A stretch of 64,000 bases of DNA, taken from the NCBI GenBank assembly GCA_003020945.1, contig PXRU01000002.1, positions 158,097-222,096 on the forward strand, given 5' to 3'. Made by a program: the position numbers and the translations under genes. Of this stretch, positions 1 through 64,000 are shown one piece after another. The notes beneath the pieces were generated by a model that saw only the letters and a program-made list of their open reading frames with translations, had not been told where the DNA came from and did no database searches. This stretch comes from Halobacteriales archaeon QS_6_71_20. Its GTDB lineage: Archaea; Halobacteriota; Halobacteria; Halobacteriales; Haloferacaceae. The first letter of the stretch is position 1. Every line of letters begins with the position of its first letter.

Positions 1-2
1 CG

Positions 3-323
3 CCGACGCCGGGGCGACAGGCCGGCCTCGGCGAGTGGGGCGCCGGCGGCGACGACGACGCGGCCGCCGAGCGCGTCGAGGCGTTCGCCGTCCTCACGAC
101 CGAGCCGAACGACCGCGTGGCCGACCTCCACCACCGGATGGCCGTCGTCCTCCCGCCGGACCGCGAACGCGACTGGCTCGCCGGCGACCTCGGGAAGCCG
201 GAGCTGCTGGAGCCGCACCCCGGCGACGACCTCCGCTGGTACCGGGTGTCGACGCGGGTGAACTCCCCCGCGAACGACGACCCGTCGCTGATCGAACCGG
301 TCGACGCCGAGGCTGGCTCGTGA
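3..323 (+). CDS. SRAP (YedK/HMCES-like) protein, C-terminal part
   Basis: The window opens inside this gene; 106 residues up to the stop are visible. The SRAP family binds abasic sites in single-stranded DNA and forms a DNA-protein crosslink through an N-terminal Cys2, which lies outside the window. Family hallmarks seen here are the strand 'FAVLTTEPND', the segment 'LHHRMAVVLP' carrying the conserved His and Met, and the terminal 'NSPANDDPSLIEPV'. The rest of the gene and its operon cannot be judged. The downstream gene, the recombinase, is convergent. The family call is good; the start and catalytic residues are not visible. Confidence 0.85.
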   Translation, partial: PTPGRQAGLGEWGAGGDDDAAAERVEAFAVLTTEPNDRVADLHHRMAVVLPPDRERDWLAGDLGKPELLEPHPGDDLRWYRVSTRVNSPANDDPSLIEPVDAEAGS

Positions 324-430
324 CTACTCGTGACCGTCGGGATAGCTCCCCCGACGCTCTCGGCTCCACGCGGACGCTCCTGGCCGTTCGATCCTCGCGA
401 GCGACCGCCCGGACCGGGTGGTCACTGGCA

Positions 431-458
431 GATTCGATATAGCCACATGCGATTTATT
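431..458 (+). promoter_or_regulatory. GATATAGC-centred motif, copy A
   Basis: This A/T-rich stretch (GATTCGATATAGCCACATGC followed by GATTTATT) stands out in GC-rich surroundings and matches a site on the minus strand near 16.18 kb at 21 of 28 positions. A shorter relative lies near 3.08 kb on the minus strand. No plus-strand gene follows it: it points at the 3' end of the convergent recombinase. It could be a promoter for an antisense or small RNA, a regulator site, or a recombination site. Only the sequence similarity is observed. Confidence 0.45.
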
Positions 459-581
459 CGACTGCACTAGACCGGCCGAACGTGACGACGCACGGAGGTC
501 AGTTTCTCACCCGAGCGGAGATCGGGCCGCGGTGGCGGCGAGCGGCCGGCTCCTCCGACCGACCGACCCTCGTCGTCTCGG

Positions 582-1691
582 TCACTCCAGCAGCGAGTAG
601 ACGTGTCGTTCGTACGTTTCGCGGACGTTGTCCCCCCAGTTGTGGGTGTACGTGTCGATGATGTCGTCGGCCACGTCGCCGCGGAGGTACTTCACGACGC
701 CGCGGTCGCCCGTGCGGTCCCGGAGATGGGTCGTGAAGAAGTGCCGGAAGTAGTGTGGGGTGACGTTCCCCGTGGCGCCGGCGCCGCGCTCGTACCAGCC
801 CGCCCGCGCGGCGTGCTCGCGGACGACGCGGCCCACCTGCTCGGGCGTGAGCCGCTCGCCCCAGCCGCTGGCGGTGCCCACGAACAGCGGCTCGGCGGGC
901 GAGACGGCGTCCGGGCGCACCACGAGCCACCGGACGAGCGTCTCCGCGAGTTCCCCGTCCACCGGGATCACGGTCCCTCGCTTGCGCTTGTTCGAGGCGG
1001 TGCGCTCCTCGCCGTTGTACGGCTCGCCGACGGCCGGCTCGCTGGCGACGTACAGCGAGTCCGGCCGCCCGTCCAGCTGCGCGCGGTCGCCCGGGTCGTA
1101 GCCCGGGAGCCGGCGATCCAGCGTCAAGTCCCGCAGATCGAGGTTGCACAGCTCGCCGACGCGCATACCCGTTTTCAACAGCGTGATCACGAGCGCTCGC
1201 TCCAGCGGGTGGTCGATCTCGGCGACGAACTCCCGCATCCGGGGGACGGAGATCTCCCGGCGCGTCGGGTCGGGGTCGATGCGCTCGTCGAGCTCCTCCA
1301 TCACCAGCGTCATCGGGTTCGCGTCGAAGGCGCCGACCTGCGTCATGTACGCGAAGAAGCGGTGGAGGTACGCCGCGTACGTCGCGGTCGTCGACTCCGC
1401 CAGCTCCGGGTCGCGGCGGAGGGCGTGGACGAACGCCATACAGTCGCGGTGGGAGGCCTCACCCGGATCGGCCGCGCCGCCGCCGGGCCCCCGATCGGGG
1501 TCCCGAAGGAACGCCGCGAACCGCCGCAGCACCCGACCGTACTCGGCGCGGGTCCGGTCGCTTTTGCCGTGTAGCTCCATGTCCTGCAGGAAGTAATCGA
1601 TCGGGTCCCCGCCGACGTCGGCGGTCGCTCCCGGAGCGGCGTCCCCAAGAGCCGATTCTCCGCCCGCCCGGTCCCGTTCCCCGCCACTCAT
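582..1691 (-). CDS. tyrosine recombinase / phage-integrase family (XerC/D-like)
   Basis: A 369-residue site-specific recombinase. An N-terminal SAM-like core-binding domain (about residues 28-140) is followed by the catalytic domain (about 160-365). Visible catalytic positions are the Arg in 'LLKTGMRVGELC', the His-x-x-Arg box 'HYFRHFF', the His/Trp of 'YTHNWG', and a C-terminal Tyr in 'RETYERHVY'. The set is complete, so the enzyme is probably active. The start codon overlaps the stop of the upstream small RHH-like gene by 4 bp, so the two are almost certainly co-transcribed and translationally coupled. No flanking tRNA or obvious element boundary is seen; GC content is like the host's. It could be a resident chromosomal recombinase rather than a recent element's integrase. 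Confidence 0.88.
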   Translation of the reverse strand: MSGGERDRAGGESALGDAAPGATADVGGDPIDYFLQDMELHGKSDRTRAEYGRVLRRFAAFLRDPDRGPGGGAADPGEASHRDCMAFVHALRRDPELAESTTATYAAYLHRFFAYMTQVGAFDANPMTLVMEELDERIDPDPTRREISVPRMREFVAEIDHPLERALVITLLKTGMRVGELCNLDLRDLTLDRRLPGYDPGDRAQLDGRPDSLYVASEPAVGEPYNGEERTASNKRKRGTVIPVDGELAETLVRWLVVRPDAVSPAEPLFVGTASGWGERLTPEQVGRVVREHAARAGWYERGAGATGNVTPHYFRHFFTTHLRDRTGDRGVVKYLRGDVADDIIDTYTHNWGDNVRETYERHVYSLLE

Positions 1692-2149
1692 CGCTCCACC
1701 AGGGTGTACCCGCCGTCGCGGCCGCTGTGGCGGACCCGCCCGCGCGACTGGAGGTCGCCCATCGTCTCGTCGACACGCTGCTCGATGTCGCCGGCGACCG
1801 ACTCGACCAGTCCGTCGAACGACATGACGCCCTCCCGTTCGAGCGCGTCGAGGAGCCGGTCTTCGAGGTCGCTACCCCCGGGGTCGGCGGAGGGAGAGGG
1901 GACATCCTCGCTCCCGGCGCTCGCTGCCGGTTCCTTGTGATCCGGTCCCTCCGCTCGGTCGGCCGCGTTCGGGGGGCCGAACTCCTCGGCGATCCCGAGG
2001 TCGCGGCGGCCGGCTTGGACCATCGTCCGGAGAAACTCCGACTGTGACATGTCGAGCCGGTCGGCGTCGGCGACCCACGCCTCCTTCTGGTATGCCGGTA
2101 CCCGCGCGGTGACGGCGACGCGTTCGGTGTCGGCGTCCGCCTCGCTCAT
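1688..2149 (-). CDS. small RHH-like, recombinase-associated protein (DUF5805-like)
   Basis: A 153-residue acidic protein. The N-terminus 'VTARVPAYQKEAWVADADRL' followed by 'MSQSEFLRTMVQAGRR' has the strand-helix-helix look of a ribbon-helix-helix DNA-binding protein. A low-complexity acidic linker follows, then a C-terminal segment (about 100-153) that reads like a small winged helix ending in 'GYTLVER'. I place the start at MSEADAD rather than 13 codons upstream, because the longer version adds an arginine-rich, non-acidic stretch. It overlaps the recombinase by 4 bp, and a role in controlling or directing it is inferred from that coupling. The DUF assignment is from memory. Confidence 0.72.
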   Translation of the reverse strand: MSEADADTERVAVTARVPAYQKEAWVADADRLDMSQSEFLRTMVQAGRRDLGIAEEFGPPNAADRAEGPDHKEPAASAGSEDVPSPSADPGGSDLEDRLLDALEREGVMSFDGLVESVAGDIEQRVDETMGDLQSRGRVRHSGRDGGYTLVER

Positions 2150-3320
2150 ATCCGCCACTCCACGGCGAACCACATGAATCTGGTGCACTTCCGAGTCCTA
2201 AGGCTGTAATTCTGTGTCGTGCATCGAGAATCGCGGTACGAGAAATAGCCGGTTGACGGTGATCTCACCGCGGTCCGAGGGAGAATGAGGGGAGAGATGT
2301 TGACGCCGACCGTGAAGAAATAATCAGTCTTACTGCGTCGACTTGAGCGGCGGCGGCCCGTTCGAGTCGTCGTCCCCGGCTCCGGTCGCGAGTTCTCACT
2401 CCGGCGGTTGTCGCTCCCCGGCCGCGGCGTGGCTCCGCGGGGGCGACGCCCCGCTCGACGCTCAATGCGTGCTCGCACCCCGCGTCGGCGGCTCGCTGCG
2501 GTTGACGACGAGACCGACGCGCTCGTCGTCGACCCGAGAGGTCCGCCGGCGCGTCGCTTGCCGATGGGACCGGCGCAGCACCGTCACAGCCGAAGGTCTC
2601 GACGCCCGGGCTGTCCGCTTGCACGCGCTTGTGAGCGGGCCGCGCGTCGGTCGTGACGGGCTCGCGCGGAACTCTCCTGGCCCTCCATGCGACGCTCCGC
2701 TCGCGTCTCCGTCGAAGTGTGCCGTCGGTGACCGGAGCGAGCCTGGTGCCGACGATCCGCCCGGGGTACAGTGTCGGTTCCGCCAAGTCGGCCCGCGTCG
2801 CCGCAGGTGCATGCCGTCTTGTTTGCTACCCTCGATAGCCGCTGTGACCGCGTGGACCCCTTCCGAGCCCCGTCACCCGGTCACGCCCCTCCGCTCGCCG
2901 CCGTCGGTTCGAGCGACCCGTCTCCGATCCGCGTCACCGGTTCGCGAGGCTCCGCCCGTCGGAGTCGGTCGTCGAGGTAGCCGTCCGCCTCCGAGAGCCG
3001 GCTCCTCGTGACCTGTCGGTCTCGGTTTCGTTCCCGGGGGCCGCGGTCGGACGACCGAGGGCGGTCGTGTATATTGTATTTCGCTATATCTAATGCCGCG
3101 CGTTGGGTTTCGGATATTCACGTACTCCAGATCACTTGGGGAGACTCAAACTTCTATGGTAGATTCATTCTGCACTACGTGAGTCTCTGTTCACAGCGTG
3201 TTTATTTGCACAGGGGACATAGCTTTCTCACCAGTTCGAATATTTTGCCTGTAGTATTAATTCAGACACTAACTAAAAATATATGCCATCCCTTCTATGC
3301 ACAATCCCGGGGTTCAAACG
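2150..3320. other. about 1.1 kb without a convincing gene
   Basis: The track shows overlapping ORFs on both strands here, but none has haloarchaeal composition (they are rich in Arg, Ser and Pro and not acidic) or a recognisable motif. The first 900 bp is GC-rich and contains hairpin-like stretches such as CGCGGGGGCGACGCCCCGC near 2.44 kb. The last 230 bp turns sharply A/T-rich and holds the likely promoter of the secreted protein (TAAAAATATATG near 3.28 kb). A minus-strand GATATAGC motif sits at 3.08 kb with no minus-strand gene for over 900 bp. A non-coding RNA or a decayed element is possible; neither is shown. Confidence 0.5.
3071..3094 (-). promoter_or_regulatory. GATATAGC-centred motif, copy C
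   Basis: On the minus strand this reads ATTAGATATAGCGAAATACA, sharing ATTnGATATAGC and most of the following GACAT with the two other copies in the window. It faces leftward, into the gene-poor stretch and the small RHH-like/recombinase pair. Together with copy A it forms an inverted pair flanking the recombinase module. Promoter, operator and recombination-site explanations remain open. Confidence 0.4.
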
Positions 3321-4451
3321 ATGTCAGACGGCTCAGAAAGACCACGCGTACAGGACATTCATAAAAAGAAACTCTCGAAGATGGGACGACGTTGTTTCTC
3401 GAAAACCCTTCTCGGCCTCGGGTTTAGTGCGACAACGGCAGCTACCATTACCGCAGAAGACGTTCGCGGGGCGAGCTCTGATCAGGTCCCGATTTCCATC
3501 GGTCTCACTACCGATGAGACGAAGAACGTACCCGCAGACTGGTACAACGACTACCAGCAGGCGGAGCGAGTCAATCAACGTGTCCGCTTTATCGACAGGC
3601 ATACCGATATCGTCGGTCAATGGCTCGTGCCCGGAGACTACGGAGGTAAAAACTCCCGAATCAACGTAGAGATCCGGATGGACTCTACTGCGAATCCTCG
3701 AGGAGTTATTCCTGAGCAAGTCGAAGGAGTTCCTATCGAGGTCACAGAGGTCGGAGAGCGAAAGCCGGTGGATGGGTGTCACGGAGGCGACGACTACGGC
3801 TCAGACGTTCCTGGCGGCGTTCAAGTCGCTTCTCCAGACGGCGGTGGTTCAGGGGGACCACGGGTCCTCAACACCGACGACGATGTGGAATACTTCGGCA
3901 CCTGTCAACACATCTACGACACCTGTGGTTCGAACACAGAGGGCAGAAAGCTCTATCACCCATACGGCGGTGATTCAGTTGGTAAAGTCGAAACGGCGCT
4001 GAACTTCGAGGATTTCGTCGCGGTAAACACGAACAGTTCACACGATCCGCTCCCGAAGATCGCTAAGCCAGACTCCACTCCATCTGATCCCTCCTACTTC
4101 GATATCACTGATTCGTTCACGAAAGACTCCCTCTCTGACAGAAAAGCAGCAGGTAAAGGGGTCAGGAAGGTCGGGGTAGCTTCCTGTCAAACCTTCGGCG
4201 ATCTCAAGCAGATCTCCGGTACTGTCGTCGACGACAACACCTGCACCGGCGAGAAGAAAGGACAGGTCCAGTGGGGCCAGGACAACGACGTCACTAGTGG
4301 TGACAGTGGCTCAGTAGCCTTCGCGGAGGAGAACGGAAACTGGTACGTATCCTCTCTGGTCAATGGTCAGTCGCCCACTGATGCTTATTCATACGTTTTC
4401 GGCACAGGGATCTACCGAATTAAAGACAAGAGCGGGTACTACTACGGCTAA
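3321..4451 (+). CDS. Tat-exported chymotrypsin-like (S1-type) serine protease candidate
   Basis: A 376-residue secreted protein. A twin-arginine signal 'GRRCFSKTLLGLGFSATTAA' lies at about residues 21-40, after a charged N-region. The C-terminal half resembles S1-family proteases: 'GTCQHIYDTC' may supply the catalytic His, 'EDFVAVN' the Asp, and 'VTSGDSGSVAF' is the classic GDSGS serine box with oxyanion Gly. Cysteine pairs could form disulfides outside the cell. The track start is 8 codons upstream; I prefer MSDGS because the TATA-like TAAAAATATATG near 3.28 kb would place transcription initiation near 3305. GC is clearly lower than in neighbouring genes and codon choice is less G/C-biased, a sign of transfer. 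The Ser box is clear; the His and Asp assignments are tentative. Confidence 0.75.
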   Translation: MSDGSERPRVQDIHKKKLSKMGRRCFSKTLLGLGFSATTAATITAEDVRGASSDQVPISIGLTTDETKNVPADWYNDYQQAERVNQRVRFIDRHTDIVGQWLVPGDYGGKNSRINVEIRMDSTANPRGVIPEQVEGVPIEVTEVGERKPVDGCHGGDDYGSDVPGGVQVASPDGGGSGGPRVLNTDDDVEYFGTCQHIYDTCGSNTEGRKLYHPYGGDSVGKVETALNFEDFVAVNTNSSHDPLPKIAKPDSTPSDPSYFDITDSFTKDSLSDRKAAGKGVRKVGVASCQTFGDLKQISGTVVDDNTCTGEKKGQVQWGQDNDVTSGDSGSVAFAEENGNWYVSSLVNGQSPTDAYSYVFGTGIYRIKDKSGYYYG

Positions 4452-4463
4452 CCCCTTGTAGAG

Positions 4464-5186
4464 TCATACTGCTCTGCTTTCTTCTGAGGATACTCCTGAA
4501 TTACCGCCAGCAAGTCGTTTCAGGCCGACTCCAACTGCGAACCAGAACGTCCCCAGAACGATTGCCACTCCAAGGGCAATCGCTCCTGCGTAAATCATGT
4601 CCACGAGCGGTGGTTCGCTGTTGCTCGCAAGGAATCCATCAAGAAGAAGAGCATACGGAAGCCCGAACGACAAGACCCAGCTGATGAGCAACCCTTCGTT
4701 TCTGAAGCTTTGATATGCAGTGGGGAGACCGATCAACAAGGATCCGATCAGATATGCCGAGAGCGAACCACCTGGGACTCCGGCAAGGAATCCCTGTGCG
4801 TTCGACGTGCTAAGGAATACGAATGCCAATATAAAGCTGATAACCCCGGCCGTGATCCACCCGATCGCGATCTTGGAGCTTTGGCCGGTTAGCAGGTCAT
4901 CTAAACGAGTAGCCTCCCATTCCTCGTCTACTCGCGCTCTGGCTAGTCTACCAAGGCTGATTCCGACTACGGTTACGGGGATAGTTACTGCCAGCGCCCA
5001 GAATACAGATTCAAGTACCGGATCCAGTAGCAAGGTAGCGTCGGTCAGGAAGAACTGACCAGTCCAAAGTGCAACCGGCAAAAATACGACTGTACCTGTA
5101 GCCGGTATGCTGACGCCACGAAGTGCAGTGAACGCAGCGATTCCTACAAGCGCGACGACGCCGAGTGCTAAGTACGACTCCTGCAT
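4464..5186 (-). CDS. multi-pass membrane protein, function unknown
   Basis: About 240 residues with some seven hydrophobic segments (first 'YLALGVVALVGIAAFTAL', last 'GAIALGVAIVLGTFWFAVGV'). There is a cytoplasmic-looking loop rich in Arg and Glu around residues 85-105 and a polar C-tail ending 'SSEESRAV'. I recognise no family motif. The track starts at an upstream GTG; I prefer the ATG giving MQESY because a TATA-like ACCTATACG lies about 25 nt upstream, fitting a leaderless start. The gene is convergent with the secreted protease, 12 bp apart, and shares its lower GC content, so both may belong to the same acquired patch. Confidence 0.72.
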   Translation of the reverse strand: MQESYLALGVVALVGIAAFTALRGVSIPATGTVVFLPVALWTGQFFLTDATLLLDPVLESVFWALAVTIPVTVVGISLGRLARARVDEEWEATRLDDLLTGQSSKIAIGWITAGVISFILAFVFLSTSNAQGFLAGVPGGSLSAYLIGSLLIGLPTAYQSFRNEGLLISWVLSFGLPYALLLDGFLASNSEPPLVDMIYAGAIALGVAIVLGTFWFAVGVGLKRLAGGNSGVSSEESRAV

Positions 5187-5260
5187 AGAAGCCTGTAGCA
5201 CGTATAGGTAAAAAGTCGTAACGTACGTTCATACACTCTTTTTAGCGACTCATTGCCTTC

Positions 5261-5476
5261 TCACGCGGAAGATTTCGATGAGAGATAGTATGACAGTCCC
5301 CCACAGAGGAAGCCGATCGCGACCGGAATTGTAGTTGCTGGGTCTCCCGCTGAAGCGTTATTCTGGATGCCGAATAGCATGGACCCATCGACAACTATTC
5401 CAACTACAAAGCTCACGAGTAAGAGGAAAAAGAGGAATAAAGAGAGTACGTCCGACAAATCAAATTTATCTGTCAT
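5261..5476 (-). CDS. small two-span membrane protein, function unknown
   Basis: A 71-residue protein with two hydrophobic helices, 'VLSLFLFFLLLVSFVVGIVV' and 'ATTIPVAIGFLCGGLSYYL', joined by a short polar loop. The N-terminus is acidic and the C-terminus is 'SSKSSA'. It lies upstream of the seven-span membrane protein on the same strand (74 bp gap) and has the same low GC. No family is recognised. The A/T-rich sequence GTTTACTGATATA directly before the start is a plausible promoter with a very short leader. Confidence 0.6.
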   Translation of the reverse strand: MTDKFDLSDVLSLFLFFLLLVSFVVGIVVDGSMLFGIQNNASAGDPATTIPVAIGFLCGGLSYYLSSKSSA

Positions 5477-5702
5477 TATATCAGTAAACGATTGAGGGCT
5501 GCATTGACTTCAGATCAATAGAGTTTCCGAGTCAGCCATACGAGGCGACCTCGCTACAGAGCTCTTTTTCACAGCCAGATTCGCTATCGTCACTCCTCTT
5601 ACCCGCTTACGATCTCTCCGGTCAGTGAGGGCGTGTTCCGCATTCGTTTCTCTACGCCCCGCGATCGCGTCGGCCGGCCGTCACACCACTCGAACGGCCT
5701 CC

Positions 5703-7157
5703 TCAGTCGTCGCCGCGACCGTACCGTCGGGCCATCACCGTCCCGGGCGACTCGTACCCGCTGTCGTGACGGACGCACGCGCTGGTCCGACCGTCGTCGC
5801 CGACCCGGTGTTCCTCGGGCCGTCGCTCGTCGCAGACGGAGCCGAACGCGTCGGTGAGGATCGCGGTCGCCTCGGCGTCGTCCCCGCGGCGTGCGGCGTT
5901 CACCGCCGACTCGACGGCCGCCCGGGCCTCGCCCGACAGCAGCGGCTCGTCGGGTCCGAGCCCTTCGGCGGTCGACCCCCCGCCGGGGTGCCAGCCGAAC
6001 AGGTCGGCGACCACCTCGTCGATGTCGTCGGCGGCCACGGCGAGGCCGAGACGACGCTTCAGTCGCTCCGCGATCCCCGTCTCGGCGTTCGTTCGCTCGC
6101 GGAACACCGTGTGGAGCGCGTCCAGCCGCTCCCACGCCGTCCCGGAGAGGTGGGCGAACTCGTCGGGGCGGATCTTCGCCGGACACCGCGTCGCGAACCG
6201 ACAGCCCTCCGGCGGGTCCCGCGGCGACGGCGGCGTCCCGCGTAGCGTCACGCGGTCGCGGTCGGTGCCCGTGTGGCTCCCCGGGATCGCCGACAGCAGC
6301 GACCGGGTGTACGGATGCGCGGGGTCGGCGTACACCGCCTCCGTCTCCCCCAACTCGACGACGTCGCCGAGGTACATCACGGCGACGCGGTCGGCGATGT
6401 GGCGGACGACGCTGAGGTCGTGTGCGATGAACAGATACGTCAGCCCGAGCTCGTCCTGCAGGTCCTCGAGGAGATTGATCACCCGCGCCTGGACGCTCAC
6501 GTCGAGTGCCGAGACGGGCTCGTCGAGCACCAGGAACTCCGGTTCGAGCGCGAGCGCCCGCGCGATGCCGACGCGCTGGCGCTGCCCGCCCGAGAACTGG
6601 TGCGGGTAGCGGTAGTAGTGCTCCTCGATCAGCCCCACGAGGTCGAGCAGCTCGAACACGCGGTCGCGCCGCTCCCCGGGGGTGCCCCAGTCGTGGGCGT
6701 CGAGCGGCTCGCGTACGATCTCGCCGACGGTCATGCGGTCGTTCAGGCTGGCCTCGGGGTCCTGAAAGACCATCTGTGCGTCCCGCTGCCACTCGCGCAG
6801 CTCCCGGCCCGAGAGGCTCGCCACGTCGCGCCCCTCCGAGACCACCTCGCCGCCGGTGGCCTCCTCCAGGCCGAGGACCGTCCGCCCGAGCGTCGTCTTC
6901 CCGCAGCCGGACTCGCCGACGAGCCCGAGCGTCTCCCCGCGTCGGATGTCGAAGGAGACGCCGTCGACCGCCTTCACCGGGTCGTCCCCGAGGAAGCCGT
7001 CGTCGTCGTAGTACGTCCGCAGGTCACGGACCTCCACGATCGCGTCGTCGGCGTGGGGGTCGGGCGCGGCGGAGCCGGCGCCCCCCGCGGCCGACCGCGA
7101 GCCGTCGTCCGACTCCTCGCCCTCGTCACGCTCCGTCGGGGCGTCGGACCGGCTCAT
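5703..7157 (-). CDS. oligopeptide/dipeptide ABC transporter ATP-binding protein (DppF/OppF-like)
   Basis: The 484-residue second ATPase of the peptide transporter. After an acidic N-terminal stretch come Walker A 'GESGCGKTT', the ABC signature '[10 protein letters not shown]', Walker B '[12 protein letters not shown]' and the switch His in '[10 protein letters not shown]'. The oligopeptide-transporter C-terminal domain with Cys residues ('[11 protein letters not shown]') follows. About 100 residues beyond that are longer than the usual family end and have no recognised domain. The track ORF begins 70 codons upstream in arginine-rich translation; I use MSRSDAP, whose ATG overlaps the stop of the preceding ATPase gene by 4 bp. 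It is the last gene of the five-gene operon and pairs with the other ATPase to drive import at the inner face of the membrane. Confidence 0.9.
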
Positions 7158-8293
7158 CCGAGCCCACCCCCGTCGGTCGCGGCGTCGGCGCCGTCCGTCG
7201 GGTCGCCGCGGCCGTCGGCACTCCGGCGCGACGGCCCGTCCTCGTGTTCGTACGCCTCCTCGTGGAGCAGGCACGCCGCGGTGTGGTCGGGCCCGACGCG
7301 GACCGCCTCGGGGTGGACCCGCTCGCAGGCGTCGAACGCGTCCGGACACCGCTCGGCGAAGCGACACTCCGCGGGCTCCGTCGTCGGCGTGGGCACCTCG
7401 CCGCCGATCGTCGGCAGGCGGTCGCCCGACACCGTCCGCCCCGGGATCGACGCGAGCAGCCCCCGCGTGTACGGGTGTTGCGGGGACTCGAACAGGGCGT
7501 CGACGGGCGCCGACTCGACGATCTCGCCGGCGTACATCACGTTCACGCGGTCGGCCGTCTCCTCGATGACGCCCATGTCGTGGGTGATGAACACGATCGC
7601 CAGGTCCTCCTCGCGTTGGAGCCGGCCGAGCAGCTCCAGGATCTGCGCCTGGATCGTCACGTCGAGGGCGGTCGTCGGCTCGTCACACACCAGTAGGTCG
7701 GGATCACACGCCAGCGCGACGGCGATCACCGCCCGCTGGCGCATCCCGCCGGAGAACTGGTGGGGGTACTCGGAGATCCGCCGGCGCGCGTCGGGGATGC
7801 CGACCGCCTCCAGCAGCCGCACCGCCTCCTCCCGGGCCGCACGCCCGCGCAGCCCCTGGTGGATGCGCAGCGTCTCGCGGATCTGGTTGCCGACGGTGTA
7901 CACCGGGTTCAGCGAGTTGCTGGGGTCCTGGAAGACGATGGAGACGTCGCCGCGGTGGGCGTCCCAGTTGCCGCCGGTCAGCTCCTCGCCACGGAACCGG
8001 ATCGAGCCGGCCTCGATGACGCCGGGCGTGTCGATCAGCCCCAGCACCGAGCGGGCGGTGACCGACTTCCCGGAGCCGGACTCCCCGACGATGCCGAGCG
8101 TCTCGCCCGCCCTGACGACGAAGGAGACGTCGTCGACGGCCCGGATCGTCTCCTTATCGGTGTGAAAGACGGTCGTCAGCCCCTCGACCGCGAGCAGGGG
8201 ATCGCCGCCGTCCGCGCGGGCGCTCCCCGCGTCGGGCCGTTCCCGACCGCCGGTCGCGGCGTCCGGTCGCTCCCGAGCGCCGTCCGGCCGCAT
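7154..8293 (-). CDS. oligopeptide/dipeptide ABC transporter ATP-binding protein (DppD/OppD-like)
   Basis: The 379-residue first ATPase of the transporter. It shows Walker A 'GESGSGKSV', signature '[10 protein letters not shown]', Walker B '[12 protein letters not shown]' and H-loop 'FITHDMGVI', then the peptide-transporter C-terminal region '[17 protein letters not shown]', which in related ATPases can carry an Fe-S cluster. The track merges it into a 1196-residue ORF; the real start is MRPDG, overlapping the permease stop by 1 bp. Neighbours on both sides overlap, so translation of the operon is tightly coupled. Confidence 0.92.
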
Positions 8294-9747
8294 CAGGCAC
8301 CACCCCCGCGGCCGCTGGCGCCGCCCGCCTCCTCGGCGTCGGACTCGGGGTCGATCGCGTCGCGGACGCCGTCGCCGAGCGCGTTGAACCCCGTCACGAC
8401 GAGCGTGATCAGCACGCCGGGGATGAGCGAGATGTGCCAGGAGGCGGTCGTCACGTACTCCTGGCCGGCGTTGACGGCGCGACCCCACTCCGGCGTCGGC
8501 GGGTTGACGCCGAGGCCGAGAAACGACAGCCCCGCGATGGCGATGATCGCGCCGCCGAGCGTCATCGAGCCGTACACGAGCACGTAGCCGGTGATGTACG
8601 GGAGCATGTGCTTGCGCATGATCGTCGTCGGCGTCTGGCCGAACGACTTCGCGGCGTCGACCCACTCGCGGTTCGACACCTGCAGCGCCGGCCCCCGGAA
8701 CGACCGCCACATCGCGGGCCAGCCCGTCCCGGCGAAGATGAGCGCGAGCACGAACGCCCCCGAGTAGATCTTCCCGATCCACGTCCCCGAGAGGATCACC
8801 GACAGCATGATCAACAGGAGCAACTGCGGCATCCCGAGCACGGCGTCGGAGACCAGCACCGCCCCCAGGTCGACCTTCCCCTTGTAGTACGCCGACAGCA
8901 GCGCGAGCACGATCGCAACGGTCACCGAGAGTCCGACCGAGACCAGCCCGATCACCAGCGAGATCCGCGAGCCGTGGGCGATGAAGGTGAACAGATCCTT
9001 CCCCCCGGGCAGCGTCCCGAACGGGTGGAACCGACCGAAGTCGTCGTACTGCATCGGTCCGACGTTCTCCTGCGGCGTCCCCTGGGACCCCGACCCGAGG
9101 TTCGCCTGGCCGACGGTGACCGTCTCGGTTCCGCTGCCGGTCCAGTAGGTGATCTCGTGGCTGTACGGGTTCTCCAGGTTCGCCGCGGTTGTCGTCGGGC
9201 TGAGCGCGGGCGCGAACGCCACCATCACGAGGAACATGACGACGACGGCGACGCCGAACAGCCCCCACCTGTGGCCCCGGAAGCGGTCGATCACGTCGTC
9301 GCGGGGCGTCCAGTCGGCGATGCGGTAGTGGGTTCGGTAGCGCTCGTAGCCGACCCACAGCCACCCGAGCGTCACGAAGGAGTAGGCGTAGATCAGCGCC
9401 GCGCGCAGCAGCCACGCCACGTCCGGCGCCAGCCCGAGGAACGTCCCGACGTAGCCGCTGCCGTCGTAGTACCCCCGATTGGGGATCGTCTCCCGCGACA
9501 GTAACGTCGGGATCGCGTCGGCGGCCCGCTCCAGCGCCGCCAGCCCCGCGGGGACGGCGACTCCGGGGAGGGCCGCGACGGCGTCCGCGAGCCCAGAGGC
9601 GAGCAGCTGCGCGACGGCGCCCGCCTGGAGCCCGAACAGCACGGCGGCGACCCCGACCCACACCGCGGCCGGCCGGGGGTTTCGCATGACTCGTCGGGAG
9701 AGCGGTGCCGCCTCGCGGTCGGTGTACGTGGTCGGTGGTGTCGCCAT
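8293..9747 (-). CDS. peptide ABC transporter permease (DppC/OppC-like), long form
   Basis: A 484-residue permease. The C-terminal 270 residues form the binding-protein-dependent transport domain, with the EAA-loop region around 'EWVDAAKSFGQTPTTIMRKH' that contacts the ATPase. Family members are usually about 300 residues. The extra 180 N-terminal residues contain a hydrophobic helix near residue 30-50, an extracellular-looking stretch and a second helix pair before the conserved 'RFRGHRWGLFGVAVVVMFLV'. Such extended DppC proteins occur in haloarchaea. It sits 3 bp after the first permease gene and overlaps the following ATPase gene. The substrate is not decided by sequence. Confidence 0.88.
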   Translation of the reverse strand: MATPPTTYTDREAAPLSRRVMRNPRPAAVWVGVAAVLFGLQAGAVAQLLASGLADAVAALPGVAVPAGLAALERAADAIPTLLSRETIPNRGYYDGSGYVGTFLGLAPDVAWLLRAALIYAYSFVTLGWLWVGYERYRTHYRIADWTPRDDVIDRFRGHRWGLFGVAVVVMFLVMVAFAPALSPTTTAANLENPYSHEITYWTGSGTETVTVGQANLGSGSQGTPQENVGPMQYDDFGRFHPFGTLPGGKDLFTFIAHGSRISLVIGLVSVGLSVTVAIVLALLSAYYKGKVDLGAVLVSDAVLGMPQLLLLIMLSVILSGTWIGKIYSGAFVLALIFAGTGWPAMWRSFRGPALQVSNREWVDAAKSFGQTPTTIMRKHMLPYITGYVLVYGSMTLGGAIIAIAGLSFLGLGVNPPTPEWGRAVNAGQEYVTTASWHISLIPGVLITLVVTGFNALGDGVRDAIDPESDAEEAGGASGRGGGA

Positions 9748-9750
9748 CGG

Positions 9751-10797
9751 TCAGGTCCCCTCGTAGCCCACGCGGGGGTCGATCAGCGTGTAGAGAACGT
9801 CCTGTGCGAGGTTGATGCTCAGGAGGAGGACGATGAACACGAACATCAGCGACCCCACGAGCGGGAGGTCGCCCTGGATCGCCGCGTCGAAGAACAGCTT
9901 CCCCATCCCGTTGATGCCGAACACCGACTCGACGAGGACGCTCCCGCCGATTAGCAGGAACGCCTCCGTGGTGATGACGGGGACCAGCGGGACGAGCGCG
10001 TTCCGGAACACGTGCTTCCAGACGATCGCGCGCCCCGAGACGCCGCGAGCGCGCGCGAACTCGACGTACTGTTCGTTCTTCGCCTCCAGCACGGCCGTCC
10101 GGCCGATCCGCATCTCGTTGCCCATCGACGCCGACCCCAGCACGACCGCCGCGGGGAGGACCTTCTTGATCGCCGCGAGGGTGTCGCGCGGCTGGGTGAA
10201 CAACGCCAGCGGGTCGCCGGCCATGTACGACAGCCCCGGATTGCCCGTCACCCCCGTCGGAAGCCGGATCAGGAACGAGTCCCAATCGAACCCCAGCAGC
10301 GACTCGGAGCCGACCAGGACGGCAAGCAGGATGACCGCCAGCCAGAAGTTCGGCATCGCGCGCCAGACGATCCCCGAGACGGAGGCGATGTAGTCGGCGA
10401 CGGTGTTCGAGCGGATCCCGGCGTAAAACCCCAGCGGGATCCCGACACAGACCGCGATGAGCACCGACCAGAAGCCGAGCCACACCGTCCGCGGGAGGAA
10501 ATCGAGCACGAGCGCGCCGACGCTGGAGCCGGGGTAGATCAGCCACGTCTGGCCCAGATCCAGCGTGAACAGACTCCACATCCAGTCGACGTAGTGTTGC
10601 AGCGGCGGCTGGTCGAGGCCCAGCTCCGTCCGGGCCGCCTCGTACTTCGTCTCGGTGAGGCGTTCGCTGCCGCTGAGGAGGTTCGCCGCGGGGTCCACCG
10701 GGCCCTGATAGATGATGAACCAGGTCATGCTGGTTCCGAGCCACAGGACGGGGACGGCCATCAGGACCCGCTTGAGTATGTATTTCAGCCGGTTCAT
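9751..10797 (-). CDS. peptide ABC transporter permease (DppB/OppB-like)
   Basis: A 348-residue inner-membrane permease. It begins with the typical 'RLKYILKRVLMAVPVLWLG' helix, carries a periplasm-side domain, and has the transport domain with the EAA region 'VEFARARGVSGRAIVWKHVF'. It ends 'LYTLIDPRVGYEGT', a family hallmark. The track's start lies far upstream within the binding-protein gene in another frame; MNRLKY is the sensible start. It follows the binding-protein gene by 83 bp and precedes the second permease by 3 bp. Confidence 0.92.
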   Translation of the reverse strand: MNRLKYILKRVLMAVPVLWLGTSMTWFIIYQGPVDPAANLLSGSERLTETKYEAARTELGLDQPPLQHYVDWMWSLFTLDLGQTWLIYPGSSVGALVLDFLPRTVWLGFWSVLIAVCVGIPLGFYAGIRSNTVADYIASVSGIVWRAMPNFWLAVILLAVLVGSESLLGFDWDSFLIRLPTGVTGNPGLSYMAGDPLALFTQPRDTLAAIKKVLPAAVVLGSASMGNEMRIGRTAVLEAKNEQYVEFARARGVSGRAIVWKHVFRNALVPLVPVITTEAFLLIGGSVLVESVFGINGMGKLFFDAAIQGDLPLVGSLMFVFIVLLLSINLAQDVLYTLIDPRVGYEGT

Positions 10798-10880
10798 TGG
10801 TGTCGGAGGCGTCGAAGTCGTTGGGTCGTTCGATCGCGGTACGAAAACCCTGACGGAACGCGGACGGCCCGCCGCGCCGA

Positions 10881-13043
10881 TCAGCTCCCGTCCTGGTCCT
10901 CGAGGGTGAGGGTGTCGAACGTCTGGTCCTCCATCGTGCCGGACATCCGGACGTTCACGCGGTCGTGCCACAGGCGCTGGTTGACCGAGTGGACGAGCGG
11001 GAGCTCCTGGACGGCCGCCCAGTTGACCTCCTCCTGGAGGTAGTACACCTCGTTGCGGGCGCGCTGCTCGGCGTCGCTGGGCCCGCGGTTGTCGAGGTAG
11101 CTGTCCCACGCCCGGTCGGCTTCGAGCATGAGCGGGTCGAACGGCGCCTGCGTCGACTCCGCCTCGCCGTGGTCGTAGCCGGCGTCGTCGATCGCCGTCT
11201 CCAGCTCGTCGGGGGCGACGTCCTCGATGGCGACACGGACCTCGTTGCCGTCGGTGTTGACCTTCACGTGGTCCTCGGGGAAGTCGCCGTCGAGCTGCTC
11301 GTACACGTTTGCGCGCACCGTCGAGCTGTCGTCGCCGTCGAAGTCGACGTCCGAGCAGACGACCTGGTACGTCCACCGCGTGAACATCCCGCTGGGCTCG
11401 TCGTACGGCGGGATGAACCGGAGGAAGTTGTCCGACTCCGGCCACTCCATCCCGTCGCCGAGCGAGAACATGTCCATCGCGCCGTTGAGCGCCTGTCCGA
11501 TGACCGTCCCGAAGTCGGCCTTCACGATGTTGATGTCGATGTAGGCGGCCTGCGCCTTGTCGCGCAGCGTCTGGGCGATCGAGTCCCAGGCGCCGTCGCC
11601 CGAGAACACCGTGAATTCCACCTCGTAGGGATCGTCCTCGCCGTAGCCGGCCTCCTCCATGACGCGCTGGGCCTCGCCGATCCGGGCCTCGCCGGCCCCG
11701 TACGGGTAGCCGTCGGAGAACTGATCCAGCTGGTTGCGGAAACCGTCCTCGTAGTGTTTCGTGTAGTTCTCGCTGGGGTTCTCGTCCTCGCGGGTCATGA
11801 ACGCGCCCGGCGGCGTGAGGTGGTACGCCGACGGGGAGAGCCCCTTGTACACGTCCTGGGAGATCCGCTCCTGGTTGATCAGGTACGCGATGGCCCGCCG
11901 GACCGGCTTCGGCGTTCGCGCGCAGTTGAAGACGATGTAATCGGTGTCGAGCGCGGGCGCCTCGCCGTAGTTGACCGTCTCGCCGTTCCCGAGGTCGTAC
12001 GTCCCCGTGCGGTAGGTGCCGCGGTCGCGGTCGATGCTGCGGTCGTCGGCGTTGAACTCCGCGGTCGGCATCCCTTCCTGCTGCTCGAGCAGCACGTCGA
12101 GGTTCCCGTTCGTGAACCTGGAGAAGCGGGTCTGCTGATTGCCGATCACCGTGTAGACCATCTCGTCGATGTACGGCCCCTCGTCGTGGTAGTCGTCGAA
12201 CGCCGTCAGCGTGAGCGAGTCACCCTTGCTCCACGACTCCACCTCGAAGGGACCGGTACCCGCGAAGAACGGCCCGTCGCCGTCCGTCGAGAAGTACTCC
12301 TGGTAGTCGTACTCGCCCTCGTACATGAGCCCGTCCACGCCCTCGTGGTCCTCGTAGTCCTTGGGGTACGCGACCGAGCCCTCCGGGATCGGAGCGAACG
12401 CGCCGCCCGCGATCTGTGCCAGCGTCTCGGTGAACGCCGACTCCAGCGTGAACCGGAACGTGTAGTCGTCGACCGCCTCGACGGCCAGCGTCCCCGGGAT
12501 GTACGCCGCGACGCCGTCGATGTCGTCCTGCTTCTCGTGTCGAACGGTGAAGGTGTCACCGACGATGTCGTCGGCGTTGCGGGTCTCCTCGGCGCCCGCG
12601 AGCCGCTCCCACGAGTAGACGAGGTCGTCGGCCGTCAGCTCCTGACCGTTGTGGAACTGGACGCCCTGCTTCAGCTGGAAGGTGTACGTGAGTCCGTCGT
12701 CGGAGACCTGATAGTCCTCCGCGAGGTTGCCCACCGGCGGGAGGTCGCCGTCGGGGAACGTGAGCAGCGACCCGTTGTACTGGTTGTAGCCCGCGCCCGA
12801 CCCCTTCGCGTTGACGGGGTCGAGCGTCTGGACCGGCCCGTCGGACGCGAGCTGGAGCGTCCCGCCCGTGTACTCGTTCTCCGACTCCGGGGTCGCCGTC
12901 GCCGTCTCCATCGAGCCCTCGGTCTCGGTGGCCGTCTCCGTCGACTGTTCGTCCGGTTGGTTCCCCGAGCAGCCCGCGAGCGCCGCCGCCACGCCCGAGC
13001 CTGCCGCCGCGAGGAAGCGCCGCCGAGTGGTGTCCTCCGACAT
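10881..13043 (-). CDS. peptide ABC transporter substrate-binding lipoprotein (SBP_bac_5 family)
   Basis: A 720-residue extracellular binding protein. The Tat signal 'TRRRFLAAAGSGVAAALAGC' contains the lipobox 'LAGC', so it is exported folded and lipid-anchored. An acidic Thr/Glu-rich linker precedes the binding domain, which starts 'GGTLQLASDGPVQTLDPVNA' and contains the family segment 'VGNLAEDYQVSDDGLTYTFQLK'. The ATG lies one codon inside the track's GTG start. It is the first gene of the transporter operon; a TATATA element lies about 70 bp upstream. The family carries peptides, nickel or other solutes, and the ligand here is unknown. Confidence 0.92.
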   Translation of the reverse strand: MSEDTTRRRFLAAAGSGVAAALAGCSGNQPDEQSTETATETEGSMETATATPESENEYTGGTLQLASDGPVQTLDPVNAKGSGAGYNQYNGSLLTFPDGDLPPVGNLAEDYQVSDDGLTYTFQLKQGVQFHNGQELTADDLVYSWERLAGAEETRNADDIVGDTFTVRHEKQDDIDGVAAYIPGTLAVEAVDDYTFRFTLESAFTETLAQIAGGAFAPIPEGSVAYPKDYEDHEGVDGLMYEGEYDYQEYFSTDGDGPFFAGTGPFEVESWSKGDSLTLTAFDDYHDEGPYIDEMVYTVIGNQQTRFSRFTNGNLDVLLEQQEGMPTAEFNADDRSIDRDRGTYRTGTYDLGNGETVNYGEAPALDTDYIVFNCARTPKPVRRAIAYLINQERISQDVYKGLSPSAYHLTPPGAFMTREDENPSENYTKHYEDGFRNQLDQFSDGYPYGAGEARIGEAQRVMEEAGYGEDDPYEVEFTVFSGDGAWDSIAQTLRDKAQAAYIDINIVKADFGTVIGQALNGAMDMFSLGDGMEWPESDNFLRFIPPYDEPSGMFTRWTYQVVCSDVDFDGDDSSTVRANVYEQLDGDFPEDHVKVNTDGNEVRVAIEDVAPDELETAIDDAGYDHGEAESTQAPFDPLMLEADRAWDSYLDNRGPSDAEQRARNEVYYLQEEVNWAAVQELPLVHSVNQRLWHDRVNVRMSGTMEDQTFDTLTLEDQDGS

Positions 13044-13109
13044 CACGTGGACAGCACTATCGACGCATCAAATAGCTTGCCATCCGCGTCCCCGTGTGGA
13101 TATTGTGCG

Positions 13110-13150
13110 TTATATATCCCTCCCACGTGCACGTCCGTGTATTTGCGGAC
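13110..13150. promoter_or_regulatory. divergent control region: TATA element and short inverted repeat
   Basis: Between the transporter operon and the divergent phosphoesterase gene lie TTATATA (13110-13116) and an inverted repeat GTCCG-8 nt-CGGAC (13133-13150). The TATA element could serve the leftward operon with a leader of about 40 nt. The inverted repeat is a candidate operator for either direction. Both are direct sequence observations; function is inferred from position. Confidence 0.4.
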
Positions 13151-13239
13151 ATTGTCCATTGAGGATAGCCGCCGGGCCGCCGGCGCGGTCGACCGGGCGG
13201 GACCGGGGCCGTTTTGGGGCGGGTGGCCCAGACGTCCGT

Positions 13240-14205
13240 ATGGTCTCACCCCTCGACCGCGACGGGCCGCCGTCGGGGCTGCCGATGGCACGCCTCGCAC
13301 TGCCCGCGACCGACGACCGAACGCGCCTCGCCGTCGTCGCCGACCCCCACCTCTCGACGCGGGAGTCGGGCACATCGAAGCTGTTCGAGCGCACGGAGAC
13401 GCACGTCGCGAACGCCGTCGCCGACATCGCCGAGCGCGACGTGGACGCGACGCTGTGCGTCGGCGACATCACGAAGGACGGCGAGCCGTGGAACTTCGAC
13501 CGCTTCGACGAGCTGATCGGCGACCTGGACGCCCCGTTCTACTCCATCCCGGGCAACCACGACGTCCCGAAGGAGGGGTACGACCACGAGAACCTTCCGA
13601 TGGGGGCGTTCGCCGAGCGGTACACGCCCGACGGCGAGGGGTTCCCCTTCCACGCCGAGGTCGGCGGGCTGGACGTGTTCGGCCTCAACACCGCCGGCAC
13701 GGCGGACCGGCTGTACGACTCTCACGCCGGCCGCGTGCCGCCGGCCCACCTCGACTGGCTCGACGAGCGGCTGCCCGAGGCGGACGCGCCGGTCGTGCTC
13801 GCGCACCACAACCTCCCGGCGATGTCCGAGCAGGTCCACGAGCACCGCGACCTCGCGGAGCCCGACATGTTCATCCCGCCCGAGATGGACGACCCCGAGC
13901 CGTTCGTGGAGACGCTCGTCCGCCACGAGGCGCCGCTGCTGCTCACGGGTCACCTCCATATGCCCTCCGCGGTCCGGGAGGGTCCCGTGCGGGAGCTGAT
14001 GATGCCGACCACGTGCTCGTTCCCGCAGGGCTACTGCCTCGTCGACGTGGGCCCCGAGGGCACCGAGGTCCGGTTCGTCCCCGTCGCCGACTTCGAGGGG
14101 ACGGTCGCCGGCCACCGGGAGCGCGCGACGGACTCGGTGACGGCCCGCGGGCTGACCGCGATGGCGGCGACGCGACTGGCGCAGTTCCCGCTGGTCGAGG
14201 AGTAG
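13240..14205 (+). CDS. calcineurin-like metallophosphoesterase
   Basis: A 321-residue enzyme with the metallophosphoesterase motif order: 'VVADPHLS' (D-x-H), 'CVGDITKDG' (GD), 'SIPGNHDV' (GNHD), 'LAHHNLP' (H) and 'LLTGHLHMP' (GHxH). It hydrolyses phosphate esters using a dinuclear metal centre; the substrate is not evident. The track ORF starts 143 codons upstream in non-acidic translation; I start at MVSPLD, with a TATA-like GTTTTGG about 27 nt before it. The stop is 3 bp before the GTG of the PfkB kinase, so the two form an operon and may act on one pathway. Confidence 0.87.
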   Translation: MVSPLDRDGPPSGLPMARLALPATDDRTRLAVVADPHLSTRESGTSKLFERTETHVANAVADIAERDVDATLCVGDITKDGEPWNFDRFDELIGDLDAPFYSIPGNHDVPKEGYDHENLPMGAFAERYTPDGEGFPFHAEVGGLDVFGLNTAGTADRLYDSHAGRVPPAHLDWLDERLPEADAPVVLAHHNLPAMSEQVHEHRDLAEPDMFIPPEMDDPEPFVETLVRHEAPLLLTGHLHMPSAVREGPVRELMMPTTCSFPQGYCLVDVGPEGTEVRFVPVADFEGTVAGHRERATDSVTARGLTAMAATRLAQFPLVEE

Positions 14206-14208
14206 GCC

Positions 14209-15234
14209 GTGACCGACTCGGAAGCGACCGACGGCGCGGTCGAACCCCGTGGCGACCGCGGGACCGACGCGGCCGACGTGGCCGACCCGGCCGACGGGGT
14301 CGGAGACGCCCCCGAGGTCGTGACGGTCGGCGCCGCGACCGTCGACCGCACCTACCGCGTCTCCAACATGCCTCGCCCGGACGGCGGCGCCTACGCCAAC
14401 GCCGTTGAGGAGTCGTTCGGCGGCGTGGGGGCGAACGTCGCGTGCGCGGCCGCGCGACTCGGCCGCTCGGCGGGCCTGATCGCCCGCCTCGGCGACGACG
14501 AGGCCGGCGAGCGCGTCGCCGCCGATCTCGCGTCGAGCCCGATCGACGACGACCGCGTGCGGCGGGAGCCGGGAACGAGCACGCACTGCGTGATCCTCCG
14601 CGACGGCGACGGCCGTCGCAGCATCGTCACGGCGGGCGACTCGGCCCGTCGCCTCCGGCTGGACGCCGCCGACCGTCGCCGCCTCGCGGGCGCCGACGCC
14701 GTCTTCCTCACGGCGTACAACCCCGACCCGGTCCACGGGACCGCGCTCGACCTCGCCGGGCGGTCGGACGCGCCGTCGGTCGCGTTCGACCTCTCGGGAC
14801 CGCTCGCGGAGCTGGCCGGGCGCGGCGCGAGCGAGTCGACCGTCGACCGCTGGGTCGAGGCGGCCGACCTCTTCGTGGTGGGTGACGTCGCCGCCGAGTC
14901 GTATCTCGGCCGCACCGGCCGCGAGGCCGCCGAGGCGCTCCGCGCCCGGGGCGCGGACCGGGTCGCCGCCACCGGCGGCTCGGCCGGCGCCGTGCTGGCG
15001 GACGGAACGGGCGTCCACGAACTGCCCGCCTTCGACGTGGCCGTCGCCGACGAGACCGGCGCTGGCGACGCCTACGTCGCGGCGCTGATCGACCGGTGGC
15101 TGCTGGCCGGTGAGCCCGCACGCGAGGCCGGGCGGTTCGCCGCCGCCGCCGCGGCGCTGAACGTACGGGAGCCGGGCGCGCGCGGCGGGCTCGCGACCGC
15201 CGACGCGGTCGAGGCGTTCCTCGCGGAGCGATAG
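14209..15234 (+). CDS. PfkB-family carbohydrate/nucleoside kinase
   Basis: A 341-residue ribokinase-like enzyme starting at GTG, 3 bp after the phosphoesterase. An acidic 35-residue N-terminus precedes the sugar-binding half with 'GGVGANVACAAARLG'. The C-terminal signature 'DETGAGDAYVAALI' contains the catalytic Asp and the anion hole. It would phosphorylate a sugar, sugar phosphate or nucleoside; specificity cannot be read. Its convergent neighbour is a BtpA-family TIM barrel, 29 bp away, which suggests a linked phosphosugar or nucleoside route. Confidence 0.87.
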   Translation: MTDSEATDGAVEPRGDRGTDAADVADPADGVGDAPEVVTVGAATVDRTYRVSNMPRPDGGAYANAVEESFGGVGANVACAAARLGRSAGLIARLGDDEAGERVAADLASSPIDDDRVRREPGTSTHCVILRDGDGRRSIVTAGDSARRLRLDAADRRRLAGADAVFLTAYNPDPVHGTALDLAGRSDAPSVAFDLSGPLAELAGRGASESTVDRWVEAADLFVVGDVAAESYLGRTGREAAEALRARGADRVAATGGSAGAVLADGTGVHELPAFDVAVADETGAGDAYVAALIDRWLLAGEPAREAGRFAAAAAALNVREPGARGGLATADAVEAFLAER

Positions 15235-15263
15235 GTCGATCTCGACCGCCTGGCAGCGACGAT

Positions 15264-16073
15264 CTACTCCCGTGCCGCCGCGACGAGCGCCCGGACGCGC
15301 TCCTCGGAGACGGGGTTGCCCACGTCGCCGTCGACCTTGAGCGCGGTGCCGACGACGACGCCGTCCGCGAGGTCGAGCAGATCGTCGACCGTCTCGGCGG
15401 TGACGCCGCTGCCGACGAGGACCGGGGTGTCGAGGTCGTTGGCGTCGCGTCGCTCGACGGCGTGTTCCAGGTCCGAGCGGTCGGTCGCGTGTCCCGTGCC
15501 GCTGCCGGTGACGACGACGGCGTCCGCGAGGCCGCGCTCGACGCCGTCGGCGACCGACTCGGCGGTGAACCCGCGGGCGGCGATCGGCGCGGAGTGTTTC
15601 ACGTCGTGGTCCGCGAGAACGGCCACGTCCGCGTCCAGCCGCTCGCGCAGGCGCATCGTCTCGTGGGCCCGCCCCTCGACGATCCCCTGGTCGGTCACGC
15701 GGGCGCCGGTGTGGACGTTCACTCGAACGAACGCCGCCCCCGTCGCGGCCGCGACCGAGAGGGCCGCCTCCCCGTCGTTGCGGAGGACGTTCACGCCGAC
15801 CGGGAGGTCGACCGCCTCCACGACCGCCCGCGTCGCGCGGGTCATGCTCGCGACGACGTGTTTGGGCACGTCGTCCGGGTAGAAGGGCGCGTCGCCGAAG
15901 TTCTCGACCATCACGGCGTCGACGCCGCCGGCCGCCAGCCGGCGAGCGTCGCGCTCGGCCGTCTCCACGATCGTCGCGCGGTCGCCGTCGAACCCCGGCG
16001 CGCCGGGCAACGCCGGGAGGTGGACCATCCCGACCACCGGGCTGGTGTCGTCCGGGAACAGGGAATCGAACAC
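15264..16073 (-). CDS. BtpA/SgcQ-family predicted TIM-barrel enzyme
   Basis: A 269-residue protein. Family features are 'PVVGMVHLPALPGAP' near the start, 'VDAVMVENFGDAPF', 'FVRVNVHTGARVTDQG', 'ADHDVKHSAPIAARG' and the phosphate-binding-like 'VLVGSGVTAETVDDLL' with 'GVVVGTALKVDG'. The family has a TIM-barrel fold; BtpA was named for photosystem I biogenesis, but most members have no known reaction. I start at the GTG giving VFDSLF, because the track's extra 69 residues are not acidic and contain a promoter-like A/T stretch. It is convergent with the kinase, and both probably handle related substrates. Confidence 0.82.
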   Translation of the reverse strand: MFDSLFPDDTSPVVGMVHLPALPGAPGFDGDRATIVETAERDARRLAAGGVDAVMVENFGDAPFYPDDVPKHVVASMTRATRAVVEAVDLPVGVNVLRNDGEAALSVAAATGAAFVRVNVHTGARVTDQGIVEGRAHETMRLRERLDADVAVLADHDVKHSAPIAARGFTAESVADGVERGLADAVVVTGSGTGHATDRSDLEHAVERRDANDLDTPVLVGSGVTAETVDDLLDLADGVVVGTALKVDGDVGNPVSEERVRALVAAARE

Positions 16074-16167
16074 GACCCCCGCTTCCGTCGGTTCCGGCGT
16101 GAGTCTGGCGGTTCGGGTGCGAAGTCGGTCGGGGTCGTACGGACGAGCTTGCGGTCGAGCGACCACA

Positions 16168-16196
16168 GATAAACAAAATGTCGCTATATCAAATCC
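16168..16196 (-). promoter_or_regulatory. GATATAGC-centred motif, copy B, upstream of the BtpA-family gene
   Basis: On the minus strand this reads GATTTGATATAGCGACATTT and continues to GTTTATC, 95-125 bp before the BtpA-family start and pointing at it. It is the best match to copy A at 0.43 kb. TTTATC resembles a haloarchaeal TATA box, so a promoter with a leader of about 70 nt is the simplest reading. Confidence 0.45.
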
Positions 16197-16318
16197 GTCT
16201 CGGGGCGTTGAGACGCCGGTGTTCGGAGAAAAGGGGACGGGCGACGTGGACGACGTGACCGACCCGGAAGCCCCCGGCATCTCGACGGTCGGATGACGGC
16301 GTCGAATCGTACGTCGAC

Positions 16319-16342
16319 CACTCGACGTGCGAGCGTCGAGTG
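16319..16342. repeat. perfect 9-bp-stem palindrome in the divergent region
   Basis: CACTCGACG-TGCGAG-CGTCGAGTG forms a perfect hairpin or dyad. A second, shorter dyad CTCGAA-CGA-TTCGAG lies at 16412-16426. Both sit between the leftward BtpA-family gene and the rightward ArsR operon, with no T-run, so an operator is more likely than a terminator. The rest of this 520-bp gap (16074-16594) holds motif copy B and the likely promoter ACTATTAG before the 37-residue gene. Confidence 0.45.
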
Positions 16343-16594
16343 ATCCGTCGAACGACGGTTCGGCGCGATCTATGACTCGGAGCCGTCATCTGTAACCGAG
16401 TGAATAGGACACTCGAACGATTCGAGATGTGGCGATACGAGGGTGCCGGTTCGGTAAACAGCTGTGAGTTCATCAGACTACCGGTGTAGCGCTCTCTGGT
16501 GAACGAATGAGATACTCGGAAGGCCAAACCGAGGGCTACAGTGCCCTGCTGCCGCCGGAAACTATTAGTAGCATATCGACTATCACCGATCTGT

Positions 16595-16708
16595 ATGACC
16601 GACTCGCTACTCGGCAAGATCACGGACACGCTGTTCGGAACTGCGTCCGGGACCGACGACGACGCTTGCTGTGGCGTCACGATCGAAGAAGTCGACGACG
16701 AAGCGTAA
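16595..16708 (+). CDS. 37-residue Cys-Cys protein upstream of arsR-like gene
   Basis: This ORF is too short for the track. It begins MTDSLLGKIT, contains 'DDACCGVTIEEVDDEA' and stops 6 bp before the ArsR start. Composition is acidic and haloarchaeal, and codons end in G/C. An A/T-rich ACTATTAG about 30 nt upstream fits a leaderless promoter. The adjacent cysteines suggest binding of a soft metal or metalloid, or redox chemistry, in step with the regulator and permease that follow; this is inference. No family is recognised. Confidence 0.68.
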   Translation: MTDSLLGKITDTLFGTASGTDDDACCGVTIEEVDDEA

Positions 16709-16714
16709 CCGAGC

Positions 16715-17095
16715 ATGGCCGACTCCGTTCCAGAGTCCACACGACGGACGCTCGACCGGCTCTACGACGATCCGGACGACCGGCTCGGATCGCTGTTCGA
16801 ACTGACGGTCGACGACACGACGGTCGACGCGACACGAGCGATCTTCGGAGCGCTCTCGAACGAGCACCGGATCCGTATCCTCGAAGCGCTCAGAGACGGG
16901 GAGCTGTGTGCGTGTGAGATCCAGGCCGTCCTCGACGCTCCCCAGTCGACCGTCGGGAGCCACCTCCGTGAACTCAGAGACGCCGGACTCGTCAACACGC
17001 GGCGACAGGGCAAGTGGACGTACTACCGAATCGGTGATACGGCCGTCCTCCAGTTGCTCGATGTCGCCGACGCCCTCGCGGAGGAGACGGCGTGA
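16715..17095 (+). CDS. ArsR-family transcriptional regulator
   Basis: A 126-residue winged-helix repressor. The core 'FGALSNEHRIRILEALRDGE' is followed by 'LCACEIQAVLDAPQSTVGSH', where the recognition helix is preceded by a Cys-x-Cys like the As(III)/Sb(III)-sensing ELCxCDL motif. The wing 'NTRRQGKWTYYRI' follows. Members release DNA when the metal(loid) binds the cysteines. The stop overlaps the GTG of the permease gene, so it likely controls its own operon; the dyads upstream are candidate operators. The inducer could be arsenic, another metal, or an organic arsenical. Confidence 0.88.
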   Translation: MADSVPESTRRTLDRLYDDPDDRLGSLFELTVDDTTVDATRAIFGALSNEHRIRILEALRDGELCACEIQAVLDAPQSTVGSHLRELRDAGLVNTRRQGKWTYYRIGDTAVLQLLDVADALAEETA

Positions 17096-18045
17096 TCCCG
17101 TCCGGTATCGAGACCGTACTGCTGGATTCGTGGGCGTACTTCGTCCACCTGGCGACGGTTCTCGTGCCGCTGTTCATCGGAGCGTCGTTCCTCGTGGGGC
17201 TCGCCGAGGAGTACCTGCCGCCGGAGAAAATCGAGGCGATGCTCCGGAAGCGCAACCGCGGGAGCGGAAACGTCGCGGCGGCGGGACTGGGTGCCGTGAC
17301 GCCGTTTTGCTCGTGTTCGACTGTGCCAGTCCTCGCGGGGTTGCTCGGTGCCGGCGCACCGCTCGGACTGTCGTTTTCGTTCCTGCTGGCGTCCCCCATC
17401 GTCAACGAGATCGCCGCTGTCCTGCTGTTGGGACTGTTCGGCGTCGAGGTGACGGCGGTGTATCTCGTCTCCGCGCTGGTGGCTGCGATCGTCGGTGGAA
17501 TCGTCATCGACGCGTTCGATCTCGATCACCTGGTCAAGGACGTTCGGATCACGACGGGCGACCGCACGGTCGCAACCGACGGCGGCACGGCATCGTGTTC
17601 GTGCTCGACGCAGAACGCGGAGACGACGAAGACCCACAGGGAACGGTTCGAAGCTGCGGCCGGGGGCGCGTGGTCGTTCTTCGAGGACACGTTTCCGTAT
17701 CTGCTGCTCGGGATGACGCTGGGTGCGCTGATCCACGGCGCGGTTCCCGCCTCGTGGCTCCAGCAGGTCGCCGGGAGTTCGCTCGCGGTCCCGCTGGCCG
17801 CACTTGCAGGCGCACCGGTGTACGTCAGTATGGCGGGAATGCTCGGCATCGCTGCGCCGCTCGTCGACCAAGGCGTCCCGATCGGGACAGTCATCGCGTT
17901 CGTCGTCGGCGGTGCAGGGGTCAGTATCCCGAACCTAATCCTCCTCAACAGGATCTTCGAGCGGGAACTCCTCGCCGTCTACGCCGCGACCGTCGTCACG
18001 ATCGGGACGGTCCTCGGGTACGGAGTGAACTTCCTGTTCGTCTGA
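17092..18045 (+). CDS. ArsP/DUF318-type permease (UPF0718 family)
   Basis: A 317-residue membrane protein starting at GTG overlapping the arsR-like stop (GTGA). It has two blocks of about four transmembrane helices separated by a soluble loop (about 150-200) that holds 'ASCSCSTQNAET'. The first block has the family's conserved 'GAVTPFCSCSTVPVLAGLL' cysteine motif; the second contains 'GAPVYVSMAGMLGIAAPLV'. The family includes ArsP, an efflux permease for trivalent organoarsenicals, but also uncharacterised permeases. The loop's extra CSCST duplicates the membrane motif and is unusual. The operon context supports metal(loid) export. Confidence 0.86.
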   Translation: MIPSGIETVLLDSWAYFVHLATVLVPLFIGASFLVGLAEEYLPPEKIEAMLRKRNRGSGNVAAAGLGAVTPFCSCSTVPVLAGLLGAGAPLGLSFSFLLASPIVNEIAAVLLLGLFGVEVTAVYLVSALVAAIVGGIVIDAFDLDHLVKDVRITTGDRTVATDGGTASCSCSTQNAETTKTHRERFEAAAGGAWSFFEDTFPYLLLGMTLGALIHGAVPASWLQQVAGSSLAVPLAALAGAPVYVSMAGMLGIAAPLVDQGVPIGTVIAFVVGGAGVSIPNLILLNRIFERELLAVYAATVVTIGTVLGYGVNFLFV

Positions 18046-18294
18046 CCGTCATCTCTGCTGTTCAGGTCGCTCGAACGTGACAGCCGACGTCTCGAGCACG
18101 CGAACAATGGGACGGACGTGTGTGAGCTACGAAAGCGAGGAACAGAGAAACGGACGAAAGGAGCGCTTCCGACCGAGTACGAAGCCGTATGCATCGAGAC
18201 GACCGGTTCCGACTCTCGGGTCTCGTCCCCGAGTTTCCGTGTCGAGGGAACGCCGAGCGTCGACGGCGTCGGGCGAGGTCGACCGCCCCGCCGC

Positions 18295-19743
18295 TCAGGA
18301 GACGAGCGAGTCGATGGTCTCGGGCCGGAACTCGAAGCGCGCCCCGTTCGCCTCCGAGTCGCCGATGGAGAGCTCCCAGCCGTGCGCGTCGGCGATACCG
18401 GCGACGATGCCGAGGCCCAGTCCGGTGCCGCCGCCGGAGGCGTAGCCGAGGTCGCGGACGCGCTCGCGCTCCGCGGGGGGGATCCCGGGTCCGTCGTCGT
18501 CGACGGCGAACCCGGGCCCGTCGGGGAGGGCGTCCACGACGACCGTCACGTCGGGGCCGCCGTGGTCGACGGCGTTGCGGAGGAGGTTCTCGAGCAGCGT
18601 GCAGATCCGGCGCCGATCCCCGTCGACGACGGGGTCGCCGGCGACCCGCAGCGTCGCGTCGGGCGCCTCGACCGTCCGCCACGCCTCGCGGGCCACCGAG
18701 CCGATCTCGACGGGCTCGGCCGCCGAGACGGGCTCGTTCAGCCCCCGGAGCGACTCCAGTGAGGTGACCAGGTCGCCCACGCGGTCGACGCCGCGCCGCG
18801 CCGCCTCCAGGTTCCGGCGCGCCTCGACGGCGTCGGCCGGCAGCAGGTCGACCGCGAGGTCGGTCCGCCCCTCGATGATCTGGACCGCGTTGCGCGCGTC
18901 GTGGGCGACGGCGCTCGCGAGCCCTTCGAGGCGGTCGCGCTCCTCCCGCAGCAGCCGCTCGCGCTCGACCTGCTCGGTCACGTCGCGGTAGATCCGCGCG
19001 ATCCGGTCGCCGTCCGCCCCCCGCCCGTGGGGGACGTGGACGACCTCGACGGTGCGGTCCTCGCCGGACGCCGCCAGCTCGACCCGGTGGTCGACGCGCT
19101 CGCCGGTCGCCGTCGCGCGCTCGGCGTGCTCCCGGAGCGACGCGGCCGTCGACCCGGGGAGGAGGGCCGCGTCGGTCGACCCGAGGATCTCCCGTTCGGG
19201 CCGCCCGAGCAGGTCGACGCACGCCCCGTTGACGAGGCGGTAGCGGCCGCCCTCAAGCACCGCCATCGCGTCGGCCGCCGACTCGACGAGGAACTCGTAT
19301 CGGCCGGCCTCCCTCCCGGATCGGCCGCCGGCGGCCGCGGCGCCGTCGGACCGCCCCCGTCGGACGGCCTCGCGCGCGCCGGCCGCGATCCGCTCGCATG
19401 GGTCCGGCTCCGCCGCCCGGACGTACTCCGTCACGCCCGCGGAGACGGCCTCGCTCGCGACGGCCTCGGACCCCTCCCGGACGAACAGCACGAACGGCAG
19501 CGCACCCTCCCGCTCGCGGACGGTCCGCAGCAGGTCGATCCCGTCGGCGTCGGGAAGTCGGTACGCGCTCACGACGCAGTCGACCCGGGGTCGTGACCCG
19601 TCGACGGCCCACGCCGCCGCGGCCGCGCTCGGGACCGTCTCGACGGTGGGGTCGTCGAACGACCCCGCCAGCTCCGCCGCCAGCCGGTCGCGGCGTCCCG
19701 GCTCGCCGGCGACACACAGGACGCTCGGGGTCCCGGAACTCAT
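18295..19743 (-). CDS. histidine kinase with degenerate receiver and PAS domains
   Basis: 482 residues. Residues 1-115 have a receiver-like fold, but the phospho-acceptor Asp is replaced: the expected D-x-x-x-P-D-x-D-G box reads 'VVSAYRLPDADGIDLL', and the N-terminal acidic pair is missing ('LCVAGEPGRRD'). A PAS domain covers about 155-265 ('ESAADAMAVLEGG'). The HisKA region carries the phospho-His in 'SAVAHDARNAVQIIEG', and the ATPase domain has the N-box 'LLRNAVDHGG' and G-boxes 'DDDGPGIP' and 'GGGTGLGLGI'. There are no transmembrane helices, so it is a cytosolic sensor. I start at MSSGTPS; the track extension is translated tandem repeat. No response regulator is adjacent. Confidence 0.88.
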   Translation of the reverse strand: MSSGTPSVLCVAGEPGRRDRLAAELAGSFDDPTVETVPSAAAAAWAVDGSRPRVDCVVSAYRLPDADGIDLLRTVREREGALPFVLFVREGSEAVASEAVSAGVTEYVRAAEPDPCERIAAGAREAVRRGRSDGAAAAGGRSGREAGRYEFLVESAADAMAVLEGGRYRLVNGACVDLLGRPEREILGSTDAALLPGSTAASLREHAERATATGERVDHRVELAASGEDRTVEVVHVPHGRGADGDRIARIYRDVTEQVERERLLREERDRLEGLASAVAHDARNAVQIIEGRTDLAVDLLPADAVEARRNLEAARRGVDRVGDLVTSLESLRGLNEPVSAAEPVEIGSVAREAWRTVEAPDATLRVAGDPVVDGDRRRICTLLENLLRNAVDHGGPDVTVVVDALPDGPGFAVDDDGPGIPPAERERVRDLGYASGGGTGLGLGIVAGIADAHGWELSIGDSEANGARFEFRPETIDSLVS

Positions 19744-19838
19744 CACGCCCCGATAGCGGACCCCATATGTTAATGTTGGTTGTTCGACCCGACCGCCGAC
19801 GCCGGCGGGGCGACCGTCCGTCGTGGGACAGTCGGAAC

Positions 19839-19943
19839 GGGACGCGTCGAAGCGAGGAGCCTCCGGGCGGGACGCGTCGTGGCGAGACGCATCCGCGTAA
19901 GGCACATCGAAACAGGGTGTATCAGAGCGGGACGTGTCGAAGC
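19839..19943. repeat. seven degenerate 15-bp tandem repeats
   Basis: Seven consecutive 15-bp units run without gaps, with consensus near GGGACGCGTCGAAGC. Units 1, 3 and 7 are close to identical and the rest diverged. They lie between the divergent ends of the histidine kinase start and the HisG-like stop. Read on the minus strand they give the D-A-S-R repeats seen in the spurious extension of the kinase ORF. Confidence 0.7.
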
Positions 19944-19971
19944 GGGGCCCGACGGGGCGGCGACCGCCAGC

Positions 19972-20871
19972 TCACTCCGGGGAGAGCGCGGTGTCGATGT
20001 CCTCGGCGAGCGCGATCTCGAGCGACCGCGTCGCCCTCGTCGCCTCCGCCTCGTTCTCCATCAGCACGGTCTCGCTGGGGAACAGGTCCTCGCCGAGGAC
20101 GAGTCCGTGGTCGCGGGCGGTGCCGCCGGTGACGGTGAGGTAGACGCCGAGGCCCGTCTCCGCGATCGCGGCCTCCTCCTCCTGCCCGGGCGTCGGGTAG
20201 ACGAACTCGACGCCGTCGAGCGCGTCCGTCCCCAGCACCGCCTCGACGAGCCGCTCGTACCGGGGGGAGATACACAGCGGCCCCTCGTGGTCGGCGACGA
20301 ACGCGCGGTCCAGGTCCGTGCCGGCCGGCACCGTCTCCGGCGTCGCCATCAGGGTGTGACGGACGGTGTCGCCGAGGCCGGTCACCACGCGGACGTCGGT
20401 GTCGCGCGGGTCGATCCGGGCGTTCACGTCCGAGAGGTCCCTGAGCCCTTCGGGGCGGAGGCCGACGACCTCCTCCAACACCAGGTCCGCGGAGTCGAAC
20501 CCCAGCGCGAACTCGTGGGTGCGCAGCGCGCGGAACGGCTCCTCGCGGCCCACCAGCCGGACGTCCCGGCCGTCGACCGCGACGAGCGCGGAGTCGAACA
20601 CGATCCGTCGGGGGAAGCCGTCGCGGTCGTCGCGAACGAGGGTGTACTCCGGGCCGCGCCCGTCCGGGTCGCTGTACGCCGCGAGCCGGTCGTACACGCC
20701 GCGCTCGTCGCGGTCGATCCCCTTCGTGACGGCCTTCTCGTAGCGGAGCGTCGACGCCACCTCGTCCGCGAGCGTCGTGGCGTCGTCGCCGACGACCGCG
20801 GCGATCCGTCCGAGGGCGGCCTCCAGCGGCCGTCCCTTGCGGGGAACGGCGACGGAGACGGGACTGCTCAT
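19972..20871 (-). CDS. HisG-like / periplasmic-binding-fold protein, function uncertain
   Basis: 299 residues starting MSSPVSVAVPRKG. The opening 'SVAVPRKGRPLEAALGRI' resembles the start of ATP phosphoribosyltransferase (IALPxKGRL), and 'FALGFDSADLVLEEVVGLRP' sits where HisG has its second lobe. However, the phosphoribosyl-binding signature is not obvious, and the middle (60-110) differs. A HisG paralogue or a protein of the same bilobal fold is the best guess. It is one of three same-strand genes that are loosely spaced (62 bp to the next upstream). The track extension is a shadow of the coiled-coil gene. Confidence 0.6.
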   Translation of the reverse strand: MSSPVSVAVPRKGRPLEAALGRIAAVVGDDATTLADEVASTLRYEKAVTKGIDRDERGVYDRLAAYSDPDGRGPEYTLVRDDRDGFPRRIVFDSALVAVDGRDVRLVGREEPFRALRTHEFALGFDSADLVLEEVVGLRPEGLRDLSDVNARIDPRDTDVRVVTGLGDTVRHTLMATPETVPAGTDLDRAFVADHEGPLCISPRYERLVEAVLGTDALDGVEFVYPTPGQEEEAAIAETGLGVYLTVTGGTARDHGLVLGEDLFPSETVLMENEAEATRATRSLEIALAEDIDTALSPE

Positions 20872-20933
20872 TGGCGGACGGTCGTGGTCCCGGTGCAAAA
20901 GCGGCGCGTTTCGTCGGGGCGGCGCCCGCCGGA

Positions 20934-22535
20934 CTACTCCGCGCTCCCGTCGCCGGGGCCGAACACCGACGAGAGCCGCTCCCGGAACTCCTCGAACCCC
21001 GCGAGCTCCTCGTGGACCTCCTCCAGTTCCGAGCGCATCTCCGAGAGCCCGTCGTCGACCGTCGCGGAGACGGACTCCACCTCCTCGCCCAGGTCGGCCA
21101 GCTCCTCGCGCAGGTCCGCGACCGCCTCGTCGTCGCCCTCGACCTCCTCGGCGACGTCGTCGAGGTCCCCGCGCAGCTCCTCCAGCCGCGACTCCAAGTC
21201 CTCGGTCGTCTCCGCCAGCTCCGCCTCCAGCGCCGCGACGTCGTCGCCGACGGCGTCGACGTCGTCGTCGACGGCCGCCACGTCCGAGCGGATCCCGTCG
21301 CGCTCGTCGGCGGCGTCGTCGAGCTCCGCCCGCGTCTCGTCGATGGCGTCGTCGAGCTCGTCGAGGTCGGCCTGTAGCCCGTCCATCCACTCCTCGGCGA
21401 AGCCGTTCTCGTCGACGAACGCCTCCAGCGCGTCCGCGTAGGCGGCCACGTCCTCCACCTTCGACTGGAGGCGGCCGATCCGGGCGTCGACGCTCGTCGA
21501 GTGGTTCAGCTCCAGCTCCTCGGTCAGCGTCTCTCGGTCCGCCTCGGAGACGTTGCCCGCGCGCAGCTCCGCGGCCAGCGCCGCGGCGACGCCCTCCGTG
21601 CCGTCGCCCGCGGCCGCGCCGCCGACCGCCCCGCCGGCCGGGGTGTCCGCCTCGACGGCCCCGCCGTACTCGTCGTCGGACTCCATCGCAGCGGCGGTTT
21701 CGTCGGTCTCGACCGCCTCGGAATCGTCGATGTCGGTGTCCGCGTCGAGATCCAGCGGCTCCGCGGGCTCGGGCTCCGTCCCTGCGTCGGCGTCGACCTC
21801 GGCGTCCGCGTCGCCGCTCTCCGAGTCGTCGAGATCGTCGCTCCCGAGGTCGAGATCCGGAGTCGCCTCGTCGCTCTCCCCGTCCGCGCCGGCGTTGCCT
21901 CCGGCGACGGTGGCGGCGTCGTCCGGTTCGTCGAGGCCGACCGGCCCGGCGCCGCCGTCGTCCGTGACTGCCCCGTCATCGGCCGCGAGCGGATCGGCGT
22001 CGGCGGCACCGAGGTCGGCCTCGGCGGCCGCGAGGTCGATCCCGCCGTCGTCCGCGTCGTCGTGGGCGGCGTCCGGCCCGTCGGCGTCGGCGCCGGCGAG
22101 CACGTCGCGGACCGCCTGGGAGGAGTCGTCGCCGATCACGTCGGCCACGTCGCCGACGGGGTCGTCCTCGTCGGTCGCCTCCGCGACGGTCGGCTCCCCG
22201 AGGAAGCGCTCCCCCTCGGCGGGGTCGTCCGTCCGGATGCCGTACACCGTCGTCACCTCCTCGCCGGGGTCGAGCCGGCGGCGGTACTCGACGCGGTGGT
22301 CCTGGTACGCCGTCCAGTGTTCGGACTCGTACTCCGGGTGGAATCCGATGCGGTCCATCGGAAAGTCCGCGGGGATGTCGTCGACGAGGCGGAACTCGGT
22401 CGGCTCCTCGCGGTCAAGGCGGAGGACGAACTCGATCGCGGGGACGGGGAACTCGTCCGCGCTGAACCGCTTCTCGACGGTGACGCCGTCGGCCTCGACG
22501 GTGACGACCCCCTCCGTATCGGACCCCTGGCTCAT
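20934..22535 (-). CDS. acidic protein with C-terminal coiled coil, function unknown
   Basis: 533 residues, extremely acidic. Residues 1-120 form a compact domain ('VTVEKRFSADEFPVPAIEFV', 'YRRRLDPGEEVTTVYGIRTD') resembling haloarchaeal proteins of unknown function. Residues 130-330 are a low-complexity Asp/Ala/Glu linker. Residues 350-520 have heptad-patterned coiled coil ('DLDELDDAIDETRAELDDA'). The start MSQGSDTEG is 1.4 kb inside the track's merged ORF. The architecture suggests a scaffolding or cytoskeleton-related role, but no function is assigned. Confidence 0.78.
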   Translation of the reverse strand: MSQGSDTEGVVTVEADGVTVEKRFSADEFPVPAIEFVLRLDREEPTEFRLVDDIPADFPMDRIGFHPEYESEHWTAYQDHRVEYRRRLDPGEEVTTVYGIRTDDPAEGERFLGEPTVAEATDEDDPVGDVADVIGDDSSQAVRDVLAGADADGPDAAHDDADDGGIDLAAAEADLGAADADPLAADDGAVTDDGGAGPVGLDEPDDAATVAGGNAGADGESDEATPDLDLGSDDLDDSESGDADAEVDADAGTEPEPAEPLDLDADTDIDDSEAVETDETAAAMESDDEYGGAVEADTPAGGAVGGAAAGDGTEGVAAALAAELRAGNVSEADRETLTEELELNHSTSVDARIGRLQSKVEDVAAYADALEAFVDENGFAEEWMDGLQADLDELDDAIDETRAELDDAADERDGIRSDVAAVDDDVDAVGDDVAALEAELAETTEDLESRLEELRGDLDDVAEEVEGDDEAVADLREELADLGEEVESVSATVDDGLSEMRSELEEVHEELAGFEEFRERLSSVFGPGDGSAE

Positions 22536-22636
22536 GCGTTCACGGACCCCGTGCCGGCATAAAAAGTCACCGGGCCGATTATCGACGCGTCGATCCGGGT
22601 ACGCGCCGCGGCCCGCGGCGAGGAGGGGCGGCCCGC

Positions 22637-23083
22637 TCACTCCGTGACGACCGTCACGGGGACCGACGAGTCCAGGATTATCCGCTGGGTGTCGTCGCCG
22701 AACACCGCCTTCCCGGTCGGCGAGCGGTTCTTCCCGGCGAGGAACACGTGGTCGCAGTCGCGGCGGCGCGCCTCCGTGAGCACGGTTTCGGCGCGGTCGC
22801 CGAGGCTCCCGACGGTCTCGTACGCGATGTCCACGTCGTCGAGCACCTCCCTGCCGATGTCGGCGGCGTACGCTCGGGCGCCCTCGACGGCCTGGCCGAC
22901 GCTGTAGGTGGAGTCGCCGCGGGAGATCTTCGCGAGCTGTTCGCGCTGTTCGTCGTACTCGTCCTCGTCGGTCACGTGCAGCAGGGTCAGGTCGGCGCCG
23001 ACGCCGGCGGCGAGCTTCCCCGCCTCCCGCGTCAGCGTCTTTGCGGTTTCGGTCGGGCCGACGACCGCGAGCGCGTGATCCAT
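22637..23083 (-). CDS. universal stress protein (UspA family)
   Basis: A 148-residue single-domain Usp. It starts 'HALAVVGPTETAKTLTREA', has 'DLTLLHVT' as the second strand, and ends with the nucleotide-binding region 'GKAVFGDDTQRIILDSSVPV', where the usual G-x2-G-x9-G-S pattern is relaxed. I start at MDHALAV, since the upstream codons read poorly. It stands alone, 101 bp before the coiled-coil gene on the same strand. Confidence 0.86.
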   Translation of the reverse strand: MDHALAVVGPTETAKTLTREAGKLAAGVGADLTLLHVTDEDEYDEQREQLAKISRGDSTYSVGQAVEGARAYAADIGREVLDDVDIAYETVGSLGDRAETVLTEARRRDCDHVFLAGKNRSPTGKAVFGDDTQRIILDSSVPVTVVTE

Positions 23084-23176
23084 GTCTCCCGTCTGACCGG
23101 AGCCCATCAAAAATCCTGAGGTTCCGGACACGTGATCGCGTGGCACGGATCCGGGCGTCGAGCGTCGGCCGCCCGC

Positions 23177-24028
23177 TCACAGATCGAGCCGGTCGCCGAT
23201 CTCGACGACGTCGAGCCGGTCGGGGTACTCGAAGCCGCGGACGTGGTCGTGGAGGGCGGTCGGGTCGGCCGTCAGCCCCTTCCACATGTCCCAGTGGCTC
23301 GGGAGCAGGCGGTCGGCGCGCAGCGCCTCCGCCACCGCGACGGCCTGGTTCTCGTCGCAGTACCACCGGGTGCGCTCGGGCTCGCGGGTCCGCTTGTCCG
23401 GGACGCGCCCGACTGAGCCGAACGCGACGACCGCGAGGTCCACGTCGTACGCCGCGCCGAGGTCCGCGAAGCCGTCGGACGGCTTGGTGTCGCCGCCGTG
23501 GAAGACGGTCGTGTCGCCGTGGCGGATCACGTAGCCGACGGGGTGGGTGGCGTCCGGGTCGTTGACCCGAACCACGTCGACCTCGAAGTCGCCGACCGAG
23601 AACGAGTCGCCCTCCTCGACCTCGACCAACTGGTCGTCGCGCACGTCCCAGCCGTCGGTCCATCCCTCTTCCTCCGTCACGGCGAGGGAGTCGTCCGCGC
23701 CGTAGAAGGTCGCCCGCGAGTCGGCGAGGATCGGCGCCTGCGAGGGGCCGTGGACGTGGTCGGTGTGTTCGTGGGTCGCAAGCACCGCGTCGGCGTCGTA
23801 CACGTCCGCGGGGTCGAACGGCACCGGGATCATCCGGACGGTCCGGGGCGGGTCGCCGAGGCCGACGTACGGGTCGATCCAGAGGCTCGTCTCGTCGCGC
23901 CCCTTCAGCACGAAGCCGTTGCAGCCGAGATACCACAGCGCCAGCCCGTCGGGCTCGGCGGCCTCGATCGTTCGCGGCAGCCAGTCGCCCCAGTCGGAAG
24001 CGATCGTCGGGTCGCTCGCGTCGTTCAT
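23177..24028 (-). CDS. metallo-beta-lactamase-fold hydrolase (UlaG-like)
   Basis: 283 residues. The metal site is visible as 'ATHEHTDHVHG' (HxHxDH), a later His in 'DATHPVGYV', Asp in 'VFHGGDTKPSD', and a final His in 'LLPSHWDMWKG'. The order and the 'NGFVLKGRDETSLWIDPYVG' start match the UlaG / N-acyl-phosphatidylethanolamine-like branch rather than true beta-lactamases. UlaG cleaves an L-ascorbate-6-phosphate lactone, but specificity within the branch varies. Start at MNDASD; the track extension contains the 21-bp repeats. Confidence 0.86.
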   Translation of the reverse strand: MNDASDPTIASDWGDWLPRTIEAAEPDGLALWYLGCNGFVLKGRDETSLWIDPYVGLGDPPRTVRMIPVPFDPADVYDADAVLATHEHTDHVHGPSQAPILADSRATFYGADDSLAVTEEEGWTDGWDVRDDQLVEVEEGDSFSVGDFEVDVVRVNDPDATHPVGYVIRHGDTTVFHGGDTKPSDGFADLGAAYDVDLAVVAFGSVGRVPDKRTREPERTRWYCDENQAVAVAEALRADRLLPSHWDMWKGLTADPTALHDHVRGFEYPDRLDVVEIGDRLDL

Positions 24029-24090
24029 GCGCGGTGGTTCCGAGGGGGAGCCGTAAGGTCTGTCGGCTCGGGCGGGCGGTAGGCGGATCC

Positions 24091-24174
24091 TATCTGCCGT
24101 TGCCGACGGGTACCTCACGCAAACCGGGGAGTACTGTCCGCAAGCCGACGAATACCTCCCGCAAGCCGCCGAGT
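24091..24174. repeat. four degenerate 21-bp tandem repeats
   Basis: Four successive 21-bp units lie between two divergent genes; the clearest three are built on ACcTCcCGCAAGCCGaCGAgT. On the minus strand they translate as a repeated Y-S-x-A-C-G-x, which explains the false N-terminal extension of the hydrolase ORF. They end 34 bp before the 44-residue ORF. Confidence 0.65.
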
Positions 24175-24208
24175 AACTATGCCCCCGAGTGTCGTTCCCC
24201 GAAAGCAT

Positions 24209-24343
24209 ATGACACAGCACTCGGAGGACGCGGACATGGAGTCGGGAGCGCATCGGACGATGGAGTTCGCCGCGATGCGGGACAACATCGCGGAGTGCGT
24301 CGCTCTGGTGGACGCACAGACGTTCGGGACGACGGCGAACTGA
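24209..24343 (+). CDS. 44-residue microprotein candidate
   Basis: A short acidic ORF, missed by the track, beginning 'MTQHSEDADMESGAHRTMEF' and ending 'DAQTFGTTAN'. Codon third positions are mostly G/C and the composition is haloarchaeal. It is predicted as two short amphipathic helices with one Cys. It lies alone between a divergent and a convergent gene, with the 21-bp repeats immediately upstream. No family is recognised. Confidence 0.5.
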   Translation: MTQHSEDADMESGAHRTMEFAAMRDNIAECVALVDAQTFGTTAN

Positions 24344-24442
24344 GCGGCCGACCCCGCGAGCGGGACCGGGAGGACGCGCGACGAGCGCGGCGTCAGGCCT
24401 GTCGCGTCCGCCACCGACGTTTCCCTCACCGCTCGCGCGCCC

Positions 24443-25480
24443 TCACCAGGTGCCGTGGAACGTGTCGAACTCCAGGTCCTCGAGCGGCTCGTTGCCGACG
24501 GCGATCTCGTACTCGCCGGGCGTGAGCATCGGCTTGTGGAACTGCGGCCCGTCGTCGGTCGTGATCCGGGGACAGCCGGTGTTGACGAAGGCGTCGAAGT
24601 CGAAGTTTCGGAGGCGGTCGGGCGTCACCTCGTCCATCGTGATGAGGTGGGCGTCGTCGTCGTTCTCGACGATCTCCTCGGCGGTGTCCCAGCGGCCCTG
24701 CCCGATCTTCGTACAGAAGATGACGCCGAAGCTGTCGGCGTCCATCGCGCGGTGGACGGCGCCGTAGCGCTGCTTCAGGAACTTCTCGGTGTCGGCGACC
24801 GTGACGACGTTGTTGACGGGGTCGCCGATGACCACCGTCTTCTCGGGGTGTTCCATCGCGAGCCCGAGGGGGTGGAACTTCCCGCCGCCGACGTACAGTA
24901 CCTGGTCGGCGTCGATGTCGGCGCTGGCGTAGTTGCAGCCGAGCACCTGCCCCTCGTGGGTGAGCCGGTCGTCGCCGCGGCGGGTGTGGACCTCGAAGCC
25001 GCGCTCCTCCAGCCAGTCGACCATGTCGCCGAAGCGGTTCATGTGCTGGGCGGTCGTCACCAGCCCCACGTCCGGGTCGTCCTCGGGGTCCGCCAGCTCC
25101 GCCAGCGACTCCTCCATGATCGGGAACGGATCGACGTTCGAGAACAGAGGGACGTAGATGATCTTGTCGGAGTCTTTCATCGGCGAGTGGCCGAAGTGGA
25201 CGAACACGTCACACCGCCGCATGAGGTAGGTGTCGAGGTCGCAGGCGCCGTAGCAGGGCTGGCCGGAGATGAGGTACGTCACGTTCTCGGTCAGCTCGCG
25301 GAGGTCGTCGGCGACTGCGGGGGCGCGGCGCTTCAGCCCCTCGGGGAACTGGAGGCCGACCTTGTCGGCGTCGCGCTCCTCGACCGCCTCGACGATGCGG
25401 TCGAGCTCGTAATCCCACTCGCGGTCGTGTTTGAGCGACATCCCCGTGTTCGTGAGGTCGCCCTCGCTCCGCTGGCTCAT
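24443..25480 (-). CDS. dph2: diphthamide biosynthesis enzyme Dph2
   Basis: A 345-residue radical-SAM-like enzyme that transfers the 3-amino-3-carboxypropyl group from SAM to the His of elongation factor aEF2, the first step of diphthamide formation. The three cluster-binding cysteines are visible: 'SGQPCYGACD', 'VLGCNYASAD' and 'VNTGCPRI'. Length fits archaeal Dph2. An alternative start at MSLKHD would remove 13 residues. The Dph5 and Dph6 partners are not in the window. Confidence 0.93.
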   Translation of the reverse strand: MSQRSEGDLTNTGMSLKHDREWDYELDRIVEAVEERDADKVGLQFPEGLKRRAPAVADDLRELTENVTYLISGQPCYGACDLDTYLMRRCDVFVHFGHSPMKDSDKIIYVPLFSNVDPFPIMEESLAELADPEDDPDVGLVTTAQHMNRFGDMVDWLEERGFEVHTRRGDDRLTHEGQVLGCNYASADIDADQVLYVGGGKFHPLGLAMEHPEKTVVIGDPVNNVVTVADTEKFLKQRYGAVHRAMDADSFGVIFCTKIGQGRWDTAEEIVENDDDAHLITMDEVTPDRLRNFDFDAFVNTGCPRITTDDGPQFHKPMLTPGEYEIAVGNEPLEDLEFDTFHGTW

Positions 25481-25506
25481 TGCCTCTCGGTAGCTGCCGG
25501 AGGCGG

Positions 25507-25656
25507 TTAAGCGGCGCGCTCCGGCGACTTCCGAGCGAACGCCTCACACGGCCCGGACGTGATCTTACCGTCGCCCGTCCGAGTCGTCGCCGGGAACGAC
25601 GAGCCGACCGCGGCTCCGACGAGCGCGAGGCCCACCCCCACCCCGAGCGAGATCAT
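25507..25656 (-). CDS. 49-residue single-span protein candidate
   Basis: A short ORF reading 'MISLGVGVGLALVGAAVGSS' followed by a polar tail 'DGKITSGPCEAFARKSPERAA'. One N-terminal hydrophobic helix suggests a membrane anchor or signal. It fits neatly between dph2 (26 bp) and the KaiC-like gene (44 bp) on the same strand. Chance ORFs of this size are common at this GC, so confidence is limited. Confidence 0.45.
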   Translation of the reverse strand: MISLGVGVGLALVGAAVGSSFPATTRTGDGKITSGPCEAFARKSPERAA

Positions 25657-25700
25657 GACGGGTGCGCGAGCGCCGTCAAAAACGCCTGACTGCCGGCCGA

Positions 25701-26327
25701 CTACGCGATGTCGCGGGAGGTGTCGATAGCGACCTCCTCCTCCAGCTTCAGCTTCACCGTCTCGTCGAGCGCGCGCCCGCCGCGGAACTTCGGGACGGCC
25801 AGCTTGTTGACCACGTCGTCGCCGCGGACCTGTGTGTCGAGGTCCCACACCACGTCGGCGACGTGTGCGGTCACCGCCCGGTTGCGCGGCTCGTCGTCCC
25901 CCTTCATCGCGTGGAGGAAGGCGACGCTGCCGGTGTTGACCATCGCCGTCTGTAGCTCGTTGAGGAAGCGCCGGTAGCGGGAGCGGTCGGTCCGCTCCAG
26001 CGGGTCGAGCGCGTCGACGACGAGGTTGGCGTTCTCGGGAAGCGCGCTGATCAGTCGGTTCGCGGCGTCCAGCGGCGCGTCGCCGCCGATGTCGCGCACG
26101 GTCGGGGTGCCGACCCGCGACTTCGTCCGGTCGACGGCGTCCTCGACGGCCTGGTCCGACCGGAGGCTCGTCAGGTACAGCGTGCCGCGCGCGGCCGTGA
26201 GTTCGTACAGCAGCAGCTCCGACTGGCTCGCGGGGTCCGCCGAGAACAGCACGATGCTGCCCGCGGGGATGCCGCCGTCGAGTCGACGGTCGAGCACGTC
26301 GATGCCGGTCGGGAGCCGCTGCGCCAT
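25701..26327 (-). CDS. RecA/RAD55 (KaiC-like) family protein with degenerate Walker A
   Basis: 208 residues. The start 'LPTGIDVLDRRLDGGIPAGS' and the strand 'NLVVDALDPLERT' (Walker B position) match the RAD55/KaiC-like family. The expected P-loop G-x-x-G-x-G-K-S/T reads 'FSADPASQSELLLYEL' and lacks the GKS/T, so ATP binding is doubtful. Start is at MAQRLP, four codons inside the track. It lies 25 bp after the MinD-like ATPase gene on the same strand and is probably co-transcribed with it. Its role is not known; a regulatory or structural partner is an inference. Confidence 0.8.
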   Translation of the reverse strand: MAQRLPTGIDVLDRRLDGGIPAGSIVLFSADPASQSELLLYELTAARGTLYLTSLRSDQAVEDAVDRTKSRVGTPTVRDIGGDAPLDAANRLISALPENANLVVDALDPLERTDRSRYRRFLNELQTAMVNTGSVAFLHAMKGDDEPRNRAVTAHVADVVWDLDTQVRGDDVVNKLAVPKFRGGRALDETVKLKLEEEVAIDTSRDIA

Positions 26328-26352
26328 AGCAGGGACCACGGACCTCCCGGGT

Positions 26353-27036
26353 TTAACGGTTTCTCACGGGTGCACCCTCCCCCCCGTGACCGTCCTCAGT
26401 GGTCGCGAGCGTCTCCACGGCCTCCCGGCACGCCGACCGGAGCCGGTCGGACTCGACGGCCGGCTCCCGGACGCGAGGGATCCGGGCGACGATCGGACAG
26501 CCCAGCAGGTCGGCCACGCCCGGCGGGACCGCGGTCGCGCAGGTTACGACGGCGCCGACGACGGGCGTGCCGAGGCGCCGCGCCATCGCCCCGGCGGTGG
26601 CCGCGTCGCGGAGCGCGGCGGCGCACGGCTCGGCGACCAGCAGCGCGCCGTCGGCGACCCGAACCGGCGCGGCCGCGTCGGGACCGGCCCCGGCGGGACA
26701 GTCGAGGAACACGCGGGCGTCCGACGGTGCCCCACGCCGAACGCGACGAAGCAGGGACTCCGTGTCGTGCGCCCGCGGTCGCTCCGGCGCGGGGAGTACG
26801 CGCGGCCCGGAGTCGTACGGCGCCCGGACGGCGTCGAGGGGCGAGCCGGCGGCCGCTTCCTCGCCGCCCGGATACTCGACCCGGCGGCGGGCGCCGGCGA
26901 CCGCGCCGAGGTCCGGGAGGTCCCAGTCGGCGTCGACCGCCAGCGCGTCGTCGCCGCCGGCGGCGACCGCCCGGGCCAACCCGAGCGTCGTCGTCGTCTT
27001 CCCGGTTCCGCCCTTCCCGCCGGTGACAGCGAGCAC
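26353..27036 (-). CDS. MinD/ParA-family (SIMIBI) P-loop ATPase
   Basis: A 227-residue ATPase beginning at GTG. The deviant Walker A is 'GGKGGTGKTTTTLGLARAVA' with the signature lysine, followed by 'VDADWDLPDLG' (switch I area) and 'VFLDCPAGAGPDAAAPV' (Walker B). 'VVGAVVTCA' occupies the base-recognition strand, where N-x is usual. It is shorter than typical MinD and lacks a C-terminal amphipathic membrane helix, so it may act in the cytosol. It precedes the KaiC-like gene and probably forms an operon with it. Confidence 0.86.
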   Translation of the reverse strand: MLAVTGGKGGTGKTTTTLGLARAVAAGGDDALAVDADWDLPDLGAVAGARRRVEYPGGEEAAAGSPLDAVRAPYDSGPRVLPAPERPRAHDTESLLRRVRRGAPSDARVFLDCPAGAGPDAAAPVRVADGALLVAEPCAAALRDAATAGAMARRLGTPVVGAVVTCATAVPPGVADLLGCPIVARIPRVREPAVESDRLRSACREAVETLATTEDGHGGEGAPVRNR

Positions 27037-27130
27037 GGGACGGCTGCGTCGCTATCGGGTTTCAATTCTCGCTCTCGCTCCGAGAAGTGACACCCGACTC
27101 AGCAACCGCCGGACGCGGCTCGACAGCGAC

Positions 27131-27532
27131 TCAGTCCTGACAACAGCCGCCGGCCTCGCCGCCGAAGTCGACCGTCAGCGGCTCCGAGACGGCCTCGTTC
27201 AGCGTCTCCAGCCGGTCGCGGAGCTCGTCCTGTGCGGCGACGTACTCCGACATGACGGGCAGGGAGTGGAGCGCCTCCTGGGCCTCCTGTACCTTCCGCA
27301 TCGCCGCCTCGTCGGCGCGGCCGGCCTGGCGGGCCATCGCGAACTCCTGTCGGAGCTGCTCGAACTCCGAGATCCGCTCCTGGGCCTCCTCGTCGGCCTG
27401 GACGGCGGCTTTCGCCTCCTCGAGGCGACGGTACTCGGACGTCTCCGCGATGGCGTCGCCGAGCCTGGCCGCGAGCTCCTCCGGGGAGTCGTCCGACGCG
27501 GCCGTCTCGGCGGCGTCCGTTTCGATACTCAT
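27131..27532 (-). CDS. YlbF-family helical protein with C-terminal GGCCQD
   Basis: 133 residues, almost entirely helical: 'LGDAIAETSEYRRLEEAKAA', 'ERISEFEQLRQEFAMARQAG' and 'LHSLPVMSEYVAAQDELRDR' match the YlbF/YmcA (Com_YlbF) pattern. In Bacillus such proteins form a complex with Fe-S clusters that promotes RNase Y processing; no RNase Y exists in haloarchaea, so the role must differ. The tail 'GGEAGGCCQD' carries a vicinal Cys pair that could bind a metal or cluster. The gene is monocistronic. Confidence 0.8.
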   Translation of the reverse strand: MSIETDAAETAASDDSPEELAARLGDAIAETSEYRRLEEAKAAVQADEEAQERISEFEQLRQEFAMARQAGRADEAAMRKVQEAQEALHSLPVMSEYVAAQDELRDRLETLNEAVSEPLTVDFGGEAGGCCQD

Positions 27533-27607
27533 GGTACGACACAGGCGTCGGCCGCTGTTAAGCCCCCCGATGTGCCGGCAGCCGACCGCTCGACGGCGCG
27601 GCCGCCG

Positions 27608-27868
27608 CTACGTCACGACGGCGTACGCCGCGGCCGCCACGGTGGCGAGCACGACGACCGCGGTCCAGACCCGCGGGGTGTCGACGGCGGCGTACGGGCC
27701 GCCCTTCCTGGTGAACAGGTAGAGGAAGTACACGGCGACGGGAACCAGCCGCACGGGCGTCGAGACGGGCACGCCGGCGAACAGGTCGAGCCCGACCGTC
27801 AGGGCGACCGCGCCGAGCGCGGCGGCGACCGCGACCGTGAGATCCGCACGGGCGTCGCTGAGGTCCAT
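27608..27868 (-). CDS. small three-span membrane protein, function unknown
   Basis: 86 residues with three hydrophobic segments: 'LTVAVAAALGAVALTVGL', 'RLVPVAVYFLYLFT' and 'WTAVVVLATVAAAAYAVV'. Start MDLSDAR is 42 codons inside the track ORF and is acidic as expected. No motif is recognised. It follows the YlbF-like gene's promoter region and precedes the FKBP gene on the same strand, with separate spacing (76 bp). Confidence 0.68.
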   Translation of the reverse strand: MDLSDARADLTVAVAAALGAVALTVGLDLFAGVPVSTPVRLVPVAVYFLYLFTRKGGPYAAVDTPRVWTAVVVLATVAAAAYAVVT

Positions 27869-27944
27869 CGGTTCGGGTGACGGGAAAACCGAAGTAATCC
27901 GTGTCGGTTTCGCGTGAGTCCGCCGTGCCGGCCGGGTATCCGCG

Positions 27945-28946
27945 CTACTCGTCGGCGTCCTCGAGCTCCTCGACGAGCTCGTCGGCGTCGACATCGACGT
28001 CGTCCATGTCGACGTCGTCGAGCGCCTCCTCGAGCTCCTCGCCGCCCATGCCGCCGCCGCCCATGCCGCCCATCATGCCGCCCATGCCGCCCATCATCCC
28101 GCCGCCGGTGCCGTCGATGACCTCCTCGATGACGACGCGGTCGAGGCCGAGCCGGCCCATGACGTCCTGGGCGATCTGCTGTTTGGAGAACATCCACTGC
28201 TGGTTCATCTGCATCATCGGCGTCGCCTCGATGACCAGCGAGCGGCGCGAGACCTCCCGCGTCTCCGTCTCGCCGTCCTCGCCGTCCTCGACGGCGACCT
28301 CCTCCTCGACGGTGTCGTCCTCGATCCGGACCTCCGGCGTCTCCTGGAGGTACATCCCGATCATGCCGGCGGCCTGCTCCTCCTCGTCGTCGACGAGTTC
28401 GAGGACCTCGTAGTCGTACTCGAGGTCGTCGCCCGCCAGCGGGTGGTTGAAGTCGACGCGCGAGCGCCCGCCGATCACCGTCTCGACGTACCCCTGCTCG
28501 CCGTCGATGGTCACCTGGGCGCCCGGGTAGCGGTCGTCCTCGGGGATCTTCTCGGCGCTGATGGTCCGTACGTCGTCCGGGTCGAACTCCCCGAACGCCT
28601 CCTCGGCGGGGACGGTGACGACGTCGCTGTCGCCGACTGTTCGGCCGATCAGGTCCTCGTCGACGGAGGCGAACACGTGGCCCTCGCCGACGACGATCGT
28701 GCGCGGCGAGAAGTCGTACTCGTCGTCGTCGATGCCGGCCTCCTCGGCGACCGCCTCGCTGGTCGTGTCGACGACACGACCCTCCTCTTCGCCCTCGCCG
28801 GGGACGGTGCGGACGGTGTACTCGATCCGGACGAAGTCGCCGTCCCGGATCCCGTCGGAGCCGTCGGTCTCCGCCTCGGCGTCGTCGGCCGCATCATCGC
28901 CGGCGTCGGCGGCGTCCGCCGCCTCGGCCTGCTCTTCTTCGCTCAT
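27945..28946 (-). CDS. long FKBP-type peptidyl-prolyl isomerase (SlyD-like)
   Basis: 333 residues. After an acidic start, 'GDFVRIEYTVRTVPGEGE' opens the FKBP domain, interrupted by the IF-type flap ('FDPDDVRTISAEKIPEDDRY') and closing with 'NHPLAGDDLEYDYEVLEL'. A C-terminal region (about 180-280) of the archaeal long FKBP type follows, ending in a Met/Gly-rich stretch 'GGMMGGMGGMMGGMGGGGMG' and an acidic tail. It catalyses proline isomerisation and acts as a chaperone in the cytosol. The Met-rich stretch may bind hydrophobic segments or soft metals. Start is at MSEEEQ; the track's longer ORF reads through the divergent CYTH gene. Confidence 0.9.
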   Translation of the reverse strand: MSEEEQAEAADAADAGDDAADDAEAETDGSDGIRDGDFVRIEYTVRTVPGEGEEEGRVVDTTSEAVAEEAGIDDDEYDFSPRTIVVGEGHVFASVDEDLIGRTVGDSDVVTVPAEEAFGEFDPDDVRTISAEKIPEDDRYPGAQVTIDGEQGYVETVIGGRSRVDFNHPLAGDDLEYDYEVLELVDDEEEQAAGMIGMYLQETPEVRIEDDTVEEEVAVEDGEDGETETREVSRRSLVIEATPMMQMNQQWMFSKQQIAQDVMGRLGLDRVVIEEVIDGTGGGMMGGMGGMMGGMGGGGMGGEELEEALDDVDMDDVDVDADELVEELEDADE

Positions 28947-29081
28947 GTGCGGACCGTCGCCCGTCCGCTTCTTAACAGTCACGTTTCGGGCGGGCGAACG
29001 CGCGACGGCTCGCCGACGCGATCCGGCCCCGCTCGACCCGGTCACGCCACGCTTTTGCCGACCCCCGCCGACCGTCGACGC

Positions 29082-29708
29082 ATGTACGAGGTGGAGGTGA
29101 AGGTGCGGGCCGACCACGACGGCGTCAGGGAGCGACTGGCCGCGATCGGCGCCGAGCGAACGGCGTCCGTCCGGCAGGTCGACACCTACTACGACGCCCC
29201 CCATCGCGACTTCGCGGAGACAGACGAGGCCCTCCGGCTGCGTCGGGAAACCGTCGCCGACGATTCTGCGGCCGACGGGGCCGGCGTCTCCGACGACGGT
29301 CGCACCCCCGAGACGGGCGACCCCGAGACGCGAGTCACGTATAAGGGGCCGCTCGTGGAGGCGGCATCGAAGACGCGCGAGGAGTTCGAGACGGCCGTCG
29401 CCGACGCGGCGGCGACCGAGGGGATCCTCGGAGGCCTCGGCTTCGAGGCGGCCGCGACCGTCGAGAAGCGCCGAGATCTCCACTCAGTCGGCGACTACAC
29501 CGTCACGCTCGATTCGGTGTCCGGGCTCGGTGAGTTCGTCGAGGTGGAGCGCGAGGCGACCGAATCCGCCGTCGAAGCGGCTCGCGCGGGCGCCTACGAC
29601 GTGCTCGCCGACCTGGGGCTCGACCCCGCGGACCAGATCCGGACCTCGTACCTCGGCCTCTTGATCGCGGCGGACGCGGACGACGAGGAGCGAAATGCTC
29701 AACGGTAA
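29082..29708 (+). CDS. CYTH-domain protein (class IV adenylate cyclase / triphosphatase-like)
   Basis: 208 residues. The N-terminal 'YEVEVKVRAD' is the ExExK metal/triphosphate motif, and paired basic/acidic strands follow ('DEALRLRRET', 'RVTYKGPLVE', 'VEKRRDLHSV', 'GEFVEVEREA'), as in the triphosphate tunnel fold. Archaeal members are more often thiamine-triphosphatase-like or of unknown activity than adenylate cyclases. A disordered Asp/Ala/Gly insert lies at about 62-88. Start ATG has a TATA-like CTTTTGC about 30 nt upstream; divergent from the FKBP gene. Confidence 0.87.
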   Translation: MYEVEVKVRADHDGVRERLAAIGAERTASVRQVDTYYDAPHRDFAETDEALRLRRETVADDSAADGAGVSDDGRTPETGDPETRVTYKGPLVEAASKTREEFETAVADAAATEGILGGLGFEAAATVEKRRDLHSVGDYTVTLDSVSGLGEFVEVEREATESAVEAARAGAYDVLADLGLDPADQIRTSYLGLLIAADADDEERNAQR

Positions 29709-29736
29709 TCTCACGGTCGTCGTCTGTTTTCGCAAG

Positions 29737-29742
29737 TTATAG
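29737..29742 (+). promoter_or_regulatory. TATA-like box of the methionine adenosyltransferase gene
   Basis: TTATAG lies 27-32 nt before the ATG, within AAGTTATAGAGC, so the transcript would have almost no leader. It is the only A/T-rich hexamer in this short gap. Confidence 0.5.
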
Positions 29743-29768
29743 AGCGGCCGGCGACCACTGCGGGGACA

Positions 29769-30983
29769 ATGAGGAACATTCAGGTCTCCGAACTCGACCG
29801 GCGCGCGGTCGAGGACCAGGACGTGGAGATCGTCGAACGCAAGGGGGTCGGCCACCCGGACTCGATCTGCGACGGGGTCGCCGAGGCCGTCTCCCGCGGG
29901 CTCTCGCAGCTCTACCTCGACCGCGTCGGGAAGGTCCTCCATTATAACACCGACGAGACGCAGCTGGTGGCGGGGCGCGCGGCGCCCGCCTTCGGCGGCG
30001 GCGAGGTGCTCGACCCGATCTACGTGCTCATCGTCGGGCGGGCGACGAAGGCGTACGAGCTCGACGACGGCACCGAGCTGACGCTGCCCGTCGAGCGGGT
30101 CGCGCTGGAGTCGGCCCGCGCGTACCTCAACGAACACATCCCGGAGCTGGACGTCGGCACGGACGTCGTCCTCGACGTGAAGCTCGGGGAGGGGTCGGGC
30201 GACCTGCAGGACGTGTTCGGCGAGGAGGACGTCCAGGTGCCGATGGCGAACGACACCTCCTTCGGCGTCGGCCACGCGCCGCTGACCGAGACCGAGCGGA
30301 TCGTCCGCGACGCCGAGCACGAGCTCAACGGCTCCTACGCCGACGACCACCCGGAGCTGGGCCCCGACGTGAAGATCATGGGGAAACGGGAGGGCGACCA
30401 CATCGACATCACCGTCGCCGCGGCGATGGTCGACGGGTACGTCGACGGCCTCGACGACTATCGGGCGGCGGTCGACCGGGTCGAGACGCACGTCACGGAG
30501 CTGGCCGAGGAGCGCACCGACCGCGAGGTCGACGTGGACGTCAACACCGCCGACGACCTCGACGAGGGGTCGATCTACCTGACGACGACCGGCACGTCCG
30601 CCGAACAGGGGGACGACGGCTCCGTCGGGCGCGGCAACCGCGCCAACGGGCTCATCACGCCGAACCGCCCGATGAGCATGGAGGCCACCTCCGGAAAGAA
30701 CCCCGTCAACCACATCGGGAAGATCTACAACCTGCTCTCGACGGAGATCGCGGAGGCCGTGGTCGAGGAGGTCGACGACATCCGCGACCTGCAGGTCCGC
30801 CTGCTCTCGCAGATCGGCCGCCCTATCGACGAGCCTCACGTCGCCGACGCGCAGGTGATCACCGAGGAGGGGGTCGCCGTCTCCGACATCGAGGCGGAGG
30901 CAACCGAGATCATCGACGACCGGCTCGCGAACGTCACCGACGTAACCCGTCGGGCGATCCAGGGCGACCTCTCGACGTTCTGA
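29769..30983 (+). CDS. methionine adenosyltransferase, archaeal type
   Basis: 404 residues, the usual length for archaeal AdoMet synthetase, which makes SAM from methionine and ATP. Seen are '[19 protein letters not shown]' (ATP/metal site), '[20 protein letters not shown]', '[20 protein letters not shown]', '[20 protein letters not shown]' and 'AQVITEEGV'. It follows the CYTH gene by 60 bp but has its own promoter-like box. SAM made here feeds Dph2 and fibrillarin elsewhere in the window. Confidence 0.95.
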
Positions 30984-30989
30984 GGAGTG

Positions 30990-31100
30990 CGGCCGACCGA
31001 CGAGAGGCCGCAGAACCCAGCGGCGAGGTCATTATGCCGAGCCGCTCACGATAACAGCGCGGCCGATCACCGGGAGACCGCGAAACGCGGCGGCGCGGTC
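30990..31100. repeat. 41-bp imperfect direct repeat, spacing 70 bp
   Basis: Two 41-bp copies start at 30990 and 31060 and both begin CGGCCGA and end with a GGCG-rich GGTC. They match at about 31 of 41 positions. They lie just after the methionine adenosyltransferase stop, in a 280-bp gap before the convergent thioredoxin gene, with nothing else recognised there. Confidence 0.5.
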
Positions 31101-31263
31101 GCGTTGGGACCCCCTGCTCCGAGGCGATTGGCGTACACCCGGCGCTCGTCGTCGCGCGCGGCGGTTCGCCGGGGGTTTCGCTGGCCGCCGCGCGACCGTC
31201 GTCAGGTCACACCGCGGGTGGTTCCGTTTTCGGTGAAAAGGGTTCGGCCGCTCCGGCCGCGGC

Positions 31264-31617
31264 TCAGTCGTCGGTCAGTTCCCGCGTCAGGTACGTCGCG
31301 ATGTCGACGTCCGCCGACTCGACGAACCGGGCGACCTCCTCGCCGTCCTCGAACGCGATCACCGTCGGGATCCGGGTGACGCCGTGCTCGTCCATTTCCG
31401 GTCCTTCCTTCTCGCCGTCGACCGTTTCGACGGGGAACTGCTCGACGCGGTCCGCGGGGACGCCGGCGGCCGACAGCGCCGCCGCGAAGGCGGGCAATTG
31501 GCCGGTGCAGTCCGGGCACCAGTCGCCGCCCCACACCTTGTACGTCAGCCCCTCGCGGCCGAGCGCCTCGACCGCGTCCGGGTTCGCGTCCGCGTCGAAC
31601 TCCCCGTCCGGCTCCAT
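31264..31617 (-). CDS. thioredoxin-fold protein with CPDC active site
   Basis: About 117 residues. 'TYKVWGGDWCPDCTGQLPAF' holds the redox CxxC as CPDC, and 'GVTRIPTVIAFEDGEEVARF' has the cis-Pro loop (IPT) expected after it. The track ORF extends 44 codons upstream; I prefer MEPDGEF because TTTAAC about 48 nt before that ATG looks like a promoter, and the upstream codons are less G/C-biased. A longer form from MAVPSRP cannot be excluded. It is divergent from the cysteine synthase gene, suggesting thiol metabolism. Confidence 0.8.
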   Translation of the reverse strand: MEPDGEFDADANPDAVEALGREGLTYKVWGGDWCPDCTGQLPAFAAALSAAGVPADRVEQFPVETVDGEKEGPEMDEHGVTRIPTVIAFEDGEEVARFVESADVDIATYLTRELTDD

Positions 31618-31835
31618 CGTCGCGAGTGTCGCGCTCACGTCTCCGGCGAGGTCGCCGACGCCGTTAAACGCGACGGGGACGCCGGCGTCGGCGCACGACC
31701 GTCGCAGGGTCGACCACGGTCGGGACGGGACCGCCATACCCGTCCCCACTCGTCCGTGCCCGATCGTGTGCGGCGGCCGCCCGAGGGCTTGCCGGCGACT
31801 GGGGAGGCTTTAGGGGCGACACGACTACCGGGGGC

Positions 31836-32807
31836 ATGGACGATTCCGTACTCGACACCGTCGGCTCGCCGCTCGTCCGGGTTGACTCCCCGGCGGGGGC
31901 GACGGTGGCGGCGAAGCTGGAGTCGCGGAACCCGGGCGGCTCCGCCAAGGACCGCCCGGCGCTCCGCATGATCGAGCGGGCGGAGGCCGACGGGACGCTC
32001 GCCCCGGGCGACGAGATCGTCGAGCCGACCTCCGGCAACACGGGGATCGGGCTGGCGATGGTCGGTGCGGCGAAGGGATACGACGTGACGCTGGCGATGC
32101 CGGCCTCGAAAAGCGAGGAGCGCCGACGCGTCATGGCGGCCTACGGCGCCGACCTCGAGCTCGTGGAGGGGGGGATCTCCGAGGCGAAAGACAGGGCCGA
32201 CGAGCTGGAGGCCGAGGGGATGGTCCAGCTCCGACAGTTCGAGAACGCCGCCAACCCGGACGCCCACTACGGGACGACCGCCGGGGAGATCCTCGACCAG
32301 CTCGACGGTCGAGAGCCGGACGCGCTCGTCGCCGGCGTCGGCACCGGCGGCACCGTCACCGGCGTCGGCCGCAGACTCCGCGAGGCGTTCCCCGCGATGG
32401 ACGTGGTCGCCGTCGAGCCGAGCGACTCGGCGGTGCTGTCGGGCGAGGAGCCGACCGCCGACTCCTTCCAGGGGATGGGACCGGGCTTCGTCAGCCCCAA
32501 CCTCGACACGGACCTGCTCGACGGCGTCCTCGCCGTCGACGTCGAGGAGGCGGAGGCGGAGTGCCGGCGGCTCGCCCGCGAGGAGGGGATCCTCGTCGGC
32601 CAGTCCTCGGGCGGGTCGAACGTCCGCGCCCGCGACGTGGCGGCGGCGTTCGCAGCCGGCGAGGACCCCGGCTACCGCGACGTCGCGCTCGACGGCTGGG
32701 AGCCGCGCGACGACGACGCCGTCGGCGTCGCCGGCGACGACCCGCTCGTGCTCACCGTGTTCTGGGACTCCGGCGAGCGGTACATGTCGACCGGACTGTA
32801 CGAGTAG
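31836..32807 (+). CDS. PLP-dependent cysteine synthase family protein
   Basis: 323 residues of the CysK/CysM fold. The PLP lysine lies in 'NPGGSAKDRPALRMIE', the substrate loop is 'EPTSGNTGIGLAMVGAAKG', and the phosphate-binding Gly/Thr loop is 'AGVGTGGTVTGVGR'. It would replace the O-acetyl or O-phospho group of serine with sulfide. Length fits. A CTTTAG box about 26 nt upstream suggests a leaderless transcript. It is divergent from the thioredoxin gene. Confidence 0.9.
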   Translation: MDDSVLDTVGSPLVRVDSPAGATVAAKLESRNPGGSAKDRPALRMIERAEADGTLAPGDEIVEPTSGNTGIGLAMVGAAKGYDVTLAMPASKSEERRRVMAAYGADLELVEGGISEAKDRADELEAEGMVQLRQFENAANPDAHYGTTAGEILDQLDGREPDALVAGVGTGGTVTGVGRRLREAFPAMDVVAVEPSDSAVLSGEEPTADSFQGMGPGFVSPNLDTDLLDGVLAVDVEEAEAECRRLAREEGILVGQSSGGSNVRARDVAAAFAAGEDPGYRDVALDGWEPRDDDAVGVAGDDPLVLTVFWDSGERYMSTGLYE

Positions 32808-32903
32808 CCGGTCGACGGCGGAGGGCAACTCCGGACGGCGGCCCCAGGTCGAGTCACGGACGGGGCAGACGCGACGGGCGCGAGCGGTCCCGCGTCGGCG
32901 GCG

Positions 32904-33359
32904 TCAGTGCTCGAACTCCTCGCGAGTGACGCGCACGCCCACCGTCTCCGGGACGTCGCGGAGGTCGTACTCCGGCAGGTCGGCGCCGTCGCTCCTGGCG
33001 AGGTACATCGGCTCCACGAGTCGACCGTCCGCGACGCCGTACAGCTTGAGGAAGCGGTCGGTCTCCTCGCCCGGCACCGCGTCGTTGCGGACGGCGGTCG
33101 CGAGGTCGCGCGAGAGCCACTCCGTCTCGGAGACGGACGGCTCCCGGACCAGCGTCTCCTCGACGAACCGGACGAGATACCAGTTGAGGTCGTTGCACAG
33201 CGACACCGCCGCGCCGAGGCTGACGGTGTCGAGGGCGACGGAGTTCTCGAACGGGGAGCGGAGGTCGTACGTCGCCAGCGCGTCGCGGGCGGTCTCCCGC
33301 GACAGCAGTTCGTAGCGCAGGTCGGTCTCGGGGCCGCCGACGAGACAGACCGTGGTCAT
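32904..33359 (-). CDS. conserved haloarchaeal protein (DUF5804-like)
   Basis: 151 residues starting 'MTTVCLVGGPETDLRYELLS'. Conserved-looking blocks are 'LSRETARDALATYDLRSPFE' and 'SLGAAVSLCNDLNWYLVRFV'. The C-terminus 'VGVRVTREEFEH' is acidic. No catalytic motif is evident, and the DUF number is from memory. It follows the YyaL-like gene on the same strand. Confidence 0.75.
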   Translation of the reverse strand: MTTVCLVGGPETDLRYELLSRETARDALATYDLRSPFENSVALDTVSLGAAVSLCNDLNWYLVRFVEETLVREPSVSETEWLSRDLATAVRNDAVPGEETDRFLKLYGVADGRLVEPMYLARSDGADLPEYDLRDVPETVGVRVTREEFEH

Positions 33360-33440
33360 ACTCCCGGGTGGCCGCCGCCGGGCAAAGCGGTTACGCTCCC
33401 CGGCTCCCCGTCGCCGGGTCGGCACCGCGCCCGCCGGCGG

Positions 33441-35551
33441 CTACTCCCCGGCGGCCCACTCCAGCGCCGCCGCGAGGTCGTGGGCCGGCGGCGAGCAGGC
33501 GAAGTCCCGACACGCGTACGCCGTCGGCTCCCCGTCGCGTGCGCCGCGGCCGCGCCACACCGGCGGCGCCTCGTCGAGGCCGAGGCGGTCGAGCCACCCC
33601 TCAAGCGCCGCCTCGGTCGGGGGCCGCGGGGCGACGATGACGCCCGGGAGATAGCGGCTCGCGAGCGTCGCTCCAGCGGCGCCGCGGTCACGGCGTCGGC
33701 GTGGGTCGCCACCACGTCTCGGGCGACGGCCTCGAACCCCTCGTCGGGCGCGAACACGTCCAGATCGAGCAGGAGCCGGGTCGCCACGCCGAGGCTCGAC
33801 GGCGTGGAGGCGTCGGTCGGCTCCTGCGGGCGGACGACGAGGTCCTCGGCGTCCGCGGGCGTGGAGTAGACGGTGCCGTCGTCGGCGTCGTAGAAGGCGT
33901 CGGCGACGACACGCGCCAGATCGAGCGCGAACCCGAGGTGGTCGACGTCGCCGGTGACGCCGTACAGGTTGAGGGCCCCCCGGCCGAGATACGCGTAGTC
34001 CTCCAGATAGCCGATCCCCTTCACGTCGGCGCTGCCCTCGTGTTCGATATACCGACGGCTGAGCCGGTCGCCGTCCCAGAGGCGATCCCGAACGAACCCG
34101 AGGGCGTCGGCGCCGCGGTCGGCGAGCCCCGGGTCGAGCGTCCGCGCCCCGGCGGCGAACGCGGAGATCGCGAGGCCGTTCCACCCCGCCAGCACCTTCT
34201 CGTCGCGGGGCGGCCGCTCCCGGTTCGCCTCCCGGTGGTCGTACAGCGCCGTCCGCGCGGCCATCAGCCGCTCGCGGGTGTCGTCGACCGTGCGGTCGTA
34301 CGTCTCCGCCAGCTCCGCGACCGGCGTCGACCGCGTGAGGACGGTTGTGCCGCCCTCGAAGTTGCCCGCGTCGTCGACTCCGAAGCGGTCACACACCATG
34401 TCGACGGTGTCCCCGTCGTCGAGGCCGGCGGCCGCGAGCGCGTCCGCGACGCCGTCCGGCGTCCAGACGTAGAACTGGCCCTCGCCCTCGCCGGAGTCGG
34501 CGCCGAGGGTCCCGTAGAAGCCGCCGTCGGGGTGGGAGAGCTCCCGGTCGACGAACGCCAGCGTCTCCCGGGCGACGAGCGCGTACTTCGGCCGGTCGAG
34601 CAGGCGGTGGGCGTCGAGGTAGCTCCGGGCGAGCTCGGCGTTGTCGTACAGCATCTTCTCGAAGTGCGGCACCACCCACTCGCGGTCGGTGCAGTAGCGG
34701 TGGAAGCCGCCGCCGACCTGGTCGTACAGGCCGCCGTCGGCCATCGCGTCCAGCGTCTCGACGGCGGTCTCCAGCGGCTCCTCGCGGCCGCTCCGCGCGT
34801 ACGCCCGCAGGAGGAGGTCGACCCGCCCGGACTGCGGGAACTTCGGTCCCGACCGGCCGAAGCCGCCGTACTCGCGGTCGGCGCTCCGCAGCGCCGCGGT
34901 GACGGCGTCCGAGAGCACGTCCGCCGACGGCCCGCCGGCGTCGTCCGAGCCCGTCGTCGCGTCCGCGCCGTTCTCGGGCGGTCCCGTCGCGCCGGCGGCG
35001 TCGGACGGGGCGTCCGTCCCCGACGACTCGATCTCGTCGCGGGCGGCGTCGGTCCACTGTTCGGCCCGCCGCTTCATGTCCGAGCGCTGCCCGGGGTCGC
35101 CCCAGGAGTTCGCGATGTTGCGACACACCTCCAAGAACCCGGGCATCCCCTGGCGACCGTCCCGGGGGAAGTACGTCCCGACGTAGAACGGCTTCCCCTC
35201 GGGGGTGAGCCACGCCGAGAGGGGCCAGCCGCCCCGTCCGTTCACCAGCTGGCAGACCGTCTGGTAGACGCGGTCGAGGTCCGGCCGCTCCTCGCGGTCG
35301 ACCTTGACGGGGACGAACTCCTCGTTGAGCACCGCCGCGACGGCGTCGTCCTCGAACGACTCCTCCTCCATCACGTGACACCAGTGGCACGCCGAGTAGC
35401 CCACCGAGAGGAAGATCGGCACGTCCCGCTCGCGGGCGGCCGCGAGCGCGTCGTCGTCCCACGGCTGCCAGTCGACGGGGTTGTCGGCGTGCTGGCGGAG
35501 ATACGGGCTGGCCTCCCCCGCCAGCCGGTTTCTCGCCGTCGGATCGGTCAT
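33441..35551 (-). pseudogene. YyaL/DUF255 thioredoxin-domain protein, frameshifted
   Basis: The N-terminal 600 residues are intact: a thioredoxin-like domain 'SVGYSACHWCHVMEEESFED' with CHWC, then an (alpha/alpha)6-barrel part ('GGGFHRYCTDREWVVPHFEK', 'VLAGWNGLAISAFA'). Near 33690 the reading frame fails. The annotated frame continues into Arg/Ser-rich nonsense, while the sensible C-terminus ('GATLASRYLPGVIVAP', 'TAYACRDFACSPPAHDLAAA') lies in another frame ending at 33441. The total length is one base short of a multiple of three, so a single-base deletion in a GC-rich run explains it. The family's function is poorly defined. Sequencing error and true mutation are both possible. Confidence 0.85.
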
Positions 35552-35637
35552 TGTTCATACGTCGGCCGCGGGAGGGATAAACGGGGCGGACGCGCGAACG
35601 GCCGGCGACGAGAGTCCCCGACTGCACAGGGCCGAGC

Positions 35638-35740
35638 GGCCGACGACGGGCGGATCGAACGGTCGACGACGGATTGAGCGTGCGGTCGGCAAGGGCAGAT
35701 CGTAGGGTTAGCCACGGACTGAGCGTGCAGCCAACGACGG
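35638..35740. repeat. 45-bp imperfect tandem repeat
   Basis: Two 45-bp units (35638-35682 and 35683-35727) match at about two thirds of positions, each ending TGAGCGTGC. The start of a third (GCCAACGACGGG) follows. They occupy the roughly 300-bp gap between the YyaL-like start and purD, where no gene is seen. On the minus strand they read as H-A-Q-S-V repeats. Confidence 0.5.
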
Positions 35741-35851
35741 GGGTGGGCTGGCGCCGTGGAAGCTGGCCGGCCGACCACTGATCCGCGAACGTGAATATCG
35801 ACTGTCGTGGAGACCGGAACGATTACACTCCCGTGCATGGTCCTCTCGACC

Positions 35852-37013
35852 ATGTCGGAGACAGTTCTCCTCGTCGGCGGCGGCGGCCGCGAGCACGCCA
35901 TCGCCCGCGCGCTCGCCGACGACTGCACGCTGTACGCCTGTGCGAGCAACCGCAATCCGGGGATCGCGTCGCTGGCCGCCGGGATCGAGACGGTCGACGA
36001 GCGCGACGCGGAGGCGGTCGTCGCCCACGCCGAGGACGTGGGGGCGGACCTGGCGGTGATCGGCCCCGAGTCGGCGCTTTCGGCGGGGGGGGTACGAGAC
36101 GTTCGACTCCGCGGACGCCGCCGCCGACTACGTCGCGGCGTACGACGGCGACGTGGCGGTGAAGCCGGTCGGCCTCACCGGGGGGAAGGGCGTCCGCGTG
36201 ACCGGCGACCAGTTGACCGCCGAGGCGGCCGTCGACTACGTCCGCGAGGCCGGCTACGACGAGTGGGTGGTCGAGGAACGGCTCGTCGGGGAGGAGTTCA
36301 CCGTGCAGGCGTTCGTCGCCGACGGCGAGGTGCGGACGACGCCCGCCGTGCAGGACCACAAGCGCGCCTACGAGGGCGACGAGGGGCCCAACACCGGCGG
36401 GATGGGGAGCTACTCGGACACGGAGTCGACGCTCCCGTTCATGACCGACGAGGACTACGACGACGCCGTCGCGGTCGTCGAGGCCGTCGTCGACGCGCTC
36501 CCCGGGTACAAGGGCGTCCTCTACGGACAGTTCATGCTCGGCGCGGACGGGCCGAAGGTCGTGGAGTTCAACGCCCGCTTCGGCGACCCGGAGGCGATGA
36601 ACACGCTGTCGGTCCTGGAGACGCCGTTCATCGACGTGCTGACGGCCGCCCGCGACGGGGAGCCGCTCCCGCAGCTCGACTTTTCGGGGGAGGCGACCGT
36701 CTGCAAGTACGCGGTGCCCGCCGGCTACCCGGTCGAGCCCGACGCCGGCGCACGGATCGAGGTCGACGCGTCCAGCGTCGGCGACGCGCTCCTGTTTCAC
36801 GCCAGCGTCGACCAGCGCGAGGACGGCCTGTTCACGACCACCTCCCGGTCGTTCGCGGTCGTCGGCCTCGGCGACTCCGTCGCCGCCGCGGAGGCGGACG
36901 CCGAGGAGGCGCTGTCGGTCGTCGACGAGGGGTTCCACGTGCGCCACGACATCGGCACCGCCGAGCTCGTGCAGTCGCGTGTCGACCACATGAGGGAACT
37001 GCGCGGCGAGTAG
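35852..37013 (+). pseudogene. purD: phosphoribosylamine-glycine ligase with internal deletion and frameshift
   Basis: PurD makes GAR from phosphoribosylamine, glycine and ATP in purine synthesis. The N-terminus 'LLVGGGGREHAIARALAD' through 'VIGPESAL' is in one frame. After a run of eight G (36085-36092), the sequence resumes as 'YETFDSADAAADYVAAYDGD' and 'AVKPVGLTGGKGVRVTGDQ' in another frame and continues intact to 'RVDHMRELRGE'. Compared with the family, about 45 residues between the 'GPE' loop and the start of the ATP-grasp domain are absent. The encoded enzyme would be dead unless this is an assembly collapse. Confidence 0.85.
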
Positions 37014-37055
37014 CCCGGGAACTCTCCCGTGCGTTCGCGGTCGTTGCCGGCGCCG

Positions 37056-37300
37056 CTACCCCCGACCGCCGGCCAGCTCCGTCGCGTCGTCGCCGCGCCC
37101 GAGCGCGAGCATCGCGAGCGTGTCAACGGCCGGACCGACCGCAAGCGGCGCGAACGCCCACCGCCAGCCGACTGCGCTCGCAACGACTGGCGTGAGCTGG
37201 ATCGACGCGACCCCGCTCGCGGAGTCGACCCCATCACGGCCCCCGAACGGCGCGGGCGTCGAAAGCGTTCCTCCCCGATGCGCGGCCGACGCACCGACGA
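37056..37300 (-). pseudogene. possible C-terminal remnant of an MFS transporter
   Basis: A minus-strand frame without a start codon reads 'ASGVASIQLTPVVASAVGWR' then 'WAFAPLAVGPAVDTLAMLAL', ending 'TELAGGRG'. This is typical of the last two helices of a major-facilitator protein. Upstream the frame loses meaning and hits a stop near 37.32 kb. It fills the roughly 330-bp gap after purD; nothing else is seen there. It is a weak but specific resemblance. Confidence 0.4.
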
Positions 37301-37344
37301 CGCGGACGCACGAGATTGATTACGCCCCGGATCCACCACCGACC

Positions 37345-38007
37345 GTGCGCAGCGACGACAGGGAGGCCGACGACGACGTGACCGGGGCGGACCGCGACGG
37401 CGGCCCCGCCCGCCACGAGCGCCTGGAGCGACACCCGACGCCGGGCGGGCGCAACTCCCTCCGGTACTGGACGGACGCCAAGTCGCCGCTGACGGTCGCC
37501 CACAACTACCTCGTCGTCTGGCTGATCCGGATCTCGCCGAGCCTGCGGCTGAAGACGTGGCTGCTCCGGTACCTCGGGGCGACCGTCGGCGACGGCGTGT
37601 CGTGGGGGCTGGAGGCGACGCCGGACGTGTTCTGGCCCGAGCGCGTCACGCTCGGCGACGACGCCATCGTCGGCTACGACTCGGTGCTGCTGTGTCACGA
37701 GTTCCTTCAGGACGAGTACCGCCTCGGCGACGTCGTCGTCGGCGACCGAGCGATGTTGGGCGCGAACGTCACCGTACTGCCGGGCGTCCACGTCGGCGCC
37801 GACGCCCAGGTGGCGGCGAACTCCCTCGTCGCCGACGACGTGCCGCCGGGGACGACCGTCGCGGGCGTGCCGGCGGAGCCGGTCGGACGGGCGGGGGACG
37901 GGGGCGGACCCGAGGACGACCGCGACCACGGGGCCGACGAACGGACCGCCGCCGACGACCACGGGGTCGATGACGAACGGGCCGACGACGGATCGACCGG
38001 CGGTTGA
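37345..38007 (+). CDS. left-handed beta-helix acyltransferase (hexapeptide repeat)
   Basis: 220 residues from a GTG start. After an acidic lead comes a helix 'LIRISPSLRLKTWLLRYLG', then hexapeptide turns: 'GATVGDGVSWGLEATPDVFW', 'VTLGDDAIVGYDSVLLCHEF', 'VVVGDRAMLGANVTVLPGVH' and 'ADDVPPGTTVAGVPAEPVGR'. This is the maltose/galactoside O-acetyltransferase-like fold, acting as a trimer with acetyl-CoA. The catalytic His may be in 'LLCHEF'. The acceptor is unknown. The track start 75 codons upstream reads through the MFS remnant. The C-tail is a disordered Asp-rich stretch. Confidence 0.84.
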   Translation: MRSDDREADDDVTGADRDGGPARHERLERHPTPGGRNSLRYWTDAKSPLTVAHNYLVVWLIRISPSLRLKTWLLRYLGATVGDGVSWGLEATPDVFWPERVTLGDDAIVGYDSVLLCHEFLQDEYRLGDVVVGDRAMLGANVTVLPGVHVGADAQVAANSLVADDVPPGTTVAGVPAEPVGRAGDGGGPEDDRDHGADERTAADDHGVDDERADDGSTGG

Positions 38008-38010
38008 GGC

Positions 38011-38859
38011 TCACTCCCGCAGTCTGACGATGCCGTCGGTGAACGCGCGGCGGTTGGGCACGACGTACTCCTCGTCGTCGCTCTCGACGTGCGTGACGAA
38101 CACGTTCACCTCCTGGACGACGCCGTCGGTGTCGCCGATGCGGACGCGGTCGCCGATCGTGTACGGCTGCTGGAGCAGGAGATAGAAGCCGACGGCCCCG
38201 GACGCCAGCAGGTCGCGGAACGCCAGCGCGCCGAACAGCACGACTGCGAAGCCGTAGGTGCCCAGCAGGACGACCAGCGCGTCCGTGTGGATGCCGACCT
38301 GTCCCAGCGCGACGAGCACGGCGACGAACACGACCGACCACTTCGCCAGCGACGGGATGACCCCGGTCTGTGGGAGCTTCACGCCGCGGAGCCGCTCGTC
38401 GACGAGCAGTTCGACCTTGTCGCCGACGACGAGCCCCAGGATGAGCACGAGCGCCGCCAGGAACAGCGAGGGGAGCAGCTCGGCGACGCCGTTCCAGAAC
38501 GTCGTGATGTACCGCACCCGGGCGACGGTGAGCGCGACGATGACGCTCAGGATGAAGATGAAATAGCCCGTCAGATCCGCCACCAGCGACACCGTCGACG
38601 TGCCGAACTCCCGGGCCGTACGCTCGAAGGCGGTGCCCTCGATCGTCTCGGGGACGCCCGCGCCGACGAGGAGCCGGCGGTTCACCGCGGCGACGAGCGC
38701 GGCCAGCACCGCCCCGAACAGCACCACGCCCACCGCGAGCCACAGCCGGGCCGGAACGCTCGACAGCGCGGACCGCAGCATGTCGACGGCCGACTGCAGC
38801 GGGACCCCGGTCGGGGAGACCGCCGTCTCCGCGGTCGGGATGGGGACGGGGTCGGACAT
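38011..38859 (-). CDS. MscS-type mechanosensitive channel
   Basis: 282 residues with about four to five transmembrane helices. The pore-lining helix and beta domain are visible as 'FRDLLASGAVGFYLLLQQPY' and 'TIGDRVRIGDTDGVVQEVNV', with 'YVVPNRRAFTDGIVRLRE' ending the protein. The cytoplasmic cage is much shorter than in E. coli MscS. It opens under membrane tension to release solutes. Its start is 3 bp after the dacZ stop, so the two are one operon, linking the channel to c-di-AMP. Confidence 0.9.
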   Translation of the reverse strand: MSDPVPIPTAETAVSPTGVPLQSAVDMLRSALSSVPARLWLAVGVVLFGAVLAALVAAVNRRLLVGAGVPETIEGTAFERTAREFGTSTVSLVADLTGYFIFILSVIVALTVARVRYITTFWNGVAELLPSLFLAALVLILGLVVGDKVELLVDERLRGVKLPQTGVIPSLAKWSVVFVAVLVALGQVGIHTDALVVLLGTYGFAVVLFGALAFRDLLASGAVGFYLLLQQPYTIGDRVRIGDTDGVVQEVNVFVTHVESDDEEYVVPNRRAFTDGIVRLRE

Positions 38860-38862
38860 CTG

Positions 38863-39675
38863 TCAGTACTCCTCCGGATCGAGTTCGAGAACGAGCGACC
38901 CGCCCTTGAACGCGCGGACGAGGCCGTCCGACTCCGAGAGGACGATGGCGATGGCGTTCGTGTCGCGGGTGATCGCGCCGCCGGCCATGTGGCGCGCGCC
39001 CAGCCCCTTCGGGATGTCGACGCCCTCGGCGCCCGGCTCCAGGTAGCGGTACGCCGAGACGATCTTTCCGGAGTCGCTGATGACGAACGCGCCGTCGAGC
39101 CGGGAGAACTCCTTGAGCATCACGTTCACGATGGGGTCGCCGACGTGAACGTGGCTCTTCTCGAAGGGGTTGTACGAGAGCGGGCGCGACTTGTTCATCA
39201 CCTTCCCCGCGTCGCCGACGACGAACAGCGCGCCGACGGGCTTGCCCTTCTGACCCTTGTTGCCGAGTTCGATCGCCACGTCGAACACGTCGCGGACGAC
39301 GTTCGGGTCCGCCCGGGAGTTGGCGAACAGGTCGTAGATCCCCGAGTGGATCGACTCCGTGACCGACGTGCGGATCACGGCGTCGGTCGAATCGCCGAAC
39401 ACGCCGACCGCGCAGGCGACCTCGTCGCCCTCGGCGCAGTACCCGTGGTCCATCGCCCCTTCGACGCCGAACCGGATCCGGTCGCGGACGTTGTCGAACG
39501 CGAGCGGCAGCTCGACGTAGCGCTCGGCGTCGTGGTCGTTCTCCTGGGCGACGACGACGGCCGGCTCGTCGTCGACCGCGGCGAACTCGTCGTACGTCGA
39601 CCCGTTCGGCGCGAAGAGGAACACGCCGTCGACGTCGTCGACGAGGTCGGCGAGGAGATCGCCCGAAGCAGTCAT
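38863..39675 (-). CDS. dacZ: diadenylate cyclase DacZ
   Basis: 270 residues, the archaeal DacZ layout: an N-terminal domain of unknown role and a C-terminal DAC domain. The DAC motifs 'SRLDGAFVISDSG' (DGA) and 'KGLGARHMAGGAITRD' (where RHR is RHM) bind ATP and metal and make c-di-AMP from two ATP. In haloarchaea c-di-AMP level is essential and tied to osmotic balance. It is the first gene of the dacZ-mscS pair. A likely promoter TTGATATCAC lies about 28 nt before the ATG, and an AGGAG-like sequence lies just before the start. Confidence 0.93.
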   Translation of the reverse strand: MTASGDLLADLVDDVDGVFLFAPNGSTYDEFAAVDDEPAVVVAQENDHDAERYVELPLAFDNVRDRIRFGVEGAMDHGYCAEGDEVACAVGVFGDSTDAVIRTSVTESIHSGIYDLFANSRADPNVVRDVFDVAIELGNKGQKGKPVGALFVVGDAGKVMNKSRPLSYNPFEKSHVHVGDPIVNVMLKEFSRLDGAFVISDSGKIVSAYRYLEPGAEGVDIPKGLGARHMAGGAITRDTNAIAIVLSESDGLVRAFKGGSLVLELDPEEY

Positions 39676-40383
39676 GCTCCTACCGATTCACGGCGCGGTG
39701 ATATCAATTTCGGCACCGTCATGCGTGTGTCTTGCGCCATGTCCCGTCGCATTCGGGAGGTCTCGGTTCCGGCCACTGCCGACCCGCGGATCCCCCGTTG
39801 CTCGCCGTCCCGGATCGGTTCGAACGGGTGACTCCGCTTGCGGGTCGGTACCGGGACCGATCCGACGAGGGAGTCCGTCGATCCCCGTCGGAGGGGACGA
39901 AGACGCTAGCTACACCACTGTTTTGAGCTCGTAGTCGTCCGCCGAGGTCGGGTCCTCGGCGACGCTCGTCGTGATCGATCGGTTGCGTTCGACCTGGAGA
40001 GCGAGAACGGTCGAACGCCGCCGAATCCGATTTCGCCCGTTCTACACCCGTCTCCGACGCTCTCGGCCCCGACGAACTTTTTGCAACACGTCCGGTCACA
40101 AAACCCATGAGACTGTCTCGCTCGGTAATCCGAGTCCACAACGATCGTTCGGAGTCTACCGTTCGTGGAACGTCAGTAACCATCAAAAAATCGCAGTCTC
40201 AAACCCGTTGCGGAGAGCCACCGACGTCAGGTCAATCCAATAACACTTGATTCGCTAACGTCGGCATTAAAATTCCAACCGGAACGTACCCCTATATCGG
40301 CTTTACGATCCGTTTTTGGGACCGCCGCATAACGAAATGGGTCGTCGGAGTGGGTAGTCATGGCCGCGAGGCCGTGACGCTCA
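39676..40383. other. about 700 bp without a clear gene
   Basis: No ORF here has normal haloarchaeal composition. A 44-codon minus-strand stretch (about 39910-40040) reads 'STVLALQVERNRSITTSVAE' and ends 'DDYELKTVV', which looks coding but has no start and an upstream stop, so it may be a gene remnant. From 40170 the sequence becomes A/T-rich, with CCTATATCGGC and TTTACG elements that are likely promoter parts for the secreted acidic protein. Confidence 0.4.
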
Positions 40384-40791
40384 ATGACAAGTGAAGAAAC
40401 CCCTGAAGACGGAGAACGGCGGACGTTCATGAAAGGAGCAGTGGCCACCGGTGTCGCCGCGACCGGTCTCGGGATGTTCGGGTCCGCGACGGCCCAGCAG
40501 AGCATTCGGAACCTGAACGTTCAGCTCAGTGATTCGGATGGACTCGTGGTGGTCGACGTAAGTAACACCAATGTGCTGAACAATGTGGAGGTCGAGGACG
40601 TCGCAGTCACTGTCATCGGTGACGATGTGGACGTCGACATCGAGAACCTCCTGAACGATCTCGACGTGGATGTGGACGTCGACGACGTCGTGAACGATAT
40701 CGATTTGGACGTGGATGACGTTCAGGTGGCGGTCACCGTGCTCGGCGAGTCCGACATCGTCGGTGCGGGTTCCGACGCGCTCGACCTCTAA
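40384..40791 (+). CDS. Tat-exported Asp/Val-rich protein, function unknown
   Basis: 135 residues. A Tat signal 'RRTFMKGAVATGVAATGLGM' ends near 'SATAQQ', giving a mature protein of about 100 residues. The mature part is built from V-x-D-V alternation ('NNVEVEDVAVTVIGDDVDVD', 'LNDLDVDVDVDDVVNDIDLD'), which suggests stacked beta strands exposing Asp, hence possible calcium or salt binding at the cell surface. No Cys lipobox is present. Its GC and codon use are slightly lower than its neighbours'. It stands alone with a T-rich stretch after the stop. Confidence 0.72.
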   Translation: MTSEETPEDGERRTFMKGAVATGVAATGLGMFGSATAQQSIRNLNVQLSDSDGLVVVDVSNTNVLNNVEVEDVAVTVIGDDVDVDIENLLNDLDVDVDVDDVVNDIDLDVDDVQVAVTVLGESDIVGAGSDALDL

Positions 40792-40812
40792 TACGTCCGT
40801 CCGAGGATTCGT

Positions 40813-40822
40813 CTTTTATTTT
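40813..40822 (+). terminator. T-rich terminator candidate
   Basis: CTTTTATTTT follows the stop of the secreted acidic protein by about 20 nt. Archaeal termination often needs only such a T-run. No strong hairpin precedes it. Confidence 0.45.
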
Positions 40823-40902
40823 GTCGCGTGAGTGACGGTCGACCAGCCGACCGCTCAACAGCACCACACGGCGGGAGGTGTCCACTCGTGTGAGGAGAAC
40901 GA

Positions 40903-40925
40903 TGCGCGGGACCGGATTCGAACCG
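40903..40925. repeat. 23-bp duplicate of the tRNA-Leu 3' end
   Basis: This segment repeats exactly the last 23 bases of the tRNA-Leu gene (discriminator base plus T-arm and acceptor side), 115 bp beyond the gene's 3' end and in the same orientation. Such duplications mark attachment sites left by integration into tRNA genes. Only about 90 bp lies between the copies, including a GGACGGC-TTC-GCCGTCC hairpin, so any element is gone or never complete. Confidence 0.7.
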
Positions 40926-41017
40926 CAGTCGTTCCGCTCGCTGACGCTCGCTTCACTCCCTGCTTCGAATCCGTGCCTGCTCGTTCGCTCCGGACGGCTT
41001 CGCCGTCCTCCGCTCAC

Positions 41018-41102
41018 TGCGCGGGACCGGATTCGAACCGGCGGACCCCTACGGGACAGCGTCCTAAGCGCTGCGCCGTTGGCCTGGCTTGGCTACCCGC
41101 GC
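41018..41102 (-). tRNA. tRNA-Leu, anticodon UAG
   Basis: 85 nt on the minus strand. The acceptor stem GCGCGGG pairs with CCCGCGC, with discriminator A. The anticodon stem-loop is CAGCG-CTTAGGA-CGCTG, giving UAG and decoding CUA/CUN leucine. The long variable arm (TCCCGTAGGGGTCC) is typical of class II tRNA-Leu, and the T-arm is GCCGG-TTCGAAT-CCGGT. CCA is not encoded. No intron. Confidence 0.95.
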
Positions 41103-41186
41103 TCGACCCACAGTATCCCGATCCGGCCTAAGTAGCTGTCGGACCGGAGGCACGACTTATGTCCGTCGGCGCACAACGACAACTCG

Positions 41187-41394
41187 ATGTACCGCGCCAG
41201 CGACGAGGTCAACAACGAGGAGTGGCTCGCCCGCCTCCAGCGGGCCGCGGAGTCGCTGGAGCTGTCGGCGGAGGCGCGGTCGAACGCCACCGACCTCTTC
41301 CTCTCGGCGGTCCCCGAGGCTGACCCGGCTCTCCGTCCAGCAGCACTGGAAGGGGCTGCTGGAGGACGCCGGCTTCACCCCGCCGACCTGGTGA
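41187..41394 (+). pseudogene. small TFB-related protein with internal deletion
   Basis: 'MYRASDEVNNEEWLARLQRA' to 'ATDLFLSAVPEA' matches the N-terminus of the short (about 100-residue) haloarchaeal TFB-like proteins that keep one cyclin-type repeat. The matching C-terminus 'LTRLSVQQHWKGLLEDAGF' is in a different frame immediately afterwards. About 30 codons of the middle helices are missing, with a frame change. As read, the product would be non-functional. A deletion in the strain or an assembly error are both possible. Confidence 0.75.
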
Positions 41395-41446
41395 GACGTC
41401 GGCCTCCGAGGGGACCGACGGGGGACGACCGAGCGCCGCGGACGGC

Positions 41447-41671
41447 TCAGGCGTACTCCTCCGCGAGCAATCGGTAGGCGAGCAGCGCCAGCCCCGCGAA
41501 CGCGCCGAGCTGCCCGAGGACGAACAGCGCGCCGCCGACGTACGCGAGCAGGCTGTCGGGGTCCCGGCCCGCGTAGCGGATGCCCTGGTAGCCGACGAGG
41601 AGGCAGATCCCGCCGACGAGCAGCAGCTGCGTCGTCCGCGAGCGGCGCGACAGCCAGCCCGCCGCGTCCAT
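41447..41671 (-). CDS. small two-span membrane protein, function unknown
   Basis: 74 residues with two helices, 'TTQLLLVGGICLLVGYQGI' and 'VGGALFVLGQLGAFAGLALL', and a basic N-terminus 'MDAAGWLSRRSR' that would face the cytosol. The start lies 1 bp after the coaD stop, so the two are co-transcribed. No family is recognised. Confidence 0.75.
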   Translation of the reverse strand: MDAAGWLSRRSRTTQLLLVGGICLLVGYQGIRYAGRDPDSLLAYVGGALFVLGQLGAFAGLALLAYRLLAEEYA

Positions 41672-41672
41672 C

Positions 41673-42173
41673 TCACTCGGCGTCCGGCCGGGAGGTGCCG
41701 CGCCCCTCGCGTCCCGGCGTGAGGTTGCCGTGGCGGTCGATCTCGCCGTTGACGATCCGTGTCGAGGAGATCCGGTCGCCGTCCTCGGCGGGGACGTGGT
41801 CGACGACCTCGACCCGGAGACTCGGCAGCCCCTTCCGCTCGCGGATCTCGTTGACGCGCTTGGCGCCCGGGCGCGTCTCCGGAGAGACGACCAGTGCGTC
41901 GAAGCCCGGCTCGACGGCGATCCCGGTCGGCTCGGTGAGCTCGCGGATCTCGTACTCGCGGTCGTGCTCGGCCGAAAGCGGCGCGAGCTCCCCGTCGAGG
42001 TCGCGCTTCCGGTCGTCGAACGACCGGACGTACCGGTCCTGGCGACGGGTGTCGGGGGCGAGCTCGTCGGCCGTGAGGCCGACGGTGAGGTCCCCGAGCT
42101 CGAACGCGCGCTCGAACAGGGCGCGGTGGCCGTCGTGGACCGGATCGAACGTCCCGCCCAGCGCGACGTGCAT
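41673..42173 (-). CDS. coaD: phosphopantetheine adenylyltransferase, archaeal type
   Basis: 166 residues. 'VALGGTFDPVHDGHRALFER' is the nucleotidyltransferase GTFDPxHxGH site, and 'DRISSTRIVNGEID' the ISSTRI motif. It transfers AMP from ATP to 4'-phosphopantetheine to give dephospho-CoA. A basic, disordered tail follows. Start is at MHVALGG, eight codons inside the track. It is followed directly by the small membrane protein and preceded by a regulator gene on the same strand. Confidence 0.91.
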   Translation of the reverse strand: MHVALGGTFDPVHDGHRALFERAFELGDLTVGLTADELAPDTRRQDRYVRSFDDRKRDLDGELAPLSAEHDREYEIRELTEPTGIAVEPGFDALVVSPETRPGAKRVNEIRERKGLPSLRVEVVDHVPAEDGDRISSTRIVNGEIDRHGNLTPGREGRGTSRPDAE

Positions 42174-42209
42174 ACCCGAGGGAGGGTACCCCGACATGTA
42201 AAACCGACG

Positions 42210-42728
42210 TTAGTTCCCCTCGTCGTCGGCCGTCTCGACGGAGATGTGTACCGGCTCGTCGGCGTCCGCGGCCGGCTCCTCGCCGTTCAGTCGGGCGTCG
42301 AGGTTGAACACGGTGTTCAGCTGGTCCTGTACCTGCCCGACGGCCCCCTCCACCAGCGCGGCCGGCTCGATCGTCTCGTACTCGTAGGGGTTGTTGCCCG
42401 CGCCCGACGACTCCCGCTTCAGCCGGGTGACCGTCCCCTCGCCGTGGAGCTCCGCCAGCGCCTCCCGGACCGTGCTCGGGTAGAGGCCGGTGCCGTCGGC
42501 GACCTCCTCGCTCGTGGAGCCGGGGTGCTCGCGCAGGTAGACGTAGATGCGTGCCCGGGTTTCCGTGTCGAGCAGCCACGACAGCAGGTCGACGATCCGC
42601 TCGTCGAAGCCGCTCGCGACCTCCGTCGCGCTCTCCTCGATCCGCTCGGCGGCCTCGCGAAGCCCCTCGCGGGCCGAGTCGTCGCCGGTGCTGTCCGCCT
42701 CGTCGTCGGGGACGTCGTCGGTCGCCAT
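42210..42728 (-). CDS. winged-helix transcriptional regulator
   Basis: 172 residues. The wHTH is 'LDTETRARIYVYLREHPGST' plus 'SEEVADGTGLYPSTVREALA', with wing 'GTVTRLKRESSGAGNNPYEY'. The C-terminal third 'EPAALVEGAVGQVQDQLNTV' is a probable dimer helix, and an acidic tail follows. It resembles TrmB/MarR-like haloarchaeal regulators with no known effector domain. Start is at MATDDVP. It lies 36 bp before coaD. Confidence 0.83.
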   Translation of the reverse strand: MATDDVPDDEADSTGDDSAREGLREAAERIEESATEVASGFDERIVDLLSWLLDTETRARIYVYLREHPGSTSEEVADGTGLYPSTVREALAELHGEGTVTRLKRESSGAGNNPYEYETIEPAALVEGAVGQVQDQLNTVFNLDARLNGEEPAADADEPVHISVETADDEGN

Positions 42729-42790
42729 GTGTCGTATTTCGACGGTCAGAACTCCGGAGTGAAAACCCCGTCGCCGGCGACGACGCCCGG

Positions 42791-43900
42791 CTACTCGCCG
42801 TGCTCGTCGACGAGCAGGTCCCGACACAGCGCGTCCAGTCCCGCCTCCTCGCGGATGCGGCGCTGGCGGCGCGACCCCGACTCCCGCTCCAGCAGGACCC
42901 GCGGCCCCTCGATCCCGAGGCGGTCGCAGTCGCGGTCGACGACCGTCGCGAGGTCGACGACGGAGTCGCCGTCCCGGTCGAGGAAGTCGGCCTCGCGGCC
43001 GTGGCGGATCGCCCGCCACTTGTTCTCGTCGAGCAGTTCGCGACGGAGCGTGTCGCCGCCGTCCGCCGGGGTCGGGTCGGCCTCGTCCTCGTAGCGCTCC
43101 GCGAGGTCCGTCACGAGCGCGTGGACGTACTCCGCGAACGCACAGACGACGTCGGGGTCCGACTGGCCGTCGGGGGTGCGGACCTCGACGGTGCCATGGC
43201 CGGTGTGCGGGCGGACGTCGAACCAGAGCTCGCCCCGGTCCTCGACGGAGCCGTGCTCCACCATCCGGCGCTCGAACCGCCGGTACGCCTCGAAGTCGGC
43301 GAAGCGACCCGGCATCCCCGTGTTCGGGAGGGTTTCGAACACCGTCGCCCGCGCGGACGCGAGCCCGGTGTCGAAGCCGTTCCAGAACGGCGAGTTGGCC
43401 GACAGCGCCAGCATCGGCGGCAGCGACCACCGCATCCCGTTGGCGATCCACGTCGCCTTGTCCGCGTCGTCGACGCCGACGTGGACGTGGAGCCCGGCGG
43501 TCGTGTTGCGGTGTTGCGGGTACCGGATCCGGTCCAGCTGGGAGCGGTAGCGGGGCTTCTGTGCGTGGTCGAGCTCCCGCCACGTCGCCGCGGGGTGGAG
43601 ACCCGCGCCGGCGATCCGGAGGCCGTACGACTCGGCGTGCTCCGCCAGCGCCTCCCGCACCGAGACGACGTGCTCGCGCACCGACCCCGAGTCCTCGATC
43701 AGCGGCGTCTGGCTCTCGACCACGAACTTGAACAGCTCGTGATCGATGCGGCCGGCGAGCGGCTCCGGCGGGTCGCGGTCGCCGTACACGAGCTGGTCGC
43801 TGCCCGACGTCGGTCTGCCCTCGTCGTCGACGACGTAGAACTCCTCCTCGACCCCGAGGGTACCCATCCGGTCGAACGCCGACGCCGAACCCGTATCCAT
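42791..43900 (-). CDS. gshA: glutamate-cysteine ligase (gamma-glutamylcysteine synthetase), haloarchaeal type
   Basis: 369 residues. '[20 protein letters not shown]' opens the GCS2-family fold with its E-x-E-F metal/ATP site; '[20 protein letters not shown]' and '[20 protein letters not shown]' are further family boxes. Haloarchaea accumulate gamma-glutamylcysteine as their main thiol instead of glutathione. Start is at MDTGSAS: a TATATA box 26-31 nt upstream supports it over the track's longer ORF. The gene has its own promoter. Confidence 0.91.
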
Positions 43901-43925
43901 CGGCGACGGCTTCGGTATCGGTCGG

Positions 43926-43931
43926 TATATA
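43926..43931 (-). promoter_or_regulatory. TATA box of gshA
   Basis: TATATA within GAGATATATACCG lies 26-31 nt before the chosen ATG, at the spacing for a leaderless archaeal transcript. This decides the gshA start. Confidence 0.6.
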
Positions 43932-44072
43932 TCTCGGGAAACCGGCCGCGAGACGACGGCGGTCCGACCGCCCGCAGCCGCCGGCTCGGCGGCCGACCCC
44001 GCGACTGTGAGCGACGACCGAGCCACTGTGACGGCGCGACCGCCGGGCTCGCGATGGGGGACGGCGGCCGCG

Positions 44073-44747
44073 CTACCGCGGCGTCGCGACGACGCCGAGG
44101 TGGTCGTCGTGGAAGCGGTCGAGACGGCGGGTCTCGAGCACCTCGTACGTCTCCCGGAGCTCCGCGAGCACCGTCTCGAAGACGGCCTCGGGCGCGGCGG
44201 CGACGTCCTCCGAGCGCGCCTTCACCGCCAGCAGGAGGCGGCCGTCGTCCGCGAGGAACCGCCGGTTGCGGGCGGCCACGTCCGCCTGTCCCCGGGTCGC
44301 GACGTCCTGCACGAGCACGTCGCAGTCGGCCTCGACCACGTGGGCGTACGTCTCCGGCCGCCTGGCGTCTTTCAACAGCGGGAACAGGTTCGACCGCGAC
44401 TCGCAGACGTCGAGCAGGTCCCGGACGGGGCGCGGGGAGAACTCGACGGCGTACGTCGGGCCGGCGAAGTCGGCGACGTGGCCGACGGTGGTGCCGTTGG
44501 CGGCGCCGAGATACAGCGCCGTCTCCCCGCCGACCAGCCCCGTCTCCATCCCGAGTTCGAGCATGCCGCCGAGCTTCGACCGGCCGGCGTCCCACGCCCG
44601 CCACTCGCCGTCGGTCGGCTCGCCGTACACCGGCTCACCGCGCGTGCAGAGCCGGTCGTCGCCGTCGACGCGCCGGCGGCTGACGCCCGCCGGCAGGGAT
44701 CCGTCCGGCTCGCGGTCGGCGTCGCCGGCGATGCCGTCGTCACTCAT
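44073..44747 (-). CDS. flpA: fibrillarin-like rRNA/tRNA 2'-O-methyltransferase
   Basis: 224 residues. An N-terminal small domain (about 25-70) precedes the SAM-binding Rossmann fold '[20 protein letters not shown]'. '[20 protein letters not shown]' and '[20 protein letters not shown]' complete the site. The methyltransferase is guided by C/D box RNAs. It overlaps the nop5 stop by 8 bp, so both subunits of the complex are made together. Confidence 0.93.
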
Positions 44748-45621
44748 CGGATCCGCCTCCGTCGCCCCCGGCGTCGCCGTCCTCGGCGCGGGCCCGGATC
44801 GTCCGGATCCGCTCGTTGAGTTCCGCCTCCAGTTCGGGGCGGCGGTCGCCGGCGTAGTGGTCGATCCGCGCGGCGATGGTCAGCTTGCCCGCCAGCGCGC
44901 GAGAGGCCGACCCCCGGTCCTCGGGTCTGGTGCCGCGGACGTACTCGTGGGTGTAGATGACGCCGTGTTTCGGCGAGGAGCCGTGGCCGCGGAGGTGCGC
45001 GAACAGCGCGTCCTCCGCGCCGAGCACCTGCAGGGTGCCGGACGGCTTCTTCGCGAGCGTCTCCAGCCCGCCCGCAAGCGAGATCAGCCGGGCCGCGAGC
45101 ACCGGCCCCGCCATCGACGCCAGGTTCGGCGCGGCGACGGGCGCGCGCGACTCGATGAACGCCCGCAGTTCGTCGGCCTCGCGGTCGAGGTCGGCGACCC
45201 GGCTCGCCAGCGAGACGACCCGCTCCTCGACGGGGCCGTCCGGGTCGCGTTCCGCGAGGTCGAGACAGCCCTCGACGCCCGTCCCCGCGTCGGGGAACAG
45301 GGTCCCCGCCCACTCGGCGACGCGCTCGGCGAGTTCGTTCGCGACGCGCTCGGCGTCGTCCATCGCGCGAACCGCGTGGAGGAGCTGCCGGTCGTCGGCC
45401 CGCTCGCGCTCGGCCGCCGCCGCCCGCGCGGCCGCGGTCGTCGCCTCGCGGAGGCGGTCGTAGTACTCCGACTCCGCGTCGACGTACCCCCGCTCCACGG
45501 CCAGCGCCGGCCAGTCGCGCGGCTCCTCGGCCGTCCCGGCCGTCACCGTCTCGGCCGCGTCGGCCGGGTCGGCCGACCCCGCCCGCTCGAACCAGCCGCG
45601 TCCGCCGTCGCTTTCGGTCAT
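44740..45621 (-). CDS. Nop5/Nop56-58 C/D box RNP core protein
   Basis: 293 residues. The N-terminal fibrillarin-binding part is followed by a coiled coil ('VVSLASRVADLDREADELRA') and the NOP domain 'KPSGTLQVLGAEDALFAHLR', 'SSPKHGVIYTHEYVRGTRPE' and 'GSASRALAGKLTIAARIDHY'. It bridges L7Ae, guide RNA and fibrillarin. The acidic, unstructured C-tail replaces the lysine-rich eukaryotic one. It is the first gene of the nop5-flpA pair. Confidence 0.93.
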   Translation of the reverse strand: MTESDGGRGWFERAGSADPADAAETVTAGTAEEPRDWPALAVERGYVDAESEYYDRLREATTAAARAAAAERERADDRQLLHAVRAMDDAERVANELAERVAEWAGTLFPDAGTGVEGCLDLAERDPDGPVEERVVSLASRVADLDREADELRAFIESRAPVAAPNLASMAGPVLAARLISLAGGLETLAKKPSGTLQVLGAEDALFAHLRGHGSSPKHGVIYTHEYVRGTRPEDRGSASRALAGKLTIAARIDHYAGDRRPELEAELNERIRTIRARAEDGDAGGDGGGSDE

Positions 45622-45754
45622 GCCGGGAGATGCGTCCGCGGTCGTTTATACGATTCGTCGGAGGCCCCCGGCGCGGTAATCCGGGCGTGGCACTGCGTAA
45701 CGAACCTATAACAATCCCCGCCTCCGAAGTAACCGCACGAGGGCTCCTTCCGAT

Positions 45755-46606
45755 ATGGACGACGACACCGAGCCGGACTCGCCCGACCGACTCGCAGTGA
45801 CCGCCAGGGAGACCGGGGAATCGGCGTACACGGGGGTTCGTGACACGGTGTTGACCGGCGTCGCGATCCTCGTCCCGATCGCCGTCACGGTTTACGTCCT
45901 CTCGCTCGTCCTGGATTTCATCGCGGAGGCGTTCGCCCCGGTCGTCGACGTGCTGCAGTGGCTGGGGGTCGTCGAGTCGTTCGAACACATCCAGGTCATC
46001 CGGCTGCTCATCGATCTGGGCATCTACCCGCACGTGATCGGCTTTTTCGCCGAACTGATCGCCGTCGGGGTGCTATTGGGGCTGGTCATGGTGGTCGGAT
46101 CGGTCGGCCGGAACCGGTACGGCGAGCGGATCATCGACCTCTTCGACCTGGTGATCACCTCCATCCCAGGGGTCGGGACGGTGTACAAGACCTTTCGGCG
46201 GATGGGCGACGCCGTCCTCGACGACGGAGCCGAGGACTTCCAGGAGGTGAAACTCGTCCAGTGTCTCGACGACGACATGTACGTGCTCGGGTTCCAGACG
46301 GGGCAGTCGCCCGGGACCATCGAGGACTCGACCGGGCACGAGGAGATGGTCGCCGTCTTCCTCCCGCTGGCGCCCAACCCCGTCACCGGCGGGTTCCTCA
46401 CGTACGTCCCGGCCGGGCAGGTCTACGACATCGACATGACGGTAGAGGAGGGGATCAGGAGCATCCTCACGAGCGGTATCGCTACCGGCGAGGACGCCGA
46501 CGGACGGCCGGAGCTCACGATGGCCGACCTGGGCGAGGTCGCCGACTTCGAGCAGCTTCAACAGCGGATCACCACGGAGGGCGGCGGCGACCAGCGGGAG
46601 CCGTAG
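45755..46606 (+). CDS. DUF502-family membrane protein
   Basis: 283 residues. Two long hydrophobic regions ('LTGVAILVPIAVTVYVLSLV' and 'FFAELIAVGVLLGLVMVVG') are followed by the family's soluble part 'YGERIIDLFDLVITSIPGVG', 'TVYKTFRRMGDAVLDDGAED' and 'VAVFLPLAPNPVTGGFLTYV', which is the most conserved stretch. No enzymatic role is known for the family. A CTATAAC box about 45 nt upstream may be the promoter. It is divergent from nop5. Confidence 0.86.
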   Translation: MDDDTEPDSPDRLAVTARETGESAYTGVRDTVLTGVAILVPIAVTVYVLSLVLDFIAEAFAPVVDVLQWLGVVESFEHIQVIRLLIDLGIYPHVIGFFAELIAVGVLLGLVMVVGSVGRNRYGERIIDLFDLVITSIPGVGTVYKTFRRMGDAVLDDGAEDFQEVKLVQCLDDDMYVLGFQTGQSPGTIEDSTGHEEMVAVFLPLAPNPVTGGFLTYVPAGQVYDIDMTVEEGIRSILTSGIATGEDADGRPELTMADLGEVADFEQLQQRITTEGGGDQREP

Positions 46607-46757
46607 CGCCCGTCGAACGGAACCACCCCGTGACCAGCTGTGTCTCCGGCGTGCCCCACCCGGGTCGGAGATCCGGCACCCCGTCGTGCGGGCGCTCCGG
46701 CACCGATCACCGGTATACCCCGAGTAACATTCCACGCTCCCGGGTAACGTCCGGTCG

Positions 46758-47961
46758 ATGGAACCGCCGGAACGACAGCACCCGGAGCCGCCTCGGGTGA
46801 AGGAACTCTCCCCCCCGAACCGAACGCTGATGGGACCCGGCCCCAGCGACGTCCACCCGCGCGTCCTCCGGGCGATGAGCACGCCGCTGGTCGGCCACCT
46901 CGACCCCTCGTTCGTCGAGATCATGGACGAGACGCAGGAGCTGCTCCGGTACGTCTTCCGGACGGACAACCGGTGGACGATCCCCATCTCCGGCACCGGC
47001 TCGGCGGCGATGGAGGCCGCCGTCGGCAACCTCGTCGAGCCGGGCGACACGATGCTCGTGCCGACGAACGGCTACTTCGGCGGGCGGATGGCCGAGATGG
47101 CCCGTCGCGCCGGCGGGAGCGTGGTCGAGGTCGACGCGCCGTGGGGCGAGCCGCTCGACCCCGCCGACGTCCGGGCGGCCTTCGACGAACACCAGCCCGA
47201 CGTGTTCGGCTTCGTCCACGCCGAGACCTCCACGGGCGTCCGCCAGCCCGACGTGTCCGAGCTGACGGAGATCGCCCACAGTCACGACTCCTACGTCGTC
47301 GCCGACTGCGTCACGTCGCTGGGCGGCGTTCCCCTTGAAGGTGGACGAGTGGAACGTCGACGTGGCGTACGCCGGGCCCCAGAAGTGCCTCTCGTGCCCG
47401 CCGGGCGCGTCGCCGCTCACCCTGAACGACCGCGCGATGGACAGGGTGCTCTCCCGCGAGACGCCCGCGCGGTCGTGGTACCTCGACCTCTCGCTGCTTG
47501 AGGGGTACTGGGGCGACGAGCGCGCGTACCACCACACCGCGCCGGTCACGAACGTCTACGCGCTGCGGGAGGCGCTCAGGCTCGTCGCCGAGGAGGGCCT
47601 CGAGTCGCGGTGGGCGCGACACCGCGAGGTGGCCGGCGCCCTGAAGACCGGGTTGGAGGCGATGGGGCTGGAGACGAACGTCGCCGACGATCACTGGCTG
47701 CCGAGCCTCAACGCCGTCCGGGTGCCCGACGGCGTCGACGACGGCGCGGTCATCGACGCGCTGCTCGCGTCGTACGACCTGGAGATCGCCTCGGGCCTCG
47801 GCGATCTGGAGGGGGATATCTTCCGGATCGGCTGCATGGGACACTCCGCGCGGCCGGCGAACGTCTCGCTGCTCGTCTCCGCGCTGGGCGAGACGCTCCG
47901 GAGCCACGGCGCCGCCGTCGACGTGGGCGCCGGCGTCGAGGCGAGCGCGTCCCGGCTGTAG
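46758..47961 (+). pseudogene. alanine-glyoxylate / serine-pyruvate aminotransferase, frameshifted
   Basis: The first part 'TLMGPGPSDVHPRVLRAMST' through 'YVVADCVTSLGGVPL' and the second 'VDEWNVDVAYAGPQKCLSCP' through 'GCMGHSARPANVSLLV' together match a complete class V PLP transaminase of about 400 residues, with the PLP lysine in 'GPQKCL'. A single extra base around 47337-47341 (CTTGAAGGTGG where CTTGAGGTGG is expected) breaks the frame. The total is one base over a multiple of three. It would make glycine or serine from glyoxylate if intact. Sequencing error is likely. Confidence 0.87.
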
Positions 47962-48094
47962 CCGTCGCCGTCGCCGTCGCCGCGAGCGACCGCCCGGTGC
48001 CGGCGGTGAAAACACCCGTGGACGACGAGAGCGAACCGATCGTCCGAGGACGGCGGCGCGGCGTCTTCTTTGCCGTCCGCCGCGTAGGTGTTCC

Positions 48095-48535
48095 GTGGTC
48101 ACACTCCTCGACACCTACATCGAGAACCGCACGCGCGTCCAGCCGGACGACACCAACAACCACGACACCGCCCACGGCGGCAACGTCGCCAAGTGGATGG
48201 ACGAGGTCGGCGCGATGTCGGCGATGCGGCTGGCCGGCTCGCCGTGCGTCACCGCGAGCATCGACCGCCTCGACTTCGAGCGACCGATCCCCCGGGGGGA
48301 CACCTGCGTCATCGAGTCGTACGTGTACGCGACGGGTCGCACGTCGGTCCGGGTCCGGCTCCGGGCCTCGCGCGAGGACCCCGAGACCGGCGACCGGGAG
48401 CGCACCACCGAGGCGTCGTTCGTCTTCGTCGCGATCGACGACGACCTGACGCCGACCGGGGTGCCGGACCTGGCCGTGGAGACCGAGCGGGGGGAGGCGC
48501 TCCGGGCCGAGGCGGTGGCCGGCGAGGAGGAGTAA
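48095..48535 (+). CDS. hotdog-fold acyl-CoA thioesterase
   Basis: 146 residues from a GTG start. 'NHDTAHGGNVAKWMDEVGAM' contains the hotdog helix with the Asn/Gly pattern and the catalytic Asp seen in YciA/BFIT-type thioesterases, and 'RLDFERPIPRGDTCVIESYV' is the following strand pair. It hydrolyses acyl-CoA in the cytosol. Length is typical for a one-domain member, working as a hexamer. A CTTTGCC box lies about 27 nt before the GTG. Confidence 0.87.
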   Translation: MVTLLDTYIENRTRVQPDDTNNHDTAHGGNVAKWMDEVGAMSAMRLAGSPCVTASIDRLDFERPIPRGDTCVIESYVYATGRTSVRVRLRASREDPETGDRERTTEASFVFVAIDDDLTPTGVPDLAVETERGEALRAEAVAGEEE

Positions 48536-48664
48536 CGACAGTCGACGGGTCCGAACGGCGGACGCGCCGCTCACGGCTCGGTTCGTTCGTCGCTCGCTTC
48601 GAGGTCTCGCCTCGTTCGACCTCGTTCCGCTCGCGTGGCTCGTCACGATGTATCGCAGCAGAAG

Positions 48665-48738
48665 CGGGCTGGGAGGGAGTTGAACCCCCGACCGACGGAT
48701 TAAGAGTCCGTCGCTCTCCCTGACTGAGCTACCAGCCC
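48665..48738 (-). tRNA. tRNA-Lys, anticodon CUU
   Basis: 74 nt on the minus strand. Acceptor GGGCTGG/CCAGCCC with discriminator G, D-arm GCTC-GAGC, anticodon arm ACGGA-CTCTTAA-TCCGT (CUU), and T-loop TTCAACT. CCA is not encoded and there is no intron. The 3' flank has the GAGCGA-rich trailer also seen by tRNA-Leu. Confidence 0.95.
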
Positions 48739-48815
48739 ACGCGCGTTTCGAGATACGACGGTACGCTAAAAGACCTTCCGTTTCCCCGACGGCGCGACGC
48801 AAACGAACATCACCG

Positions 48816-48821
48816 CTTAAG
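48816..48821 (+). promoter_or_regulatory. TATA-like box of the RCK-DHH gene
   Basis: CTTAAG, in CGCTTAAGTGG, lies 26-31 nt before the ATG. It is the only A/T hexamer in this gap between tRNA-Lys and the gene, and fits a leaderless transcript. Confidence 0.5.
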
Positions 48822-48846
48822 TGGCGGCCGACTCGATCCGAACGAC

Positions 48847-50322
48847 ATGAGTACCGGTGTCTCCGCCTCCTCGATGTCGACGTACGCCATCCTCGGCTGC
48901 GGGAGCGTGGGCCACGCGGTCGCCGACGAACTGACCGGGGAGGGGAAGGACGTGCTCATCCTCGACGTGGACGAGTCCCGCGTCGAGGCCCTGCGGGACC
49001 AGGACCTCAACGCCCGAGTTCAGGACATCGCCCGCCCCGACGTCGCCGAGGCGGTCGCCGACCGCGACGTGATCCTCATCCTCTCGTCGGACGTGGACGC
49101 CAACGAGGAGGCGGTGAAGGCCATCCGCGAGCACGGCGGCGACCAGTACGTCGTCGTTCGCGCCTCCGACCCCGTCAGCGAGGACGAACTCGCCGCCCTG
49201 GGCGCGGACGTGGTAGTCAACCCCTCGACGGTGATCGCCGACTCCGCGCTCCGGTCGCTGGAGTCGGGGGAGCTGGAGTACAAGGCTCGACAGCTCTCGG
49301 AGATCCTCCGCGACACCGCCGGGAAGCTGGCCGTGCTCGCGCACGACAACCCCGACCCCGACTCGATCGCCGCGGCCGTCGCGCTGCGGGCCATCGCCGC
49401 CGAGTTCGACGTGGAGGCGGAGATCCGCTACGACGGAGAGATCGGCCACCAGGAGAACCGCGCGTTCGTCAACACGCTCGGTATCGACCTGAAGGCCCGC
49501 AGCGAGGGGCCGCCGCTGTCGGAGTACGGCGCCCTCGCGCTGGTCGACTACGCCGAGACCGACGCGACCGAGGTCGACGCCGACGTGGACGTCTACATCG
49601 ACCACGACGACCCGGAGGAGCCGATCGACGCGGCGTTCACCGACATCCGGCGGAACGTCTCCTCCACGTCGACGATCCTCACGAAGTACCTCCAGGAGTT
49701 CGACCTCTCGCCCGACGAGACGGTGGCGACCGCCCTGCTGTACGGCATCCGCGCGGAGACTGTCGACTTCAAGCGCGACACCACCCCCGCGGACCTGACG
49801 GCCGCCGCCTACCTCCACTCGTTCGCCGACCACGACACCCTGGAGGACGTGGAGTCGCCGAGCATGAGCCCGGAGACGCTGGACGTGCTCGCGGAGGCGA
49901 TCCAGAACCGCGAGGTCCAGGGGAGCCACCTCATCTCCAACGCCGGCTTCGTCCGCGACCGGGAGGCGCTCTCGCAGGCGGCCCAGCAGCTACTCAACCT
50001 GGAGGGGATCACCACCTCCGCCGTGTTCGGCATCGCCGAGGACACCATCACCCTCGCGGCCCGCTCGAAGGACATCCGCATCAACATCGGGAACGTGCTC
50101 CGGGACGCCTACTCCGACGTCGGCGAGGCGGCGGGCCACTCCAAGCAGGGAAGCGCCGAGATCCCCCTGGGGCTGTTCACCGGGCTGGAGACGACGGAGT
50201 CGAACCGCGACACCCTCCTCCAGCTCTCCGAGGAGGCCGTCAGGCGGAAGCTGTTCGACGCGATGGGCGTCGAGAGCTCCGGCTCCGGGTCGAGCTCCGG
50301 GGACTCCGGCAACGGCTCCTGA
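48847..50322 (+). CDS. RCK/TrkA-N domain fused to DHH-DHHA1 phosphoesterase
   Basis: 491 residues. Residues 12-115 are a Rossmann RCK-N domain ('YAILGCGSVGHAVADELTGE', 'VLILDVDESRVEAL'). Residues 145-300 are a DHH phosphoesterase: 'AVLAHDNPDPDSIAAAVALR' (DxD) and 'VDVYIDHDDPEEPIDAAFTD' (DHH position reads DHD), with 'SSTSTILTKYL' after. Residues 350-470 carry the DHHA1 motif 'GEAAGHSKQGSAEIPLGLF'. DHH-DHHA1 enzymes include c-di-AMP/pApA phosphodiesterases; the RCK domain senses nucleotides in K+ channels. A c-di-AMP-degrading or K+-linked role is inferred, supported by dacZ in the same window. The Ser/Gly tail is disordered. Confidence 0.88.
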   Translation: MSTGVSASSMSTYAILGCGSVGHAVADELTGEGKDVLILDVDESRVEALRDQDLNARVQDIARPDVAEAVADRDVILILSSDVDANEEAVKAIREHGGDQYVVVRASDPVSEDELAALGADVVVNPSTVIADSALRSLESGELEYKARQLSEILRDTAGKLAVLAHDNPDPDSIAAAVALRAIAAEFDVEAEIRYDGEIGHQENRAFVNTLGIDLKARSEGPPLSEYGALALVDYAETDATEVDADVDVYIDHDDPEEPIDAAFTDIRRNVSSTSTILTKYLQEFDLSPDETVATALLYGIRAETVDFKRDTTPADLTAAAYLHSFADHDTLEDVESPSMSPETLDVLAEAIQNREVQGSHLISNAGFVRDREALSQAAQQLLNLEGITTSAVFGIAEDTITLAARSKDIRINIGNVLRDAYSDVGEAAGHSKQGSAEIPLGLFTGLETTESNRDTLLQLSEEAVRRKLFDAMGVESSGSGSSSGDSGNGS

Positions 50323-50453
50323 GCGGGGTCCGCTCGCCCGGACCGGGGCGGGGACGACGACCGGGCGTGAACCGGCTCGGAACCGGGATCGGGTAACCCA
50401 CCCGAGCCGAGCATCGACCTCGAACGGGTGCCCACCTCGAACCGGATACCGGG

Positions 50454-50517
50454 CGACCGGGCGGAATCGAGCGACCGACCCGCATCGAGCGGTCGAGCGG
50501 ACCCGAGCGATCGATCG
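50454..50517. repeat. three to four degenerate 18-bp tandem repeats
   Basis: Units of 18 bp start at 50454, 50472 and 50490, each shaped CGRYCGRnCnnnnYCGAG, with a partial fourth. They occupy the roughly 290-bp gap between the RCK-DHH stop and the PRC-barrel gene stop, where nothing else is recognised. Translation on the plus strand gives a six-residue repeat. Confidence 0.5.
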
Positions 50518-50616
50518 CGGCGCTACGGCTCCGGAGTCCTCGTCTCCTGTGCGCGTCGTCGGGAAGCGCCGCCGGGTCGACGGGCCGGCGGCACGACGGC
50601 CGTCGGGGACGCCGGA

Positions 50617-50913
50617 CTACGCGACCGCCTCCTCGCCGTCGGTCTCCTCCTTCAGCCGCTCGATCGTGTCGTTGACTAAGATCACGTCGCCCACGGCGCG
50701 CACCCAGCGGTACGGGATCATCACGCCCTTCCCCGGCTCGACCCGGGCGGCGAACAGTTCGTCGCTGAGCCGTGACAGCGCGAGCCCGGTCACGGCCTGC
50801 GAGCTCAGGTCGAGCCGCACGTCCTCGACCTCCCCCACGAACACCCCGTTGTTCGAGTAGACCTCGCGCCCGACCAGCGACGTGATCTCCTGCGGCGCGG
50901 CGTCGGCGTTCAT
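50617..50913 (-). CDS. PRC-barrel domain protein
   Basis: 98 residues of a single PRC barrel: 'EITSLVGREVYSNNGVFVGE' and 'GKGVMIPYRWVRAVGDVILV' are the two conserved halves. In archaea such proteins accompany CdpB-type cell-division components, but single PRC barrels also occur in RNA-processing and other contexts, so no partner is assigned. The acidic tail is 'KEETDGEEAVA'. Confidence 0.85.
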   Translation of the reverse strand: MNADAAPQEITSLVGREVYSNNGVFVGEVEDVRLDLSSQAVTGLALSRLSDELFAARVEPGKGVMIPYRWVRAVGDVILVNDTIERLKEETDGEEAVA

Positions 50914-51007
50914 GTCCCGGCGAACGGCCGGCCGGGTCTTAAACCCGTTCCCCGGGTCCCACGTCCGTCCGACGCGGGACGGACGCCGCGGCGACGACGG
51001 CGGGTCG

Positions 51008-53287
51008 CTACGGCTCCGGGGGCGCGATCGCCTCGATCGGATGCTCGGTGGACCCGTCCAGCAGCGCGTCCAGTTGGTCCGTACAGGAGGTGCCGGACGC
51101 GAGCACGCGCGCCGCGTCGCCGAACTGGTCGGCCAGCGGTTCCCCCACGTCCATCGACAGCTCGTAGTACTCGGACTTGTAGCCGAAGCTCCCGGCCATC
51201 CCGCAACACTCCGTCTCGGAGGTCGTCACCCCGTACCCCAGCCGCTCCAGCACCGCGACCGTGTGCGCCTCCAGCCCCAGCGTCCGCTGCTGGCAGTGGG
51301 CGTGGTACGCCACGGCCTCGCCGTCGCCCGCCGTCAGCCCCTCCGGGTCCGCGCCGTTATCCAGCAGGCCGAACACGTACTCCAGCAGCTCGTAGCTCCC
51401 GTCGGCGATCCGCTCGGCGTCCGCCGTCGGCAGCAGTCGCTCGTACTCGCGGTCGAACGCCGCCAGATCGCTGGGCTCGATCACGACGACGTCGCGGCCG
51501 GCCTCGATCTCCGGGAGCAGCACGTCGCGACAGCGCTCGGCCGACCGACGGGCCGTCTCGACCATCCCCTGCGACAGCGGCGCGCGCCCGCTCCCGACGG
51601 CGGCCGACTCGGGGACGCGCACCCGCACGCCGAGCGCCTCCAGCGTCCGGACCGCCGCCCGGCCGCGCCCGACGGCGACGTGGTTCGTGTAGACGTCGGG
51701 GTAGATCACCGCCTCCCTGCGGGCCATTCCCTCGGGGACGCGCGGGCCGCCGCGCGCGGCGAACCAGTCGACGAGCGTCTCGCGCTCGAAGGACGGAAGC
51801 TCCCGGTCGCGGGCGACGCCGAGCCACCGGTCCATCGCCGCCCGCACCGGGCCGAGGTCGGCCGCCCAGTTCGACACGGGCACGGTCGCGCTGCCCAGCC
51901 GCGCCAGCGTCTCGAAGTTGCCGAACAGTCGCTTGGCGGGGTCGAGTCCGGTCGACTCCTCGTCGGGGACGAGCCCGTCCACGAGGTGGTCGAACTCCCC
52001 CGGCTCGGCCGAGCGGTTGATGCGGTCGCGGACCGCCGTGTTGATCCAGGGGATGTCGATCTCCACGGGGCAGGCCGGCACGCAGCGCGTACAGCCCGTA
52101 CAGAGGTCGTTGAACTCGTCGGCGGTGTCGAGCCCCTCGATCCCCGCCTCCCAGCCGGCCGCGATGCCGCCGGAGTACGTCTCCCCGCCGAACGCGTGAC
52201 CCCCGACCGACTGGAAGTTCCCGCAGGAGTTCGAGCAGGCGCCACACCGGATGCAGTACAGCGTCTCCCGGAGGTCGTCGTCCTCGCGCATCGAGCGCCG
52301 GCCGTTGTCGACGAGGACGAGGTGGAACTCCCGATCCGGGTGCGGCTCGGTCGCGCCGTCGCCGGCGGCGGTCCCGGGCTCGGCCATCGGCTCGTCGGGC
52401 TCCGCGGACTCCGTCCGCTCCGCCGAGGCGCCTCGCGCCTCGCCGAACTCGACGGGCGGCGACGGCGTCGGCGGCGTGAACAGCGAGACGTACGAGGTGA
52501 CGTCCTGCCCGGTGCCGGACCGGCCGATCAGCTCGACGAACGGCGCGAGGTCCTCGACGGTCGGGATCACCTTCTCCACGCCCGCGACCGCGACGTGGGT
52601 GTCCGGGACGACCGCGGTCTTGCGGGCGTTCCCCTCGCTGGTCACCAGCGCCATCGTCCCCGAGTCGGCCGTCAGGAAGTTCGCGCCCGTCACCCCCACG
52701 TCGGCGTCGCGGATCTCCGAGAGCAGCTTCTCGCGGGCGAAGCGGGTGAGCTCCTCGGCGGTCTCGGGCGGGTCGTCGGGGTCGAACCGCTCGCGGAACA
52801 GCTCCGCGATCCCCTCGCGGGACTTGTGGATCGCGGGGCCGACGATGTGGCTCGGCTCCTCGTCGGCTAGCTGGAGCACCCACTCGCCCAGGTCCGTCTC
52901 GGTGACGCGGGCGCCGTCGGCCCGGAGCGCGTCGTTCAGCTCCAGCTCCTCGGTGGTCATCGACTTGCTCTTGACGACGCTGCCGCCGTCGACGACCTCC
53001 CGCACGTACTCGTTGGCGTCCGCGGCGTCGTCGGCGACGTAGAGGTGGCCGCCGTTCGCCTCCACGGAGTCGCGGAGCTCGTCGATCAGCTCTGGCAGGC
53101 GCTCGACGGCGTCCTCCTTGATCGCCCGGGCCTCGGACTTCAGCGACTCGTAGTCGTCCAGCTCGTCGGTCGACTCGTAGCGACCGCGGTTGAAGCCGCG
53201 GGTGTTCTCGGCGACGGCGTCGCCTTCGGTGTCCAGCAGGTGCTCGATGCGGTTCGCCGTCGCCTCGCGGGAGTCGGACCTACTCAT
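51008..53287 (-). CDS. lactate-utilisation Fe-S protein: LutB-like and LutA-like fusion
   Basis: 759 residues. The N-terminal 340 form a LUD domain ('VKSKSMTTEELELNDALRAD', 'GVTGANFLTADSGTMALVTS'). Two 4Fe-4S motifs follow: 'CIRCGACSNSCGNF' and 'CTGCTRCVPACPVEIDIP'. The C-terminal third carries the heterodisulfide-reductase-like CCG domains ('YHAHCQQRTLGL', 'ETECCGMAGSFGYKSEYYEL'), normally a separate LutA. An acidic linker joins the halves. It passes electrons from lactate oxidation toward the quinone pool. The ATG overlaps the LutC-like stop by 8 bp. Confidence 0.9.
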   Translation of the reverse strand: MSRSDSREATANRIEHLLDTEGDAVAENTRGFNRGRYESTDELDDYESLKSEARAIKEDAVERLPELIDELRDSVEANGGHLYVADDAADANEYVREVVDGGSVVKSKSMTTEELELNDALRADGARVTETDLGEWVLQLADEEPSHIVGPAIHKSREGIAELFRERFDPDDPPETAEELTRFAREKLLSEIRDADVGVTGANFLTADSGTMALVTSEGNARKTAVVPDTHVAVAGVEKVIPTVEDLAPFVELIGRSGTGQDVTSYVSLFTPPTPSPPVEFGEARGASAERTESAEPDEPMAEPGTAAGDGATEPHPDREFHLVLVDNGRRSMREDDDLRETLYCIRCGACSNSCGNFQSVGGHAFGGETYSGGIAAGWEAGIEGLDTADEFNDLCTGCTRCVPACPVEIDIPWINTAVRDRINRSAEPGEFDHLVDGLVPDEESTGLDPAKRLFGNFETLARLGSATVPVSNWAADLGPVRAAMDRWLGVARDRELPSFERETLVDWFAARGGPRVPEGMARREAVIYPDVYTNHVAVGRGRAAVRTLEALGVRVRVPESAAVGSGRAPLSQGMVETARRSAERCRDVLLPEIEAGRDVVVIEPSDLAAFDREYERLLPTADAERIADGSYELLEYVFGLLDNGADPEGLTAGDGEAVAYHAHCQQRTLGLEAHTVAVLERLGYGVTTSETECCGMAGSFGYKSEYYELSMDVGEPLADQFGDAARVLASGTSCTDQLDALLDGSTEHPIEAIAPPEP

Positions 53288-53828
53288 CGCCGCCACCCCC
53301 GTCGGCGGCGAGCGTGTCGGCGCGCTCCCCGCCGTCGTCCACGAGCACGACGTCGACCGCCCGCGGGCCGTGCGCGCCGATCACGAGCTCCCCCATGTCG
53401 GCGGTCGCGGACGGCCCCGTCGCCAGCACCGCGCCGGCGCCGGCGCGGAGGCGGTCGCCGAGCGTCCCGAACGCCTCGCGCATTCCGGGCACCACGTCGG
53501 CCGCACGAAGCACCGCGACGTGGCGCTCGGGGAACAGCGATATCGCCTCGCTCCCGGCGGCGTCGGACTCCAACACGAGGCTCCCGTAGTCGGCGATCCC
53601 GAGCCCCGCCGCGGTGACGCCCGTGTTCGCGGCGTCCAGCTCCGCCGGCGTGGGGTCCGTGGCGACCGACTCCGGGAGGTCGAACTCCCACGGCAGTTCG
53701 ACGCCGACGGCGGGCGGGTCGACCAACTCCGCGACCGTCCCCGCCACCGCGTCCGGCTCGACCCGGTGGACGGTCGCGTGGTGTCGTTCGGCGTTGTCGA
53801 CGAACGCCGAGAGGGTGTCCGCGCTCAT
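53280..53828 (-). CDS. LUD-domain protein (LutC-like)
   Basis: 182 residues. 'PTPAELDAANTGVTAAGLGI' and 'ADYGSLVLESDAAGSEAISL' form the LUD core, and 'ATADMGELVIGAHGPRAVDV' closes it with the G-x-H-G-P motif. Start MSADTLSAF is far inside the track's merged 1232-residue ORF, which is a shadow of the dld gene. It overlaps the LutAB-like gene by 8 bp, completing a LutABC set in two proteins, divergent from the dehydrogenase. Confidence 0.9.
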   Translation of the reverse strand: MSADTLSAFVDNAERHHATVHRVEPDAVAGTVAELVDPPAVGVELPWEFDLPESVATDPTPAELDAANTGVTAAGLGIADYGSLVLESDAAGSEAISLFPERHVAVLRAADVVPGMREAFGTLGDRLRAGAGAVLATGPSATADMGELVIGAHGPRAVDVVLVDDGGERADTLAADGGGGDE

Positions 53829-53907
53829 ACACCTCCTTGTGAACCCGCGGTTCTTGTGCGTTGTGCTACCAATCACCCCGGCCCGTCCGGCACCCCTCCC
53901 CGCGGGG

Positions 53908-53914
53908 CTTATGT
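53908..53914 (+). promoter_or_regulatory. TATA-like box of the D-lactate dehydrogenase gene
   Basis: CTTATGT lies about 30 nt before the ATG, in a 114-bp divergent gap shared with the lutC-like gene. Co-regulation from this gap is likely. Confidence 0.45.
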
Positions 53915-53942
53915 GACTCGCACGCACAGTTTCGACAACTCG

Positions 53943-56900
53943 ATGGCCTCCGACGCCCCGCCCCCGCCGGACGACGGACCGGACCTGACCGACGCCGACT
54001 ACGACTACGGCTCCGCGGACGTCGCCCGCCCGGACCTGGTGGCCGACCTGGAGGGGATCATCGACGGCGACGTTCGCTTCGACACCTACTCCAGACAGCT
54101 GTACGCGACCGACGCCTCCGCGTACCGTCGGACGCCGATCGGGGTCGTCATCCCGCGCCACACCGACGACGTCGCCGCGGCGATGGCGTACTGTGCCGAA
54201 CGGGAGATCCCGGTGCTGCCGCGCGGCGGCGGCACGTCGCTGGCGGGACAGACCGTCAACGAGGCGGTCGTCCTCGACTTCACCGCCCACATGGACGGGA
54301 TCCACCAGCTCGACCCCGAGGCCCGCGAGGCGACCGTGGACGCCGGCTGCATCGTCGGCGACCTCAACGAGGCGGCCGCCCCCCACGGGCTGAAGTTCGC
54401 GCCCGACCCGGCCTGGCGCGACAAGTCCGCGATCGGCGGCGCCATCGGCAACAACTCCACGGGCGCCCACTCGCTGGTGTACGGCAAGACCGACGCCTAC
54501 GTGGAGTCGTGTGAGGTCGTGCTCGCGGACGGCTCCGTCGAGACGTTCGGCGAGGTCGCCGTCGACACCCTCCGGGCGGAGGGCGACCCCGACGGCGAAC
54601 TCCTCGAACGGATCTACGCGGCGGTCGCCCGCGTCATCGACGAGCAGGGCGACGAGGTGACCGCCCGCTACCCCGACATGAAGCGGAACGTCTCCGGCTA
54701 CAACCTCGACGTGCTCGTGAAGGAGGCGCGCGGCGAGTGGGACGGCGCCGCCGACCCCGCGGCCGGCGGCTCCGACGAGGCCGGCGTCGTCAACCTCGCG
54801 CGGCTCATGTGCGGGAGCGAGGGGACGCTCGGGATCGTCACCGAGGCGACCGTCTCGCTGGTCGAGGTGCCCGAGACGAAGGCGGTCGCGCTGCTCACCT
54901 ACGGCACGCTCACCGAGGCGATGGCGGACGTGGCGCCGATCCTCGACCACGACCCCGCCGCCGTGGAGGTGATGGACGACACCCTGCTGGACCTGGCGCG
55001 GGAGACCCCGGAGTTCGCCGACGTGGTCGACCTGCTCCCCGATGGGACCGACTCGGTACTGCTCGTGGAGTTCTACGCCGGGAGCGACGACGAGGGCCGC
55101 GAGAAGGTCGCGGACCTCGTCGCCGACCGCCGCCCGGGCACGGACACCGAGGCGGCGCCGACCGCGGGGCGCGTCGAGACGGGCGAGCCGGTCCGCGCGC
55201 TCGCGGCGCTGGAGGCCCACGACGCCGACCGCCGGGCCACGTTCTGGAAGATGCGCAAGTCCGGCCTCCCGATCCTGCTGGGGCGCACCACCGACGCGAA
55301 ACACATCTCCTTCATCGAGGACTGTGCGGTGCCGCCCGAACACCTCGCCGAGTACGTCGAGGGGTTCCAAGAGCTGCTGGACGAGGTGGGGACGTTCGCC
55401 TCCTTCTACGCCCACGCCGGTCCCGGCGTGTTGCACGTCCGCCCGCTGGTGGACACGAAGTCGCTGGACGGGCTCGACCAGTTCGAGCGCATCGCGGAGG
55501 GCGCCACCGACCTCGTCGTCGAGCACGGCGGGAGCGTCTCCGGCGAGCACGGCGACGGTCGCGCGCGCACCCAGTGGAACCGGAAGCTGTACGGCGACGA
55601 CCTCTGGACCGCGTTCCGCGACCTCAAGACCGCGTTCGACCCCGACTGGCTGCTCAACCCGGGCAACGTCTGCGGCGACCACAGCCTCACCGAGCACCTC
55701 CGGTTCGACCCCGAGTACGCGTTCGACGCGGGGTTCGATCCGGAGCTCCACTGGGACAACGAGAACGGCTTCCGCGGGATGACGGAGCTGTGTCACGGCT
55801 GCGGCGGCTGTCGGGGCGAGCAGTCGACCACCGGCGGCGTGATGTGTCCCACCTACCGCGCGGCCGACGAGGAGATCCAGAGCACACGCGGCCGGGCGAA
55901 CATGCTCCGGGGGGCGATGAACGGCGAGGTGCCCGCCGACCCGTTCTCCGAGGAGTTCGCCGACGAGGTCATGGACCTGTGTATCGGCTGCAAGGGCTGT
56001 AAGAAGGACTGCCCCAGCGGCGTCGACATGGCGAAGCTGAAGGCAGAGGTGGCCCACGAGCGCCACGAGCGCGAGGGGCCGAGCCTCCGCGACCGGCTGT
56101 TCGCCAACGTCAACCTCGTCTCCCGGGTCGGCTCGGCGCTGGCGCCCCTCTCGAACCTCGCGACGCGGCTGCCCGGCGCCGGCGTCGTCGGCGAGACGCT
56201 GCTCGGTATCGCAGCCGAGCGCGACTTCCCCGCCTTCAGTCGGGAGACGCTCGTCGACTGGTTCGCGGCCCGCGGCGGCTCGACGGTCGCCGAGACCGAG
56301 GCCGAGCGCGTCGCCGTGCTCGTTCCGGACACGTATACGAACTACAACCACCCCGACGCGGGGAAGGCCGCGGTGCGGGTGCTTGAGGCCGCGGGCGTCC
56401 GCGTCGAGCTGGCGGACGTGGAGGACACCGGCCGCCCGGCACACAGCATGGGCTTTCTCGACAAGTCCCGCGAGCTGACGGCCGAGGCGGTCGCGGACCT
56501 GGCCCCGCGAGTGGAGAACGGTCGGGACGTGGTCGTCGTCGAGCCCAGCGAGGCCGTGATGCTGCAGTCGGATCTGCTCGACCTCCACGACTCCGAGGCG
56601 GCGGCCGTCGTTGCGGCCAACAGCTACGGCGTGCTCGAGTACGTCGACGCCTTCCGGCTCGACGAGTCGATGGATCTCTCGGGCGCGGGCTCGCTCACCT
56701 ACCACGGCCACTGCCACCAGAAGGCGACGAAGAAGGACCACCACGCCGTCGGCGTGCTCCGGCGGGCCGGCTACGAGGTGGACCCGCTGGACTCGACGTG
56801 CTGCGGGATGGCCGGGAGCTTCGGCTACGAGGCCGAACACTACTCGATGAGCGCGTCGATCGCGTCGATCCTCTTCGAGCAGGTCGACGACAGCCCCGGC

Positions 56901-57011
56901 GAGGAGGTCACCGCGCCCGGCGCCTCCTGCCGGTCGCAGCTGGCCGACCGCGAGGACGCCGACGGCGACCCGCCACACCCGGTCGAGAAGGTCGCCGCGG
57001 CGCTCGCGTAG
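53943..57011 (+). CDS. FAD-linked D-lactate dehydrogenase fused to Fe-S/CCG electron-transfer module
   Basis: 1022 residues. FAD-binding type 4 domain (about 60-220: 'IPVLPRGGGTSLAGQTVNEA', 'WRDKSAIGGAIGNNSTGAHS'), oxidase C-terminal domain (about 290-570, with 'EHGGSVSGEHGDGRARTQWN' carrying the flavin-near His), then Fe-S boxes 'CHGCGGCRG' and 'CIGCKGCKKDCPSGVDMAKL'. CCG motifs follow ('YHGHCHQKATKK', 'CCGMAGSFGYEAEHYSMSAS'). This GlcD-GlpC fusion oxidises D-2-hydroxy acids, most likely D-lactate, feeding the respiratory chain at the membrane. The true start is MASDAP. It is divergent from the lut genes. Confidence 0.92.
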   Translation: MASDAPPPPDDGPDLTDADYDYGSADVARPDLVADLEGIIDGDVRFDTYSRQLYATDASAYRRTPIGVVIPRHTDDVAAAMAYCAEREIPVLPRGGGTSLAGQTVNEAVVLDFTAHMDGIHQLDPEAREATVDAGCIVGDLNEAAAPHGLKFAPDPAWRDKSAIGGAIGNNSTGAHSLVYGKTDAYVESCEVVLADGSVETFGEVAVDTLRAEGDPDGELLERIYAAVARVIDEQGDEVTARYPDMKRNVSGYNLDVLVKEARGEWDGAADPAAGGSDEAGVVNLARLMCGSEGTLGIVTEATVSLVEVPETKAVALLTYGTLTEAMADVAPILDHDPAAVEVMDDTLLDLARETPEFADVVDLLPDGTDSVLLVEFYAGSDDEGREKVADLVADRRPGTDTEAAPTAGRVETGEPVRALAALEAHDADRRATFWKMRKSGLPILLGRTTDAKHISFIEDCAVPPEHLAEYVEGFQELLDEVGTFASFYAHAGPGVLHVRPLVDTKSLDGLDQFERIAEGATDLVVEHGGSVSGEHGDGRARTQWNRKLYGDDLWTAFRDLKTAFDPDWLLNPGNVCGDHSLTEHLRFDPEYAFDAGFDPELHWDNENGFRGMTELCHGCGGCRGEQSTTGGVMCPTYRAADEEIQSTRGRANMLRGAMNGEVPADPFSEEFADEVMDLCIGCKGCKKDCPSGVDMAKLKAEVAHERHEREGPSLRDRLFANVNLVSRVGSALAPLSNLATRLPGAGVVGETLLGIAAERDFPAFSRETLVDWFAARGGSTVAETEAERVAVLVPDTYTNYNHPDAGKAAVRVLEAAGVRVELADVEDTGRPAHSMGFLDKSRELTAEAVADLAPRVENGRDVVVVEPSEAVMLQSDLLDLHDSEAAAVVAANSYGVLEYVDAFRLDESMDLSGAGSLTYHGHCHQKATKKDHHAVGVLRRAGYEVDPLDSTCCGMAGSFGYEAEHYSMSASIASILFEQVDDSPGEEVTAPGASCRSQLADREDADGDPPHPVEKVAAALA

Positions 57012-57159
57012 GCGAGGCGGGCGCTCGGTCCGGGTTCGTAGCGGCGAACTCGGCGGCCGAGTAACGGCCGTGGACTGCCGCGCCCGGGACCCGAGGAACC
57101 CACCGTGGACCGCCGACCGCTCGCGACACCGTTAACCGGGATCGCGGCGAGCGCCGGAC

Positions 57160-57338
57160 GTGAACCGGCAGATCCTTCTCCCCCCGCTCGGCTTCGTCAC
57201 CGTCTTCGGCGCGCTGCTGCTCGGGGGCGCGTTCGAGGGCGTGCCGCCCGCCGACCGGGCGGGCGCCTTCCTGCTGGGGCTGGTCGCGGTCGCGGCACCG
57301 GACCCGGACCCGACGCGGGCGACGACAGGGAGCCGTAG
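57160..57338 (+). CDS. small membrane protein candidate, possibly frameshifted
   Basis: From a GTG, 'NRQILLPPLGFVTVFGALLL' continues to 'GAFLLGLVAVA', one hydrophobic helix plus a second short one. In the given frame the sequence then runs into the opposite-strand aminotransferase gene with poor composition. One missing base near 57.29 kb would restore a short end, 'GTGPGPDAGDDREP' and a stop at 57338. This reading gives about 59 residues. The 440-bp gap 57012-57454 holds nothing else I can support. Confidence 0.4.
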
Positions 57339-57454
57339 TTCGCCCGGCGGCGTCGCTCTGGGCGTCCGAAGCCGTGGGGAACACATCGCCGTCGACGACC
57401 GCGGTGCGGTCGGCGCCGACGGCCGGCATTCGGCGGTCGGCGGTCCGCGCGGGG

Positions 57455-58669
57455 TCAGAGGCCGTCCAGCACCGCGCCGAGGGCGTCGAGCGCGGCGGCA
57501 CACGCCTCGGGGTCGCGCCCGAGGGAGACGCGAACCCCCTCGTCGGCGCCGAAGAAGCGGCCGGGGACGACGAGGACGCCGGCGTCGTGCGCCGCCTCGC
57601 CGACGGCGTCGCCGTCGACGCGGTCGTGCTCCAGGAGCGCGAACGGCGACCCCGGCGGGACGACCCCCGAGAGGTCGTCGCGTTCCGCGAGGAACGCCGC
57701 GAGCAGGTCGTGGTTCCAGCGGCAGTGGTCGCGCGCGTCGGCGACGAGGGCGTCGCGGTGGGCGAAGAAACGCCGCGCGAGCGCGGCGGCGGGCGCCGAC
57801 AGCGCGGGGACGTGGCGTTCGACCGTCCGCGCCCGCTCGATGAACGCCGGCGGCCCGGTGAGCCACCCGATCTTGAGCCCCCCGAGTCCGTGGAACTTGG
57901 TGAGCGATCCGATCGTGACCGTCGCGGGCTGTCCCGCCGCGGTCGGCCCGCCGAAGGCGTCCGCGGCGCCGTCGCGTCCGCCGCCGGTGCGCGCGTCGTC
58001 GTCGTCCACCGTGTAGGGGGCGTACACCTCGTCGACGAGGAGGTAGCCGTCGTGGTCGTCGACGACGGCCGCCGTCTCGGCGAGCCTCCCGCGATCGGCC
58101 ATCCCGCCCGTCGGGTTGTGGCGGTTCGTCACCGTCGCGTGCGCGAGCGGCCCCGGAAGGTCGGCGGCCGCGGCAGCGACGCGCTCGGGGTCGAGGTCGG
58201 CGGTCGGCCCGGGGCGACGGAACCGCGCGACGCGCGACCCCGCTCCCCTCGGCGTCTCGACCAGGGGCTCGTAGCCGGGCGCCTCGACGAGCGCCCACGG
58301 GTCTGCGGCCGTCGTGGGGTCGGCGGCGTCGGCCGCATCGGTCGTGTCAGCCGTGCGGGCCGTGTCGACCGCATCGACCGGCGTAGCGCGCTCGCGCGCG
58401 AGGTCCGTCGCCGTCGCGGCCGCGAGGAACCCCGCGTGCGTCGCGCCGGCCGTGAGGAGCACGCGCGAGGGGTCGAGCCCGTACTCGGCGGCGACCGACT
58501 CCCGGAGCGTGATATCGTCGTCCGGAGGTGAAAGCCCCGCCAGTCGCGCCGGAACCGGGTCCGCCGGGTCGCCGTCGGCCGTCCGGCGGAGGTCGCTGGA
58601 GCCGAGGTCGTGGTCGGCGGCGGCCGGGCGCCCCTCGATCCACCGGAGATACGCGAGCGGCGGAAACAT
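57455..58669 (-). CDS. fold-type I PLP aminotransferase (class I/II)
   Basis: 404 residues. 'VLLTAGATHAGFLAAATATD' and 'ATVTNRHNPTGGMADRGRLA' (NP-T-G box) precede the PLP lysine in 'GSLTKFHGLGGLKIGWLTGP', and 'GVRVSLGRDPEACAAAL' gives the C-terminal Arg region. An Ala/Asp/Thr repeat tract ('DTARTADTTDAADAADPTTA') is inserted near residue 110 and looks disordered. It resembles HisC/Cobc-type enzymes; the amino donor is unknown. Start MFPPLAYL is eight codons inside the track. Confidence 0.86.
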   Translation of the reverse strand: MFPPLAYLRWIEGRPAAADHDLGSSDLRRTADGDPADPVPARLAGLSPPDDDITLRESVAAEYGLDPSRVLLTAGATHAGFLAAATATDLARERATPVDAVDTARTADTTDAADAADPTTAADPWALVEAPGYEPLVETPRGAGSRVARFRRPGPTADLDPERVAAAAADLPGPLAHATVTNRHNPTGGMADRGRLAETAAVVDDHDGYLLVDEVYAPYTVDDDDARTGGGRDGAADAFGGPTAAGQPATVTIGSLTKFHGLGGLKIGWLTGPPAFIERARTVERHVPALSAPAAALARRFFAHRDALVADARDHCRWNHDLLAAFLAERDDLSGVVPPGSPFALLEHDRVDGDAVGEAAHDAGVLVVPGRFFGADEGVRVSLGRDPEACAAALDALGAVLDGL

Positions 58670-58801
58670 GGCCGGGCGTTCGGAGCCGGTCACAAAAGGC
58701 CATTACATCCGCTCCCGCTCCGTCCTACCCCGTCCGCCCCGTCTCATCGCATCTCACATCGTCATATACAGCCCGTGGGAGGCGGGACAAGGCCGGCTCA
58801 G

Positions 58802-59236
58802 TCAACCGTCGAGCGCGTCGTACACGTCCGCGACGGCCGACTCGACGGCGGCGACGGAGTCGTAGAACGCGAGGTGGGAGCGGCAGTCGCAGTCGGAGGC
58901 GCCGAACCCCGGGACCGGGTCGGCCGTCGCGGCCCGGTCCGCCAGCGCGCGGGCGACCCGACACTCCGCGTCCAGCGCGTCGCCGGCGCGCTCGACGCCG
59001 ATCAGCGAGACGGCGGGGTGGCCGCCGAGGTGGTCGACGTGCCAGTGGCGCACGTCGTGCTCGCCGGCGGCGACGCGGCGGTGTCTGTCGATCCGGGAGA
59101 AGCCGCCGGCGCCGAGCGCGCTCCCGGTGTAGGCGTAGCCGCCGGCCGGGAACTCGCGGGCGCCGAGCGCGCCGACCTCGATCTCGACCGGGTCCGGGAC
59201 CGCGTACACCAGCGTGTAGGTGCCGCGCTCGGTCAC
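58802..59236 (-). CDS. DUF123 / GIY-YIG-like nuclease-fold protein
   Basis: 144 residues from a GTG that overlaps the ogt stop by 4 bp. 'GTYTLVYAVPDPVEIEVGAL', 'FPAGGYAYTGSALGAGGFSR' and 'VRHWHVDHLGGHPAVSLIGV' match the DUF123 family, which has a GIY-YIG-like core with unknown activity, and the Cys-rich end 'GASDCDCRSHLAFY' is conserved. Co-translation with ogt suggests a DNA-repair context. Confidence 0.85.
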   Translation of the reverse strand: MTERGTYTLVYAVPDPVEIEVGALGAREFPAGGYAYTGSALGAGGFSRIDRHRRVAAGEHDVRHWHVDHLGGHPAVSLIGVERAGDALDAECRVARALADRAATADPVPGFGASDCDCRSHLAFYDSVAAVESAVADVYDALDG

Positions 59237-59706
59237 GCGTCCTCCCCGCCGGCGGCCGGCCCCGTCGCCCCGTCGTTCGCGTGGTCCCGGAGCGTCGTCC
59301 GGAGCGTGTCGTCGCGCTCGTGGTCGAGGAGGCGCCGCTTGAGCCCCGGGCCGCCGTCCGCGGCGACGACCCGGTGGCACGGGACGACGAGCGGGACGGG
59401 GTTGCGCCCGCAGGCGGCCCCGACCGGCTGCGGGGCGTTGTCGAGGGCCGTCGCGATCTCGCCGTACGTCCGCGTCTCGCCGTACGGGATCGCCGCGATC
59501 GCGCCCATCACCAGTCCGGTGAACCCGGCCGGGTAGCTGACCGGAAGGTCGAACGCATCGCGGTCGCCCTCGCGGTACTCCCGCGCCTGTCGGCGGATCG
59601 CCGCCTCCTCGGCGTCGACGAACGCGGCGTCGAGCGTGATCTCCCCGCCGGGGACGGCGATCGTCACGGGGTCCGGCTCGTCCACGGTCTCGGCCGTCTG
59701 CTGCAT
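59233..59706 (-). CDS. ogt: methylated-DNA-protein-cysteine methyltransferase
   Basis: 157 residues. The helix-turn-helix 'IPYGETRTYGEIATALDNAP' precedes 'GAACGRNPVPLVVPCHRVVA', where the Cys of PCHR accepts the alkyl group from O6-alkylguanine. The single-use protein repairs alkylation damage. Start is at MQQTAETV. It is the first gene of the pair with the DUF123 gene, divergent from the next gene. Confidence 0.93.
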   Translation of the reverse strand: MQQTAETVDEPDPVTIAVPGGEITLDAAFVDAEEAAIRRQAREYREGDRDAFDLPVSYPAGFTGLVMGAIAAIPYGETRTYGEIATALDNAPQPVGAACGRNPVPLVVPCHRVVAADGGPGLKRRLLDHERDDTLRTTLRDHANDGATGPAAGGEDA

Positions 59707-59838
59707 ACCGGCCCTCACGACCGCGCGGCAATCAACCCGACGGCGCCGAGGGGGCGCTCGCGATGGATGGCGACGGCGGCACGCGGACGCTGGCCGCGTC
59801 ACGACAGCGTTTTTCGGCTCCGGCCGAAACCTCCGCAT

Positions 59839-60264
59839 ATGCGACACCCGGCCGACCGCATCGCCGCGCTCCCCGACGCCGAGTTCGCCGCCTTCGTCGA
59901 GCGACTGGGCGACGTCTGGCCGGAGTACGGGGCGACAGCCTCCCCGGTCACGCCGGACGGCACCGTCGAACTGTCCCTCGCGCGGGAGCGCCCGGGCGAG
60001 GAGCCGGACCGGGCGCTCGTCCGGGTCTCCCGGTCGGAAACGACCGTCGAGGCGGTCGACGACTTCGCCGTGCTCGCCGCCGAGCGAGGACTGGAGTTCG
60101 CGGTGCTTGCCACCGTCGACGAGGTGTCGTCGGACGCGGCGGCCCGGGCGCGCGCCGCGCCGGTCGAACTGTACGACGGCGTCGGTCTCGTCGCGCTCGC
60201 GCGGGACGCCGACGTCGAGCTCCCCGACGCGGACGTCGACGCCGACTCCGAGCCGGAGTCGTGA
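59839..60264 (+). CDS. haloarchaeal protein, possible restriction-endonuclease-like fold
   Basis: 141 residues starting 'MRHPADRIAALPDAEFAAFV'. A helix-rich N-terminal half is followed by alternating strands 'RALVRVSRSETTVEAVDDFA', 'LEFAVLATVDEVS' and 'VELYDGVGLVALARDADVEL', which resemble the C-terminal half of Mrr-like nucleases, but the D/E-x-K motif is not seen. The tail is acidic. Its divergent partner is ogt, with a GTTTTTCGG box about 27 nt before the ATG. Confidence 0.72.
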   Translation: MRHPADRIAALPDAEFAAFVERLGDVWPEYGATASPVTPDGTVELSLARERPGEEPDRALVRVSRSETTVEAVDDFAVLAAERGLEFAVLATVDEVSSDAAARARAAPVELYDGVGLVALARDADVELPDADVDADSEPES

Positions 60265-60330
60265 CCCGACGGCCGTCGTCGGGTCGCCGGCGGGCCACCG
60301 TTCATACCGTCGCGGGTCCTACCGCTCGTC

Positions 60331-60786
60331 ATGCCGAGCGTCCAGGCGAGCGTCGAGATAGCCGCCCCCCCGTCGGCCGTGTGGGCGGTCCTCGTCGGCT
60401 TCGAGACGTACCGGGAGTGGAACCCGCTGATCCGTCGGGTCGACGGGCGGCCCGAGCCGGGGCACCGGCTCCGGGTCGTCATCGCCCAGCGGGGGCTGCC
60501 GCCGACGCTCATCGCGCCGGAGGTGACGCGCGTCGTCCCCGAGCGGGAGCTGTCGTGGCGCTCCGCGGCGCCGATCCCCGGCGCGTTCGACGCGAGCCAC
60601 AGCTTCCTGCTGGAGCCGGTCGACGGCGGCTCGCGGACCCGGTTCACGCAGACGGAGACGTTCGGCGGCGTCGCCGGCGCGCTGGTGTCGGTCGCGCTGT
60701 GTGGCCGGGTCCGCGAGGGGTTCGTGTCGATGAACGGGGCGCTGCGCGACCGCGTCGAGGCGCGCGAACGCCGGCGCCGGGAGTGA
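60331..60786 (+). CDS. SRPBCC (START-like) domain protein
   Basis: 151 residues. 'SVEIAAPPSAVWAVLVGFET' followed by 'YREWNPLIRRVDGRPEPGHR' is the standard opening of SRPBCC ligand-binding proteins, and 'HSFLLEPVDGGSRTRFTQTE' forms the last strand-helix. The ligand is unknown. It lies 67 bp after the preceding gene on the same strand. Confidence 0.88.
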   Translation: MPSVQASVEIAAPPSAVWAVLVGFETYREWNPLIRRVDGRPEPGHRLRVVIAQRGLPPTLIAPEVTRVVPERELSWRSAAPIPGAFDASHSFLLEPVDGGSRTRFTQTETFGGVAGALVSVALCGRVREGFVSMNGALRDRVEARERRRRE

Positions 60787-60846
60787 CCGTCCGCCTTCGC
60801 CCGCGGGGTTCGGCCGACCGCAACCCGTAAGCGCCGCCGTCCCCAG

Positions 60847-63303
60847 GTGCAGATAGCTGTGGACGACACCGTCGAGTGGCTCCGCTCGCGTCCCTACTAC
60901 AAGGGGCAGATCGCGGACCACCGAACCCTCCCCGGCCGCGAGGCCGCCTTCGCCGACGTGGACGTGGAGCCGCGGCTCGCGGACGCGCTCGCCGACGACG
61001 GGATCGACTCGCTGTACGACCACCAGGCGCGGGCGGTCGAGGCGGTCCGCGACGGCGGCGACGTGGTGTTGGCCACCCGGACCGCGAGCGGGAAGTCGCT
61101 GGCGTACACCGTCCCCGCGTTCGAGCGGGCGATGGACCACGGCGGCCGCACGCTGTATCTCGCCCCCCAGAACGCCCTCATCGCCGATCAAGAGGAGACG
61201 CTCTCGGAGCTGGCGCAGGGGCTCGGCTTCGGCTCCCGCGTCTCCGTCGACCAGTACACCGGCCGCCTCTCGAACTCCGAGAAGCGGGACGTCCGCGACC
61301 GCCGGCCGACGGTGCTGCTCTCGAACCCGGACATGCTCCACTACGGGCTGCTCCCGTGGGCGTACAAACACTGGGAGTGGTTCTTCTCGTCGCTGGAGAC
61401 GGTCGTCGTCGACGAGGTGCACGGCTATCGCGGCGTGTTCGGGAGCCACGTGGCGCTGGTGTTGCGGCGGCTGAACCGCATCTGCGAGCGCTACGGCGCG
61501 GAGCCGCAGTTCGTCTGCTGCTCGGCGACCATCGGCAACCCCGTCGAACACGCCGCGCGGGTGACCGCCCGGTCGGAGTCGGGGTACACGCTCGTCGACG
61601 AGGACACCTCCGCCCGGGGACCGCGCCACTGGCTGCTGTGGAACCCGCCGGAGTACGAGGGCCGGCAGGCCGACCAGCAGACCGGACGGCGTCGCTCCAG
61701 CCACACCGAGACGAAGCGGATCTTCTGTGACCTCGTGCAGCGGGGGTATCAGACCCTCGTGTTCACGCGGGCGCGCCAGACGGCCGAGCGCTACGCGACC
61801 GACTCCGCGGCGGAGCTTCGCCAGCGCGGGGAACACGACGCGGCCGGACGGGTGGAGGCGTACCAGGCGTCGTTGACCGACGGACGCCGCCGGGAGATCG
61901 AGGCGGGCCTCCACTCCGGCGACGTGCTCGGCGTCTGGTCGACGAACGCGCTGGAGCTGGGCGTCGACGTGGGCGGGCTCGACGCGGTGATCCTCGACGG
62001 CTATCCCGGGACGCGGATGTCGGCGTTCCAGCAGGCGGGACGCGCCGGTCGCGGCGCCGACGACGCGCTCGTGGTCATGGTCGGCGGCGAGGACCAGCTC
62101 GACCAGTACCTCATGTCCACCCCCGACGACCTGTTCGAGGGCGACCCCGAGCGGGCGATGATCGACCCCGAGAACGGCGAACTCCTCCCCGGCCACGTCG
62201 CCAGCGCGGCCGACGAGAACTGGCTGCGCCCCGAGGACGACGCCCACTTCGGCGCGACGTTTCCGGACGTGGTGTCGTCGCTCGAAGCGGCCGGCGAGGT
62301 GGAGCGGATGGACACCGCTCGCGGCGTGCGCTGGACGCACGACGGCGAGGGGAGCGCCCAGCACTCGATGAGCCTCCGCACGATCGACGACCGCGAGGTC
62401 GACCTCATGGACGCCCGCACGAACGACACCGTCGCGTCGCTGTCGTTCGCCGACGCGCTCCGGGACGCCCACCCCGGCGCGATCTACCACCAGCAGGGGG
62501 AGACGTACGAGGTGGACGAGCTCGACCTCGATCGGGACGTGGCGCGGCTCCGCCCGACGTGGGCCGACTACTACACGCGCGTCCTGACGGACAAGGACGT
62601 GACCGTCAACGAGGACCTCCGGAGCCGGCCGCTGGAGTCCCGCGAGGACACCGAGGTCCGCTTCGCCGACATCACCGTCGTCGAGCGGATCACCGGGTTC
62701 GAGCGCAAGGACGGCTCGACGGGCGAGACGCTCGGGTCGCAGCCGCTGGACCTGCCCGAGACGGAGCTACGGACGCGGGCGCTGTACTACACCGTCCCCG
62801 AGGACGTGGAGCGGGAGATGCGCAGGCTAGCGTGCGAGGCCGAGCAGGGCGAAGCCTCGAAACGAGCGGGGAGCGACGCGACCCGCGAGTACGGCGAGGC
62901 CGGGCGGGGGGATGCGGGGTTCAACGGCGGCATCCACGCCGCCGAACACGGCTCCATCTCGCTCATGCCGCTGGACCTGCTGTGTGACCGCGGGGACATC
63001 GGCGGCGTCTCGACGCCGTACCACTCCCACACCGACCGGTCGACCGTCTTCATCTACGACGGCTACCCCGGCGGCGTCGGACTGACGCGGGAGGCGTACC
63101 GGACGGCCGACGACCTGCTGGCCCGGACCGCTCGCATGATCGCCGCCTGCGACTGCGCGGACGGCTGTCCCGCCTGCGTCCAGTCGCCCCACTGCGGTAA
63201 CGCCAACGAGCCGCTGTCGAAGCCGGAGGCCGTCACGCTGTTGAACGCGCTCGCCGGCGTCGACGAGCCCGTGCCGGAGCCCCCGGCGTCGGCCGGGGAG
63301 TGA
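60847..63303 (+). CDS. Hrq1-type DEAD/H helicase with C-terminal Cys domain
   Basis: 818 residues from a GTG (a second GTG lies four codons on). 'LYDHQARAVEAVRDGGDVVL' and 'ATRTASGKSLAYTVPAFERA' form the Q and Walker A motifs, 'TVVVDEVHGYRG' is the DEVH box, 'FVCCSATIGNP' motif III, and 'GYPGTRMSAFQQAGRAGRGA' motif VI. The C-terminal DUF1998-like region ends with 'CDCADGCPACVQSPHCGN', a four-Cys cluster as in the MrfA/Hrq1 group, 3'-to-5' helicases that act in DNA repair. Length fits. Confidence 0.92.
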   Translation: MQIAVDDTVEWLRSRPYYKGQIADHRTLPGREAAFADVDVEPRLADALADDGIDSLYDHQARAVEAVRDGGDVVLATRTASGKSLAYTVPAFERAMDHGGRTLYLAPQNALIADQEETLSELAQGLGFGSRVSVDQYTGRLSNSEKRDVRDRRPTVLLSNPDMLHYGLLPWAYKHWEWFFSSLETVVVDEVHGYRGVFGSHVALVLRRLNRICERYGAEPQFVCCSATIGNPVEHAARVTARSESGYTLVDEDTSARGPRHWLLWNPPEYEGRQADQQTGRRRSSHTETKRIFCDLVQRGYQTLVFTRARQTAERYATDSAAELRQRGEHDAAGRVEAYQASLTDGRRREIEAGLHSGDVLGVWSTNALELGVDVGGLDAVILDGYPGTRMSAFQQAGRAGRGADDALVVMVGGEDQLDQYLMSTPDDLFEGDPERAMIDPENGELLPGHVASAADENWLRPEDDAHFGATFPDVVSSLEAAGEVERMDTARGVRWTHDGEGSAQHSMSLRTIDDREVDLMDARTNDTVASLSFADALRDAHPGAIYHQQGETYEVDELDLDRDVARLRPTWADYYTRVLTDKDVTVNEDLRSRPLESREDTEVRFADITVVERITGFERKDGSTGETLGSQPLDLPETELRTRALYYTVPEDVEREMRRLACEAEQGEASKRAGSDATREYGEAGRGDAGFNGGIHAAEHGSISLMPLDLLCDRGDIGGVSTPYHSHTDRSTVFIYDGYPGGVGLTREAYRTADDLLARTARMIAACDCADGCPACVQSPHCGNANEPLSKPEAVTLLNALAGVDEPVPEPPASAGE

Positions 63304-63444
63304 CGCCCGCGGGAGCGCGCCGCCGCCCGGGTCGACGTTCGCGAATAGTACAGTGTCCGTCGTACCGTATTTTCACTCGGGAAGAAAGTAAATTTCGAAA
63401 AGAATTAAGTGGCGGGTTCCAGAATCGCTGACAACTGTTCGCAC

Positions 63445-63450
63445 GGAGGA
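63445..63450 (+). promoter_or_regulatory. Shine-Dalgarno sequence deciding a GTG start
   Basis: GGAGGA lies 6 nt before the GTG, a strong ribosome-binding site that is uncommon in this window, where starts are mostly leaderless. An A/T-rich region (AAATTTCGAAAAGAATTAAG, 63390-63409) upstream is the likely promoter and implies a leader of several tens of nt. Confidence 0.7.
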
Positions 63451-63456
63451 ACGACA

Positions 63457-64000
63457 GTGACGGACACGAACACAACTCGACGAGACGTACTGAAGGGCGC
63501 CGGCGGCCTCGGCGCGGCGGGACTGACCGGTCTCGCCGGCTGCACCGGCGGAGGCGGCGGCGAGGGCGGCGGGTCCGTCGAGGTGCTTCACGGTTGGACC
63601 GGCGGCGACGGCGAGACCGCCGCCGACGCGCTGACGGAGGCGTTCAACGAGGAGTACCCGGACACGGGCCTGGACATGAACCCCATCGGCGGTGGCGGCA
63701 ACGAGAACCTCGACGCGGTCGTCGCCAACCGACTCCAGAACGACGACCCGCCGAGCACGTTCGCCAACTGGCCGGGTCCCAACCTCGCGCGCTACGAGGG
63801 CGTGCTCGGCGACGTGAGCGACCTCTGGGAGGAGGCGGGCTTCACCGACAGCCACGTCCAGGAGGCCGTCGACCTCCACCAGTACGACGGCACCTTCCGC
63901 GCCGTCCCGCTGGGCTCTCACCGACTGAACTGCCTGTTCTACAACACCTCGGTCGTCGAGGAGGCGGGCGTCGACCCCGACTCCCTGGACAGCGTCTCCG
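63457..64000 (+). CDS. sugar ABC transporter substrate-binding lipoprotein, N-terminal part
   Basis: The window ends inside this gene (181 codons seen). A Tat signal 'TTRRDVLKGAGGLGAAGLTG' leads to the lipobox 'LAGC' and a Gly-rich linker, then 'VEVLHGWTGGDGETAADALT' and 'FNEEYPDTGLDMNPIGGGGN', typical of family-1 (MalE-like) binding proteins for sugars. The GTG start is set by the GGAGGA 6 nt upstream. It is not in the ORF track because no stop lies in the window. Permeases and an ATPase are expected downstream. Confidence 0.88.
   Translation, partial: MTDTNTTRRDVLKGAGGLGAAGLTGLAGCTGGGGGEGGGSVEVLHGWTGGDGETAADALTEAFNEEYPDTGLDMNPIGGGGNENLDAVVANRLQNDDPPSTFANWPGPNLARYEGVLGDVSDLWEEAGFTDSHVQEAVDLHQYDGTFRAVPLGSHRLNCLFYNTSVVEEAGVDPDSLDSVS

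What the first reader, a model, noticed from the sequence alone, without database searches (positions are those of the whole stretch)
35852..37013. purD carries an internal deletion of about 45 codons plus a frame change
Seen: N-terminal PurD sequence stops being in frame at an eight-G run, and the next recognisable PurD residues belong to the middle of the family. Known: purD is needed for de novo purine synthesis. If real, the strain would need purines from outside unless another enzyme replaces PurD. If not, the assembly has lost about 130 bp.
Basis: partly seen in the sequence, partly recalled or inferred. Interest (0 to 1): 0.55.

Follow-up and report, generated by a model that had tools for sequence, protein, structure and literature searches.

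The report
Purine gene broken by draft-assembly gap
A gene for making purines looks broken in this draft genome of a salt-loving archaeon (Halobaculum), but the missing 125 bases are probably a fault of the genome assembly, because several other genes on the same contig lack similar pieces, so this is most likely ordinary.

Summary
purD at 35852-37013 lacks 125 bp net (43 codons, with a frame change) at 36085-36092, compared with all ten Halobaculum relatives examined. There is no second purD in the held assembly, and the missing piece is not elsewhere in it. The genome is a 32-contig draft, 93.93% complete. The same contig has similar blunt losses of 70-101 bp, none a multiple of three, in at least four other conserved genes. 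Two of these flank purD in the window: the thioredoxin-domain gene at 33668 and a gene at 41325. A scaffold gap written as 37 N stands where the relative has about 225 bp, so the assembly does shorten gaps. Both purD pieces remain well conserved, and purF, purL, purM and purC are present and open; purO is cut by a contig end. Most likely two contig ends were joined without the bases between them. A recent real deletion, or one in part of the population, cannot be excluded without reads.

The parts
35852..36084 (+). purD 5' part: GARS_N domain, in frame up to the G run
   Evidence: Pfam PF02844 E=1.4e-15, profile 2-74 of 100; about 78-87% DNA identity with ten Halobaculum relatives
36085..36092 (+). 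run of eight G: the junction where 125 bp net are missing and the frame changes
   Evidence: alignment with ten relatives; constant anchor distance 17 bp versus 142 bp
36090..37013 (+). purD 3' part: GARS_A from profile position 20 plus GARS_C, open to the stop codon, GDPE motif intact
   Evidence: Pfam PF01071 E=4.8e-46 and PF02843 E=2e-17; 85-89% protein identity in the genus
33444..35551 (-). neighbouring thioredoxin-domain (DUF255/YyaL-like) gene with a second blunt loss, 91 bp net, and frame change at about 33668
41136..41474 (+). short conserved gene that loses 101 bp net at about 41325 and leaves its frame
46722..47958 (+). class V aminotransferase gene with a frame break (about one extra base) at 47329-47336

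Best explanation
The purD break is a draft-assembly fault. Two contig ends inside purD were joined directly, and the roughly 125 bp between them were left out. The organism very likely has an ordinary, working purD and makes purines normally. Shown: the loss, its absence from all relatives examined, similar losses in several unrelated genes on the same contig, and an under-sized N gap in that contig. Inferred: that a scaffolding or gap-closing step made the join, and that the cell's own gene is intact.
For: 1) Contig C2 carries at least five blunt losses in conserved genes, none a multiple of three: 70 bp (GH15-domain gene, C2:29314), 70 bp (HATPase gene that reads as topoisomerase VI subunit B, C2:128380), 91 bp (window 33668), 125 bp (purD), 101 bp (window 41325). 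Seven blunt losses of 60 bp or more lie in about 160 kb of C2 aligned to G010, against two in about 204 kb of three other Halobaculum genomes (one-sided binomial P about 0.04). 2) The assembly contains N gaps; the one at C2:96060 has 37 N where G010 has about 225 bp, and one at C1:92057 has 176 N where relatives have about 205 bp. 3) purO is cut off at the end of contig C23. 4) Both purD pieces have no stop codons in their own frames and stay 78-89% identical to relatives. 5) purF, purL, purM and purC are present and open. 6) All 31 searched relatives that are at least 90% complete have purD.
Against: No reads or coverage were available, so the join itself was not tested. There is no N at the purD site. 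The excess of blunt losses is statistically modest (P about 0.04) and comes from one contig. The missing 125 bp are not on another contig, though very short contigs are commonly dropped. Two other runs of eight G, in contig C1, do not coincide with an obvious loss, so the G run itself is not a marker of faults.
Confidence: 0.87

Rival explanations
1. A real, very recent 125-bp deletion inactivated purD, and the strain takes purines from its surroundings through salvage.
For: The only purD in the held assembly is broken; no read evidence contradicts it; purO is also incomplete in the assembly.
Against: Unrelated genes on the same contig show the same kind of non-3n loss. purO is cut by a contig end, not by a mutation. 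purF, purL, purM and purC are open. The remaining purD sequence shows no decay.
Confidence: 0.08
2. The assembled sequence mixes variants: some cells of the sampled population carry the deletion and others an intact purD, and the assembler kept the short path.
For: Not excluded by any result; would also explain a blunt loss without decay.
Against: Needs separate deletions in at least five genes of one contig to have been chosen; the N gaps show that plain missing sequence already occurs. Whether the genome is a metagenome bin is not known here.
Confidence: 0.04
3. The gene is functional as two pieces, or is read through by a programmed frame change.
For: The 3' part has a GTG at 36153 that opens a 286-aa frame.
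Against: 43 codons are absent, including the IETDK stretch found in the relatives examined; a frame change would not bring them back. None of the ten Halobaculum relatives has this layout.
Confidence: 0.01

Closest known systems
PurD, glycinamide ribonucleotide synthetase (Pfam GARS_N, GARS_A, GARS_C), of Halobaculum
   Same: Domain order, 85-89% protein identity over the 3' part, R[LF]GDPE motif present as RFGDPEAM
   Different: 43 codons and the reading frame are lost between GARS_N position 74 and GARS_A position 20
Collapsed or under-sized gaps in draft assemblies (general knowledge)
   Same: Blunt loss of tens to hundreds of bases in conserved genes, not in multiples of three, in a contig that also holds N gaps
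   Different: No N marks the purD site; reads were not available to show the join
Extra PurD-like proteins of Haloarcula marismortui and Halorubrum lacusprofundi (PMC3261824)
   Same: PurD-like sequences in haloarchaea lacking part of the N domain
   Different: Those are second copies that lack the conserved aspartate of the GDPE motif; here it is the only copy and the motif is intact

Membership tests
PurD (GAR synthetase) | GARS_N, GARS_A and GARS_C domains in order | tested here: met
   All three are detected, the first two incomplete at the junction
PurD (GAR synthetase) | one continuous reading frame through the three domains | tested here: not met
   Frame break at 36085-36092, 125 bp net missing
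[quoted passage not shown]
   RFGDPEAM in the 3' part
Real pseudogene | lesion supported by reads | not testable with these tools
   No reads held
Real pseudogene | further decay such as stop codons or loss of conservation | tested here: not met
   Both pieces open and conserved
Assembly gap fault | similar losses in unrelated genes of the same assembly | tested here: met
   At least four other conserved genes on contig C2
Assembly gap fault | coverage drop or discordant read pairs at the site | not testable with these tools
   No reads held

The most novel reading that the evidence does not exclude
The deletion is real and this Halobaculum is a natural purine auxotroph that otherwise keeps its de novo pathway, living on purines released by neighbours.
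Probability: 0.07. Interest if true: 0.4.

Novelty: not a real feature. Interest (0 to 1): 0.1.

Why it matters
Taken at face value, the record would make a free-living haloarchaeon look unable to make purines. Showing that purD is one of several genes with similar losses warns against inferring auxotrophy or gene loss from this assembly, including from the other broken genes in the window.

Tried and rejected
Second purD or the missing piece on another contig: not found; the two weak GARS_A matches are below the cut-off, as expected for other ATP-grasp enzymes (inference). The G run as a sign of a fault: two other runs of eight G in contig C1 sit without an obvious loss. The first frame-break scans mixed in opposite-strand open frames; one of the six breaks listed (C2:150803-153488) looks like a chimeric query frame and another (C2:96060) is the N gap, and neither is counted as a frame-shifted gene. 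The Fisher test used too generous a count (7); the corrected count of 4 of 100 against 0 of 128 control genes gives P about 0.036. The control count ignores breaks that involve only a short N-terminal segment, and it leaves out relative G009 (H. litoreum), which shows breaks of its own. The paper search on gap collapse gave nothing used here.

Full report
What was checked. The window is G000:C2:158097-222096 of a genome held as 32 contigs, 2,647,290 bases, 93.93% complete. Ten held relatives are of the same genus; one of them, G009, has the contig length of the Halobaculum litoreum DT92 chromosome, so the genus is taken to be Halobaculum.

purD begins at ATG 35852 and is in frame to 'VIGPESALSAG', then meets a run of eight G (36085-36092). 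The next recognisable PurD residues, 'GYETFDSADAAADYV', lie in another frame, which stays open to the stop at 37013. In ten Halobaculum relatives the same two anchors are always 142 bp apart, against 17 bp here, so 125 bp net are missing. The lost 43 codons span the end of GARS_N and the start of GARS_A and include the IETDK stretch seen across the relatives. In 103 haloarchaeal loci caught by a pattern that requires a similar stretch, the residue just before the AG that precedes the break is A, E, Q, D or N, never S as here; this may reflect poor base quality at a contig end, but it is only a hint.

No replacement. The only GARS_N match, and the only GARS_A match over the cut-off, in the held assembly are those of this gene, and the missing piece is not found elsewhere. 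A survey of archaeal purine genes reports a PurD-like gene in all purine-synthesizing archaea (PMC3261824).

Why a fault of the assembly is the better reading. On the same contig, comparison with relative G010 shows blunt losses in other conserved genes: 70 bp in a GH15-domain gene, 70 bp in an HATPase-domain gene whose sequence reads as topoisomerase VI subunit B (the name is from the sequence as I know it; Pfam gave only the HATPase domain), 91 bp in the thioredoxin-domain gene beside purD, and 101 bp in a short gene at window 41325. None is a multiple of three. A class V aminotransferase at 46722-47958 also has a frame break, of about one base. Seven blunt losses of at least 60 bp occur in about 160 kb, against two in about 204 kb of three relatives (P about 0.04). 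Several unrelated conserved genes losing out-of-frame pieces in one contig is easier to explain by assembly than by biology.

The assembly demonstrably lacks sequence in places. Contig C2 has a gap of 37 N at 96060 where G010 has about 225 bp, and contig C1 one of 176 N where relatives have about 205 bp. If gap sizes are under-estimated by such amounts, true gaps of about 70-125 bp could be closed with no N at all; this last step is inference. purO is cut by the end of contig C23.

No sign of a dying pathway. purF, purL, purM and purC are present and open. Both purD pieces have no stop codons in their own frames and remain 78-89% identical to relatives. purN, purS, purQ, purE, purK, purB and purH were not searched.

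Limits. Reads were not available, so the join was not seen directly. A very recent real deletion or a mixed population remains possible. The counts of losses come from one contig and one main reference genome. The verdict is an assembly fault, at about 0.87.

Noticed in passing
33444-35551 (-): Thioredoxin-domain (DUF255/YyaL-like) gene next to purD lacks 91 bp net near 33668 and changes frame.
   Followed up: yes
46722-47958 (+): Class V aminotransferase gene has a frame break of about one base at 47329-47336, without a long homopolymer.
   Followed up: partly
41136-41474 (+): Short conserved gene loses 101 bp net at about 41325 relative to G010.
   Followed up: partly
50987 and 51328: Two further blunt losses relative to G010, of 81 and 87 bp, both multiples of three; could be natural.
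   Followed up: no
L141:8380 (contig C2:128380): Gene that reads as topoisomerase VI subunit B lacks 70 bp net and changes frame.
   Followed up: partly
L179 (contig C23 end): purO is cut off by the end of its contig.
   Followed up: yes
L126-L129 (G009, Halobaculum litoreum): The relative G009, listed as 85% complete, also shows several frame breaks in conserved genes in its 80 kb region.
   Followed up: no
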